Of a stretch of DNA of 64,000 bases, positions 1-64,000 are shown piece by piece. Numbering within the stretch: the first letter of the stretch is position 1; each line of letters begins with the position of its first letter. Below the pieces are notes generated by a model. It was not told where the DNA came from and searched no databases. It saw only the letters and a program-made list of their open reading frames with translations. The stretch covers positions 310,001-374,000 of the forward strand of contig JAHNUO010000007.1 of the NCBI GenBank assembly GCA_019787685.1, given 5' to 3'. Origin of the DNA: Chiua virens. Its lineage: Eukaryota; Basidiomycota; Agaricomycetes; Boletales; Boletaceae. Position numbers and translations under genes: made by a program.

Positions 1-1657
1 ACTGATTGAATCGGTGAGGTATGGGTCCTCGGATATGGCCGTAAACATAGAGGTGGCAGCTTGGATGAGGTGGGTGGTGGCATGGTTGCGGAAATGAGAG
101 GTGAGGTCGATAGCAGCAAGGGCGGTTTGTTGAAAAAGAATGAGGGTGACAGGTGTGGCTGCAATGTGCACACTTCATGGGGTATAGGAACTGCGCAGAA
201 GAGTGCATTTAGCTTCAATCCACGGCCGGAAACTGATTGAACCGGTGAGGTGCTCATCCTCGGATACGGTCGTAAATGCAGCAACAGTGGTTCAGATGTG
301 ATAGGCAATGGGACAGCTTTAGGGATGAGAGACCGACTGGGCAATGCAGGTGGTGATGGATCCGACATGATCTGAGCTATCCAGATAGATGTTTTCAGTG
401 ATGCGGCCGGTGTGCTGCTATCGCAAACGGATGGCAATGATGGTGGATCTGGTGGTGATAAAACAGTTGTGTCTTCTGGAGGCAAGTGAAGTGGTCGTGC
501 TAAGCCAGGTGGGTGAGAGGGAAGTGAGTGGGATGAGAGTATGCACCCGGTTGGCTGTTTTGTCATAGCCAAAAATGTCAATCTGCTGAGCTGCAATCCA
601 GTACTATGTGACGGATGGGTGAGTGGTGGCATGAGCTTTGTTGATGGCGACTTCATAGTCATCCGAGGTGACAGAGGTGGCAAGGCCGGCATGGTTGATG
701 GTGAGAGCGATGGGGTAAACGAGTCGGGTTGTGGCATATCCGAAGAGGGTGAAGGTGGTTGGATCGGTCGTGGTGATGGATCCGAGAATGTCCGGATTGA
801 TGTATGCATGAGTACATCCAGTGGCAGAGAGATTGTGGCTGAGGAGGGTGAGCATAGTGGGTGAGATGTGTTGGGGCAATCTGGTTCATCTTGCTCCTGT
901 GTTTTGGCATGCGGTACCGCAAATTCGACAGCTGTGAGAGGCAGATCAGCACAGACAGGTTCAATTGAGACGTTACCGGATTGCTCAGGATCGCATTCTA
1001 CTATCCTTGAATAGATCCAGATGGAATCACTTTGCGGCATGTGATCTGCTAGATTCGATGAGGTGGATGCTGAGGCAAGGATGGGGTCAGTGGTGATGTC
1101 GATGGATGGTTCTGGAACATAAAGTGGGTAGTCATCGTCGTATGATGAGTACCAGTGCTGGACATCCACTACAAACATTGACCAATCCGGCTGTGCTGCA
1201 AGTACTTGCTGTGATGTCCACCATAGCTCAGCATCTTCTGGGTAGGCATACCAGATGGCTGTATTAATCTTCTGTGCGTCCGTGAGTCCAATGCTTGTAG
1301 CTAACTGATCAACATGTTTCAAAACTGTGACGGAATGGTCGCATCGAAATGTGGGGCGCTAGAGGCAGTCTGGAAGGGCAGCTGTAGGAGATATCCGGGT
1401 GATGGCATAGTAACAACTTGGATGGTGGTGCAGGTCCCCGTGTGCCGTGACAGGTGTGTCATCTGACTTGTCTGATGTCACTTAGAGTTCTGTGGCAGCG
1501 TAAGGGTAGTGGTGCAGGGTTCAATAGGAGTGATTCGGATGCTATGCAAGGAGGTGTTAACCAAGGCGAAAATTTTCTGAGAAGTGAAGCGAAGGTATGT
1601 CATGAGTGAGGTGAATAATGAGTGGATTGGTTGTTGTCAGTCTGTACCAACTTCTGG
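1..1657 (-). pseudogene. Degenerate Ty3/gypsy gag-protease remnant (family C element)
   Basis: Internal region of a minus-strand LTR retrotransposon whose 5' LTR lies at 1682-2294. The minus-strand reading around 1140-1290 contains AIWYAYPEDAELWW and PDWSMFVVDVQHWY. This aligns with the gag of the intact element further right (ALRYAALDEAEVWQ and the block ending in KKLYPGCEG), so families C and A are related. A minus-strand peptide at about 780-860 (SATGCTHAYINPDIL) resembles a decayed retropepsin active-site region, but the catalytic Asp is not present. Stops and frame changes are frequent. A roughly 230-bp imperfect duplication is visible, with similar blocks at 1-60 and 230-290. Pol, if it exists, lies beyond the left edge. 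The gag assignment is moderately secure and the protease assignment is weak. Confidence 0.6.
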
Positions 1658-1679
1658 AAGTCCCTCGTGGTGGGCTGCA
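1658..1679 (-). other. Primer-binding site of family C element
   Basis: Read on the minus strand, the sequence two bases downstream of the LTR edge is TGCAGCCCACCACGAGGGA. It matches the primer-binding site of the family A element (TGGAGCCCACCGCGAGGGG) with a few changes, at the same 2-nt spacing from the LTR. This shows that the neighbouring LTR is a 5' LTR and not a solo copy. Confidence 0.6.
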
Positions 1680-1681
1680 GT

Positions 1682-2294
1682 TGAAGGTAATATATCCTGG
1701 CTGTAGTGCAATACTCAGGGGGATTGAAAGAATAGAAAAGAGGGTGAAGGAATGCGATTCCATTCGACCCAGGGACAACACTGAGTTGGTGAATGATGAA
1801 TAATGGTTTTTGAGTAGTCCGAGATGAATCTGGGGTGAATCCGGATTAAAACGGATAGAAAAGCAGACATGGCAGTCCAATCCAGATCGAGAAAATACGA
1901 GGAGAGCGAGAGAAAACAAACGTCAACCGAAAACAATGTGAGACAGATGCACACAGGCAAAAGCTACTGTATTTTGTCAATACAGTGAATTTATAGTCCT
2001 TGGGAATACCCTCAGACTCATCCTAAGTAAGGATAATAATAAACAGAAGGTTTTCATACGGTATAAAGTTCAAGAGGCACCCGAATGTCCCTGCAAGGGC
2101 TGCATGACGTGGTCTAGCCAATGCTAAGTATGAATAAGGAGCATCAAAAATAAAATAAAAGAGTCTGAGGCAAAACAGGCATGGATACAGCAATCCAGAT
2201 GAGTTCACACAAGCAGACAGATCAGGATCGGGATCGGGTGACAACAGGGTGTGGAAATGTGCTATGCGAGCACAGGGAATACCTATTCCCTACA
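1682..2294 (-). repeat. LTR, family C, 5' LTR of a minus-strand element
   Basis: 613 bp, TG...CA in minus orientation (starts TGTAGGGAATAGG, ends ACCTTCA). Near-identical copies occur at 11,591-12,205 (+) and 33,899-34,513 (-). It is followed on its 3' side by a primer-binding site and gag-like sequence, so it is the 5' LTR of an element that runs off the left edge. It interrupts the protease region of the family B element to its right. Confidence 0.8.
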
Positions 2295-4148
2295 GGATTG
2301 GGTCACAAGATGATACCCAGTTTTGGTGCTGAGGTAGTTGAAGATTTTGCTGTCCCAGATGGGATCAATGTCAATGTGGCAGGTTGGGATGACCGGCGGC
2401 AGATGAGCGAGCTTGGCGGAGTGGCAAGGTTCGTCATGGGTGATAGGAGGGAAGTCGGGTTCGGGAGCAGTGATGGTGATGGTTTTGGTGACCCAATTGA
2501 TGGTGGGGTTGGTCACCTTGAGCCAAGGGAGGCCAAGGATAACATTCTTAGAACCACAGTGGATGATGTGGAACTTTACATGTTGGAGTACTCCGCCAAG
2601 AGCAATCCGAAGGGTGGTGGTGAACTTGATGTCACCGTTCTTGTTTGAGGGGAGTCCATGTTCTGAACTGGGATAGGTTTCGGAAGGCACTCCTTAGGAA
2701 ACTTGTTCTTCTGGACAAAGTGCCAGTCGATACAGTTTATCCTGGCTCCAGAGTTGATGAGAGCACGGGTGTCGATGTCTTTCGAGGTAGTGGTAGCATT
2801 CAGTCTAATCGGGATCTGCATAGATTGACATGCTAACTCAGCTACTAGTACATGGGTACGAGAGTGGGGGGATACTGGCGTCGAATTGGTCTTCCTCCTT
2901 AAAAACCCGTGATGGGTTCAGGGGCGTTCAAGTTGACTTTGTTGACGCTCATAGAGTCGTCATCATCATCCTCTATCTCCTGCAAGGTGGGGATAGGTTT
3001 GGGTTTGGGTTCAGCTTTCCAGACCTTTTTGTTAGGCACGGGAGCAGAACGAGCAGAGTTGGTCATGAAGACCGGGCAAGAGGAGGTGCAATGGCCAGGT
3101 TGGCGGCATCGGAAGCAGAGGTTCTTGTCAATGCATCGCTTTCGCTCAGCATCTGTTATCTTGTTGATGTGGATAGAGTCCATGTCCATGGCATCAGGGT
3201 CTCATTCTTTTTTACAGGAAGGAGCAGGGGAGTCATGGAAGACAACAGCGGCGGTGGGTTTCTTGTTGTGATGAGCGATCTCATCTGCGCAGTTCCCACT
3301 ATGTTTTGAAATGAGTGGCCTGGGAGTACCACTTGTCGATAGTCGTGGGTATGGTGTCCATTCCCTGGATCCTATGCATAAGCAAAGGGGGAAGGCCGGC
3401 AGCGAAGAAGTTGATCAGAACTGAATCTGATCCGGTGAGGGTGGCGGTGGCAACCTTGTTGCGGAACGAGGAGATGTAGGAGGGAACATCCTTGTTGCAG
3501 GTTACCTGAGTGGTGGAGAGCCAGGCGATGGCGTAGAATGTATCAGCCCAAGTCTTAGTGGATCCTTCTGTCATAAATGAAAGGGCGAAGGTGACACACT
3601 TGTTATCCATGTCATAGATGGGGTCATTGACGAAGAGATATGTTGCTACATCATTGAGCCAGGGTATGGCATGGTCGTAGGACCCGTCGAAAGTAGAGGG
3701 TTTTCCAAGGCGAAGCTCGGCTGCCTTGCTAGACATGTTGCTAGACGAGGTGGTGGGTGTAGGGTTCAGGGTTGGTACCAAAGGGAGAACCACAGAGGGG
3801 TTCGGGTTCCGGAGTAAGGAGGGTCTGGGGTTGATCCTTCGTGGGGTCATAGGAGACGCTGAAGGAAGCGAGACTTGGTATGTCGAGTGAGGTGGTAAGA
3901 TGTTCAGCTAGTTGCTGAGTTTTGTCTTCAGAGTCAGAGTGTTTGACATTGATGTTGAGGTCATTCTCCTGGAGTTCAGAAGAAGGTGAGGTGGGTTCAG
4001 GGTTGTCATCAGATAAGTTGGACAATGGGGTGTTAGACATCCAAAGACTCCAACTAGGGTTGAGGAGTGGACGAGTGGGAGGTCGTCCTGAAGAAATGAT
4101 GGGCAGCTGCTGCACGGTGGCAGGCTGGGGAAGCTAGTCTTGATCTTA
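2295..4148 (-). pseudogene. Ty3/gypsy gag-protease remnant (family B element)
   Basis: Minus-strand pieces read in order from the LTR at 4149-4869. About 3299-3850 is a gag capsid-like stretch (AAELRLGKPSTFDGSYDHAI, then AIPWLNDVATYLF). About 2899-3189 is a CCHC zinc knuckle, CFRCRQPGHCTSSC. About 2283-2821 is a retropepsin region where the usual DSGA motif reads NSGA (ALINSGARINCID), followed by the ILGLPWL block typical of gypsy proteases. The Asp-to-Asn change at the catalytic position, plus frameshifts between the blocks, mean it is inactive. Reverse transcriptase and integrase are absent because a family C element is inserted at about 2294. Domain order and zinc knuckle make the identification firm. 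Confidence 0.85.
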
Positions 4149-4869
4149 TGTTATGGTAGTCCCAGGTAGGGCCTAGTGTAGATGCAAAAGCACTAAGTAC
4201 CAAGCAGCTGCGATAACTCAAACAACCACCACTTGATACGTGGCATGCTGTAGAGTTCAAGGAGGGTTACTGGTCAGTGGATTGCTACCAGTGAGACGAG
4301 TTAGAACTCAGGTGTTGCTGAGAGCGTCCTGTTGGGAATCTATACCTGAAGGACTGAGACTGCCCCTTGTGATCAGGGTGGACCAAGGTGCTGGACGTTG
4401 GTCGCAGTGACAAGGGATGGCTTAGGTTAAGCCCAAAGAGGAGCAGTGATACTAGCTAGATTGCGTAGATCAAGACTGAGGTACAGGAGTATCACTGCAC
4501 GGTATTTATACTATGAGAGTTGAGCATGGACCAACAGTCCAAAAGGGTAGCCAGGAAGAGCGGAACAGTCAAAGGGCCAAAAGGAGTCATATGGGGCGGG
4601 AGCACCGGACAGATGAAAGTGTAAAAGGTAAAACATGGAAGCTGTCCAAATGACAGTGGAAGTGAAAGCAATCCCTACCAGATCAGGAAGTGGAAGGAAG
4701 GAAGTGATGATGGAACAACAGGTTGGGCCGGAGTTGCATAATCGGATCAAAGAAAGAAAAGGTAAATGGGGCAAAGGGTTAAGCCTTGTGGATTGAATGT
4801 AGGAGGTACCTGTAGTACTGAGCGTAGTGAAAGTAGCAAAGAAAGCAAAGAAAAAGATGAATCATAACA
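4149..4869 (-). repeat. LTR, family B, 5' LTR of the gag-protease remnant
   Basis: 721 bp, TGTTATGATTC...CATAACA in minus orientation. It carries a TATA-like GTATAAATA at about 4505. Copies of the family occur at 7802-10,192, 8305-9942, 18,595-19,228, 33,440-34,784 and, as a fragment, 37,968-38,145. Its outer edge at 4869 abuts plus-strand integrase sequence from another element, so this element inserted into that pol gene. Confidence 0.85.
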
Positions 4870-5805
4870 CTACAACAAGATCATCTCCAACCGTGGTCTG
4901 CAGTTCACTTCCGCATTCACGAAAGAGCTCTCCCAACTCATCGGATACCACCTCTCCCTCTCCACCACCTACCATCCTCAATCCGATGGTGAGACAGAAC
5001 ATGTCAATCAAGAAGTCGAGACCTACCTCTGCATATATTGCCAAATATAAAAACAATCTGGAGAAATAGGGTGACTTACTCCCTATGGCCAAATTCACAC
5101 ACAACCACCACCCCCACTCTGTCATGGGCAAATTGCCCTTCTTTCTCATGTTGGGCTACAAACCCTGTCCCTTACCCGCTATCATTGTGGAAACCAAACT
5201 CCCTGCCATTGAGGAACAGCCTCAAAATGCTCTCCGCTGCCTGTGATGAAGCCCTTGCCACACATGAACTCACCCACCAAGCCATGAAGGCTTGCTCCTT
5301 TAGGAAGTTTAAACCCTTCTCCAAGGGTGATCAGGTTTGGCTAGAAGCCCATAATCTAAAACAGGAACTCATCTCTCTGAAACTTGCATCACGCTGTGAA
5401 GGACCCTTTACCATCACAGAAGTCCTCTCTCTGCTTACCTACTGACTCTGCCTCCCCAAGACCTGGAAAATCCGCCCAGTCTTCCACGCCTTCCTCCTTT
5501 CTCCATATCGAGAAACAGAGACCTACGGACCCAACTTCCTGAAACCTCCACTGGACCTCATTGCCAGCGAAGAAGAATATGAAATTGAGCAGATCCTCCG
5601 CCATAACCAGAACCCATGCAACCGCAAGTTCCTGATCTGCTGGAAGGGCTACTCCGCCTCTGATGACTCTTGGGAACCTGAGACCAACCTAGGAAATGCC
5701 AAGGAAACCATCGACACTTATAAATGTCTCCATCCCAAGGATTTCTCCTCAGTCTCCCACCTCTCAGCCCTTCCACCACCTCAACCACCTTGCTTGCCTC
5801 TCTGA
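4870..5805 (+). pseudogene. Chromovirus integrase C-terminus with chromodomain, truncated
   Basis: Plus-strand 3' end of a Ty3/gypsy pol. From about 4880 it reads IISNRGLQFTSAFTKELSQL followed by YHPQSDGETEHVNQEVETYL. This is the second Asp and the Glu region of the integrase DDE core, with the usual SDRG changed to SNRG. After a stop near 5042 it continues with the C-terminal GDQVWLEAHNLK block. It ends with a clear chromodomain at 5570-5725 (EEYEIEQILRHNQ, then FLICWKGYSASDDSWEPETN), stopping at 5805. Chromodomains in this position steer integration to modified histones in chromoviruses (known for the family). The 5' part of pol is missing because the family B element at 4149-4869 inserted here. 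The LTR matching this pol is probably the family B LTR at 7802. Confidence 0.85.
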
Positions 5806-5820
5806 CCACCACCAGTCCAC

Positions 5821-6527
5821 TGTAGAAAAAGAAAATAATAGGTGATAAGAAGAAAGGTGGGGCAATAGGTTCATCCCAAGGGGGGTTATATTTGAAGGAA
5901 TGATGGATTCAGGTTTGTCTAAGAGTCCTAGAGGCTGGTGAACGATCCGGAATGAAAAGCAGTCGATGTAAAAGTAGCTGGGTGGAGGCGAGGACATGAG
6001 AGTATTGTTTTGAGTAGATGAGACACAGAGGAACGATAGGACGAGGTAAAAGAAAAACTATCCAGCTCACTCACACATGGGAGAGTAAACAGGAGATCTC
6101 CTGAATGCAGAAAGACAATATTTTTGTGTTAGAAACATGGTTTTATAGTCCTGGGCATAACCCAGGACTGTAAAAGGTAATCTGACCCTAAGTAAGTGTA
6201 CAGGATCGACGTAGGGTGAGTATGCTAAGAAGGAGTGTCAAACCTTGTAGATGACAAAGAAAGAAAAGGTGTTAGGATAGTAATGACCTTAATAAGGCCA
6301 AATTGAGTAGAACAAGTCAAATCGGATGAAGCGGAATATGTATGAAGGAACCGGATTGGATCGCGTTGACTTGGATTGGACTTGGATTGGATTCGGATGA
6401 TCTGTAAACGCTAGGAATGAAACCAGGCTGGCACAAAGTCGATGGTGGATGAGACGGGAGGTAATATGACATGATGAAGAGCGAGGAAAGTGTATCCTAT
6501 AACCGTAGGGAGTATCTAACTCCTACA
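5821..6527 (-). repeat. LTR, family D
   Basis: 707 bp. In minus orientation it starts TGTAGGAGTTAG and ends TTTTCTACA, with a TATA-like CTATAAAACC. Copies are at 15,909-16,596 (+) and, split by the family A element, at 21,797-22,238 plus 32,331-32,485 (+). No internal D sequence is attached, so it is probably a solo LTR. The flanking tetramers (CCAC and CCTG) do not form a convincing TSD. Confidence 0.75.
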
Positions 6528-6544
6528 CCTGCATCAGAACTGTT

Positions 6545-7758
6545 ATGGCCTATCATTCTTGCTCCACACCTGACTTTGAATCCGACACCACACTGCTCCC
6601 CGTCTTCACCCCCACTGTTGATATTCCCCACATTGCCCTACCACTCCCTGTTCCCCTGCCATCACTCCACTCCTTGGATGCTCCCTCCTTCTCCTCCGAA
6701 TCATCCCTCACAGAGTCCACCCAACCCATTTCTCCAGCTGGTTCTGGAGTCACTTCCACAGGATGAGGAACAGCAAGTGTACACACTCGCCCTCCTCATC
6801 ATATTCACCATGTTCATTCTCCTCTCATTGCAGTAGACTTGCCATTTCATTCACACTCTATCTGGGCCTCTTTGCCCACCCCCGACTACTTCACTTGCAT
6901 GTGAGCCCTTATCCTTGACCCCAGTATGGTGTTTCCCATTGAATACCACCTCAACCTCAATTCTCCTCTTGAGGGTGAGTCACTCATTCTGTAAGTATGC
7001 CGCATAGAGGGCATGATGGGCCTATGCCCAACACCCTCCTCCTCTTGGCCCTCACCAGCCAGATCCATGACAAAATCCACACATTCCTTGAACACACCCT
7101 ACACCAAATGCAAATGGGTGAATTCCTCACAGACCTCCACTGCTACCAGGCAGAACTCTCCCTCCGCCTCGACCAATCACTTGCTTCAAATGCTCCCTCC
7201 CTGTCTACCCCCTCTGCCTTCTCTCTTCCCTTCTCCCCTGAAGAGATCAACACTTGCAACCGAGCTGAAGTGGAACATATGTTCCAAACTGGTCAGGTTG
7301 ACCTCCCTGAGTCCCACCCTCGCTACCATGAGGCCTGCTATGAATGCCACAAACTTGGGCACATATGCATCAAATGCCAGGACTACCAATGTCCCATTTG
7401 TCTTACCTGGTCCCCTGGACACATCCAATCTCGCTGCCCCAGATGACCCCCTCGTATCCACGCTAGGGTTCTCCTGGCCAACCGACTTACCCCAGTGGCA
7501 GCCAGATCCACCTGGAACTGTCACTCTCCTCGCCCCATCATCCCCTCCAACTCCTCATTGTCTAATGCCTCCTCATTCTCCTCTACACGCCGCCATGCCT
7601 GCCGCTCTATCCTCCTGGCCCCTTCATGCCACCACCTTTCCAGACACTCATTCACCTCCCCAGATCGCTGCTCTGCATCGCTGTGCAACAACCCAATTGA
7701 CAACGAGGGTTATGCCAACATTACGGGCAGCCCTATTAGGGATTTGTTCGATTTCTAA
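6545..7758 (+). pseudogene. Post-pol ORF with two CCHC zinc knuckles, decayed
   Basis: Plus-strand coding remnant between the integrase-chromodomain fragment and the family B LTR at 7802. The longest open piece (6997-7446) ends with two adjacent zinc-knuckle motifs: CYECHKLGHICIKC (C-x2-C-x3-GH-x4-C) and CPICLTWSPGHIQSRC (C-x2-C-x4-PGH-x4-C). After one in-frame stop (TGA, 7444-7446) the frame continues to 7758 with a Ser/Pro-rich tail. The N-terminal part (6545-6766) is Pro/Ser-rich. A gag zinc knuckle would lie upstream of protease, but this one is downstream of the chromodomain and just before a polypurine tract. It therefore looks like an extra third ORF of the element. I do not know its function; nucleic-acid binding is inferred from the knuckles. 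Confidence 0.6.
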
Positions 7759-7789
7759 AGAGGAATCTTCGCATGGTGCTTTGATCTTA

Positions 7790-7801
7790 GTTGGGGGATA
7801 A
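7790..7801 (+). other. Polypurine tract before 3' LTR
   Basis: AGTTGGGGGATAA lies directly before the TGTTATAATTC start of the family B LTR. This purine-rich stretch at an internal/LTR border is where plus-strand synthesis primes in gypsy elements. It makes the LTR at 7802 a 3' LTR and ties the sequence to its left to a plus-oriented element. Confidence 0.55.
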
Positions 7802-8304
7802 TGTTATAATTCATCTTTTCTTTCACTTTTACTTTGATTCCCCTATGCTCAGTACTACAGGTACCTCCTACATTCAATCCACAAGGCTTACCCTTGCCTC
7901 AGATTACTCAGCAAGGGCTTAACCCTTTGCCCCATTTCCTTTTCTTCCTTTGATCCTTATGCAACTCTGGTCCAACCTGTTGTTCTGTTGTCATCTCCTT
8001 TCACTTCCTTGATCCATGAGGGATCACCTTCATTTCTGCTGTCACTTCTGACAGCTTCCATGTTTTACCATTTAAACCTTTGTCTGTCTGGTGCTCCTGC
8101 CCCACACGACTCCTCTTGGCCCTTTGACAGTTCCACTCTTCATGGCCACCCTTTTGGACTCTTGGTCCGTGCACAATACTCATAGTATAAATAGTGTGCA
8201 GTGATACTCCTGTACCTCAGTCTTGATCTATGCAATCTAGCTAGTATCACTGCTCCTCTTTGGGCTTAACCTAAACCATCCCTTCATTGCTGCGACCAAT
8301 GTCC

Positions 8305-9942
8305 TGTTACAATTCATCTTTTTCTTTGCTTTCTTTGCTACTTTCACTACGCTCAGTACTACAGGTACCTCCTACATTCAATCACAAGGCTTACCCTTGC
8401 TTTGGATTACTCAGCAAGGGCTTAACCCTTTGCCCCATTTACCTTTTCTTTCTTTGATCCGATTACACAACTCCAGCCCAACCCATTGTCCCGTCGTCAC
8501 TTCCTTCCTTCCACTTCCTGATCTGGTAGGGATTGCTTTCACTTCCACTGTCATTTGGACAGCTTCCATGTTTTACCTTTTACACTTTCATCCATCCAGT
8601 GCTCCTGCCCCATATGACTCCTTTTGGCCCTTTGACTATTCCGCTCTTCCTGGCCACCCTTTTGGATTATTGGTCCATGCTCGACTCTTGTAGTATAAAT
8701 ACTGTGCTGAAGAACTATAAAACGGGCTGGTGTGACAGGACCAGGATTAGTGGAACAGTCAGATAGAAAGAAAAGGGATGGGTGTGAGTATGACTCATCC
8801 CAAGGGGTTCTGAGGTTGGAGACAAAGTGTCAAGGCGTTGACAAGAGCTTTGAAAGCAATCCGGATGCGTTCCCAGGTGAAACTGTATGAGGATCGACAA
8901 AACCAGCCGAAACATGGGCAGTCGGATGGTTTGGCGATAAGGCAGAGACTCGAGCACACAGTGATCAAGTACGAGTAAGGGCAGATAGAAAAGATAGTTA
9001 AATGGATGAGGTGACTTGGAACCCAAGAGAAACGGGGATCCAAAGATGAAATTTTTTATTTATGAACACAAATTTTATAGTCTCAGGTATTCCCAGGACT
9101 TTTACAGTGGATAAAGTATCAAATAAATAAGGAAAGCATATGTATATGGAGCCGTCTCTTTTGGAGATCGACCCGTGAAAAGGAAAACAATGTTCTGTCA
9201 AGGTGGGATAAGGTTTGATCCGTGAATCAATGGACTACCTTTAAAAATGTCGTACAACCCAACTATCTGTACCTTATAACCAATCGGATATGTGTCGATA
9301 ACACGGAACCGTCTGAAAAGAATCTAAGAAGGTACGAAATAAAATGGAAATTGGACAAAAGAGAGTTGATTAGTGTGTGTCGTGTGATCTCGATCGAGCA
9401 ACCCGATTCGGTCACCTCATGCGAAAACGTGTAGGAACGAAAAACAAAATATATGAATATGGGTTGGATCCACTTGGATGGACACAGGACCATGATGGAC
9501 GGGTAGGACAATCAATGTGGGCAGTCCGGGCATCCTGTACACAAAGCGGGAATACGGGTTTATCACCCCAAGAGGTCATTGACTCCTACAGTGCAGTGAT
9601 ACTCCTGTACCTCAGTCTTGATCTATGCAATCTAGCTAGTATCACTGCTCCTCTTCGGGCTTAACCTAAGTCATCCCTTGTTGCTGCGACCAATGTCCAG
9701 CACCTCAGTCCACCCTGATCACAAGGGGCAGTCTCGGTCCTTTGGGTATAGATTCCCAACAGGATGCTCTCAGCAACACCTGAGTTCTAACTCATCTCAC
9801 TGGTAGCAATCTGCTGACCAGTAACCCTCCTTGAACTCTATAGCGCGCCACGTATCAAGTGGTGGTTGTTTGAGTTATCACAGCCGCTTGGTACTTAGCG
9901 CTTTTGTGTCTATGCTAGGCCCTACCCGGGACTACCATAACA
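8305..9942 (+). mobile_element. Solo LTR, family B (inner), TSD TGTCC
   Basis: Starts TGTTACAATTC and ends GACTACCATAACA. It lies inside another LTR of its own family with TSD TGTCC on both sides (8300-8304, 9943-9947). It is itself interrupted by a family A solo LTR at 8708-9590. No internal sequence remains, so it is the product of LTR-LTR recombination. Confidence 0.85.
8708..9590 (-). mobile_element. Solo LTR, family A, TSD GTGC
   Basis: 883 bp, aligned end to end with the 884-bp LTRs of the intact family A element. It has a 4-bp TSD, GTGC (8704-8707 and 9591-9594). The uninterrupted target is still visible in the outer B LTR at about 8187-8215. Relative to the intact element, many CpG sites here are TpG or CpA, for example GGGATGGGCGCGAG versus GGGATGGGTGTGAG. 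The copy is therefore older. Confidence 0.9.
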
Positions 9943-10219
9943 TGTCCAGCTCCTTGGTCCACCCTGATCACAAGGGGCAGTCTTCAGTCCTTTGGGTATA
10001 GATTCCCAACAGGATGCTCTCAGCAACACCTGAGTTCTAACTCATCTCACTGGTAGCAATCCGCTGACCAGTAACCCTTCTTGAACTCTTCAGCACGCCA
10101 TGTATCAAGTGGTGGTTGTTTGAGTTATTGTAGCCGCTTGGTACTTAGTGCTTTTGCGTCTATGCTAGACCCTACCTGGGACTATCGTAACAGGTCCTGC
10201 AACTGGACCTTAAAACACT

Positions 10220-10700
10220 AGTCCTTTCAAGACCTTCTTGGTACCATCAGATTGAAATACTTTGGTAGATATGAGGTCAGAGAAAATGGTGAGTAGATCA
10301 GCAGTGTCCTTTTCTTTATTGTTCATGGCTTAGGAGTCTTGATATCCAGGTTGTCCATCTCTGCAACATCCTAGGATTTCATATCAGCACTTCAAGTTAT
10401 CTCTGAAGTCTTTTCATTCTTTACCATGGTTTTGATACCTGTGATTTGGCTACCTGTCTCATCATCAACACTATATCTCTCTAAGTCATCAATCATCAAT
10501 GCTGTACTGGCATCACCAACTATCTCTTCAAGTTCTATTACCTTAGGAGTCCTTGGATTGCTTTATCTCCTTTGTTTCTTGATTACTTTGGATGTGTGTT
10601 GATCCTATGACTCTCTGTGACTGTCTGTCCCTGATTCATTGCTTCTAGACATTGCCTTTTGCTTTTTTCCCTTTCCATCCTTTCCCTTTTGCATCACCTT
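10220..10700 (-). pseudogene. Decayed coding remnant, family not identified
   Basis: Minus-strand reading from about 10,320 gives MNNKEKDTADLLTIFSD and then KVFQSDGTKKVLKGLVF, ending in a stop. Upstream on the minus strand the same reading frame gives an acidic stretch (LEEIVGDASTALMIDDLERY) broken by several stops. The composition and the run of sense codons suggest a former protein gene. The DLLTIFSD block recalls multi-copy basidiomycete transposon-associated proteins, but I cannot name the family with confidence. Confidence 0.35.
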
Positions 10701-11590
10701 ATCTTTTGGAGGACATGACCAGGTTTCACCCTTCTAACCATGCCCAGAACAAGTCCCAGATGAGTTCCGGACCTTTTCTGTAGACATATGTGGTCAAGTG
10801 GACTTGCAGAACCCAGGCATGGTAGGTAGAGAAGGGAAAACTAGGTAGACATGTGTATACAACTGTTCCCAACCATTATAATACTATTACACATTGCCTG
10901 TGCATGTTCTAACATGGTCATGACCAAACCATGACCATCCATGACTGGAACAGTCACAGTTCAGTTTAGCCAAAAACGACAAAATAACTGAACTGAACTA
11001 GACCTTCAAACACTAGGTGTGTGTCATATACTGCTCTGTTCTCCGTTCCTCCAGATATAACTCTGGTTCTCTTAGATGATAAATCTAGGTCAATCTCCCT
11101 CAGGACGCAACTCCACAACCCTAGACCTTCTGTTACATATATATGTTTCCTAGTACATAACCTGTGTCTTGCTTATGAGCACAGCTCCAGCTTCCTTAGT
11201 ACCCGACTTATCTCTGGCTATGTAGTTTCCCAATCTCCTATCTTACTTAGAATTAGTCATTCTCTGTTTCTCCATATTATTCATCTCCTTACTCCATGAC
11301 TAATCATTTTGTTTTCTCCAAGTATATAAACCATAGTTACTTTGATTGTAACTTCAGTCTGAATATTAGTTTATTTGTACAACTCACTCCAAACACTCTG
11401 AGAAGTCCTTGACAGTCTTCACTCGACTCGACTCCACTTTATGTGTTGAGTCTTACATCTACCTCCATTCTCTGCAAGTCTGAAATACAGGGACAGACTA
11501 TGACAAGGGCACACCATATATGGTGAAGCCAAGTCCTGTCTGACACTACAACTCCAGAGATCCAGAGTTGACTACCTCCAAGCCGCATGG
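10701..11590. other. No gene recognised
   Basis: AT-rich and CpG-poor sequence with no credible ORF. A TATAAACC motif near 11,325 and a run of short direct repeats suggest decayed LTR material, but no boundaries could be set. Confidence 0.4.
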
Positions 11591-12205
11591 TGTAGGGAAT
11601 AGGTATTCCCTGTGCTCACATAGCACATTTCCACACCCCATCGTCACCCAATCTCGATCCTGATCTGTCTGCTTGTGTGAACTCATCTGGATTGCTGTAT
11701 CCATGCTCGTTTTGCCTTGGACTCTTTTATTTTATTTTTGATGCTCCTTATTCGTACTTAGCATTGGCTAGACCATGTCACACAGCCCTTGCAGGGACAT
11801 TCAGGTGCCTCTTGAACTTTATACCGTATGAAAACCTTCTTTTTATTATTATCCTTACTTAGGATGAGTCTGAGGGTATTCCTGAGGACTCTAAATTCAC
11901 TGTATTGACAAAATACAGCAGCTTTTGCCCGTGTGCATCTGTCTCACATCATTTTCAGTCGACATTCATTTTCTCTCACTCTCCTCGTATTTTCTTGATC
12001 TAGATCGGACTGCCATGTCCGCCTTTCTATCCATTTTAATCCAGATTTGCCCCAGATTCATCTCGGACTACTCAAAAACCATTTCTTGTCGTTCACCAAC
12101 TCAGTGTTGTCCCTGGGTCGAATAGAATCACATTCCTTCACCCTCTTTCATTTTCTATTTCAATCTCCCTGAGTATTGCACTACAGCTGGGATTTATTAC
12201 CTTCA
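11591..12205 (+). mobile_element. Solo LTR, family C, TSD ATGG
   Basis: 615 bp, starts TGTAGGGAATAGGTATTCCC and ends TTACCTTCA. It is flanked by the 4-bp duplication ATGG (11,587-11,590 and 12,206-12,209). No primer-binding site or internal region follows. Same family as 1682-2294 and 33,899-34,513. Confidence 0.9.
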
Positions 12206-13996
12206 ATGGTCTCTAACAGTGTAGTACATGTGTTGCACCTGTCATCCTTGTCATTGTCCTTGAGGTAATGATGGCATCACATCACCTTGCTATTATCCTC
12301 ATCAGTATTGTCATGCCAATAGTAGGGACATGCTGTTGTCTTTCTATCACCTCCATCAATGTTATGGTAATATGGCTTGTCTTGCATTGCTGTCATTGTT
12401 GTTGCACTGCTATCACCCTCAACATCATCATTATGGTGGTGGCATGTTGTATGGCAAGGGCGTTTGGGATATGATGGGAATAATGGTGGTGGGTATGCTA
12501 TTGCATTACTGTCCAACTTGAAGTCTTTGCTACCACCAATGTGATAATGATAGCACCAGTTGCATAGCCACTGCAGCACTGCTGTCCTCATGGTATACAC
12601 TTTTTGCCATCATTTATATCATAATGGCCAACTTGTTGTATTGTCAATGACATGGTGCCCAGCAGTGAGGTCATGTGACATCATGTGACCTTCAATTGCA
12701 CACCAATCAAATCCTGATCAAACTGATCAAACCTCAGACCAACACTTGGGGCATGGCTAAGAATATACACCAAACAAATCAGTAACTTATCCAACAATCA
12801 ATACAATGTTTTCAAGTATATTGTTGCAAAATATTCTATTTTATATTTAGAAAATACAATGGAATATTATTGTTTGGCTGATTCTGCATACTCAGAGCCA
12901 GATATGATTAATATGACCTTGTTCATATTTCAAGTATATATATGGAGTATATATACCAAGCATACCCAGAATGCCTATTGCTAATTGGCCATCATCGTGA
13001 ACATATTTAGAATAATATATTAGAATATTTAATTAGTTAATTGATTAATATTTTCCATCAAAAAGTACCACAAACATTTGCACTGATTTATTTCTGATAT
13101 ATATTTTAAGTATCTGTTGTGTAGATATCTTGAATGTATTATCAACTATTTCATCAATACATTTTATAACATGTATCTTAGATGTGTAATTAGCTATTTT
13201 CATATAAAATGATTGAAAACCTAGGTTCCATCAGTTATTAGATAAGTCATGAATTTGTTCACTCTGCATACTTGGCTATGCTCTAGGTATGATCAGAACC
13301 ACCACCTTGCTCTCATCAGCTCCCTGAATCCTCTAACTACAGCTTACTGGCAAGTTTAAATCATGCAAAACCTCTACATGCACTACACACATTAGCCCCA
13401 ACTTGAATCTCAGGCTGAACATACATACTATATCCTAACCTCAAGCTGCCACTCAGATTGATAGTAATGACTTGAATACAGTAAGTTCTACTCAAACAAA
13501 TTTGTTGACTTATATTTTAACAGTGAGTTTCTAAGGCCTCTAAGACTGATATTAATTGACAAGCCTTTGCTTGAGATATTATTCAGACAGAAGACACCTT
13601 AGGTTCAAACTTGAATGTAAGTGTTAATTTTACATTAAGTAATTTAGTTAGCTATGTCCATAAAGCACAAAAGTTTAATCCTTAAAGTCTCATAAAGGAC
13701 TAAAGTAGCAAAGTACCTGAACCACTGATTTCACATAGCTGTCACAATATGTCACACCTATGTGGGTGTCATCACACCAACCTGTCATTGTTGTCATGGC
13801 ACATCACGTCATGTTGTCCATTGTACCGTCCATGGTGGGGTGGCAGAGAGGGAAAGGAGAAGGGAGGGACAAGGGGGTGTTGTCATGTCGACCTGTTATC
13901 ATCGTCATCATGGCACGTCATGTTGTGTTGAAGTTCCTGCAGCATCTTCATCATGGACATATCCAACAACATCATGTTACCATGTTGTGCATGTCA
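12206..13996. other. No gene; low-complexity and AT-rich sequence
   Basis: 12,220-12,600 is a degenerate ATC/ATG-rich simple-sequence tract, and the ORFs it contains are compositional artefacts. 12,600-13,740 is AT-rich with no coding signal. 13,741-13,990 is rich in GTCAC/CATGTTG words and resembles the minisatellite at 32,490-32,990. Confidence 0.5.
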
Positions 13997-14067
13997 GGCC
14001 TGGTTTGGACTCCAAATCAAACATGATTCAAAATTCAAAATTCAGAATTCAACTAGCATGTGACATG
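13997..14067 (+). repeat. Left terminal inverted repeat of the Harbinger element
   Basis: 71-bp arm matching the reverse complement of 17,137-17,207 with only a few mismatches. It begins GGCCTGGTTTGGACTCC, close to the GGCCTGTTTGG-type termini usual for Harbinger elements. Confidence 0.85.
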
Positions 14068-14134
14068 TGCACAGTGATGACAAAGCAACAGTATCTACTA
14101 GTCTTGGTGACAACAAAGTGTCATATGTGACAAA

Positions 14135-15350
14135 ATGGACATTGACATTGACATTGATGCTGATCTGGAAGCACAGTTTGATCCTGATGAAATTCAAGCA
14201 ATCCTACACCTCCAAACTTGTCATCATCGTCTCCTTCTCTTTTTAACAATTGTTCTTGCACAGATCAGCCAGATCACAACCCAAGCCTTCTCTACAACAC
14301 CATGTATTCCATACCACACCTCCATTCTTACTGGCCATGTGTGGATCCTTGAACTCCTGAATGAACATCCTGACCATATCAAGACAAACCTTGGCATGTC
14401 CGTTGATGTCTTCTTAGCACTTGTTGTCATCCTCAATTGGAACAGCATTGTGGACTCATGGCTTGGGACTGGTGTCACAGCAGAAGAACAACTAGCTATC
14501 TACCTGTATACCTGTGTCACAGGTCTGTCATCATGCCTAGTCAGTGAGTGGTTCCAATGCTCAACTGATACAGTGACAAAGTGAGTAGATAATTGCCAAC
14601 TTTGAACGTCATTCTGATGTATTCATCATACTTTCATTTCTAGATATTTTAAACACCTTGTGCACTTTTTCGGATTGCCCTTGTTTTATGATGCACATGT
14701 GCACTTCCCCACATGTCTCACACTCCAGTAGCACACAAGATTCTCAATGACTCTTGCTTCCAGTTCTTCAACAAATGTATTGGAGCAGTTGACAGCTCTC
14801 ACATCCACATCTTCTCGTCAACTGACGATTATGCTTTCATGCATAACCGCAAAGGTTACCTCTCACAAAACTGTTTATTTGCCTGCAACTTTGATTTTGA
14901 CTTCATTTACTCACTGTGTGGATGGGATGGGTCTGTTGCTGATAGTGCACTGTGAAGGGACGCAGTACAGGAAGACATTCAGGTTCCCAATGGCAAGTAT
15001 CTTCTAGGAGACACTGGATTCACATCATGTGATGCACTTCTTGTTCTATACTGTGGTATGTGCTATCATTTGAAGGAATGGCACCAGGGGGGGATTGGGT
15101 ATGTACAATCAAGCTTTTGTGCAGTGGGTTGATCTAATCCCACCACAGTCCAAGGAATACCTGCAAACTTTTCAATCTTCAACATGCTGTACTCTGCAAC
15201 ATCATTGAATGCATTTTTGGGGTAATAAAGCACCAATGGCACATCCTCAACACTCCCCCAGAGTATTCCATGGATATCCAAGCTCAGATACCTGGGGGAC
15301 TGTGTGCCATCCATAATTTGGATATTTATTCAACAGTGTTGGTGAGCCGC
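14135..15350 (+). pseudogene. PIF/Harbinger transposase (DDE_Tnp_4 type), inactivated
   Basis: Exon 1 (14,135-14,581) encodes the N-terminal region typical of fungal Harbinger transposases, with HTSILTGHVWILELLNEHP and EEQLAIYLYTCVTGLSS. A canonical intron follows (GTGAGT...TTTCTAG, to about 14,642), and the frame continues with YFKHLVHFFGLP. After a frame change come GAVDSSHIHIF (first catalytic Asp), RKGYLSQNCL, YLLGDTGFTSCDALL (second Asp) and, in another frame, LCNIIECIFGVIKH (catalytic Glu) and PPEYSMDIQAQIPGGL. All three acidic residues can be found, but at least two frameshifts separate them. The recruited partner is probably the Myb-like protein on the opposite strand. Confidence 0.85.
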
Positions 15351-15415
15351 TTCATCGTCTCTGCATTCTCCACCTGTACTGATGGAATATGAATATGCTT
15401 CTGAGATGGATCTGA

Positions 15416-17118
15416 TCAACTTCCTGGGGCACTGCTTGCAACCAACCCGGAATCACCAAGTGTGCTGACCTTGCGCTTCCCCCAGCTAACACTTGTCAAC
15501 ATTCTGGAGGATTCATTGGAGCCACATTCCAAAGGCTGCAAGAAGGAAGAAGGGGCAGAGGAAGTGACAGAAACATCATGGGCAGGTGAGAACATGGAAC
15601 TAGACCCAAAAGCCTGGGAAGTGGTCACCATTGCCAAGGTATTTTGACTCAGAATGGTTAAAGATAGATCTAGTGCTGAGGATGTGGGCAAATTGGATGA
15701 TTGTACTGGGTGGCTGGCAGTGAGTTTGGGCATGAATTTAGTACCACGATGTTTGCCACCAGGATAAAAGACATGGGCACCTTTGCTTTGCAATGGCATC
15801 ATATTTGCCATGAGCTCAAACAGATAAAAACCCTTGTCTCTAAAATGGCTTGCACACTTGTGTGACTGTGTGGTACATGGTTAGAATAGGATCATTTTTG
15901 TGCAGCATTGTAGGAGTTAGATACTCCTTATGGTTGTAGGATACCTTTTCCTCACTCTTCATCATGTCCTATCACCTCCTATCTTATCCACCATTGACTT
16001 TGTGTCAGCCCGGTTTCATTCCTAGCATTTACAGATCATCTGAATCCAATCTGAGTCCAATCCAAGTCAATGCGATCCAATCCAGTTTCATTGTACATAT
16101 TCTGCTTCATCTGATTTGACTTGTTCTATTTGATTTGGCCTTATTAAGGTTGTTACTTTTTCCTTTGTTATCTACAAGGTTTGACACTCCTTCTTAAATA
16201 CTCACCCTACATTGATCCTGTACACTTACCTAGGGTCAGATTGCCTTTAACAGTCCTGGGTTGTGTGCAGGACTATAAAACCATGTTTCTAACATAAAAT
16301 ATCATCTTTCTGCATTCAGGAGATCTCCTGCCTACTCTCCTGTGTGTGAGTGAGCTGGATAGCCTTTCTTTTACCTTGTCCTATCATTCCTCCATGTCTC
16401 ATCTACCCAAATCAATCCTCTTGTTGCCTCAACTCCACCCAGATACTTTTTCATCAACTGCTTTTCATTCCAGATTGTTCAGCAGCTCTAGGACTTCTAG
16501 ACAAACCCAAATCCTTCATCCCTTCGAGTATAACCCCCCTTGGGACGAACTTATCACCCCACCTTTCTTCATTTTACCTATTATTTGTTTTCTACAGTGT
16601 GTAGCACTTACCTTGAGATAATCTTTCCAGACCAGATCCGTCTTTTCCCTCCTAGCTCCAGTATCATCACTCCACATAAATCCGGATGCAGCCTTGAGGT
16701 CCACAATGGTGAAGTATTCCTCCTTCAGCTATGATATTTCATAAGATCAGACTTAGATAGCACATATATAGTGCAAAGATAGATGCACATTGGCCCACTT
16801 TGTTTGGCAAGTCGCACCATTCTTCTCACCACCCTGCTGAGTCAACTTGAACTTCACATACAGGTGTTGAGCAGCATTGTTAAAGTATTTCTTTACGAAG
16901 TTGGGCCCATCTGCTGGTAACTGTTCCTTCAAATACAGGACAAGTGCATGCTCTTCTTTATCTGTCCACTTTGCTGGGATTTTTCTTTGATTGGACTTCT
17001 TGAGAGATGGTAATTTGGTAGGATCAATACTACCTTTTGAGCACAGGAAATGACTGGATGACGCACTTGACATTGTGGAGAATGGTAGACAATCAATAAC
17101 CAGAGATTGATTTGTCAT
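15416..17118 (-). pseudogene. Harbinger Myb/SANT-like DNA-binding protein, split by an LTR
   Basis: The N-terminal exon (17,118 down to about 16,753) encodes IPAKWTDKEEHALVLYLKEQ and FNNAAQHLYVKFKLTQQG. This is a Myb/SANT-like helix pattern of the kind seen in the accessory protein of PIF/Harbinger elements, which binds the transposon ends and imports the transposase (known for the family). The Ser/Thr-rich C-terminal exon lies at 15,811-15,416. Between them is a family D LTR (15,909-16,596), so the gene is interrupted. Whether the insertion fell in an intron is not clear. Confidence 0.65.
15909..16596 (+). mobile_element. Solo LTR, family D, inside the Harbinger element
   Basis: 688 bp, starts TGTAGGAGTTAGATACTCC and ends TTTTCTACA. 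TATA-like CTATAAAACC near 16,275. The flanking tetramers are GCAT (left) and GTGT (right). Both can be derived from GCGT by a single CpG deamination, on opposite strands, which would make a decayed 4-bp TSD; this is an inference. Confidence 0.8.
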
Positions 17119-17136
17119 TACTTTCCATCATGTGCC

Positions 17137-17207
17137 CATGTCACATGCTAGTTGAATTCTGAATCTTGAATTTTGAATCACATTTGATTTGGAGTCCAAA
17201 CCAGGCC
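17137..17207 (-). repeat. Right terminal inverted repeat of the Harbinger element
   Basis: Mirror of 13,997-14,067, ending CCAAACCAGGCC. A few mismatches against the left arm show age. Confidence 0.85.
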
Positions 17208-17239
17208 TTACTTATTGCACAACATGACCATGCTGACTT

Positions 17240-18154
17240 CATAATGTGTTCATGGAATGATGCAGTACTCATCCTGCCATGTCATGTTGTATGACAGCAC
17301 TGGAACAAAGCTGCATTAAAAGAGCATGCCCACAACAATCAGCATGTCATGTTTCAATGCCATGCAAAGGACTGCATCAAAGGTAAGACATTTCATTGAG
17401 CCAGGATATCAAAATTGACAGTGAAGGTTCATCAGGTGAACCATTGAGTCTACTGGAACACTATGCATTCACCATGCATCACCAAGCAGGATCTAGCCAA
17501 TGCTGTCAGAACCAAGACCTAGCTGATGTAATTGAGGTCACCATCAGTATGAAGGTCATGGTCACACAAAACATCTAGACTGACCTCAATATCACCAATG
17601 GGGCATGGGGGACCATTGTTGGCATTCTTTTATTGCCCAAAGAGGCACCTGTTAAGAAAGCAATACCAGTCATTCAACTACAGCATAAACCACTCTGCAT
17701 TCTCATGAAGCTCAACCACACAAAAGCAAGGCATTTGACAAACTTAGAAGAGTCAGTCATCCCTGTGGAACCAGTCACATGAACATATCACATCAAGATC
17801 AGCATTTACAATGAAAAGGAGAAAAAAGAAAACATTGTGCAATGCACCATGAAGAGACAACAGTTTCCAATAACAGCAGCCTATGCATTTACAGATTATT
17901 GCTCACAAGGGCAAACAATCTGCTACATGTTGGTTAATATCACAACATCACCTACAGGTGGCTTAAACCTCTTCAACCTTTATGTGGCATTGTCTCACAG
18001 TTCCAGGTGGTCCACAATTCGACTGCTTCATGATTTTGACAACAAGTTATTTCAGGCAACACATTCAGTCAAACTTCTTGCCAAGGATGATCAGCTAGAA
18101 GAGTTAGATAAAAAGACAAAGAACTGGTGGAGGCAGATGGAACACAACAGGTGA
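17240..18154 (+). pseudogene. Helitron-type PIF1 helicase C-terminal remnant
   Basis: The plus-strand reading carries the C-terminal half of a PIF1-like helicase of the kind fused to Rep in Helitrons. In order: DLADVIEVTISMKVMVTQNI, a segment DLNITNGAWGTIVGILLLPK, then from 17,837 FPITAAYAFTDYCSQGQTI (late helicase motif) and LFNLYVALSHSSRWSTIRLL (motif VI region, usually YVALSRS). It ends KTKNWWRQMEHNR and a stop at 18,154. Stops at about 17,578 and 17,780 show decay. The ATPase motifs and the Rep domain are missing. It begins just outside the Harbinger right end. I did not find a 5'-TC terminus. Confidence 0.8.
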
Positions 18155-18461
18155 ATGTTGATTAATGATTGTCAATGTGTTGACCTATTGTTTGTATGTA
18201 CATATTGTTGATATGAACTCTCTCACAAATTATGGGGGTGACAAAGACCTTGTCAAGCAAGGTAATCCACTCCTGATCACTTCAATCCTGAGCATCCTTC
18301 AACTTCAGCTCCTATGATTATACTTGCCTAGCAAATCATTTCAATATCCATCTAGTATCTTCTTGCTTCCTTACCCACTATAGTAGGTCAGTATCTACCT
18401 GATATACTACTAGACCTATTGGTGGTTGTTCAAGCACCATGTCAGCATCAGCAAAAGTGCC

Positions 18462-18489
18462 CCTTTTTGTACAGCACTGTACAAAAAGG
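18462..18489. repeat. Perfect 13-bp hairpin
   Basis: CCTTTTTGTACAG, a 2-nt CA loop, and CTGTACAAAAAGG form a perfect stem-loop about 310 bp downstream of the helicase stop. Helitrons end in a hairpin followed within about 10-12 nt by CTRR. Here the first CTAG is about 30 nt away, so the terminus is only a possibility. Confidence 0.5.
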
Positions 18490-18594
18490 CTATATATAGG
18501 AACAAAAGAGTATAGACCTAGGACACTCAATGTTAGTCAAGGCATAGAGAGATCAATAGTTTTGACTTACCAAAGTCTAGATAGTGTTATGGTA

Positions 18595-19228
18595 GTCCCA
18601 GGTAGAGCCTAGCATAGACTCAGAGTATCCCAAGTATCTCTGTGACTACAATAACTCAAACAACCACCATAGAGGGGTAAAGAGTCAAAGACTAAGGTCA
18701 AGGGTTAAGTCAACTAGCATAGGCTACTGATGAGACAAAGGGAACTCAGGTATTAATGAGGTATGCTTTTGAGAATCTATACCTAAAGCAACAAGGTCTT
18801 CTACTTAAGGAGTGGTGGTCAAGGAGCAAAAATATTAGTCAACATGACAAGAAACTTCCCTTAGGTAAAGGGTGGACAAGTAGAGACAAGATGATACCTA
18901 GATAAATTGAGTAGATCAAGACTAAGGGTACAGGAGTATTTTCAAGGTTTATATAGTGTGAAGTAAAGCAGGGCAAGGGGTATTCCAAGAAGGGCAAAAT
19001 TGCCATAAGAGAACAAAAGGGAATCCATGTGATGTGAAGGCCTTGGATGATGATGAAGGTGAAATTGACTAACGTACAAAGGAAGCAGAAGTGGAGTAGA
19101 ATGTGTGGGATCTCATAAATAAAACTAGACACACCAGCAATAAGGAACATGTAAGCAGAACACAATATAGCATATGTGGGTAAAGAGAAAAGGAGAACAT
19201 AGCAAGACAAAGTGTAAGCATAGGTAAG
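18595..19228 (-). repeat. LTR, family B-like, diverged
   Basis: Minus-oriented LTR ending TGTTATGGTAGTCCCAGG at 18,595, as in 4149-4869. The middle resembles the B' variant at 33,440-34,784. Its 5' portion is missing and it abuts a plus-oriented B-like LTR start at 19,229, giving a head-to-head junction. Confidence 0.6.
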
Positions 19229-19520
19229 TGTTACAATTTATTTTCTTCCATATGTTTTACTTTGACTCCACTATGCTTGGTACCATAGGTACCTCACTAC
19301 ATTCATCTCTTCTTGTTAGGCACAAGCCCAACCCTTTGCCCTTTATCACTTATCCTTTATCTCTTATCACTGACATTGGCATCAGCCCAACCCCTTGCCC
19401 CTTATTGCTTAACTCTAACTCATTGTTAGTCATTACTTTCGTGTCACATGAGCAAATCATACAGCCACTTTATAGCACTTTACAACCACTCTACAGCCAC
19501 TTTCCCTGTTAGGCCTGTAA
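19229..19520 (+). repeat. LTR fragment, family B-like
   Basis: TGTTACAATTTATTTTC followed by CTATGCTTGGTACCATAGGTACC parallels the start of family B LTRs (CTACGCTCAGTACTACAGGTACC). Similarity fades after about 19,500. Confidence 0.5.
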
Positions 19521-19744
19521 AGTAAATCTGTACTTTCAAAGCAGATCCTTCATCTTTCAAGTAGCTTTACAAGCACCTTGACACTTTCAACTTCAATGAT
19601 TTTTGAACTTTCACACTTTACTTTACTGACTTTTGAGCCTTTCACTACTTTCAAAAAATTCATATTTCAAGTATGTAAGTACAACAAGTGGGTAGATACA
19701 TAAGGGGTATACAATAGACAATAAGTGGGCAAAAAAGTGCAACA

Positions 19745-21796
19745 AAAGGTACTTATAATCTTGAGTTTTTTTATCCAAGGAAAGGAAAGGGTTGAGAAAA
19801 CAAGAGAGATAGGGGCACATCAAGGGTGTTTTTGGGTGTTCTGAAGCAGTGGATAGCTCCTAAATATAGTGAATAAAGAGTGTATCAGACAGCAAACACA
19901 CTGGCAGAGAAATAGACTTACTAACTTAGACTTTCAATCTGAGGGGTTATTAAGTATTATAGTAAATTTTATATTAATTGGGGGTTGACAAGACAAGGGA
20001 GATGGGAACACACAGAGGGTGTTCTTGGGCATTCTGAAGTGGTGGATAGCTCTTAAATATAGTGAATAAAGAGTGTATCAAATACCAAGCAATCCAGCAG
20101 AGAAATAAACTTACAAGGTCAGATTTTCGATCCAAGAAGGGAAGGGGCTGAGAAGACAAGGGAGATGGGAACACACAGAGGGTATTTTGGGGCATTCTAA
20201 AGTGGTGGATTGGTTCTAACTATAGTGAACAAAGTGTGAATCAGATGGCAAACCAACCAGTAAAGAAATGAACTTCCTAGGTCAGGTTTTTGATCCAAGG
20301 GAAAGTTGAGAAGACAGGGGAGATAGGGGTGCACCAAGGGTGTTTTTGGGCATTCTGAAGTGATAGATAGGTCCTACATATATAAATAGAAAATCTATCA
20401 AACAGTAAACCAACTAGTAGAAAAATGAACATACCAGGTCAGTTTTTCAATCAAAGGGGGTGTTAAGGAGACAAGGAAGATAGGGGTACACCAAGGGTGT
20501 TTCAGGGCATTCTGAAGCAGTGAATATGTAGGTTCTAAATGCACTGAATAGAGTATATATTAGATGGCAAATCAACCAGTGGCAAAATAAACTTACCAGA
20601 TAAAAAATGTTGTTCTAGAGGGGGGAACTGAGAAAACAAGGGAGAGTGGGGTGTGCTAAAAGGTTTTTGGATCATTCTAAAGCAGTGGATAGGTGCTAAA
20701 TAAAACGAGAAAGAAGGGTATGAGATAGCAAGACAACCAGTAGTGAAACAAACCTACCAGATCAAAAATGTTGTCCTAGGGGGAATTAAGGAGACAAGGG
20801 AGAATGGGGTGTGCCAAAATAGGTGCTCAATATAATGAAGAAAGAGGGTGTGAGACAGCAAAACAACCAGTGGCAAAATGAACCTACCAGATCAAAAATA
20901 TTGTCCTAGGGGGAGGTTGAGGAGACAAGGGAGAGTAGGGTATACCAAAAAGGCTTTGGGGCATTCCAAAGCAGTAGATAGGTGCTAGATGAAACAATCA
21001 AACCTTTACAGGCTTAAGTTATTTGCTAGAAGGACAATGAAAATAAGTCAAGGGACTAAAGAGGCTTGGGAAAACTCCAGAAGGACAAGACTGGGTCCTT
21101 CAGTAAGTTAGGGATATCTCTTTTACACTATTCTACTGTTTATACAAGTGTAAGCTAGATCTATAGATATGCTATGCTATGGGACAAAGGTTTGGATGAG
21201 TATAGGGTATATGAATCTAGAATACATAGCCATGGAATGTAATTGCATCATAGACATGAGGGGGGATAGATATAAGAGTAGGCATGAGGTGAGCATATGT
21301 AGAATGGAATAACATACTGTGAGTTTAGAGGGTGTCTGAGGGTTTGTATGGTCTAGACTGATCAAGGATTAGTGGTCCTAGACCATAGCAAGGCCTGGGT
21401 CAATGTATTTAATCATATATCACTTTGTATTTACTAAGCATTCAGTTCCAGAGTTTTAGAAGGTGTGGGAATTTTGGAAACTCCAGAAGCTTGGAAACTC
21501 AGAAGGAAGGAATGCTTATAGCAAGCTCAAATGCAAAGAGAAATATGGAAAAAATAGATGAAAAATAGAGTGATTAGAATAGTATATCGTGTAATTGTAA
21601 CACTAGATATAATGAAGAAAGAGCATGTGAGACAGTGAAACAACCAATGGCAAAATGAACTTGCCAGATTCAAATTTTACTCCAAGGGAGGGGTTGAGGA
21701 GACCTGGGAGACTAGGGGGCACCAAGGATGTTTCAAGTCATTCTGAAGCAGTGGATAGGTGCCAAAGACATTGAATAATGAGTATATGAAGTGGGT
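19745..21796. repeat. Tandem satellite, ~160-bp units
   Basis: A unit containing GAGAAGACAAGGGAGAT, GGGCATTCTGAAG and AGTGAATAAAGAGTGTATCA recurs with anchors at about 19,793, 19,985, 20,148, 20,307, 20,465, 20,628, 20,786, 20,917 and 21,693. Spacing is mostly 158-163 bp; the first interval is longer and the interval after 20,786 is shorter because of a deletion. The array is interrupted at 20,990-21,602 by a solo LTR and ends at the truncated family D LTR. No coding content. Confidence 0.85.
20990..21602 (-). mobile_element. Solo LTR, family E, TSD CTAGA
   Basis: 613 bp, TGAAACAATC...TTGTAACA. It is flanked by the 5-bp duplication CTAGA (20,985-20,989 and 21,603-21,607) and sits inside a satellite unit whose two halves rejoin when it is removed. 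The second copy, itself interrupted, is 33,248-35,154 (+). Reading in the minus direction, a TATA-like motif lies near 21,130. Confidence 0.9.
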
Positions 21797-22238
21797 TATT
21801 CCTAGCGTTTACAGATCATCCGAATCCAATCTGAGTCCAATCCGAGTCAACATGATCCAATCTGGTTCCTTCATATGTATTCCGCTTCATCCAATTTGAC
21901 TTGTTCTACTCAATTTGGCCTTATTAAGGTCATTACTATCCTAACACCTTTTCTTTCTTTGTCATCTACAAGGTTTGACACTCCTTCTTAGCATACTCAC
22001 CCTACGTCAATCCTGTACACTTACTTAGGGTCGGATTACCTTTAACAGTCCTGGGTTATGCCCAGGACTATAAAACCATGTTTCTAACACAAAAATATTG
22101 TCTTTCTGCATTCAGGAGATCTCCTGTTTACTCTCCTGTGTGTGAGTGAGCTGGATAGTTTTTCTTTTACCTCATCCTATCGTTCCTCTGCGTCTTATCT
22201 ACTCGAAACAATACTCTCACGTCCTCGCCTCCACCCGG
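21797..22238 (+). repeat. LTR, family D, left part (5'-truncated)
   Basis: Begins at ATTCCTAGCGTTTACAG, missing roughly the first 120 bp of family D, and runs to CCTCCACCCGG. The rest of the LTR resumes after the family A element at 32,331 (ATACTTTTACATTGACTG). It retains more CpG than the copy at 15,909. Confidence 0.85.
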
Positions 22239-23122
22239 TGAAGAAATTAAAAACGGGCTGGTGTGACAGGAACAGGGTTAGTAGAACTGTCAGATAGAAA
22301 GAAAAGGGATGGGCGCGAGTATGGCTCGTCCCAAGGGGTTCTGAGGTTGGAGACGAAGTGTCAAGGCGTTGACAGGAGCTTTGAAAGCAATCCGGACGCG
22401 TTCCCGGGTGAAACCGTACGAAGGTCGACAAAACCGGCCGAAACGCGGACAGTTGGATAGTTCGGCGACAAGGCAGAGACTCGAGCACAACGGTGATCGA
22501 GTACGAGTAAGGGCGGATAGAGAAGATAGATAACCGGGCGAGGCGACTTAGGACGCGAGAGAAAACGGGGATCGAAAGATGAAATTTTTATTTACGAACA
22601 CAAATTTTATAGTCTCAGGTATTCCCCGGGACTTTTACAGCGGATAAAGTATCGAATAAATAAGGGAAGCGTACGTATACGGAGCCGACTCTCATGGAGA
22701 TCGACCCGTGAAAAGGAAAACAATGTTCTGTCAAGGTGGGATAAGGTTTGATCCGTGAATCAATGGACTACCTTTAAAACGTCGTACGACCCGACTATCC
22801 GTTCCTTATAACCAATCGGATACGTGTCGATAACACGGAACCGTCTAAAAAAAATCTAAGAAGGTACGAAATAAAATAGAAATTGGACAAAAGAGAGTTG
22901 ATTAGTGTACGTCGTGCGATCCCGATCGAGCAACCCGATTCGGTCACCTCGCGCAAAAACGTGTAGGAACGAAGAACAAAACATACGAATATGAGTTGGA
23001 TCCACTCGGATGGACACGGGACCACGACGGACGGGTAGGACAATCGATATGGGCAATCCGGGCATCCTGTAAACAAAGCGGGAACACGGGTTTATCACCT
23101 CAAGGGATCATTGACTCCTACA
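22239..23122 (-). repeat. 3' LTR of the family A element
   Basis: 884 bp, TGAAGAAATT at the left edge and GACTCCTACA at the right. In minus orientation it starts TGTAGGAGTC and contains GACTATAAAATTTG (TATA) followed by GTAAATAAAAATTTC (possible polyadenylation signal). It keeps CpG at the four sites where the 5' LTR has TpG or CpA. Confidence 0.95.
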
Positions 23123-23140
23123 CCCGACAAGGACTTGAAT

Positions 23141-23168
23141 ACTGACTGTCCTCAGTCAGTCACGTGAC
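23141..23168 (+). promoter_or_regulatory. Inverted repeat and CACGTG palindrome upstream of the antisense gene
   Basis: ACTGACTG-TCCT-CAGTCAGT is a perfect 8-bp-arm inverted repeat. It is followed immediately by the palindrome GTCACGTGAC, a CACGTG E-box. Both lie 115-145 bp upstream of the ATG at 23,284, and a weak TATA-like CATTAAAG is about 75 bp upstream. Use as a promoter is inferred from position. Confidence 0.45.
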
Positions 23169-23283
23169 ACCCGCGAACGCTGACCTTGAACCGGTGACTA
23201 GGATCGGCCGCGCATTAAAGCCTCGCGTTGGCCGTCCGTTCTTTCGACAAGTTTACTCCCCTCCCGCTTCGCTACTCGTCACC

Positions 23284-24537
23284 ATGTCTCTTACGTCCCT
23301 CGACTCCATCCTTGCATTCGCAGACTCTCCCGTCGATGAGGCGACTGTCAAGGTTGAGAAGGACCTCACACAAGGAAAGGATCGGATTGCGGCTGTGGCG
23401 CTGGCGGTGCCGGATGATAAGGAGGAGCTGCAAGAAGAACAGGAGGGATGGTGCCAGGAGTGGCAACGGGCTTTGGTACTTCGCGAGTTTCTTAGGGTTG
23501 GTTGGGTATTAACCGGACTTGTAGGAGCATCTAAATACCGCCCTTAGCCAGGCTAAATCGCACGGCATTTCCTGCCGCCTCAGCGACGAGACGGTGAAGA
23601 CGATGCGCGAAGCAACCACGTTTTTTCATAGATGGCAGGGGGAAGTAGCTCAACGCGCGGACGCTCAGAGACAACGAACCGCCTCAGGCAAGGTAACGGG
23701 GGGTGGGTCGTTCGGATCCGCTTCGCTTCTGGGTGATTCGGTCGCGGAGACAGGCAAGACCGTCGAGGTCGAGGCTGGCAGAAAGCGCAAGGTGAGACCG
23801 CTGTTACCTCAGATGTTTCGCTCTGTTAACGGTTCTTTTCAGCGGTCCACTCGTAAGGCCGCTATGGACGAGAGCCCGTGTGACGAGGAGGAGGAGGTGG
23901 TAGTCGAGGGTCCGCTTAAAATTCCAGATCGTATGGTTCACGACCCGGCGTGCGAGATGTGCGCTCGGACTAGTAAGTTGTGCGCAGGGATTCCGGGTCG
24001 CACTTGTGATCCTTGCTTCAAAGCCAAGGCTCGGTGCAACAAGTCAAGTGGTCGGGGCGCTAAGAGTGGGCCGTCGGTTGAGAAGTGGAAACTAGCGGAT
24101 CCGAAGGCCAAGGCTGCAGGTAGGACCTCTCTCCTCGAATCGCATCAACTCGGCTGATCTTTTTCGTAGCGTTACCCGTTATCACGGTTACCATCCCGGC
24201 TCGCAAGGCCGTGGTCGATCCTTCACCCGCGTCTCCTCCGACACCGGATGCGCCCGAGCCGCTCTTCTACGAGTCCAAGCCCGTGTCTCCACTCCCTTTT
24301 CAAGATGGGGGGGAAGGAGTAGAGTCGCCCAAGAAGAAGTCTAAGACTGGCTCGCCGTCTGAGCCTTACGATGGGGCGGACGATATCCGACGCGCTATTC
24401 TCTCTCTAGAGGCGAAGTTCCTGTCGACCAGGTCCTTCTTCAAGGAGCTTCAGGCCCGTGCTTCGGCCATGGAATCGTACGTCGCTTCGCAGCAGGGAGA
24501 ACTGGATAGGGTAAAGCTGGCGTTTGGAATGTCTTGA
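23284..24537 (+). CDS. Antisense Zn2Cys6 zinc-cluster protein carried by the retrotransposon
   Basis: Four exons read as one gene of 367 codons: 23,284-23,475, 23,525-23,791, 23,843-24,119 and 24,170-24,537. The introns are 49, 51 and 50 bp, all GT...AG, with TTAAC branch-like motifs in the first two. Every exon phase closes. The start has a good context (CACCATGTC). The third exon encodes CEMCARTSKLC and CDPCFKAKARC, that is C-x2-C-x6-C-x7-C-x2-C-x6-C, the binuclear zinc-cluster pattern, here in mid-protein and not at the N-terminus. The C-terminal exon has a Pro-rich stretch, a basic PKKKSKTG (possible nuclear signal) and a predicted helical end. The gene lies between pol and the 3' LTR on the opposite strand, convergent with pol. 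A DNA-binding role is inferred. Intact splicing and reading frame argue that it is, or was very recently, functional. Confidence 0.8.
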
Positions 24538-25162
24538 GTCGTTTCCAGCCCGTCCCTACTTGTATGATAGCGTATAGTCGATATCCGTATCCGTGTCCGT
24601 GTCCGTGCCCATGTCCAAGTGAGATCCCTAAGTACGAAAACAAGGATTAGAAGGGTAACAAAACGATACGAATGAAAAGAGATCTGAATGAATGACACCT
24701 GAGCGCGGGGTTCCGCCCGTCTTGTTTTCTTCGGTCATCTATCGCGTCTTTGCCTACTTTTGTAGCCTTTATCGTCTATATCGGTCGAAAGCGGATCGGT
24801 AAAACTATCACCGGGTCAAAACGTGCGTGTGCCCCATCACGCGTTCGAAGACGAAAATCTAGGTATTAGTTCGTTGGGGCAGGAGGGGAAATGGATAGAC
24901 GTCTGTTTTTCTGTTTTTCTGGTTTTTTCTTTATCTACGGTTTTTAGATCTTTTCGGTCTGACTGAGCGAGAAAGCGGAGGATGTGAGTGAGTGAAGTTC
25001 TATGGGGTATCGTAAGACTTTATTATTGGCTCGGATATCATTTTTCTTCGAAATCAAGTACACCGGACGAAACCCGGGGTGAAATAGAGAGCACTGGACT
25101 AAACCCAGGATAGAATAAATACGTATCGGGCGGTATAAGGGGGGGGCGGTAACGACAGAAGG
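24538..25162. other. Convergent 3' region between pol and the antisense gene
   Basis: About 620 bp with no ORF. It contains a (GTGTCC)n-like simple repeat at 24,585-24,615 and a T-rich tract at 24,900-24,945. Both genes must terminate here. Confidence 0.5.
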
Positions 25163-28100
25163 CTAGTCTTGCAAGACATCGCCCTTGTCTTCATCTTCGT
25201 ACTCGACATCTTCCTCAGCATCAGAGTGGTCGTATTCCTCATCGCCTATTCCGGTCAGTTCAGTAACCGGAATAGTGATTTTCGTCTGTGGAAAGTAAGG
25301 TAGCAAGCGAAACGCCGCATACCTCAGTTTCGAAATGGCGCCGTCCAACTCGGCTAGCAGATACGATCCTCCAGTAGTCCTGCGAAGGACCACCATTGGA
25401 CCGAGGTAGCATGGCTTCGTTTTCCGGTTCAGCTCCTTCTCAATCCGCGTATTTCGAACCAAGACGAGGTCACCTGAACTAAACTCTTTCGTCCGTATCC
25501 GGTTCTTGAATCGCGCCTCAAAATCTTTAAGGGACGCAAACCGTGATGCCAAGACGCACTCTCGGATAGAATCGATATCTGTTTGACGCTTTTGGAGCTG
25601 ACGAGCTCTCCAAGCTATCAAGCTTTCACTAGAAACTGGGTCAGCATTAGGAACGGGAACGAGGAATGTTGCCTCTGATAAATCGAACGGAAAAAGCGGC
25701 TCGACACCGTGTACCATAAAGTACGGCGAAAGACCGGTTGCTTTGAGTATAGTGACGCGTTCGGCCCAGAAAACGGAGTGAGCGATCATCGGCCAGCGAA
25801 CTTCCCCTCCCAGGGTACTTTTGACGATGGCCTCCCGGACATCGAGATGACGCCGTTCGACAATGCCGTTCGCCTGAGAGTTGTAAGGGGAAATCCGGAT
25901 ATGGTGGATACCGTATCGGGTAGCCAAGTTGTCGAGTGCCTGTACGAATGCCGGACCGTTGTCCATAATGAGCTCAGAGACGGCTCCCCAACGGCATAGG
26001 ATATCTTCAAAAATAAAAGATGCGATGGAGGACGCATTCTCGGATCGCAACATGCGCCATTCAGGATACGCAGTAAGAGCGCATCGGGCCTGTACAATAT
26101 ACCGGTATCCGCCTGATCGAGGCATTACCATTGTGTCGATGTGGACTTTGTGAAATAGCCCGCCCATAACTGGTACGGTAGGAGGGATATGAAACTTCTG
26201 CGTCTGTCGAATTTGACACTCGTGGCAGGTACGGGTATACCATTTGACGTCATCGATGAGCAGAGGCCACCAGAAACGTAGCAGTAACCGTGTCCGAACC
26301 GAGAAGACGCCTTTGTGTCCAAGGTCGTCATGCGCCTCCTTAATGAGTCCGTAACGGCGTTCTCTTGGCACGACTAACTGGTATCTGCCATGCGGTTCTC
26401 GACGATAGAGAGATCCGTTTAGAAGGAAGAACCGGGTCGCGGAATTAACGAAGGAGGTGAAGTTGCGATCTGTCAAATCCGGAGGATGGACCCGGTCGTC
26501 GAGGAATAGGTGAATCTGATCAATGCGCGCTTCTTTTGCCAGAGCTTTGGGGGAGCGGGGGATAACCGGTTCTGGTTCGGCCGGTTCTGCCATAGGGGAA
26601 ACAAATACGGATACGGATTGGAAGGAATGTGTGATGGAATGTCTGTTAATGTGAGCAAACCGACCCGGTGGTGACAACCGGTCGTTTAACAATGCCATAG
26701 AGAAGGAATATGCTTGGTCCAACCAATCCTCGAAATCATCCTCTTCGGGAGGGTCATTCTCGGATGGTGGACGACGAGAGAGTCCGTCTGCGCCAGTATG
26801 TCGGGTAGCAGGGACGTGAACGAGGTGAAAGTTGAATAACAAAATGCCCGCGATCCACCTATTAATGGTCGCGTTGGGCTGGAGGTCCGGGTTATTGATC
26901 ATACCCTTAACGTATTTCGCGTCGACTTCCACTGTGAAATTGGCAACACCGAACACGAATATCCGGACTGCTCGCAAAGCGCGGAACAATCCGTACAGCT
27001 CCAGTTTGGCCTGAGAGTAGCGGCTCTCGACCTCTGTGAGACTAATTGAACCGAAGCGGTTCGGGTACCTCTTGCCGTCATCTCCTTCCTGCGACAAGAT
27101 ATAGCCAACCGCGATGTACGACGTATCCACTGCAAGGATAACCTCGTTCCCGGATTCGTAATCCAGGCGACGAAGAGCAGGGGAGTGACAGATCGCATCC
27201 TTGAGACGCAGCATAGCAATTTGCTGGGGTTCTCCCCATTCGAAAGAGACGCTCTTTCGGGTCAAGTTGACCAACGGTCGAGCAATCGTAGCAAAATTTT
27301 TGATGAAAATTCGAAGAACACCGCACACACCTAAGAATCCGCGTACTTGCGTAAGGTTCTGACACTCGGGCCAGTCGCGGATTTTTTGTACCTTCTTCTC
27401 GTGAGGGATACGGCCATCAGCCGTACACTTGTGTCCGACTATGGTCGCGTCTGGTGCTGCGAGTACGAATTTCTTAGCGGATACCGTTACTCCGACGTTT
27501 TGTAGTCGTTGTAGGATGCGATGGACTACGAGGAGGTGCTCCCAGATGAAGCGACGAATACCCGAATTTTCTGCGATGGTTTCGTAAGAGCCATCCGAAT
27601 TTTGGTAGCGGGTCGAGACTGTTTTGACCGGCAGATCATCTATGAATGGATAGGTATAACGAGGTATCTCGTCCTGCAAAATAAACGACATGTCGGCCTG
27701 ATAGATTTGTACCGCGTTTGTGTACCCCATGGGTACCGTAGTGAGCCGGTGCGGACCCATTGGACTGTTGAAAGTGGTGAGGTTGCGTGAATCCGGGTGT
27801 AATGGACGTTGGTCGTATCCGGCAAACAAGTCCATCATCCCGTATACTGCATATCCGGCAAAAGATTCCGCGAAGTGTTCGACAAGGGGTGGGGTAGAAG
27901 AGTCGCAGATTGTGACTGCGTTCAGCGGCTGCAAGTCGTGGACGAGTCGTAGCGATTTACCGTCCTGTTTTAGGACGCAAAACCACCGCGATCGATAGGC
28001 AGATGTCGAGGGTTCATACACACCGGACGCAATCCGGTCCTTGATAATCTGGATCGTGTCAGCCCACATTGCAGGGGGAACTGGGATGTTTCGCAGTATC

Positions 28101-28564
28101 CAAGGCGTATGAGGTATGGTAGGAATTTTGACAGGGGGAAAATATTGTTCGAGGAGACGGCCCCGCTCGGTCGGTATCCAAGCAAAGGCCGTTTCGTGTT
28201 CGCGGACGATCCATCGGATTAATTTGACTTCTTCTGGCCATAGCCAGTTAGCCGGGTCAAGATCTAAAGCATCAGCACGTTCCTGTGTGAAACGTTGTCC
28301 AGGGGTAAAGTCGGGTGGATGAGTAGGTAAAGGTTTCAGTCCGGCGATAGGATCGTCCGGCAGAGATCGCGTGATATGAAACTCCTCCCCGGTAGGAACA
28401 ACTACCGACCGAACTTTACGTGCTACCGGTTTATAAACCAGCGCGTGCGAAATGGTATCATACGAATAAACAGAAGTGATAGCGGAAAGAACGTCCGGAT
28501 TAGGGTCTGTACGCGTGGATGACAAAAATGGGTAATCGGTCGAAGGCGGGACTGGTCCGATCAA
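25163..28564 (-). CDS. pol: Ty3/gypsy pol: reverse transcriptase, RNase H, integrase
   Basis: 1133 residues, no internal stops. Reverse transcriptase occupies about residues 150-420, with KSLRLVHDLQPLN, FAGYDQRPLHPDSR and the catalytic box FIDDLPV (FxDD in place of the usual YxDD). RNase H follows with VDTSYIAVGYIL, KLELYGLFRAL and VEVDAKYVKGMI. The integrase has an HHCC zinc region (DDLGHKGVFSVR then CHECQIRQ), catalytic residues in KVHIDTMVMP, LIMDNGPAF and GIVERRHLDVREAI, and a C-terminal GDLVLVRNTRIE block. It ends in an acidic tail (DAEEDVEYEDEDKGD), with no chromodomain. It copies element RNA into DNA and inserts it. The frame starts 133 nt after the gag stop, so it may need its own initiation or reinitiation. 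Apparently functional. Confidence 0.95.
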   Translation of the reverse strand: MIGPVPPSTDYPFLSSTRTDPNPDVLSAITSVYSYDTISHALVYKPVARKVRSVVVPTGEEFHITRSLPDDPIAGLKPLPTHPPDFTPGQRFTQERADALDLDPANWLWPEEVKLIRWIVREHETAFAWIPTERGRLLEQYFPPVKIPTIPHTPWILRNIPVPPAMWADTIQIIKDRIASGVYEPSTSAYRSRWFCVLKQDGKSLRLVHDLQPLNAVTICDSSTPPLVEHFAESFAGYAVYGMMDLFAGYDQRPLHPDSRNLTTFNSPMGPHRLTTVPMGYTNAVQIYQADMSFILQDEIPRYTYPFIDDLPVKTVSTRYQNSDGSYETIAENSGIRRFIWEHLLVVHRILQRLQNVGVTVSAKKFVLAAPDATIVGHKCTADGRIPHEKKVQKIRDWPECQNLTQVRGFLGVCGVLRIFIKNFATIARPLVNLTRKSVSFEWGEPQQIAMLRLKDAICHSPALRRLDYESGNEVILAVDTSYIAVGYILSQEGDDGKRYPNRFGSISLTEVESRYSQAKLELYGLFRALRAVRIFVFGVANFTVEVDAKYVKGMINNPDLQPNATINRWIAGILLFNFHLVHVPATRHTGADGLSRRPPSENDPPEEDDFEDWLDQAYSFSMALLNDRLSPPGRFAHINRHSITHSFQSVSVFVSPMAEPAEPEPVIPRSPKALAKEARIDQIHLFLDDRVHPPDLTDRNFTSFVNSATRFFLLNGSLYRREPHGRYQLVVPRERRYGLIKEAHDDLGHKGVFSVRTRLLLRFWWPLLIDDVKWYTRTCHECQIRQTQKFHIPPTVPVMGGLFHKVHIDTMVMPRSGGYRYIVQARCALTAYPEWRMLRSENASSIASFIFEDILCRWGAVSELIMDNGPAFVQALDNLATRYGIHHIRISPYNSQANGIVERRHLDVREAIVKSTLGGEVRWPMIAHSVFWAERVTILKATGLSPYFMVHGVEPLFPFDLSEATFLVPVPNADPVSSESLIAWRARQLQKRQTDIDSIRECVLASRFASLKDFEARFKNRIRTKEFSSGDLVLVRNTRIEKELNRKTKPCYLGPMVVLRRTTGGSYLLAELDGAISKLRYAAFRLLPYFPQTKITIPVTELTGIGDEEYDHSDAEEDVEYEDEDKGDVLQD

Positions 28565-28697
28565 AAGAGGCGGAAGCCGTGTGTAAGAAGTCGGGAAATA
28601 GAGAGATGAAACGAATGACGGTTTTAAAAAAACGAAACCGGATGCGACGCGGATAGAAGATTGAAATCTCCCCGATTGGTATACGGATCATCGATAG

Positions 28698-30969
28698 CTA
28701 AAAACCCAAGTCCATTTCGACGACGGTCTGATGGCTGTTACACTGTTTCTTTTCTCGGCAACGGGGGCATCCTTCCGTCCACGCCCGAGTAGACAAAGAG
28801 AATTGCTTCCCCGTGTTAGGGTCGCGCAGCGTAATCATCTGTGCTCCATCCGGGTAATCGTCAGTAGTCGCACTCATAAGACAATGAAACGGTCGTCCGA
28901 GCAATAGATCAAAGTTTGCCCTGGCCAAAATCTGGACCTGTAGCATCACTTCGCCCGTACCAAAGTCTACGGATAGGTCCTCCAGTACCCCCACTGTTTT
29001 GTCAACGCTTGTGTTGGCGGATGACATATTCATTGTGTGATCCGACCGAATTGGGATACCGAGTGTCTCCCAGATACGTTTGGGCATCGCGACAATCTCG
29101 GACCCAGAGTCCAAGACGCATCGGATGGGTCGTCCGGATTCTCCTATCTTGGCCTCGATTGACCGAAGGGGAAGACTGTGATGCGCCACTATGAGTCTGT
29201 CGTCGTTTCTGTTTATCCGGTCGCCGTATTCGCGTTCGATTGCAAACGGGTCGAGACCCGCGAGCTTGTTTACCTGCACAGCCTGAGTGGATAGGTTAGT
29301 CGTTACTCGTTTAGTGGTGGTAAGGTCCCGAAATTGCTTTCGGAACTCTGGTGCTACCGCAAATAAATCTTTAACGGGCACAGGTATGCTCGTATCCAGG
29401 ACTCGGTCCAACACTCGTTGTGGAGCTGAGTCATCCTCGAGCGGAAACGAGTACCTATATTGCGTCGTAGGGTTAAACGAAGGGTTAGTTTGTGCTGCGC
29501 GGGAAGGAGGATTGCTATTGTCGTTGGCACGACTAGAAGAAGAAGAACCGGACGGTCCGGCTATTGCGGATGCGGGTGCGGGTGACGAGGCCGGTGGGGA
29601 GCGTGATGGCGTAGATGATGATGATGATTTGGGGTTAGCTTCTTTGGCGGTCTGTAACTCTGGCGAGATGATCTCCTCAGACACCGTGGCCGACCGACTG
29701 TTTAGTTTCCGAGGTGGCATATATACGCCGTCAAACCGGACACGTTTACCCTTTTCCTTGGTCGCCTTATCTGCCTGGAATGTAGCCCAAGCCTGTGCAA
29801 TGTAGGGCTGGAAATCCGGGTCGGCTACTACGGATAGAGGTTCGCTTTCCTCGTCCGTTTCCGTGAGTGCAAAGGCGGCCGGTTCGATGTCTAGGACCGC
29901 TGGTGTTCCCGGATGCGCGGATGATAGAATGCCTGCCGTGATATGTGGGGGTAAGTCCCTGGTAGTACTGCTGGATGACGTGGATGTGACAGGGGGGTGA
30001 ACCGGTTGGCTATTAGCCCATGCGTAGTCGACACCGTCCTTGAAACATTGTCCGCCCGGCGCTCGAGGGATGTTAGAGCCATCCGGCATGTAGAGCTTGT
30101 TATCAGACCCTCTGACCACCTTCGCCATATTGAGGTATTCGATGCAGATGGGGCAAGAACGCATATAATGGCCGGGTCCACCGCAGAACTTGCAAGCGGA
30201 CGAAGTACGTGAGGTTTGGTTTGTCTCTACCTTCACTGTTGGGGCCGGCGAGTATGAGGGAATAGGTGCGGTTGGTCGATACGTTGATGCGGGTGGTGCG
30301 GGTATTTGAGCTGGTTGACGTGGCGGTTGATATGTAGAGGTGAACGGGGGGGGACTGAGCGTGGGGGTGAATGTCGGGCGAAATGTAGAACCCGTTAGGA
30401 GAAAAGTGGCCGCCTTCGTGGAATCATCCATGGAATACGGGTCGTTAGGGTGGTGATCCGGTAGTATGATGCGTAACCGGTCACGGATCTCCTGCTGTAG
30501 CTCAGGTGGGAACCCATTTAGGTATAGGCCATTACGGTCGATGTCTGAGATTTTTTGGTTAGCAATTAATACGGAGGAGACCTTACGGAATGCTCGAGTA
30601 TATTCCCCGAGCTCATCCTGGTTACGCATCTGCCCGCCGTGACACTTCTGAGCCAAGTACTCGAGGTCTGCGCGACCATATCGGTTCGTACCCTCACATC
30701 CCGGGTATAGTTTTTTAACCGCTGACACGAATGCGTCCCAATCCATCGGGTTGGCCGTTGTTTCTGGCAGGGTTTGCCAGACCTCGGCTTCATCTAGGGC
30801 CGCGTAGCGTAACGCAGCTTTTACCTTGTTCGTCGGGGTAAGACCAGCCGCGTCGCCAAGGAATTCTATGTCCTCCAGGTAACGCGGTAACTCGGACGGC
30901 GTTTTTTCCGTCAAATTTAGGGGCATTGGGTGTGCCTCGTAAAGGCATCTGGAAGGGTTGTTGTGCCAT
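28698..30969 (-). CDS. gag: Ty3/gypsy gag-protease, with a 1-nt frame offset near the start
   Basis: The open frame from the ATG at 30,926 gives 742 residues. It has a capsid-like region (SELPRYLEDIEFLGDAAGL, AALDEAEVWQTLPE, LYPGCEGTNRYGRADLEYL), a CCHC knuckle CKFCGGPGHYMRSC and a retropepsin with CVLDSGSEIVAMP and LLLGRPFHCL. Upstream, another frame starting at an ATG at 30,969 reads MAQQPFQMPLRGTPNAPKFD and meets the main frame at a run of six A. The family gag that I recognise begins MPLRG..NAPKFDGKTP, so the true protein probably spans both frames, with one base too many in the A-run. This could be a mutation, an assembly error or programmed slippage. Everything else in the ORF is intact. 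Confidence 0.85.
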
Positions 30970-31418
30970 CGGGTTCTGTAGAGGTGGGGTAGGACAAGAC
31001 GGTTGCGAAGGTGACGATACGGTTCGAGAAGGGGATGTAGGGGACGGGTTAAGTAGAGAAAATAAAGAAACGGAGGAAGAGGATTTAGAAGATGGTTTAG
31101 AAGGGGTAGAGGAATGCGAGGACGGTAACGAAGGAAGAGTTGTTAGAGGAGATAGATCAGGGTCGGGTGAACGGTATCGAGTAAAAGAGGCTTCCAGTTC
31201 AGAAGGAAAATTAGTAAAACCGCCCGGGACAACGGGTGAATCGGGTGAACGTAGTGTGAAGGAGTCAATGCGGTTATGCCGCGCTCTATCCGGGGTAACC
31301 GAAGTAAAAAGCTCGGTATTGGCAGAGATATCCGGATTTCTAAGACTTGAGAGTAGCTCGTCTACCTCTAGTCGCTCTGGTGTAGGCCTGAGCGATCTCG
31401 TCCTGACAACCTAAAAAA

Positions 31419-31440
31419 GAACCCCTCGCGGTGGGCTCCA
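31419..31440 (-). other. Primer-binding site of the family A element
   Basis: Minus strand: TGGAGCCCACCGCGAGGGGT, two bases inside the 5' LTR. The complementary tRNA 3' end would read ...GGTGGGCTCCA, with U73 before CCA and a CTCGC T-stem strand. A U73 discriminator fits tRNA-Cys, but the tRNA is not identified here. Confidence 0.65.
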
Positions 31441-31442
31441 GT

Positions 31443-32326
31443 TGAAGAAATTAAAAACGGGCTGGTGTGACAGGAACAGGGTTAGTAGAACTGTCAGATA
31501 GAAAGAAAAGGGATGGGCGCGAGTATGGCTCGTCCCAAGGGGTTCTGAGGTTGGAGACGAAGTGTCAAGGCGTTGACAGGAGCTTTGAAAGCAATCCGGA
31601 CGCGTTCCCGGGTGAAACCGTACGAAGGTCGACAAAACCGGCCGAAATGCGGACAGTTGGATAGTTCGGCGACAAGGCAGAGACTCGAGCACAACGGTGA
31701 TCGAGTACGAGTAAGGGCGGATAGAGAAGATAGATAACCGGGCGAGGCGACTTAGGACGCGAGAGAAAACGGGGATCGAAAGATGAAATTTTTATTTACG
31801 AACACAAATTTTATAGTCTCAGGTATTCCCCGGGACTTTTACAGCGGATAAAGTATCGAATAAATAAGGGAAGCGTACGTATACGGAGCCGACTCTCATG
31901 GAGATCGACCCGTGAAAAGGAAAACAATGTTCTGTCAAGGTGGGATAAGGTTTGATCCGTGAATCAATGGACTACCTTTAAAACGTCGTATGACCCGACT
32001 ATCCGTTCCTTATAACCAATCGGATACGTGTCGATAACACGGAACCGTCTAAAAAAAATCTAAGAAGGTATGAAATAAAATAGAAATTGGACAAAAGAGA
32101 GTTGATTAGTGTACGTCGTGCGATCCCGATCGAGCAACCCGATTCGGTCACCTCGCGCAAAAACGTGTAGGAACGAAGAACAAAACATACGAATATGAGT
32201 TGGATCCACTCGGATGGACACAGGACCACGACGGACGGGTAGGACAATCGATATGGGCAATCCGGGCATCCTGTAAACAAAGCGGGAACACGGGTTTATC
32301 ACCTCAAGGGATCATTGACTCCTACA
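31443..32326 (-). repeat. 5' LTR of the family A element
   Basis: 884 bp. It differs from the 3' LTR at about positions 31,649, 31,990, 32,070 and 32,222 by my comparison. Each difference is TpG or CpA here where the other copy has CpG. The right edge CTCCTACA is followed by the TSD CCGG. Confidence 0.95.
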
Positions 32327-32330
32327 CCGG

Positions 32331-32485
32331 ATACTTTTACATTGACTGCTTTTCATTCCGGATCGTTCACCAGCCTCTAGGACTCTTAGACAAACCTGAA
32401 TCCATCATTCCTTCAAATATAACCCCCCTTGGGACAAACCTATCGCCCCACCTTTCTTCTTATTGCCTATTATTTCTTTTCTACA
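32331..32485 (+). repeat. LTR, family D, right part
   Basis: Continuation of 21,797-22,238 after the family A insertion, from ATACTTTTACATTGACTG to TTTTCTACA. Joining the two halves across one copy of CCGG gives the same order as in the family D LTR at 5821-6527. Confidence 0.85.
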
Positions 32486-32489
32486 ACAC

Positions 32490-32990
32490 AATGACAATGT
32501 GACACATTGTCACATCGTCCATGTGTCATGTCTGTCTCCTTCCCTTCTCTTTTCCCCCCCACCTTTCTCCTCTCCCTCCCACCTCTCATCTGCAACAACA
32601 AGATGTTGACAACATGACGCATAGATGATGCAACAATGTGTCACATCGTCCATGTGTCATGTTCACTTCCCTCCTCTCTCTTCCCTTCCACCCACACATC
32701 AATTTGTGCTGCCACATGGACACAATGATAATGACAACAATGACATGCCAACATGATGTGACAATGATGCGACACATTATCACATCGAATTTCCCCCCCC
32801 TCTCTTTCTCTTCCCTTCCACCCATAAGTCAACTCACTGGCATATCAGCACCTGGATGTGATGATGAATGAGATGTTAGCATGACGTGATGATGATGCGA
32901 CAATGTGTCACATCGTCCACATGTCATGTTTGCTCCCCCCTTCTCTCTCTTCTCTCTCTCCAAGTCCCCTTCCACCCACACAAGGAAGCC
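32490..32990. repeat. Minisatellite, ~120-bp units
   Basis: Units built from TGTGTCACATCGTCCATGTG followed by a pyrimidine tract (CTCTCTCTTCCCTTCCACCC) recur at about 32,497, 32,635, 32,765 and 32,890. The following 33,000-33,150 is a GC-rich patch of GGCC/AAGCCC words. Confidence 0.7.
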
Positions 32991-33439
32991 CCAGCCTAGG
33001 CCCAAGCCCTAGCTTTCAGGATGGGCCAGGCCACCATCAAGGGCTTCTGGGGGCTCAGGGCTCAGCCTGTGATGTTACAGGGCCCAAGCCCCCCTAAGCT
33101 GGGCCTGAGCCAGGGCTTTCAGGCCAAGCCGGGCCAGCACAGCACTAGAGTAAGACACATCTAAGAATGATAGTAAAGATAACAGAAACAAATTTGGTAA
33201 AAGTCACCCTTTGACCTATGTACTCGGACTAATAGTGATAAACATTTTGTTACAATCACACAATATACTATCCTAATCCCTCTATTTTTCACCTATTTTT
33301 CCCTTTGCATTTGAGCTTGCTATAAGCATTCCATTCCTTCCAAGTTTCCAGAACTGAACACTTAGTGAATACATTAACCCATGCCTTGCTATGGTCTAGA
33401 ACCACTAGCCCTTGACCAGTCTAGACCATACAAACCCTC

Positions 33440-34784
33440 TGTTACGATAGGTCCAGGTAGGCCCTAGCGTAGCCGCAAAAGCGCTAAGGATCAAGTGGCT
33501 ATGATAACTTGAACAACCACCACTTGATACGTGGCATGCTGTAAGAGTTCAAGGAGTACTGCTGTTAGCATATTGCCAACAGTGGAGACGAGTTAGAACT
33601 CAGGCGTTGCTGAGAGCGTCCTGATGGGAATCTATACCTGAAGAACCAAGGGTCTTCCTCTTGCGATCGAGGTGGAACCTAGGCATTGGCTGTAGGTATC
33701 GAGGGTCGAGAGTCAAGGAGGTCTCAGGGGGTTCCCGAGTTGAGGCAGTGATACTCAGCTAGATTGCGGAGATCAAGACTAGTGTACATGAGTATTGCTG
33801 CGAGGTATTTATACTATGCGAATCGTGCATGGACCAAGTAACTAAAAGGGATAGGCCAGAAGAGCGGAAGAGCGACAGGCCAAAAGGGAAGTGCATGGTG
33901 AAGATAATATATCCCGGCTGTAGTGCAATACTCAGGGGGATTGAAAGAATAGAAAAGAGAGTGAAGGAATGCAATTCTGTTTGACCCAGGGACAACACTG
34001 AGTTGGTGAACGACAAGAAATGGTTTTTGAGTAGTCCAAGATGAATCTGGGGCGAATCCGGATTAAAACGGATAGAAAGGCGGACACGGCAGTCCGAACC
34101 GGATCAAGAAAATACGAGGAGAGTGAGAGAAAATGAACGTCGACCGAAAATGATGTGAGACAGATGCGCACGGGAAAAAGCTACTGTATTTTGTCAATAC
34201 AGTGAATTTATAGTCCTCAGGAATACCCTCAGACTTGTCCTAAGTAAGGATAATAATAAAAAAAGAAGGTTTTCATACAGTATAAAGTTCGAGAGGCACC
34301 CAAATGTCCCTGCAAGGGCTGCATGACATGGTCTAGCCAATGCTAAGTACAAATAAGGAGCATCAAAAATAAAATAAAAGAGTCCGAGGCAAAATGGGCG
34401 CGGATACAGCAATCCGGATGAGTTCGCACAAGCAGACAGATCAGGATCGGGATCAGGTGACAACAGGGTGCAGAAATGTGCTATGCGAGCACAGGGAATA
34501 CCTATTCCCTACAACGGTATCCAAAAGGGGTGGCCAAGAAGAGCAGAATGGAAGAAGGGCCAAAAGGGAAATCGTACGATGCGAAGGCAATGGATGATGA
34601 TGAAGATGAAATGACTAAGTGTGATGCCATCGGATGATGATGAGAAAGAAAAGAGTAAGCAACAGGTAATGCCAATGCTGGTTTCATAGAGTTAAACATG
34701 TATGGATGAGCATACAGAGATACCTAGGTATCAAGTAAAGCAAAGTAGTACGAGTGAAACAAAGAAAAGAAAGAAATCGTAACA
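33440..34784 (-). mobile_element. Solo LTR, family B' variant, TSD CCCTC, inside LTR E
   Basis: Minus orientation TGTTACGATTTC...CCTATCGTAACA. The TSD CCCTC occurs at 33,435-33,439 and 34,785-34,789. A stretch of about 60 bp around CCAAAAGG..GGCCAAGAAGAGC is present on both sides of the inner family C LTR, which hints at an internal duplication. Confidence 0.9.
33899..34513 (-). mobile_element. Solo LTR, family C, TSD ATGG/ACGG, inside LTR B'
   Basis: 615 bp, same length as the family C LTR at 11,591. Flanks are ATGG (33,895-33,898) and ACGG (34,514-34,517), one CpG transition apart. It is the innermost of three nested LTRs. Confidence 0.85.
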
Positions 34785-35154
34785 CCCTCAGACACCCTCT
34801 AGACTCATAGTATGTCATTCCATCCTCCATGCTACCTCATGCTACCTCATGCTACCCCATGCTACCTCACCTCATGCCTACCCTCATATCTATGATGCAA
34901 TTACATTCCATGGCTATGTATTCTAGACCCATATACCCTATACCCATTCAAACCCTTGTCCAATAGCATAGCATATCTGTAGATTTAGCTTATACTTGTA
35001 CAAACAGTAGAATAGTATAAAAGGGACATTCCCAACTCACTGAAGGATTCAGTCTTGTCCTTCTGGAGTTTTCCCAAGCCTCTCTAGTCACACAGACTCG
35101 CTTTCATTGTCCTTCCAGCAAATAACTTAAGCCTGTAAAGGTTTGGTTGTTTCA

Positions 35155-35520
35155 CATTTTGTTCAGAGGCCACTTTGACATCCAAAACTGGCTGACACAC
35201 AATAATACAGCTGCAAGTGCACTCAAGTCAATAAAGGAGACACATCATGTTGTCCCAATCCCTGCATATGACTTGAGTGGTAAACTCATCAAGCCAGACA
35301 CCTATTGTGCACAGCTAGAAGGGGCATTAGTTGAACTTTATTTCAACTTGACCCATTGATCAATCTCAGCTAAGGGTACTGGAACAACACCTACTGATGT
35401 CTACACAGCAGATATTATTATGATTCATGTGCTTTCTGCACCACATACCCTCCTTTCAAGCAAGGTATTAGCTGACGCCAGTTGGCCCTTCCCAAATAGT
35501 AATCTTGAAATGTTATTAGG
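35155..35520 (+). pseudogene. Decayed coding fragment, unknown family
   Basis: The plus-strand reading gives GHFDIQNWLTHNNTAAS, KPDTYCAQLEGALVELYFNL, then after a TGA (probably a former TGG Trp) DVYTADIIMIHVLSAP. The sustained frame suggests an old protein gene cut on its left by the family E insertion. I recognise the style of multi-copy basidiomycete proteins but cannot assign a function. Confidence 0.4.
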
Positions 35521-37967
35521 ATCAGTCTTAATATCAATATAAAATGCAATTGATTTCAAGACTAAGGAATACAAACAGAAAGCAGCTACATATATACATA
35601 GCTTTGTGGTTGAATATCCATGTGTTACAATATTATATGTAACTTCACATACTAGTTTTATTCCCATCCAGTAGATATCAAAATTACTTTAATGCAACTC
35701 ATACTCAGTCAAATTTTGTGAACATGACTCTATATTCAGTATGGATAACAGTACAAAACACATGATTAAAAGCATTAAAAGAGAAAGAGAAAAATATAAT
35801 AAAAGGAATTAACCTCAGGCTTGAACTGCTACACAGAGAAATGAAAGTATTAATACTAAACTGGAGCATTCAAGTTGGTGCTGTACCCTTAGCCTGAGCT
35901 ACCAATGGAGAGTAAATCTTGTTAAGTATCCAGAATTTCAAATTAGCTTTGTAATTGTGCTTATAAATCACTTATCCCCCACAATAACAAATGCCACCAT
36001 GGGCATAGTTGGCAGCTTAAGACCAGGATATGGCCTTTTCATCAAACCCAGTTTTAGATAGACAGTCAAGTGTCCATAGAATTTCAGAAGACCATGGAAG
36101 ATGGAGTGGTAGGAAAAGTAGTCAATCTGAGATATTATAATCAGTATCAGAGACAAATGTTTACAATAAAAAAAAACCTTGTCAGAGAACATCCTGTGAC
36201 AAAACTTTAGGCTGGCAAGAATCAAGCCATCCTGGAGCATTCAGATAGAATATAATCTTGGCTAGAAAGTTAAAGGATAGCAAGGCTCCTAATGAACCTA
36301 TGCTTTGAACCTTTGATTTGAAGACATTTCACATGAATTTGTATTGCATATTGGTAATGCTATCACTAATCTACCAAAATAAAAATATTATGAGCATGTA
36401 GAAAGGAATCACTTACAAGAGTTACTAAAGACCTTGATTCTGGATGCTGGACTGTTTTATTTTTAGCTGTTAATTTAAAAGTTAAAAGAACAAAAAGACA
36501 TACCAATGATGCTCAGGAATAATCCATTGCTTTCAGTTAAGCATTCTTGTCCATAGCTTATTCAACATCCCTGAGTTTTTCTGGAGTGTATGGTAGTAAT
36601 TCTAGCTATTGGATAGCTTCTTCCACAAGATACTCTCCAGATACTTGGAAAACAAAAGGCCTGACTCCTTTTTAAAAAATTGCTGGTAATTGCCTTCCCC
36701 TGAATGTCATAAGAGATAATAAAACAATACTCAAGAGTTGCATCAAGTTAACCTATCTGTAACATTTGGTCAAGTGAAATATTACTATAGCCTGGCTGAG
36801 TACTTGCCAGTATTGACTTCACTATATGCCATATGGCATTGGTGGTAGATTCTATAAAGTATCATATACTCAGCATATACATATATAGAAATTTTATATG
36901 GTCATACTTACCTGATACATTAAACCTGGAGAGAACTAAAAGAAGATAAGTTATTGTCTATCAATTGATGATTGACTTTGATAAATTTGAGATTCCTTGG
37001 AATCATGAAGATACTTTATGTATGGACCTATAGGATCAATTGTTAATGGTAGTATATAATACTTTATAACTTACTTTGAAAGGGCTTGATCTCAGATAAG
37101 ATAGGACTTGAAGCCATAGTAGAAGGAAGCCTCTACTCTTGCTTCATTACCTTTTGAACCAGGGAATAGATTGTAGTAGACTCTTCAAGTCTGAGTATCT
37201 TAAATGAGAAAATAAATTATGTAATTTATACAAACAAAAGGAAAATACTTATCTGCACTGGCAAGTTTTGTTCCTGATCACTAGCAAATTGAGAACTTGA
37301 AGTATTCTATCAAAATAATATTTCAAACTTGTATTCAAAATAGAAATATAACTTACCATCGGCTGCAGACCTGGATAGAAGCCAGTAACTGCAGATTAAG
37401 GATTTGTATATTGAAAAAAATCAGTATGAAAAATTAAACAGAGGAATAAACATTTAAAATAGAAAAAGAATTTTACCATTGACTGCAAGTCTAGATAATG
37501 TCCAGTGTCAATAACTGCAGGTTAAGAATTCATCTGTTGAAAGAATAACAATAGCATGAAATTCAATTTATAAGAAAACTTATTGTTCCAACTTGAGAAA
37601 CACTATCAATACCTCCATGATATTGGAGGTTTTGCTTTTAGAGTTAAAATAATGTAAGAATAAATATATAAAATACAAATACAAATTTATCATTGAGTGC
37701 TAGCCTGGATAAACTTCTGTGCCAGTAGCTACAGTCTGAGATTGAATATTTGCCTATTAAAAGAATATCAGTAGTATAAACCATAACTAATTTAAATTTA
37801 CTGTTTCAGCTTGGGAAACACTTTCTCTGTCAATGATACCTTCATAATATTGAAGGTTCTCTTCATAGAATAATATTACAAATGATCCTTAATTGCTTTG
37901 ATCATTGTGTCAAAATTCCTGAAAGTTATGTAAAGTAACTGTAGGATTTGCTGATGCATCATCTGAA
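35521..37967. other. No gene; AT-rich
   Basis: About 2.4 kb, AT-rich with no supported coding region. It contains the degenerate repeats described at 37,350-37,890. Confidence 0.5.
37350..37890. repeat. Three degenerate direct repeats
   Basis: Blocks resembling ACCATTGACTGCAAGTCTAG, TAACTGCAGGTTAAG and GAAAGAATAACAATAG recur from about 37,356, 37,476 and 37,688. Two of the units share CTTGAGAAACACT/CTTGGGAAACACT and ATATTGGAGGTTTT/ATATTGAAGGTTCT. They are diverged and non-coding. Confidence 0.55.
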
Positions 37968-38145
37968 AGTCTTTAGTTCTTCTGGTATAGATTTCCAACA
38001 GGATGCTCTCAGCAATGCCTGAGTTCTATCTCATCTCATTAATAGCATACACTGACCAACAAATCTCCCTGAACTCTTCAGCACAGCCACTAGATACTTG
38101 GTACTTTTGCATTTATGTTAGATCCTACCTGGGGCTATCATAACA
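37968..38145 (+). repeat. LTR fragment, family B (3' end)
   Basis: GGTATAGATTTCCAACAGGA...CTACCTGGGGCTATCATAACA matches the last ~180 bp of family B LTRs and ends at the usual CA. Confidence 0.75.
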
Positions 38146-38399
38146 GTGAGCATAGTGAAATAAAGTAAAAGAAAAGAATACAACAATAAATCATAATAGA
38201 TAGAGTATAGGAAAAGTGTAGTAATGAAGTGTAATAACAAAGCAAAAATAGAAAGAGGAATGATAGTGATTGAGGAAAAAGATGGTGTGGGAACTTTTGA
38301 GAGAGGTTAGGTTTATATATGTTTGAGATTTAAAATAGTAACAAACAATTGCCACATCACAAAACTGTGGCTGTGGAAAACACAACACAAATTTGGCCA

Positions 38400-38960
38400 A
38401 GTCTTTTGACTACATTTTTGGTCTGCATTTTGTACACTTGTTTACTATACTTGGCTACACTTTTTACTACACTTTTTTCACTTTTTGTACACTTTGACTA
38501 CTCTTTTTGTATACTTTTACTACACTTTTTTTCACTTTTTGGTATACTTTTTTTTTGCTTTTTTGTACACTGACTATACTTTTTACTACACCTTATCTAA
38601 ACCTCACAAAATTTTATGAAACATACCAAATAAGCCAAACCTCATCACATTAAACTTTACCAAACATGATCAAATAACCTGAACCTCACCAATCCTCATT
38701 AAACTACATACATATAATCAAAACTAAATAAGAATTGGTAAGAATTTGTTTGTTTGTTTGATCATGTTTGATAAAGTATTGTTTGTTGGGTCATATTTGA
38801 CAAGATTTATTTGATATTTGATCTTGTTTGGTAAGGCTCAGTGTGTTTGATTATGTTTGGTGAGGGTTGGTTGGTTGGTTTATATTTGGTGAGGATTAGT
38901 TTGTTTTGTAAGGTTTTGTAAGGTTTTGTTTGTTTGGTGAAGTTTGATAAGGTTTAGCTT
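38400..38960. repeat. T-rich minisatellite and long imperfect inverted repeat
   Basis: 38,400-38,580 repeats CACTTTTTGTACACTTTGAC-like words. 38,585-38,705 is rich in AAACCTCACCAA/TTTACCAAACATGATCAAAT. 38,740-38,960 carries the complementary GTTTGGTGAGG/TTGATCATGTTTGATAAAG words, so the two blocks can pair around about 38,720. Confidence 0.6.
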
Positions 38961-39310
38961 GCTTTGTCTATTTGAAGAAGGCTTGGATTTTCTTAGGCTG
39001 TATAGTGCTGTACACTGTTAGTAGAAGAGACCCCCTGGGACCCGGGCCCGGGCCGACCAACTTGCCTAGTTCAATGGTAAAATGAGACTATCAATGTTAC
39101 ATATTATGGTACAGACTTGACAGACTAGCACTCAAGCTTGAGGATGGAATACCACTCGGTTTGAGCTTGGTGTTGGGCCATCGACGATGACACTGTGTTT
39201 AACAGAGTTCGAGCTGGATCTGAATGACGTGGTATAGTTGGACGTGGTATAATTGCATCCGTGTCTTACCGACGACTGTGCGACGACATTCTAACTTGAA
39301 GCGTCTCTTC

Positions 39311-41652
39311 ATGTCGACCGAACTCGCATTCACGCCTCTCGACGAGATATCTCAGATCCATGCCGACCTGCGCAAGACTTTCAGAGCCGGCAAGCTCAAG
39401 CCCATCGACGCGCGCAAGACCCAAATCCTTCAACTAGCCTATCTCCTCAAAGACAACTACGACCGGTTCAACAAGGCATTCGCACAAGACCTCGGACGGC
39501 CTTCTCTCGAGGTCTCCTTGTACGTGTCGCGTACCTATAACTTGGTGTCGTCCCGTTGACCTCCGCCTGCAGCCTCGAACTCGACTCGACCATCAGCGAC
39601 TGCAAAATCGCATATGACCGCGTCGACAAGTGGGCGCGGACCGAAAAGGCACCGTTCAACGTCAACTTTGCAGCGTTGCGCCCTGTCATACGGAAAGAAC
39701 CCAAGGGCGTCGTTCTCTCCATCAGCCCGTTCAACTATCCTGTTTGGTTAGCACTCGGGCCCATGGTATGCCACTTTTTTGTCTCCGCGTCGTGTCGACA
39801 GCTATAAGAAGTATTCTAGATTGGGGCCCTTGCAGCGGGCAACTGTTTCGTACTCAAGCCGTCCGAGCTCTCACCAGCTACGAGCGGTCTCCTGGCAGAA
39901 CTTATCCCAAAGTACCTGGATTCGGACGTCGTGCGCGTCGTGTTGGGAGGTGTCCCCGAGACGACCAAGGTACGACTTTCACTCCACTTGTTCCAGAGAC
40001 CCGCTGGCTGACCTAGCGACCGGTAGTTGTTGGAACTCCCTTGGGATCACAGTGCGTATTTTTAGTGTATCCGTGTCTAGGAAGTGGACCGACAAGACGG
40101 ATATGATGCTAGTTTTGTACACTGGGAATGGTCGCGTTGCTAGGATCGTGTGTGCCGCAGCTGCCAAGACGCTGTCGCCCGTCAGTCTCGAGGTAGGTCG
40201 CGTTGTATGCGCGACCCGAAGTGGGCGTTGACCATCTTTCAGCTCGGTGGCAAGTCTCCCGTCGTCATCGACCCCAAATGCGACCTCAAGACGGCAGCGA
40301 AGCGCATCATGTGGGGCAAGTGTGTGAACGCTGGCCAGACATGTGTCGCGCCAGACTATCTCCTGGTTCCAGAAGACGCACAAGACACGGTCATTCAGGC
40401 GTTGAAAGAGGCGTGCGTTCCTTTGCAGTATCTCCCTAGATTGCGTCACTGATTGCGTTGTCCTCTAGGCACGACGAATTCTATCCGAACGGTGCTGTTG
40501 CGTCGTCTGACCTTAGTCATATCATCAACAAGCAACACTTTGGTCGCATCAAGGGACTGCTAGACAGGACTTCTGGCATGATCGTATTCGGCGGACAAAC
40601 TGACGAGTCCAGGCTGTTTATCGCACCGACGGTTGTCAAAGGAGTCAAAGGTGACGACGCGTTGATGAGCGAGTGGGTTAAAGTGTTCCAGTAAAAGATC
40701 GAGAACTAACTATGGACAGAGAGTTATTTGGTCCCGTCCTTCCTGTAGTACCCGTCAAGGACGTTAACGAAGCCATCGAATTTATCAACGAGAGGTGTGT
40801 CGCTTCGTTTCACGCTGGCATTCCCATACTCATCCGCGCAGGGACCATCCACTCACACTCTATGTCTTTTCGCAAGACTCGAGCTTCAAGAATAAAGGCA
40901 GGTCACCCCCTTGAACATGTTACATATCTGACTGGGATATTTCAGTCTTTGACAATACGCAGAGTGGTTCGGCCATTGCAAACGATACGTTGCTCCATTG
41001 TGCAGGTGGGTGTGGGTTTCTTGATGACCATGTTTGATCTAACCGAACTTTTTTACAGCTGATGGCCTCCCATTCGGTGGCATTGGACCAAGTGGAAGTG
41101 AGTACCTCCATTGACCACTGCCGTGGGATGATGCGAGCGGGTGAAACATTTCAGGTGGTTCCCATACGCGCAAATTTACGTTCGATATGTTCACGCACCA
41201 GAGATCGTCGATTGATTCGCCTTCCTGGTGAGTGGCGAGCCTTTTGGTTGTGCTCGCTGGACTAATACATTCGAAAATGTAGGGTTGACATGATCCTGGG
41301 GAGCAGATATCCTCCTTACAACGTAAGCCCGCTGGTGTGACTCAAAGGCACTGATAAACGGACACGTCCTTCCCCGTCACTAGGAAAAGAAGGAATCTTG
41401 GCTCAAGAGCGCTCTCGGGGTGCGGCTACCACCCCGTCCCCTGCCTCCGCCTGGTTCTGAGGGTGAGAACAAGGTAGATTTCGTTTTCTGTTTGGAGCTT
41501 ATTGACCAACGTCTTGTGTACAGGCAATGGAAGCCAATAGCAAGACTCAGAATTGGATCTTCTTGACTGGTGTGCTCATTCTTGTTGCTGCTTGGAAACA
41601 GGACGACGCGCAGGGACTGTGGCATTGGCTGAGAGCGTTTGTCGGTGTCTAG
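39311..41652 (+). CDS. Fatty aldehyde dehydrogenase (ALDH3 type), membrane-anchored
   Basis: Oxidises long-chain aliphatic aldehydes to acids with NAD(P)+. Fifteen exons splice to 530 residues with every phase closing: 39,311-39,519, 39,573-39,765, 39,820-39,969, 40,027-40,051, 40,113-40,192, 40,243-40,412, 40,469-40,672, 40,720-40,794, 40,842-40,897, 40,946-41,005, 41,059-41,097, 41,155-41,227, 41,283-41,322, 41,384-41,473, 41,524-41,652. Landmarks are [44 protein letters not shown] (general-base Glu), [15 protein letters not shown] (catalytic Cys), [13 protein letters not shown] and [12 protein letters not shown]. The C-terminus [15 protein letters not shown] is a membrane anchor, as in ALDH3A2/HFD1-type enzymes of ER, lipid droplet or mitochondrial outer membrane. 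The ATG at 39,311 gives the expected N-terminus. The ninth intron is GC-AG (AAG|GCAGGT). No disruption seen. Confidence 0.95.
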
Positions 41653-41949
41653 TGCTGTCATCTGTACTATCGTCTTATCACATCTATATTTTCTTGATGA
41701 ATGACGGTCAATAACATGAACAGTTATAACCTCGCAACTGAGGATTTTTAGTTCCGAGTGACATAAGGACATGTGATGGGGACCTTGCTTGTCGTGCTTG
41801 TCTGTCTATCGCACCACTTCTGTCACTCTGATTATCATGCCTACATTCTTGGTAATCTAGGTACATGATTGTCAATTAATTGAACAATTAGTGTGATTTC
41901 CTGCACTTTTCCTCTTAATCATGAATTATTGGGTATAGATAAGATTAAA

Positions 41950-42249
41950 TTATATGTTCCTCCAGCTCGTCGTCCGCTCTTCTTCCGACTCCGACGTACT
42001 ATGTGATCCACGCGAGCTAAAGCGCCTATGCCGCGATGTCAAGTCATGGTTCTGACTGTCGTGCCCGTGACGGGCATGCCACGCCAACGCCTTGCGCTGC
42101 TTCCTTGACTGCACGACCTCGGGTGCGGACGCCCGCAGCGCGTCCACGATGTGACCCGCCGAAAGGGCGGCGAGCGGGGAGTCTGCGAGGGAGAGGAGCT
42201 CCACGGGGCTGTATACCCCTGGTACTAGTGTGATAGTGACGTCAGTCAT
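41950..42249 (-). CDS. Hypothetical protein, ~100 aa
   Basis: Minus-strand ORF. I start it at the ATG at 42,249 (MTDVTITLVPGVYSPVELLS); an in-frame ATG at 42,312 is an alternative. It has a hydrophobic N-terminal half (LADSPLAALSAGHIVDAL) followed by a basic, Ser/Arg-rich tail (RFSSRGSHSTSESEEERTT). No family recognised and no intron evident. It lies between the aldehyde dehydrogenase and the MAM33 gene, in CpG-rich sequence unlike the transposon zone. It could be a spurious ORF. Confidence 0.4.
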   Translation of the reverse strand: MTDVTITLVPGVYSPVELLSLADSPLAALSAGHIVDALRASAPEVVQSRKQRKALAWHARHGHDSQNHDLTSRHRRFSSRGSHSTSESEEERTTSWRNI

Positions 42250-42690
42250 CGCTCGTCCGTTATCGTGGCTTTCGGGGATACGCACGTGTGTGATGCATGG
42301 GCGAGCGCGCACGTGAAGAGGGTGTGGGTGAGGACGTGCGAGATGCGTCCGAGGTGTATGAGCTGGGCGTGTCCTGGTTGCGTCTGTGAACGGGGATGTA
42401 GAGGTTCGACGAGGACGCGGTTGGGGACGACATGGCTCAGGACGGAGTGTGCTGTTGTGTCTGAATCATGATGAGTTGACTGTTTTTATATGGGCTGCAC
42501 TGCGCAGTGCGGAGGTGGCCGATGCGACGTGGCCCATTGAGTGGTCAAAGCCAGAATGTTCTGTGGTGTTCGGGACTCGGGTGTTGTGTAAGCCCGTCCG
42601 CAATACTGAGGTAAGCAGTGATGATGACATTCCGTGTCAACCCGGACTAATAATAAGCTAAAGTACTAAACCAGAGCACCATACTGTAGC

Positions 42691-43760
42691 TCAAGCGTCG
42701 ACAAAGCTCTTCACGTTTTCCAACCATCTCACGTACTCCTAACACAGCATTGTCAGTACACCACATCCTGTCAAAATGATGCCACTCAATACACACCTTT
42801 TGTTCCTTGTATTCCGAATACTCTGGAACGAACGTCGCCAAGCTCTCATTCACACCACGCTCATTCAACCACTTCTCAAACTCTTCCTGAACGGCAACAT
42901 CCAGCGTGTCAAACTGAGGACCAATGAACAGTCCCCGACGTTTCCAATCTGCTTCTGCAGTCAGTTCAGTACCCAGTTTGGCATCAGGGTAAAATGAGAT
43001 GTTGTCGACCAAGAAGGCGCCTTCTTGACACATCGTATCAATATTGAGTGATCCCTTGGCATTGTCCTGTCTCCTGCGTCAGACTCGCAACACCACATGA
43101 ACAGACCGACCAACCTTGCTGACCGAAAACGACACGCGAATGGGATACGACTGCGCGTGGCCCTCATCCCCACCTTCCTCGCTATCCTGATCAAACTCGG
43201 ACTCTTCCTCCATATTTTGAATGTCCGCAATCGAGAACATGAGACGGATGCTACCCGTCCCATGGTTACATGAATCAACCCAGTCAATCATTGCAACCAC
43301 ACTACCCACCTTTCGTTGTCAAACTTGCGTGTGAGCGTGACCTCGTCGTTGCCCTCGAACGTCCTCGATCTGCACGCACCCATAAGTCACACGTCAAAGG
43401 AAAAAGGTCAAGGCAAGGGAACAGACCGTCCACAACCCCTGCCCTTTGAACGTCTTCAGAAATTCGGGTTCCTCCGCCTCCGCGCCTTCTTTCTCATATT
43501 TGAGCTCCTCGGCGAGTTTTTGTGAAAATAGGACGTCGGCTGTTAACAGCGCGTGAGCGCGTAGGGGTGGCAAGAGAGAAGGACGTACAGGCACCCGCGG
43601 AGAAACGAGAGGTAGATATGGAAAAAGCTCTCGTCGCCGACGCCATGCGCGGAAGAGCAGCAGCCCGCACTGACAGGGTCCGTCCACTTTGGAGTGCCGG
43701 ACGCGACACGACCCGAGAAGACATGGAGGACAGTTGGCGGAGTGCACGCATGGCCGACAT
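42691..43760 (-). CDS. Mitochondrial acidic matrix protein, MAM33/p32 family
   Basis: Homologue of Mam33/C1QBP, a doughnut-shaped trimer in the mitochondrial matrix that supports mitochondrial translation and ribosome assembly. Six exons close to 257 residues: 43,760-43,595, 43,539-43,434, 43,369-43,310, 43,250-43,115, 43,054-42,797, 42,738-42,691. The N-terminus is Arg/Ser-rich with alternating hydrophobics (MSAMRALRQLSSMSSRVV), a typical import presequence. The core has EGNDEVTLTRKFDNE, RLMFSIADIQNMEEESEFD, an acidic insert, RVSFSV and GAFLVDNISFYPDA. The C-terminus holds LFIGPQFDTLDVAVQEEFEK and YKEQKEYVRWLENVKSFVDA. The exon 2 donor is uncertain: the frame closes only if the donor is the weak GTGGAC at 43,433, seven bases before the next GT. 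Otherwise the identity is clear. Confidence 0.85.
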
Positions 43761-44566
43761 TGTGAGCGGTGGTTCGTTTTTTTAGAAAAGGTGGGGAGGA
43801 AGACAAGGGATATTGCAATACGGCAATATTAGCCAAAATTTACTTTAGCGAGATGTTTGGCAAGAGCTTGCGAAACAAACAAACGAAAGATGTACGGCTC
43901 TATTTGGAAGGTCTCCATTGAATTACAACATTCACTCGGTTTTCACTTGAAAAACTATTGGCACCCAGGATAGTGTGTAATCGATTCACTCAGGGAGACG
44001 AATTATCAATGGTGCGTTCGAGATCCCTTTCAAAACACGAGACCGGGGAAGTACACCATAACACAACTTTCTTCGACTAGCACGACAACAAGTGTACACA
44101 CAAATGACGCCCTACTCTATATCGGCAAACAGAAAAAACGACAGCATCAGACAACAAAACAGATGAATCAAAATCCGCCACCGCTCGCACGAGGAAGCAA
44201 CGAGCAGAAGAAAGTGGCAAAATAGAGTCCATAAAAGTACAAAATTTCAAGTAGGGCTTGGCTTTGATTGAAAGGTAGTCTGCTTCCCCGGTCTGACCCG
44301 CCCGGCAGCTGTTTGACCAACAAAATGATCTTAAAGGCGTTCATCACTCCAAGACCACGTTAAAGGTCAAAGAAAATGTGGGGATTTCAGAATCTCAGAG
44401 AGGAGACAGAACAGAATAGATTCAGACCAGGTGATAGAAAAAAGGGCAGCAAGGAAAACAACGGCAGGGAAAGCATAGGTGACATAGACAAGAAATATCA
44501 AAACATGGAATGAGCAAGACTGACGAGGGTGCACACAGGGCGTCCTTGCTGGCACACGGCCAACGA
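43761..44566. other. Intergenic, no gene seen
   Basis: About 800 bp between the MAM33 start and the end of the zinc-cluster regulator, both on the minus strand. It must hold the MAM33 promoter and the regulator's 3' UTR. No ORF with support. Confidence 0.5.
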
Positions 44567-45819
44567 TCAGTGGGATGTGTCGATTTGCTCGGCCGGGCTG
44601 TTCGCGCCTTGCTCAGATGCATGGTCACTCCCTCCGATCGTTCCACCTGACGTCGGACTCTCTTGCGTTGTCACGGCAGTGGCAGCCTTTTGCTTCTTGG
44701 TTTTAGCATCGCCGCTCTTGCCTCTACGAGCCCGCTTTTTGCCAGTCGGCGCCGGACCATCGTGCTGTCCTTCTCCTTCCGTATTCTTCGACGCCTCCGT
44801 GGGGTCGATAGTGGCCACTGGGGCTCCGTTAAGCGGCGGGGTAAATGCGCCTGGAGCGACCGAGCCATAGTGCGGAAAAAAACCTGGTGGCGCTATCGGG
44901 TAGTACGATACCAACGGAGGTGGGTGCGCTGCACCATTAGGGCCACCCTCCGCTCCAGACTGACCATCGTGACCAGGCGGTATGAACCCCGGTGGCGGAG
45001 GATAAAAATAGGGATAGAATCCTTCTGGCGGTGGAGGGTAATGTGCTATCGCTTGAATGGGCGGAGGTGGTGGCTGGCCACCAGCGGGGGTCTGCGGAGT
45101 CCCAGTTGTAGCCTCCCATTCTGACTCGCCATTTGTGGCTGGTGATACACGCCGAGATAAGCATATGTTGCTTACCAAGATTAAATGACCTACCGACAAA
45201 CGATGTGTCCGAGTTGCCGCCATTACTCTTGTTCTTGCGCTTGTAGGGGCCACGCTTGATCCCTTTCTGGCGCTCTTTGCGGACGCCATCCACGCAGGTG
45301 TTCTGAATGCCATACTTGACGCAGCGCTCACACGGGCGTGCTTCGTTGCAGCGCTTACAAGCGTTGGCACAATTGGTGCACTGTAGCAACATTAGAGACA
45401 ATCAAAAAATACACCATACGCAATCGGAACTAGCGACTGACCGCCATCTTGACCTGCTTACGCTTAGGACGCTGTCCATTGCTCGCAGGAGGCGTAGATT
45501 GTGCATACTGCGGAAATGCTATTTGTCCCTTACTGAACGGTCCTTGGGGTTTACAAAAATCGTACACACCTTGTCCAGGAGGTGGGGGTGGGTAGGGGTA
45601 AATCATTCCAGGCGCCGCTGGAAAAGGAATCATGTACTGTGGTGCTGGAGCGCTACCGTTGGTGTTTTCACCGTGACTCGAGTCGGGGGGTTGGGCATAA
45701 TACACTGGGTATCCAGGAGGGTAGGCGGCGCCGATAGGCTGACCGTACGGCGACATGGCAGGCGGATAGGGATGCTCTTGAGCAACTGGGCCAGCATTCT
45801 TAGCGTGATCGTTGGCCAT
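44567..45819 (-). CDS. Zn2Cys6 transcription factor with Pro/Tyr-rich arms
   Basis: Three exons, 45,819-45,442, 45,380-45,194 and 45,138-44,567, splice to 378 residues with closing phases. The N-terminal arm (residues 1-115) is Pro/Tyr/Gly-rich. The second exon begins with the zinc-cluster domain ACTNCANACKRCNEARPC, then ERCVKYGIQNTC, followed by the very basic KERQKGIKRGPYKRKNK. This cysteine spacing plus KRGPYKR marks a conserved fungal subfamily of Zn2Cys6 regulators that binds DNA. The last exon is again Pro/Tyr-rich (YPPPPEGFYPYFYPPPPG) with a Lys/Arg-rich nuclear-localisation-like patch (GKKRARRGKSGDAKTKKQK). The ATG at 45,819 is in better context (CGCAATGG) than the in-frame ATG at 45,834. 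Target genes are unknown. The gene appears intact. Confidence 0.85.
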
Positions 45820-48327
45820 TGCGACAGGGAACAAAACTAATGACCGGTGGTGACCCCAAGATGATCTTCTATTTGCGTAAGCAGATAGGCGCGGGACTGT
45901 GGTATGGAAACCATGGTGGAAAGAAGGTTAGCACGGTGTAAAACGAACGGTAGGGAGAAACGGTCAAACGAGAACGTAGTTGGGAAGCTGGACAGGAGGA
46001 AGGTAGTAGAAAACAACTCACTCCGCTCGAAATTGCTAGTCTTCCCGATCCGTCGCCGCTCAGAACTCAGAGGTTTCCAACCCCCGACTAGCTTTTGGAC
46101 AATCTCCTTTCGTATTCGACAGCCCAGGAATAAGACCGTATTTCTCTGAAAATTCAGCGGTAAGGAGCGAAGACTGGCTGCAGTTGGTAAATGTGCAAGT
46201 GAGGAAAGTTGCACGTGCGAATTAAACCTTGTAGTAAGCCGCGCTTTTGGGAATGGGACCGTGCGTCAAACAGCTGCATCTGGTCATCGTGCGCGACGAC
46301 GACGACGACGACAACGATTCTGCTTGGCGCCTTGGTTCTTTACTGATTCTGTGCCATAATTATCGTCCTTTGATAGTTCGTCCGCTTCTAAGCTTGCCAC
46401 ATGTGCTCCGCCCAGCTCCGCTCGAACGAGGTCACACAACGTCCATGTCGCTCTCATTGCGCTCTCTAGCCAGACCCAGCCCCAGTGGGACTGCTTTGTC
46501 GAAGGACTCATGCTAGCTTTCCCGTGCATTTAAATTTTATACCCCATGCCGCATCAGCGTTCTCTTGGCTGTACATGTACGTGGTTTGAGAATCACTGAG
46601 TCACCCCAAAGTTTGCACAGCATGATCAGTCCACAGTGTTGGGTTTTCTTCACACCAGCGTGCCCCAAGTTGGTGCCTCGGATCCAGGTTGCGCTTGGAA
46701 TTTTTACTCGCAGGGTCGCTGAAATTGGTCATCTGTTGCCAGTGGGTAGTTCGCCGCCTCATGGAACCGTTCAAACATTCCAGTATTACTCCTCGTATGT
46801 TTCCCTCACCAGTCCGATGAGACTCACGCCCAACGTTGTTCTCCGCGGAAAATAGGGTCAAAAAGAATACGACACTTGATGCAACGATGTGCGGCTTTTG
46901 CGCGCTTGTTATAATCAAAATTACCCCTACAGTCACATCCTTGCCCGTCGGACTTCTATCCAGGTTCGTCACGGGGTACGTTCGGTCTTACATGATTCTA
47001 CGGCGTGCTCGGTCTTCCCTGGCGATGAGTCTGGAACCATCATGTTCGAGCCTATCAACGCTGTAGGTACCCTATTGGATCGAGAAAAATGGTCCGGGTG
47101 CGTTCTGGGTCATCGCATGTCCTTATTCACCCATTGCATCATGCCAAAGGTCTGGTTCATACACCCGAAGACCTTTCCTTCCGTCGAACAGCAACTCATG
47201 TTACCGGATACCCTTAACGGGAAATCGACAACGCCACTACGCTCATCATCAGAGTACATAATGTCCGACCGGAAACAGTAGCCCTCGTTTCGTTCTTTGT
47301 GTCATCCAGTCTAAATTCGTGGACGCTGATCAACGCCTTACCCAGCGGCGTGGCCGTTCTCGCTCCGACGCGGTCCAGATGCTGACCCTACACACCTGTG
47401 TGGAATGTGCGTCCATCGTCGATCCCTGCAATGATTGACGCAGGATGCGTTTGCCAATCTGCTCTTCTGAGGCTAGGTTTGGGTCGCCGTTGGAACACGC
47501 GATAGTGCTGACTTGCCTTTGGGTCAGCCCGCGCCAACGAAAGCTTACCGCCACTTTGTGAACGTGTGAAATGCACTTTGATGTCCCTCGCTCTTGACGT
47601 CACAGCACGTGTGACGCTCCAGTGGAGGTTTCGAGATGAGTCGTTCACACTGTCTAAACCGTTCGCGATGTCATGGTTGGGAGTGGCGAGCAAGGGCATC
47701 TTCGTGACACTTCATGGATGGCCCTAGGAATGATCAATGTCGATGAGGAAGGTGCAAGACCTTGAGTCGGTCTGCGCCGGTGATCGTGGGTAGGCACGGC
47801 GTCAAGATAGCCAAAGGCCATGAAGTAGTTCTTCTGGAGATTGTGCGGTCCTGTGTACTAGCGTTGCTAAGTCGGGCTGTGGTAAGAACACTAATCTGAT
47901 TTCATTGCAAGGGGAATAATAATTCCTACTTGGCATCGACAAAACGCCTGAATGGTACAAAGGTCAAGTAGGGATGGAATTGCGCATATGATTGGTGAGA
48001 TGCTCAGAAATTCTATTATTACACCCGGGAGTATTACTCAGAATGCGGACCGTTTAGATCGCAAAAGAGTATATGATCCGATAATCGCACAGTGTGGATG
48101 CAATCATTTCGATGGAAGTTGGGTGTACGGTTTGATGACGACATCATCATCCGGTGTCTACACGTTGCAATTGCTTACGCAGACGCCAATTTCGCCGGCA
48201 TCTCTCATCATGATATGCAACCACTACGTCAGTGGGTGGACGGTGTCCCGTTGTTTTTAAGCCTTCCCACCTATAACTATGCTTGATAATGTTCCCAGAG
48301 TGGGCTATGTCGAGCTATACCGTTCAG
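45820..48327. other. Intergenic, no convincing gene
   Basis: 2.5 kb with normal CpG but only short shadow ORFs. 46,294-46,315 is a (GAC)n microsatellite. 46,830-47,280 holds a 130-codon open frame with no recognisable motif. The left part is the upstream region of the zinc-cluster regulator. Confidence 0.45.
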
Positions 48328-48335
48328 TATAAAAA
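48328..48335 (+). promoter_or_regulatory. TATA box of the oxidoreductase gene
   Basis: TATAAAAA, 57-64 bp upstream of the ATG at 48,392, at a usual core-promoter distance. Confidence 0.5.
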
Positions 48336-48391
48336 GACGACGATGTGGTGGTTCAAATCAAAAGCACCCATACACACCATCTTTCTTTGAC

Positions 48392-49857
48392 ATGTCCCCG
48401 ATAACGAACAGGCCGGCCCCTAGTATCCCTTACTTTACCCCTGCACAACTGCCTGCAGCGGGTACAGCATACGACCCACAACCAGATGGAAAGCCAATAC
48501 CGAAACTGTTCCAGCCCATCAAGATAAGAGGGACCACATTCCATAATCGTATTTTCGTGAGTACTGTCATCCAATTAGGTTTTGATAGTCCAGCACTAAA
48601 TCCAAGTCAACGGTAGCTCTCTCCACTCTGTCAATATTCTGCGGAGGAGGGTCACTTTACCGCTTGGCACCAAGCCCACCGTGAGTGTCCCATTGTTAGA
48701 ATGACGCGACTGGGACATGACGCTGATTCCCCTACAGTCGGCGGCATTATTACTCGCGGACCTGGATTGTCCATTATCGAGGCTACCGCCGTTGTACCTG
48801 AAGGACGGATCACGCCAGAAGATGCTGGTTTGTGGAAGGACAGCCAGACCGAGTCACTTCGCAAAATCGTCGAATTCGCCCATTCTCAGAACCAGAAAGT
48901 CGGTATCCAACTTGCACATGCGGGTCGCAAGGCCTCCACGGTCGCTCCCTGGTTGCATCTTGGAATGGCGGCGACTGAGACGACGGGTGGATGGCCGGAG
49001 AACGTGTGGGGACCTTCGGAAGTACCGTTTAACAGCGATTACCCATCACCGAAGGAGCTTTCCAAGGCTCAGATCATTGAGGTCGTAGCGGCATTTGCAA
49101 GCGCTGCGAAACGCGCGCTCAAGGCTGGTGTCGACGTGATTGAGATTCACAACGCCCATGGATACCTGCTGTTCTCTTTCTTGAGTCCACAAACGAACAA
49201 GCGCACGGACGAGTATGGCGGTAGCTTCGAAAACCGCATTCGCTTGACTCTGGAGGTGGTTGATGCCATTCGCGACACCATTCCCAATGATATGCCTCTA
49301 TTCCTCAGGTACGCGATCTGCTGTTAGCCCATCGATGATCGAGCTGACGAAACCAGAATCTCTGCAACTGAGTGGTTGGAAGAGGCTCTACCAGATGAAT
49401 CCTCTTGGCAGCTGGAAGATACTGTCAAACTTGCGAGTATCCTCGCGGAACACGGGGTCGACTTCCTGGACGTCTCCAGTGGCGGTAACCACCCTAAAGC
49501 CCAAATCAAAGGTGGACCAGCGTATCAAGCACCGTTTGCACAGGCCATGAAGCAAGCTGTTGGTGACAAGCTTGTGGTCGGATCTGTCGGGTCGATTACA
49601 ACTGGTGTACTCGCGGAGGAAGTGTTGGACAAAGAACAAGCAGATGTCATCCTAGTTGGACGATACTTTCAAAAGAATCCTGCAGCAGTGTGGACGTAAG
49701 TCACTTGGAGTCTAGACTTGGTGGCTTACTCTTATTGATAACTGACTATATTGTGCCAGGATTTGCCTCTGAGTTGGGAGTGGCGATAAAGCTTGCACAC
49801 CAGATAGAATGGCCTTTTGCTGGTCGTGGAGGAGCAGTGAAAAAAATAGCTTGGTGA
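48392..49857 (+). CDS. NADH:flavin oxidoreductase, Old Yellow Enzyme family (YqjM-like)
   Basis: FMN-dependent ene-reductase that reduces activated C=C bonds using NAD(P)H. Exons: 48,392-48,556, 48,617-48,680, 48,738-49,308, 49,357-49,695 and a last exon from about 49,760 to the stop at 49,857. The (beta/alpha)8 barrel is recognisable from LFQPIKIRGTTFHNRI, LSPLCQYSAEEGHFTAWH, GQNKVGIQLAHAGRKAS-like sequence (VGIQLAHAGRKAS), the active-site segment IHNAHGYLLFSFLSP with TNKRTDEYGGSFENR, and the FMN-phosphate loop VGSVGSITTG plus VGRYFQKNP. The final junction does not close: exon 4 ends in phase 2 but the expected FASELGVAIKLAHQIEWPF reads one base off from the obvious AG at 49,758-49,759. Either a frameshift is present or the splice site differs, so the last ~30 residues are uncertain. 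It lacks an obvious targeting signal. Confidence 0.85.
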
Positions 49858-50421
49858 TGTGCCTGGGAATAAACGGATGAGAATAAAATGCAAACATAGA
49901 AGTATTGGCCAGCGACTTAAAAGTAGTTACCAATTAGCGCTGTGATCTTACAACCAACGTTCGATAACATAGACAGGCTACTACTCACGCTTTACTCCAA
50001 GGAGAAACAAAGTCGGCGGACGCACCCATTCCAATCTTTGTCATAGTTACAACTTATTTACTAGTTGACAATCCGGTGCCGAGGATGGCCGAATTCTGAA
50101 TCCGGATTGCAAGTTCTTTATGCGCTTGGTTTAGCTCCATCTGTCATTTTGCATAGTGTCCAGCGGTCCGTCTCGTCAGAGGGAATGTGCCACAATATAC
50201 CTTGCCAGCGAGTCTGACGTGTGTCCAGATGTAACCTTCCGGCGGGTGACGTTGAAGTATGAGAGCGCGCATGCTCCTTTCTACCGGGGCCACATGATTC
50301 ACCAGGTTTCCGAGTCATCCCGCTTTATGTACCCGAACGAGAAATAAATATATCTCCCCGTATTACTTACCGGCGTCCGCCAGCAATAGGTTTCCCTCCG
50401 CCCACCGTCTCTAACGAGGAG
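49858..50421. other. Intergenic region upstream of the STE3-type receptor
   Basis: 560 bp with no supported gene. I looked here for a short CaaX-ending pheromone precursor ORF and found none that begins with ATG. Confidence 0.5.
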
Positions 50422-51683
50422 ATGTATGACAAGAGCAACATCGTCTTCATCGTGTTAGCGGCCATTGGTTCATTGTTGGTCATAATACCTCTCCCGAAGG
50501 CGATTTGTGAGTTATGTTTCCAATACGGTTATCTTGACCCTGACCATTCATTAGCTTCTGGCAATCTTGGGACAACTTCTCTGATCGTCTGGACCGAACT
50601 AGCTTGCGTCATCCAACTTGTCAATGCGATACGCTGGAATCAGAATGCAGTGAACTGGGCCCCGGTATGGTGTGACTTTTGTGCGTTCCCCAACGTTCCT
50701 CAGTTATAGTGGGGGCTGAAGCAATGACGTCGAACAAGGTGGTTATTTTCTCATTGCCACGGATTTTGCTCTCGTCGCGACCGGTGTGGCTATCAATCGT
50801 CAGTTATACATGATTGTGACGTTGAATCCCAGACGACATGAGGTATCATTTTAGATCCCCTTGACTCATCCACCTACTAACATACGGTCCAGAGGAATCT
50901 GAATTTGATGGTCGACACTCTTTTCTGCCTGGTTCTTCCTGGGTTCACCATTGCTTTGGGTACGAGGCATGCCTGGCTTTGATATTTTCTGCTTATCATG
51001 TATTCCAGAGTATGTTGTTCAACAGTATCGATTCTTCATTTTCGAGGATGTTGGTTGCGTTGCGGGCATAGGCAACGTCACTCTTGCTTACCCTCTCGTT
51101 TGGATGCTCCCCGTCCTAATGGGTGTTGTTTCGGTGATATATGTTTGTAAGTAATATACCGAGTGCGAAGCCGCAATCTAACAGCACGTGTCTAGGGTTC
51201 ATCATCCGGGCAAGTTTCACTCGGAGACACTCGCTCATTTCAGACTCCGGAACAAACTCTACATGGAGTCGGCAATTGCTGGCTATAGGGATTCTGAGCA
51301 CGATGTATGGTTTCATCCCCACTACAATGGCCATCGTCTTTTCGGCAATCGCATATCCAGTCCTACCATGGCCTGGATGGAATACCCTCCATTCAACTAT
51401 TGACGTTATCGTCTACGTCCCTGCGCAGGAATGGCAAGCGAACATACTCGTGGCCGTCAGTGTTCAGTTGCGGCGCTGGACAATTTTAACGCTAGCCTAC
51501 GTCATCTTCGCGGTCCTTGGGTTAACCACCGACGTACGGAAGATGTACTTGTCGTATTTCAGAAATGCCTTTAACCAAACCTCATCCATTCATCAGACGG
51601 GGTGCGATCTCGTTTGTTTTCAGTTGTTCGATTCTGTACTCATCGCGCAGCCGCAGGTCTGTCTCCAAGCGAAACACCCATGA
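50422..51683 (+). CDS. STE3-type pheromone receptor (seven-TM GPCR)
   Basis: Fungal class D GPCR that senses farnesylated peptide pheromone and signals through a heterotrimeric G protein. Exons 50,422-50,506, 50,555-50,669, 50,722-50,842, 50,893-50,959, 51,009-51,146 and 51,196-51,683 close in phase to 337 residues. The seven membrane segments are visible, including VFIVLAAIGSLLVIIPLP (TM1), LIVWTELACVIQLVNAI (TM2) and ILTLAYVIFAVLGLT (TM7). Family landmarks are NAIRWNQNAVNWAP, YRFFIFEDVGC, and LEYVVQQYR before the second extracellular loop. A longer cytoplasmic tail through an extra exon up to 51,940 is possible (FDPDLEDFQIVCPPPP follows a plausible AG). No pheromone precursor gene was recognised nearby, so it may be a non-mating-type STE3-like receptor. 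No disruption is seen. Confidence 0.9.
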
Positions 51684-52252
51684 GAATGCGAGCGGTCATG
51701 AAGGTAACGTGACAATTTTCGGTGGTTTCTTATGCACTTGAGAAATAACTCATGTTGTGTGCAGCTCCGAATCATTCTTCCGTTTTCTACGGAAAACCAG
51801 GTGCGGACAAGCGACATGAAGGGTTTTGTTTGGAAGAAAGCCCAAGATCCAGGTTCGATCCGGACCTAGAAGATTTCCAGATTGTATGTCCCCCGCCTCC
51901 AGCGAAACACCGCGCTCCGTCATGGGAATGTGCGCTATGAAAAGGTCGGTTACGCGGATCTATGTACGAACAATCATCATGTCACGTCGAGCGGGCTCCG
52001 CTGCACCTCGCACGTTGTACTTTTTGCACTCACGGGGTGGGTTTTACTCATGTTGTATGATATGGTGTTATTTCTTTGCATCAAGCGTTGGGAGGAGAAC
52101 GCTGAGTTTACGTTCGATTACTGTTATTTGTATCACAATGATTCTGCTGTTTGTAGACGCCAAGATTCTTAATTCGCACACCCTTTTCTGCGCAATTCGG
52201 ATGCGTGTAAATGATAGGGTTGGAACATCTCACACCCCTGGGACGATCGGAT

Positions 52253-52829
52253 AAGTCCTTGTAACATATGCTGTACATAGCTACAAACATATTCCGCCTA
52301 GCTGACTACAAATGTGGTTAAAACATAATTAACAACAAACTAATAAAATGTTATTAACTTTGCCTGTGGGACTTAGGCTTGGGACAAAGGCAAAATATTA
52401 AGTCTAAATTGAGACAAAATAAGAATGAAGCCTTTGTTTTGTGAACTAATTTAAGAACAATAGAGAATATGTTATTAAAATATGTGCCTTAATCATATTT
52501 TGACCATGTGTGTGAGTATGCAAGCTGGACATACCTGGGATGCTTTGCTCTGATTGGCCAGAACCTGTTAACAAATTCGAAATATATATTGTAATATTTT
52601 GTAATGTATTTTTTATAACATGTATGATTAAAAAGGTGATGTAAACATAGGCGCAGATAAATATTGTAAGCATTTGTAGGGCAGATATTCTAAATCTATT
52701 GTTTACTCTGTCATAAGAACATTTCACAATATTTATTTTTGATATGTAGTAAGCTATGTTAAGATAAAATATTTAGAGACCTAGGCGGAATATGTTTGTA
52801 GCTATGTACAGCATATGTTACAAGGACTT
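52253..52829. mobile_element. MITE with perfect 51-bp terminal inverted repeats
   Basis: The left arm 52,251-52,301 (ATAAGTCCTTGTAACATATG...) and right arm 52,781-52,831 are exact reverse complements over 51 bp. The interior (~480 bp) is AT-rich with no transposase. The outermost bases are ATA/TAT, so a TA target duplication followed by AGTCCTTG termini is the simplest reading, as in Tc1/mariner-type MITEs. Perfect arms imply recent amplification. It lies about 570 bp downstream of the receptor stop. Confidence 0.85.
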
Positions 52830-52831
52830 AT

Positions 52832-53325
52832 CTCGAGAAATTTACATGCGGTGCAGGCCCGGAAGAGCAGCCCGCTCCCACGGGTCAGCACGCGAGTTCG
52901 GATTCCCCCTCTCCTTCCGTTTGCGGTCGAGGTCCGCACAGCCACGACGCCGCTCGTGCGAGAGAGATACTAATAGTATGCACACCGTCGTCGCGACGGA
53001 CGACGACGGCATCGACGACGATCGACGACAAATCAGACAGACAGGCAGGACGTGCGAGCGCGCTGCAAGAGAGAGAGAGAGAGAGAGGTCCGAGTCCAAG
53101 TCCGATCCGGAATGGAACTTGAAGGACGATGAACTTGAATACAGCCGACTCGGATGGACGACGAATACGAATATACAGTGTGGTTCGACTTCGACTACGA
53201 GACGACGACAGGACGGCACATGCGGTATATGAATCAACGAGCACTACGGACTAGTACGGTATGGGTACGTTGCACGGCTCGGACGAAGGAGCCCGGACTC
53301 CGGACTTCAAGTTCGTCCTGATTCC
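52832..53325. other. Low-complexity intergenic sequence
   Basis: Rich in GACGAC and (GA)n, with a GAGAGAGAGAGAGAGAGAG run at about 53,070. The long ORFs here on both strands come from the simple-sequence composition. Confidence 0.5.
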
Positions 53326-56002
53326 TCAGCTCGAAGACTGGATGCCCGGCCAGGACCGCATCTCGCGCTCTCCGCGCGCTCGGCGGGCGGTGTTGATTGC
53401 ACGAAGGAGTGCGCTATGACCCTGCTCGGCTTCGGGGTATGCGGCAAGGAATCGAGCATCGTTGGAATGGAATCTGTGGCGCCGGCGAGAATGCACGAAC
53501 GGACGTGTGTGAGACATCCGGCGAGACAGAAAGAACACACCGACCTTTCGATGAATTCAAGCGCGATCACGGCGCGCTGTTGGTATTTGGGTGCGAAGAC
53601 CCGATTGCAGCCCCGGGTCCAATCTGGGGGCCAGTCCTTGAGTGGGGTGTGGAGGCCGAGCACGGGGTCGCCTTTGATCCAGTGCTTGACGATGTCTCGC
53701 CAGGACTCACCCTTGGGACGACGGCCCCCGTTAGGACTGTGGGCAGGGATGTCGGGGATGACAAGGCCAGGTGTCGGGAGTGAGTTGCGGGCAGCCCGAG
53801 TGGTGCTGCGTGACAGCCTGGGCTCAGACAGGCTTGTTGAACCCAGGACAGGGCGACGACGGCTGCGCTTGGGCCCCAGTGGGCTGCCAGTGATGCTGCT
53901 CGTGTCTGGCAAGTTGGGACATGCGTTTGAGTTGGTATGGTTGTCAGCTCGCCGGATGCTGCCGTTGGTGCCAGTTGGTGCTGCCGCACGAGCGGGGAGC
54001 TTGATCGTGAGCCTCAGACTCCCACTCGACTTCAAGTTGGACCGTTCGGACATGCTGGCAAGGGCGTGTGGAACCGTGTTCTGAGTCGTGCCCACTGGCA
54101 GTGGAGCATTGTTTGTGACAACGTCAGCCAGCTCACGGACGGTGCTGTGGACATGGACCATCCGCGTCCTCAGGTCCAAAACACTGGCGTCGAACGAGTC
54201 CATCATTGCCCGCACATCCTCCACCGAGACTGGTTGGACGAGGACGGCCTCACCCATGAGGGACTCGTCTGCTTTGCGCTGAACAGGTGCAAGGGCATCG
54301 CTGTGATCAGTCTCGTAAGTGTGAAGCTCATCGAGGAGGTATCGTATGAGAGTGTCCCGCTATCAGCATGAAGCGTGTCAGCAAATGGCGTGGTACTACC
54401 AACGAGGAGATAAGGTGACTCAGACGGTCGGTCTGCTTACATGTTCGTTTTCAGCCCAGCCACCCCACCAACGCACCATGGCCAAGGTCCAGCGTTCTCC
54501 GAGTGGTGCAAACATGAAACGGTATTGGGCTCCACCTCGCCGAAAGCAGTGAGTGGAGAAGGATCCGCGAATACCAGCACCAGTGGTCGCCTCGTTGATC
54601 CACTTTTGAACTGCATCGTGGGAGAGTGGCTCGTGGGGCTGTACGACACCGTTTGCGCCCATCGAAGGAAATATGCAGTCATCTGCTTCCAGCTCACGCC
54701 CGTAGTGATAGATCTCCAGCCATTTCATCCAGACGGACAGCCAAAAAAAGCAGTCTGCGGCAGGCAGCTGAGACTGAGGATACAGCCGGTAGTGGTTCCC
54801 TAGTGGCACCAATGTGGTCAGCATCAATCCCGATGCCAGCGTGGCTCAGATCAGTGCTAGTACTGGCACGCACCCCTCAGATCGGACTCGCCCTTGTCGA
54901 CTCTGTGCTGCCAGCCCTTCCGATTTGTGAGACGGAGCTCGAAATAGACTGTGAGATCGCTCTGGGTGAGCTTTCCTTTGAGAATCGTCTTCCTCACAAC
55001 ATTGCTGACCGCAGCACAATCAGAGATGGTGATGTGCTTTCGTTGCACTTTCACGAGTTCAAAACACCTGCCAGTGGGTTTGTGGGAATTTCATCAAGCT
55101 CTGACATCCAGGCAGGGGACTCAAACTTACCTTGTCCACAGCGTCCATGCCATCGCGTCGAACGTGATCTGTTCGAGGTGTCGAGTGATAAACTCGCATT
55201 CCTTCAAGGTGAGCTCCAGGGCGGGTGCAGCACAGTCAGCTGACATGTCATCAAACCCGTGTTCCAGGGCAGAGAGTGCTGTTTCCAGGGATGGACAGGT
55301 TTCAAAGGACCACGAGAGCATCCTTTCCATGTAGGCTCTCGTCATTGGGAGTGAGTGGGTTCTATCGCCATCCTCTGAGCTCGCCTTGTGCTTCAGTGAC
55401 ATTGTGACGTCCTGGACCTCAGCGGACTCTGCAGGATTGCCAACCCACTGCTGACTGACTGGGTCCAGCTGCCACTTGTTGCGATATCGACCGCTGTCGC
55501 TGCAGTGACAACTTGTCCGTCAGTACGGCAGCACATCGCGTCATTGGTACATACACTTTGTCCCACAGGTCCTTGAATGCAGCCCTGATTCCCTCCACGG
55601 AATTCTTCCCAAGGTTCTGGTGAAATCCTTTGTACGTCAAGAACAAGGAGAGTGCCTTGTCGGAGAACCGGTTTGGCACACGGTCAAAAGCGTGGGCGAA
55701 TGCAGGGTCTCGCCGAGAATGTGGTTGGCCCCTGACCACAACTGCTCGCAGGTGCTGGGCCTCTCGTCATGGTCCTTGAAGAACTCGGCGAGCCATTCAC
55801 GACCACGCTTTACGTGGCCGGCATAAGATCTCCGTGTGCTTGCAGCCTTGAGATGTGTCTCTTTCCCGGCCTCCTTCAGCTGTTCGATGGATCTCAGACT
55901 CTGTACAGGCGAGTGCGACACCAGTAGTGCTTTCTTGCGCTGCTTCTGTGGTGACCCAAGGGCCTGTGGGGCTTTTTTCAGTGAATCCCGGGCCCGACCC
56001 AT
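53326..56002 (-). pseudogene. Crypton-type tyrosine recombinase, one probable frameshift
   Basis: Intron-rich minus-strand gene. The N-terminal region (from the ATG at 56,002) has RRSYAGHVKRGREWLAEFFK and TCEQLWSGANHILGETL. The next segment holds DKALSLFLTYKGFHQNLG, then after a GTATGT intron GRYRNKWQLDP and MTRAYMERMLSWSFETC. The catalytic domain has FSTHCFRRGGAQYRFMF (H-x-x-R) and MVRWWGGWAENEH. Beyond an intron comes RDTLIRYLLDELHTYETDHS, with the likely nucleophilic Tyr. The C-terminus carries a GCR1_C-like DNA-binding module (ESWRDIVKHWIKGDP, LGLHTPLKDWPPDWTRG, FLAAYPEAEQGHSALLRAIN). Cryptons move as DNA circles through such recombinases. At about 55,703 the frame shifts between GETL and DPAFAHAFDRVPNRFSD, as if ~10 bp were lost in a short direct repeat (inferred from family memory). 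All other junctions close, so the decay is slight. Confidence 0.8.
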
Positions 56003-56162
56003 GGATGAAGATGGGGGTATGTTGTGACAGGACAAAGCCACTGTGGATTTGTCAAAAAACAATTTTGTGGAACTAGTATGTATTTCCAAGTCACCAGATG
56101 CCGTCAGGTCATATATATTGTACATATAATGTGACACAGATACTACAATGTGCACTGCAAGG

Positions 56163-58154
56163 TCAACCAACAATCTCAACCTCCGAGTCTGAGTCAAGGT
56201 TCCCTTCCACCGAGTCCAAGTCTGACTCTCCTGTAAGATCAATCACGGGTCTGCATTGCTGTGAGCTGTGCGATGTGCTCGTGCCAATGTGTGTAAAACC
56301 AGCATGCAGGAACGCACGCACTTCCGCCCGCTGACGAGCCTCTGTGCTTGTGTTGGATGAGGATGGCCTCTGCAAAACGAAGACATTGTCAGGCGAGAAA
56401 TGAAGTCATGAATGACCTTCAAGGTGCTTACCTCCATGCTGTGATCAGCAAATGCAGCTGTCTCTGTCGGAAATGCATGCTCAACTACACAAGCAGGGAT
56501 GGTGATGAACGCAGGCTCGTCAACCAGTTGGTGCCTGCTCTGCATGGGCAGAGATGGCAATGCCACACGGGCAGCATCAGCAAGCTGCCTTGTGTGAAGA
56601 CGAACCTGGAAGACAGCAAGTCTTGAGCCAATCGTCTCAATGACGCGACGGTCCACAAGTTTGAGCACCGGCTTGAATGTCGCTGTGTCATGGGGTTGCT
56701 TCGCCAGCTGAGACAGCTCGACTTTAGGATACAACACTTTTTTTAAAGTTGACAGTCATGCCTACCTTGCATAGCATGCGTAGCTCCATGCCTTCCCACA
56801 CTGTGGCACGCATCTTCTCAATGACCATCTTGCCATCCCACCCGAACTTGCATGCACAGAATGACGCCAGTGTGCCAAGAGCAGGTTGACAAGAAAGAAT
56901 GTGGTGCGGGAAATTAGTTGTGCCAGTTACTACATGGCGGCTGCCCATGCCAGCAGAGAATGTCGTTATTGGATGAGCATACTGCTCCAGAGTGTCATGG
57001 CTTGGAAACAAGGCTGGAATCGAGTTCGCAAGCATGGCATGCTTGCGTCCAACAAACCCTTCAGGGTCCGTCACCAAGACCTGTCGAAGGTCATCTTTCC
57101 AACTGTGGAGAAAGTCGGCAAAATCTGCCTTCCCCTTTGTTGTATGAGCGTCAAGCAGAGCCTCCCCAAGCTTGTACTGGGAGACGCCATGAGCCGTTCT
57201 GATGCCACAGTGTGGGATTCCATCCTATACGGTCACATAAGTCAAATATATATACTGTGGATGGTCGAAATTACTCACGTTGTAGTCACCACCACTCAGG
57301 AGAGCGATCAGGACAAGGTCGCTGTGGGTCAAGCCTGTGGCGTTCATAATGGCATGGTCTGTGTAGACCTCTACTCGGTCAAAATGGCCTGGTTGTTCTG
57401 GGCTTTCGACAAGAGAAACAGGTAAGAAAACAAGATGGATGGCCTGACTGGGGGGGGAGGGCCCAGGACTCTGAGAGTTGGATGCGCTTACCAGCAGATG
57501 ACACACGTAGCACCGAAGACCAGTGCATCGTTGTCAGTCGTCAGAACTGCATCAATGAGTCCGTTTTGAGAGAGTGCTGCAAGCTCGGCTTCAGCTTCAC
57601 CAGGTCCCTGCATATTGTTAGTTCACACCATTTCAATGATGTTCGTGCGCCAACCACACACCTCATACCATGCAAATCCAAAGATGGTCAGCATCTCTTG
57701 GAACGCAGAGGCAAGCCAGTGGTGTGTCCTCTGGACTCGCTTTCGCCGCTTCATGCGCGGCTGTGCAGGGCCATCAAAGACAAAGACCGCATGTAAGGGG
57801 ATGCTGAGAAACACCCCAAGCTGGTAAAACAGCGCTTGCAACTCGGGGTTTGCTCCAGCGCCAGCATGATTGTACCGAAAAACAGGACACACTGAGTGCA
57901 TCCATACACTGGTTGCATGGTATGAGCGATGCGTCGTGAGCAGGGCTTGCTCATACCTTGCATCCACCCCGACAGTGAGCAGCCCTGGACTGTCGCCAGA
58001 GCCACCATTTGGCCGAAAGCCTTCATTTGCTGCAAACTCCGTGAGAGAGCGTTCATCCATTGCGCACAATAGAATCTGTTTTCTGTCCTTGAACCCAGGA
58101 CCACGACAAAGGGAGAAAATGTAAACTCACCGGCCAGAGCCCTTTCACGCCCAT
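56163..58154 (-). CDS. XPG/Rad2-family nuclease (PIN-like), multi-copy basidiomycete type
   Basis: Structure-specific 5' nuclease related to FEN1/GEN1/XPG. It starts MGVKGLWP (58,154), the family's usual N-terminus, followed by an intron and LTEFAANEGFRPNG, LLTVGVDARYEQAL. Catalytic landmarks follow: YNHAGAGANPELQALFYQLG, HAVFVFDGPAQPRMKRRKR, after an intron PGEAEAELAALSQNG and VLTTDNDALVFGA, then VEVYTDHAIMN, LIALLSGGDYNV and a helix-hairpin-helix-like DGIPHCGIRTAHG. The C-terminal exon ends with an acidic stretch containing VIDLT, a SUMO-interaction-like motif, stopping at 56,163. Exons are interrupted by ~50-60 bp introns throughout; I have not fixed all boundaries. It lies head-to-tail with the Crypton recombinase gene, 160 bp apart. 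Such XPG-like genes are abundant in Agaricomycete genomes; DNA processing is inferred from the fold. Confidence 0.75.
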
Positions 58155-58299
58155 GTTGTACGAGGTTGAGTGCAGTTAGGGGGCCCCTGAGAATGACATC
58201 CGTCAAGATGCCTATTTGAAAATGAAAGAACGGGGAGAACACTGACCGTCAAGGATGGGCCTTGTCATGGCCACACATCGACATTCTTCTCGTCAACCC

Positions 58300-59265
58300 A
58301 CCCGCTCACCTCCTCAGTCGTGGGAAACAGTGTCTTGTCAATGTCCTTGGGCTCGTCACCAGGCCCGGACTTGTCAGCAAGTCAAATCGGAGTGATTCGG
58401 GCCCAGCCTGTCCCTGAATCTCAGCCAACTTCTCCTCCAAGTCGTCTGTGCTCACAGATTGCCGTTTTCGTCAATCCACTCAGTTGCCTTCGTGATGATA
58501 GAAAGTAAGGTCTTCTTGTCATCGTCATCCAACCTGCCACCGAGCCAAGTCCGGTCAGCTGGTTGCGATTTGATGCTGAAGACAAACGAAGACAACTGGT
58601 TGAGAGTTTTGATCCGCCTCGTCTTCCGATGCGGGTTCCTCAGCCTCCTGAACCATCCGCTCAATGTCTTCCTTGGAAAGACGTCCCCTCTCGTTCGTGA
58701 TAGTGATCAACTTGGATTTACCACTGGGGGTCACATGTCAACCCCGATCATCCATCTTTCGACTGAGTAGTGGGAATCACTTACATTCCCTTCTCGGCGG
58801 CAGCACCCACTTTCATGATGCCATTGGCATCAATCTCGAATGCAACCTCAATCTGAGGGATACTGCGGGAGAGTGACACATTGAAAGTACCACAATGAGA
58901 TCATAGGCAATGATCTGAGATTCACTGCCTTTCTCGTTGAGACCGTAGGCAGGTTCGACGTTATGGGTAGTACTAACCTTCTCACCGAGGTATGCCTCTG
59001 CAGTCTCCTTCACCTTCGTCAGAACCATGGTGCTGATTTCCTCAGTGGTCTGTAGAAGATACAGTAAGCTTCCTGCAACCAATGATCAGCGTAGAACAAC
59101 CTCGCAAATTCATGCGTCGTCTTGCCCTTGTAGCTGATTTGAATGGCAGGTTTCCTGCCTTTGTCGACGACATCCAAAGGCGAGTGCTTGAAAGCACTCT
59201 CGGTGGGGTCTCTGATCCTTGATAAATTTTTAGTGAAGGTAGGAAACAAACGAAGCAAGAAAACA
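58300..59265 (-). pseudogene. HSP70 fragmentary pseudogene
   Basis: Recognisable pieces of a cytosolic-type Hsp70 occur in the correct order on the minus strand, with parts deleted. DPTESAFKHSPLDVVDKGRK and AIQISYKGKT come from the ATPase domain. EEISTMVLTKVKETAEAYLG is well preserved, followed by a jump to YGLNEKGSESQIIAYDL. PQIEVAFEIDANGIMKVGAA comes from the substrate-binding domain. DDDKKTLLSIITKATEWIDE and DDLEEKLAEIQGQAGPE come from the C-terminal lid. The N-terminal GIDLGTTYS motif, the phosphate loops and EPTAAAIAYG are missing, and stops intervene. It cannot encode a working chaperone. Intron-like gaps suggest a decayed gene and not a retrocopy. Confidence 0.8.
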
Positions 59266-61168
59266 TACCGTAGTGAGTCCTTCGTCCTGGTGGAGGTGCG
59301 TTCCGAAGGTGTGCGGCCTCTGGAGTGGAGCAGAGCGCGCTGCGTGCTTACCTAACCGTGTCCTAATTAGGCAACCATTCAAGATGACGGTCGGTCGCAG
59401 CAGTGACGAGGACACTGGCAACAACGGGAGTTCAGAGTGGGCAAGAAAAATAAGAAAAACGTACAAACATATGGTCCATGTATAGATTGAACTCGCGGGA
59501 ATGAAAAGAAGGCAGTTTTCGCGAGGTGCTGTTGCCGTGATGGTGAGATGGGGAGGAAAGGTGTAAAGTGAGATAAGTGGCGATTTGGCAGAGTAAAGTG
59601 AGATAAGTGTAGCATCCCGAAAAATTTACAAGCTGTACATAAAAAAATTGTAAAAATTGTAAAAAAAATTCGTCGTTGCTTGTTTATCACGCTTCAACTC
59701 TGCTCAAGCGTCACCTGGACGTGTTTCTCACAGCCTTTCTGACCAGGCCGCTCCCTAGGACACACTCCCAGCCACAGAGCGTTTCACGCGCAAGCTCAGC
59801 TGGACAGGTTGACGCAAGTCTTGACCTGGGGCAACTCAGGTGAGTCGGTTCTCGGGTACTCACAATTTTCTGGACAATACTCATCCGTGTTGAAATGATT
59901 TACCTCCCAGCGGCCGTCCACCGTGTTCGTTCCTGCAAAAACGAGCATGCAAGGCACCCAGAGCACGGACATAGCGACCAAACCAAGTGCACGCGTTCTC
60001 CCTCAGTCCACAGCCTCACCCAGCCGGATATGTTCAAGTCGAAGGATCTACGACGGCGATCCGATGGTCGCGCTGACCATTGAGCCCCCAAGAGTCAAGA
60101 CGCGCGCAACACACTCAGTACAACTCTCCCAAGCCCGAGGTCACCCACAACACAATTCCACTGCGTCGACCATCAAGCCCAGAGCCTTCCAGATGCGTTC
60201 GACGCGCCCAGCACGAACGGCAAGCTTCATCGTGACCGCCACGTCCTCGCCCATGACACTAGCATCAGTCATTCCCATCGCATCTTTACATGCGGTTGGG
60301 TGTCGCGCGTATGGTATGTGAGCCTGTTACATGTATCGTGGACCACTCATGCTTTCTTTTTTTAAATTTGGCCAAGAGAAAGACCAGCATCGACGGATCG
60401 AGGTCTTCGAGAGACTTCAAGAACACACCCAACCGGACATCTTCGAGCTAGCCCAGCCCCCTCCCGTCAGCGTGCTCAGCACGACGGCGAGATTTCACTG
60501 GTGCGTCTTGGTGCGTCTTCACCCGCGCGCCATCGTTGATTCCGGGTCATCATTCCGATCATCATTCAGCCTACTACTGTACTAGTACCAAGACCTGCGC
60601 AAATCGAGGCCTTCGGGAGGGCTTCAAGAGCCAGAAGCTGACCGGACGACGACTCGCCTTAAACGCTGCACGATGCGACCGCGTCGACCGTCGCGAATCC
60701 CCTCCTCCCTCCCCCCAGGACGCGCTCGACGCGCTCTGTCGTTGCCGTCCCGAGACGCTGAGTCAGCACGGCTGACGCCGAGACGCGATCCGGGGTTCCC
60801 CGACAGGGATTCTTTTTACCCGTTTACAAGCTGTGCCACCGCACCGCATGTAAATTTCTCCGATTAAACTGACTTACCTGATCGTCCCAGTGGTGTCAGT
60901 TGAAGGATGCATATCTTCAACTCCGATCTTTCAAGTGGTAGCTGTCAAAATCATGCGGGTTTGTAAGGGAGGGCAAATTCTCCGCGGATGTCGAATCATG
61001 CGTGACGTGCCATGCTGCCAGCTGTGCCAGCTGATATCATCTGAATCCGAGTCGGTGGCGGCTTGAGGGAAAACGACTGTCGAGTCAATTAATCGTTCCA
61101 CCCCATACCTCAGGCTTTATTTTCCTCTCTTCCCTCTGAATCAAGTGTAGGACATTGAGCTCGTATCA
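59266..61168. other. Intergenic, no convincing gene
   Basis: 1.9 kb. Short ORFs at 59,923-60,321 and 60,673-60,867 are Arg/Ser/Pro-rich with no motif, in keeping with shadow frames of CpG-rich sequence. A poly-A/T patch lies at 59,635-59,675. Confidence 0.45.
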
Positions 61169-63457
61169 ATGCCAAACACTCGAAACATCCCCGGAACCCC
61201 ATCCGATTGGCGCTCACTGTGCAGCGCTCGGAAAGCTGCACAGGAAGCATCTATCCCCGACGCCTGGCGGATCGATGTGCCGTCGGATCCATCCCTGGAC
61301 GTGCGCACCCTTACAGAGGAATGTGGACTCTTGTCATCGCGAGAGCTCGCTATTATCGATCTCGGCACGAAGGACGTCTCTGCGCTAGTTCGTCTGCTTG
61401 CGGACAAGCGCTCGGGGTACACGAGCGTCGAAGTCACCACGGCGTATCTCAAAAGCGCGATCATAGCACACCAAGCCGTGAGTCTGTGATCTATTGGATC
61501 TTGACGGATGTCGGAATGTCGATGATGTTTCAGACAAACTGTCTCACGGAAATCTTTGTCGAGCGTGCCCTCGATCGGGCCAGAGAAGTCGATCGGTACA
61601 TGACGGAACGCGGAGGGCCCATGGGCCCTTTACATGGTTTGCCGATCTCATTGAAAGACCAGTTTATGATGAAAGGCTTGGAGACGATCATGGGTAGTAT
61701 AAACAGCTCTATGAAGTCGTGTGCCCTTCCCCTGATCAAGATCGTTCATTCTAGGATATGCTTGTAACATTGGGAAATTTGCAGAAGATGACTGTGTACT
61801 CGTGGAGATCCTGTACGAGCTCGGAGCGGTGCTGTTTGTTCGTACGAACGTGCCACAGACGCTCATGGTAAGCACTAGTTTTGCTTGGACCACGAGGGGA
61901 AATAAGTCGGATCCGATCTGATATTTCCCTGACATCCCTGCCATGTAGTGGGGCGAAACACACAACAATGTCTTTGGCCGCACGACGAATCCTTACAACA
62001 GGAAGCTCACCCCTGGCGGCTCTTCCGGCGGAGAAGGCGCACTACTTGCCATGAGAGGTAGCCCCTTGGGAGTGGGGACCGACATCGATGGGTACGAATC
62101 CAGTTCCATCCGTATCGAGGCATTGGGCCACATATGAAATGGTTGTAGGTCCCTCCGCATCCCCAGTGCGTTTTGCGGGCTGTATACGCTTCGGCCTTCG
62201 TACGAACGCCTTCCGTATCATGGCGCCGCTAATACCTTGATGGGTCAAGAATCCATTTCATCTGTGCTTGGACCGATGGCTACGTCCGTCTCGGCGTTGA
62301 AGCTGTTCACAAAGGCAATAATCGATGCCCGTCCCTGGGATCGTGACCCCCTCGTCGTCCGAAAAGCCTGGAACGAGGACGAGTACCGGCTGGTGGAGCA
62401 TGGTGGCGGAGAAAGGATGTGTCTTGCAATACTTTGGGACAACAAAGTTGTCAAACCACACCCTCCCCTCATCAGAGCCATGCAGTTGGTTAAGGGGGCG
62501 TTGGAAAAAGAAGGTCACCAGGGTAAGAGGGTCTGCTGATCACCATCCCAAACTCCACACAATTTCACTAGTTATTGACTGGGAACCTCTCAACCATATC
62601 GACATTTACAAGAACGCCGTACGTTCATAGCATTCTTTTCGACATGGGTCAGAATCTCACCTGACTTTGTGCAGCAAACTATCCTGGCTGCTGATGGAGG
62701 GGAGGATTATCGCAGGAGTTGTGAAGCATCTGGTGAACCTCTGATTGCTTCAATGATCCCTGAGGAGGATCCGCATCCATTCGACCTGGAGGTTTCCCTC
62801 GTGAAGGGTCTAGTTGGACCCCAGAGGAACAGAACTGCTTGGGAGGTATGTTCGTAAAATCACAGCAGGGTAGTTGCCTTTACCTATGACACCTTTTCAG
62901 CTATGGCAACTGCATACAGAGAAACGTGCACTGCGCAAGGCTTATCTGGACCACTGGAATGCAACAAGGAGCAGGACGAACACTGGTCGTCCTGTTGACG
63001 CGATCATCTTACCCGCAGTGGCGTACACAGCTTGTCCACACGGGTTAAATTAGTAAGTCAATGTTGTTTTGCATATGATAATCTCAATCCTACCCACTCC
63101 TACCCATCACCCACGTAGTGATTCATTCTATACGACGCTTGGAAATGCGATGGATTATGCTTGCGCCGTCTTTCCTGTGACATTTGTCGATCCCAAGGTT
63201 GACCACCCGGCGGAGCCACACGATTTTCACAATCACGAGGATGAGGCGTTTTACAAACTCTGTATGGTCGTGTGCCTTCGATCCGATCCGTCGTCGGTTT
63301 GAACTTGATTTTGACAGATGATCCGGACGTGTTCCCCGGACTACCTGTTGGACTTCAGCTCCTTGGTCGCACGCTAGAAGAAGAAGCCGTGATCGGCATG
63401 GTAGAAGTGGTGGACACTGCCGTCAAGAAACATGTTAAAGCAACGAAGGGGAAATGA
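61169..63457 (+). CDS. Amidase (amidase signature family, acetamidase-like)
   Basis: Hydrolyses amides to acid and ammonia with a Ser-cis-Ser-Lys triad. Ten exons close to 583 residues: 61,169-61,477, 61,534-61,693, 61,755-61,867, 61,949-62,091, 62,149-62,522, 62,572-62,618, 62,675-62,845, 62,901-63,052, 63,119-63,261, 63,318-63,457. Key segments are GPLHGLPISLKDQFMMKG (catalytic Lys), FVRTNVPQTLMWGETHNN, LTPGGSSGGEGALLAM (cis-Ser) and GVGTDIDGSLRIPSAFCG (nucleophile Ser). In the last segment the family normally reads DIGGS; here it is DIDGS, at the exon 4/5 junction, next to the oxyanion hole. The C-terminus has DVFPGLPVGLQLLGR. Length and order are normal for fungal acetamidases. No signal peptide; cytosolic. 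Confidence 0.92.
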
Positions 63458-63689
63458 AATTATTTTACAGGAACAAATAAATGTGGACTAAGTAAGATAA
63501 ATTCTACAGAACCTCGCCATATGTCTAGTTTCATTAGTTTGCAAAGCTACATTATTTAGGCGCAGTAGATACTTTAGTAAGAGATCGGATACTAAGATCT
63601 AAGATTGCAATTACGTTTGAAAGAGGCATAAAAATATTCTATGTCAGTGAGTGGGGTTTCAAGATCGCTTAGAAAATGTCGGAAATTCT

Positions 63690-64000
63690 TTAATATTGAG
63701 GATAGTTGGACGGATCTTCCCCATAACCCTCAGGACTGGCCTGCCTAAGAAGGGCAGCTATGACATCTAGGGACTGATACTGTTGACCCTGGGCACCATA
63801 ATAAAGGATCGGCCCGTCCCGCTCGGTGTTAAACATCCCATTTTGAGGCAAGTGGTTTGGAGGAAATTGGGTGGGATATACTATAGAAAGCAAGTAGCGA
63901 TGCAGCAACCGATCGTCATTCATCGACATCAGCCAGAGGCAGTATGGGAGACTGACTTACCCGTTTGAGTTAATGTCATTGATGGCATGCCTGGGAGATC
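63690..64000 (-). CDS. 3' end of an unidentified gene, cut by the window edge
   Basis: The last exon (from about 63,884 down to 63,690) encodes YPTQFPPNHLPQNGMFN, GPILYYGAQGQQYQSLDVIA and ALLRQASPEGYGEDPSN before the stop. An intron with GTAAGT donor (63,961) and TATAG acceptor separates it from an exon reading LPGMPSMTLTQTG that continues off the right edge. The Gln/Tyr/Pro-rich composition resembles the disordered tail of a regulatory protein, but no domain is visible. Confidence 0.6.

Follow-up and report, generated by a model that had tools for sequence, protein, structure and literature searches.

In the window analysed here, a 64,000-nucleotide stretch of the Chiua virens genome (G000:C7:310001-374000), a gene with three introns lies antisense within a young LTR retrotransposon, and a diverged homolog of it is carried by a second, pol-less element family. 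That this gene is spliced and under selection appears well supported by the copies compared. Taken as a whole, we consider it probable that it is a long-resident accessory gene of a Ty3/gypsy lineage and a candidate nuclear, trans-acting regulator of element transcription.

Gene model and carrier element

On the plus strand, between positions 23284 and 24537, four exons joined by three GT-AG introns of 49, 51 and 50 bp give a frame of 367 codons plus a stop (Table 1); this reproduces to the base the junctions of the original prediction (23475/23525, 23791/23843 and 24119/24170) as well as its 367-aa product. Over the ranges scanned around the junctions, eight splice combinations stay open, with products of 361-374 aa, so the choice of the exact junctions rests on conservation. 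Coding on the sense strand of the element was rejected, as the minus strand over 23284-24537 has no ORF that reaches 100 aa.

Table 1. Features of the antisense gene and of the family A element around it (window coordinates).
Feature	Position	Strand	Remarks
3' LTR	22239..23122	-	LTR alignment, TG...CA limits
24-bp block common to families A and B	23144..23167	+	inverted repeat (23141-23160) plus TCACGTGA
Exon 1	23284..23475	+	ATG, 64 codons; ATG kept in 26/26 copies
Intron 1	23476..23524	+	49 bp, phase 0
Exon 2	23525..23791	+	267 nt; equal length in family B
Intron 2	23792..23842	+	51 bp, phase 0
Exon 3	23843..24119	+	contains six-Cys motif
C-x2-C-x6-C-x7-C-x2-C-x6-C motif	23951..24037	+	aa 190-218; coordinates derived from the gene model
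Intron 3	24120..24169	+	50 bp, phase 1
Exon 4	24170..24537	+	PKKKSK (aa 299-304), coil-like C-terminal end (coil by eye), stop 24535-24537
pol ORF	25163..28564	-	1133 aa; RT, RNase H, integrase
gag ORF	28698..30926	-	742 aa; zinc knuckle, aspartyl protease
Primer-site stretch after 5' LTR	31422..31442	-	identical in family B
5' LTR	31443..32326	-	LTR alignment, TG...CA limits

The element, which we call family A, is a young LTR element that spans 22239-32326, with 4 mismatches in its LTR pair over 886 aligned bp and CCGG flanking both outer LTR sides (TG...CA limits read from the LTR ends). RT, RNase H and integrase follow one another in the Ty3/gypsy order, together with an LTR pair and a primer site, the core of which has 74 matches. 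In the gag and pol ORFs, Pfam matches to DUF4100, aspartyl protease, RNase H and the integrase zinc domain score above the cut-offs, while RVT_1 and rve in pol score just under them. The strands and the LTR pair agree with the placement originally proposed for the gene, antisense to gag-pol and between pol and the 3' LTR. The insertion is clean, because an older repeat at 16018-16596 matches both flanks without the element; its match to the left flank ends at 22236, and that to the right flank begins at 32327.

Other repeats are present in the same region. The older repeat is split by the element into 21798-22236 and 32327-32485, its element-free copy lying 5.8 kb leftward; an inverted repeat pair of 617 bp (11591-12205 and 33899-34513, 91% identical) flanks the element region, and diverged tandem repeats spaced roughly 160-190 bp occupy 19764-20983.

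Copies of the gene in the genome

A DNA search of the 48.3-Mb genome (136 contigs) with the gene returned 43 matches, 26 of them full length, at 80-100% identity; the copy statistics given below come from these 26 (L009-L034), the 17 partial matches being left out. The frame is open in 10 copies, interrupted by nonsense codons only in 6, and frameshifted in the remaining 10. All 26 copies retain the introns, in line with the proposal that they survive transposition, and 154 of the 156 splice sites are present, all of them GT or AG; the two missing ones are donors that were deleted, in intron 1 of L033 and intron 2 of L034. Among non-CpG columns of families A and B together, none of the 24 splice columns is variable, whereas variation occurs in 64 of the 222 remaining intron columns (Fisher P=0.0005, an approximate value as the copies are related).

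A search with pol gave at least 48 matches from 41 scored out of 667 first-look candidates, so that all counts are lower bounds; the 31 matches that reach residue 1073 or beyond were kept as a sample and 17 shorter ones dropped. Among these 31 listed matches, 21 copies are 76-100% identical to the family A pol and 10 form a separate group at 48-50%. The antisense gene is found within 3 kb downstream of 19 of the 21 related copies listed, in antisense orientation in all 19 (two or more of these have partial gene matches), and is not nearby in the other two; it is nearby in none of the 10 listed copies of the 48-50% family. This excludes absence of the gene from other family A copies, which had been named as a sign of a single chance capture; such a capture is likewise rejected by the 26 full-length copies and by the homolog in family B.

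The 48-50% pol family has listed copies on G000 contigs C18, C27, C12, C25, C10, C8, C23 and C15, and 6 of the 10 listed copies lie within a frame of 2002-2003 aa, some with an internal stop. In two of its members, L048 and L049, pol ends near base 180 and the copies are alike to about base 640; compared with the A, B and Suillus proteins, these two loci gave no match better than E 0.058. Downstream of the family C element at L048, a 333-aa frame on the minus strand (L048:2396-3394) resembles WD40 repeats by eye.

In five of the 26 family A copies (L010, L014, L017, L019 and L020) codon 115 is TGA, a CpG change; the other 21 read CGA, CAA or CCA. The LTR parts of L010 that were compared differ at only 3 of 544 sites, and because so young a copy is among those with the stop, the need for an intact gene in cis is not strict: either the copy gained its stop once it was already inserted, or its movement relied on protein from elsewhere.

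A pol-less family with a homologous gene

Distant protein matches led to a second LTR element, family B (L037-L039). In L038, the LTRs (1593-2281 and 6622-7310) are 689 bp long and 99.3% identical, clear homology to gag is confined to aa 11-190 of the family A protein (47-48% identity), and there is no pol and no room for one; three ORF pieces from L038 and L037 had no Pfam family match. The antisense homolog starts about 154 bp inside the 3' LTR, the corresponding distance in family A being 161 bp, and two sequences are identical in the two families, ACTGGAGCCCACCGCGAGGGG following the 5' LTR and TGTAGGAGT at the start of the LTR. From the same primer site and the similar 3' junction, family B probably uses family A-type enzymes, while retaining its own version of the gene. 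With 53 genome matches, it is about as numerous as family A with its 43. Of the twelve loci examined, which include one partial locus, four have open frames, and every covered splice site in the twelve is GT or AG.

The antisense proteins of A and B are 30% identical, yet both genes have introns of phase 0, 0 and 1; in the alignment, intron 1 falls at the same column, and introns 2 and 3 lie three columns apart in poorly aligned stretches. The spacing of the six cysteines, C-x2-C-x6-C-x7-C-x2-C-x6-C, is also identical (in B by eye). Over 350 aligned codons nucleotide identity is 47%, with a minimum of 36% at third positions and a maximum of 56% at second positions. Neither frame (367 and 372 codons) contains a stop, whereas 500 neutral simulations to the same divergence gave a mean of 12.2 stops and never fewer than 3.

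A further relative, 27% identical to the antisense protein, lies at L035:3139-3663 and is open across the intron 3 position. It has no close copy elsewhere, and a search of its 7-kb locus for family A gag/pol homology and direct repeats found none; it may be a relic or a host-resident copy.

Selection on the reading frame

Over all sites, N/S in family A is 0.77-0.95 of neutral. We did not use this value as a test of selection because most shared variants are at CpG, where change is mostly recurrent decay: CpG accounts for 182 of 240 shared biallelic exon variants and, when the best 20 copies are taken alone, for 155 of 181. The near-neutral value nevertheless counts against the reading favoured here. 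The CpG-dominated differences in the gene alignment (L009-L034) suggest, in addition, methylation-linked repeat decay in this fungus. CpG sites were excluded and variants split by frequency, which separates recent decay from change in the active lineage.

Treated in this way, the 26 family A copies have 23 N and 22 S changes among shared variants (omega about 0.36, P=0.0003) and 73 N, 36 S and 5 nonsense changes among singletons (0.85, P=0.25). For the 12 family B loci, the shared variants comprise 39 N, 35 S and 2 nonsense changes (omega about 0.49, P=0.002) and the singletons 43 N, 25 S and 2 nonsense (0.81, P=0.26). These tests treat sites as independent and variants as unpolarised, and draw on small numbers, 45 non-CpG shared sites in A and 76 in B. 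When the genes of the element were run through the same script on 10-kb loci, omega at shared non-CpG sites was 0.28 for the antisense gene (20 copies, P=0.021), 0.32 for gag (18 copies) and 0.35 for pol (20 copies); the corresponding singleton values were 0.99, 0.76 and 0.77, and those at CpG sites 0.91, 0.88 and 0.92. A stricter CpG rule, applied to the best 20 family A copies, left 13 shared sites with an omega of 0.21 (P=0.017).

As a control, wrong frames were tested on the shared sites, and 8 of 10 such tests gave 0.94-2.13. The two low values, 0.43 (P=0.0075) and 0.58 (P=0.014), belong to the opposite-strand frame that has its third positions in common with the true frame; in A, low singletons were also seen in one wrong frame (0.66, P=0.025). 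Shared variants show the frame to be under constraint, whereas singletons are close to neutral, and the antisense gene appears maintained by selection, even in pol-less family B. A dN/dS near 1 among copies, which had been put forward as evidence against the gene, is approached only with CpG sites included, and constraint shows up solely at non-CpG shared sites. The stable, spliced cargo gene originally proposed is upheld by this purifying selection, by its presence at 19 of the 21 related pol copies listed and by the intron phases common to both families.

A conserved block between LTR and start codon

Between the 3' LTR and the ATG, family A and L038 of family B share a 24-bp block that is identical at 23 of 24 positions, whereas outside it 64 of the 128 positions of the interval agree. 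It overlaps an inverted repeat with arms of 8 bp in A (reached by 1.3% of shuffles) and 7 bp in L038 (4.3%); the outer arm pair differs on both sides between A and either L038 or L039, while L037 has changed on one side only. In 20 family A copies, the block is unchanged in 12, differs only in the CACGTG core at CpG in 5, and differs otherwise in 3. Exact matches to the block pattern number 34 across the genome; by eye, 17 of them adjoin A copies and 17 adjoin B copies. Of the 17 B blocks, 13 have G at the free base, 3 have A and 1 has T. A scan for bacterial promoters and terminators, with models ill-suited to a fungus, found none. The shared block could instead serve reverse transcription or packaging.

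A zinc-cluster-like protein

The Zn2Cys6 cluster (PF00172) has the pattern CX2CX6CX5-12CX2CX6-8C, with basic residues between Cys 2 and Cys 3. The motif at aa 190-218 of the family A protein fits the Cys pattern, and spacing of the Zn2Cys6 type was reached in 0 of 200,000 shuffles of the protein. The residues between Cys 2 and Cys 3 are ARTSKL in A, EGAGYP in B and IKVKKE in the Suillus protein P0002; the latter has the same Cys spacing by eye, P0001 is without the first Cys, and L035 has x8 instead of x7. At E<=1, Pfam Zn_clus matched none of A, B, P0001 and P0002. A structure model of exon 3 (mean pLDDT 51.7) is too weak for a fold search, and the single match of a PDB sequence search, at E 2.1, was taken as chance. 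The Zn2Cys6 identity originally assigned thus holds for the Cys spacing but finds no Zn_clus match at that threshold, and the label should best be read as zinc-cluster-like. The family A protein also has the basic stretches RKRKR and PKKKSK, of which the second aligns with PKKKQK in B.

Among proteins, the full-length query had one match and a three-sequence alignment seven (that one included), all from Suillus paluster; these searches scored 7996 candidates sharing most words, so that relatives elsewhere may be missed. Residues 1-115 used as query gave no match in the protein search. With only these seven named homologs, all in one species, among the 7996 candidates scored, the suggestion that such genes are a source of the Zn2Cys6 families of Agaricomycetes is unsupported. 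Two of the seven (P0006 and P0007) have an extra stretch from VSD onwards at the intron 1 position, probably an intron kept in the gene prediction.

Proposed role and alternatives

We suggest the following model, which draws on four features: basic stretches, a Cys motif, a C-terminal end that looks like a coil, and a palindrome on the LTR side. The interval of about 160 bp that separates the 3' LTR from the ATG, and contains the conserved palindrome/E-box block, would harbour a promoter, and the mRNA made from it would be spliced and extend in the direction of pol. This mRNA would encode a nuclear protein whose N-terminal part is conserved and which also has the six-Cys zinc-cluster-like motif, the basic stretches and, at its end, a coil-like segment. 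The protein would probably dimerise and act in trans on element DNA by the LTR, either at the 24-bp block or at the LTR itself, and thereby tune element transcription. Pol-less family B would borrow A-type enzymes and keep its own gene. The persistence of the introns would follow from their strand: in the genomic RNA that serves as template for reverse transcription, they occur only as their reverse complement.

The main rival, which we regard as unlikely, also takes the gene as real and selected, but has its protein act in the retrotransposition cycle (for example in nuclear import, integration targeting or RNA handling) and not in transcription. The constraint on the gene, which equals that on gag and pol, speaks for such a role, as does the fact that family B keeps just a gag part, the primer site and the gene, as expected of something that all mobile copies use. 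The adjoining palindrome/E-box block and the basic stretches, however, fit a DNA-binding regulator equally well or better, and the Cys cluster and the coil decide neither way. It is considerably less probable that the antisense transcript acts as an RNA, for instance by dsRNA silencing or modulation of the element, with the frame incidental. Such roles have been discussed for plant antisense ORFs (in PMC7264820), and the raw N/S here is near neutral; but the constraint is frame-specific in both families, and splice sites, intron phases and Cys spacing are all conserved.

Two explanations involve a host gene. We give little credence, slightly less than to an RNA role, to an anciently captured gene that is now a neutral, hitch-hiking passenger: in its favour, the frame is broken in 16 of 26 family A copies, and the diverged relative at L035 has no detected LTR or gag, but two stop-free frames at 47% nucleotide identity were matched in 0 of 500 neutral simulations, and the broken copies show changes of the singleton, post-insertion type. 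Least probable of all is that A and B captured descendants of a common host gene independently. The low homology (30% aa) would fit, but not the same place and orientation, the near-equal distance to the LTR (161 bp in A, about 154 bp in B), or the 24-bp block, primer site and gag homology common to both families.

Relation to known systems and significance

Antisense additional ORFs between pol and the 3' LTR (aORF-3R) are described in PMC7264820 for maize Grande (gene23), rice RIRE2, Silene Retand and bean PvRetro13, and the Grande ORF is reported there to have its own antisense promoter. The gene found here resembles them, as they are described in that paper, in position, orientation, occurrence in most copies (19 of the 21 related pol copies listed) and conservation like that of other element proteins; it differs in its fungal host, its three conserved introns and its six-Cys motif. 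The TRP28 antisense ORFs of Retand have a domain that is predicted to bind DNA and is described in PMC11963269 as confined to flowering plants, whereas the gene here has no Pfam match to TRP28. By a term count, the word "intron" is absent from the main text of both papers. Another parallel is brtn of the Boty-like elements of Botrytis cinerea (Zhao et al. 2011, as cited in PMC7264820 and PMC8365987), which is likewise reported to be an extra antisense gene in a fungal LTR element. In HTLV-1, antisense transcripts from the 3' LTR are spliced and encode the transcription regulator HBZ (PMC1459196); this system is retroviral, and the likeness lies in logic alone.

In titles and abstracts, with most subscription journals outside the search, we found no intron-bearing antisense gene in a fungal LTR element, nor one whose several introns persist in more than one element family, nor one that a pol-less family retains. 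Non-autonomous LTR elements of the TR-GAG type are known from plants; family B shares with them LTRs, a gag part and the lack of pol, but adds the antisense gene.

Elements copied through RNA are expected to lose introns. In this one genome, three introns keep their phases across families whose proteins are 30% identical, so that a gene carried antisense escapes this loss. Tentatively, we suggest that a fungal LTR lineage encodes its own intron-bearing antisense transcription regulator, with an HBZ-like logic that would have evolved separately; autonomous and pol-less members would keep diverged versions of it, with a palindromic target by the LTR, and antisense coding would have preserved the introns. 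In its logic, family B with its gene may be a fungal parallel to the antisense regulators of retroviruses, and the retention of the gene by an element without pol makes its use to the element testable.
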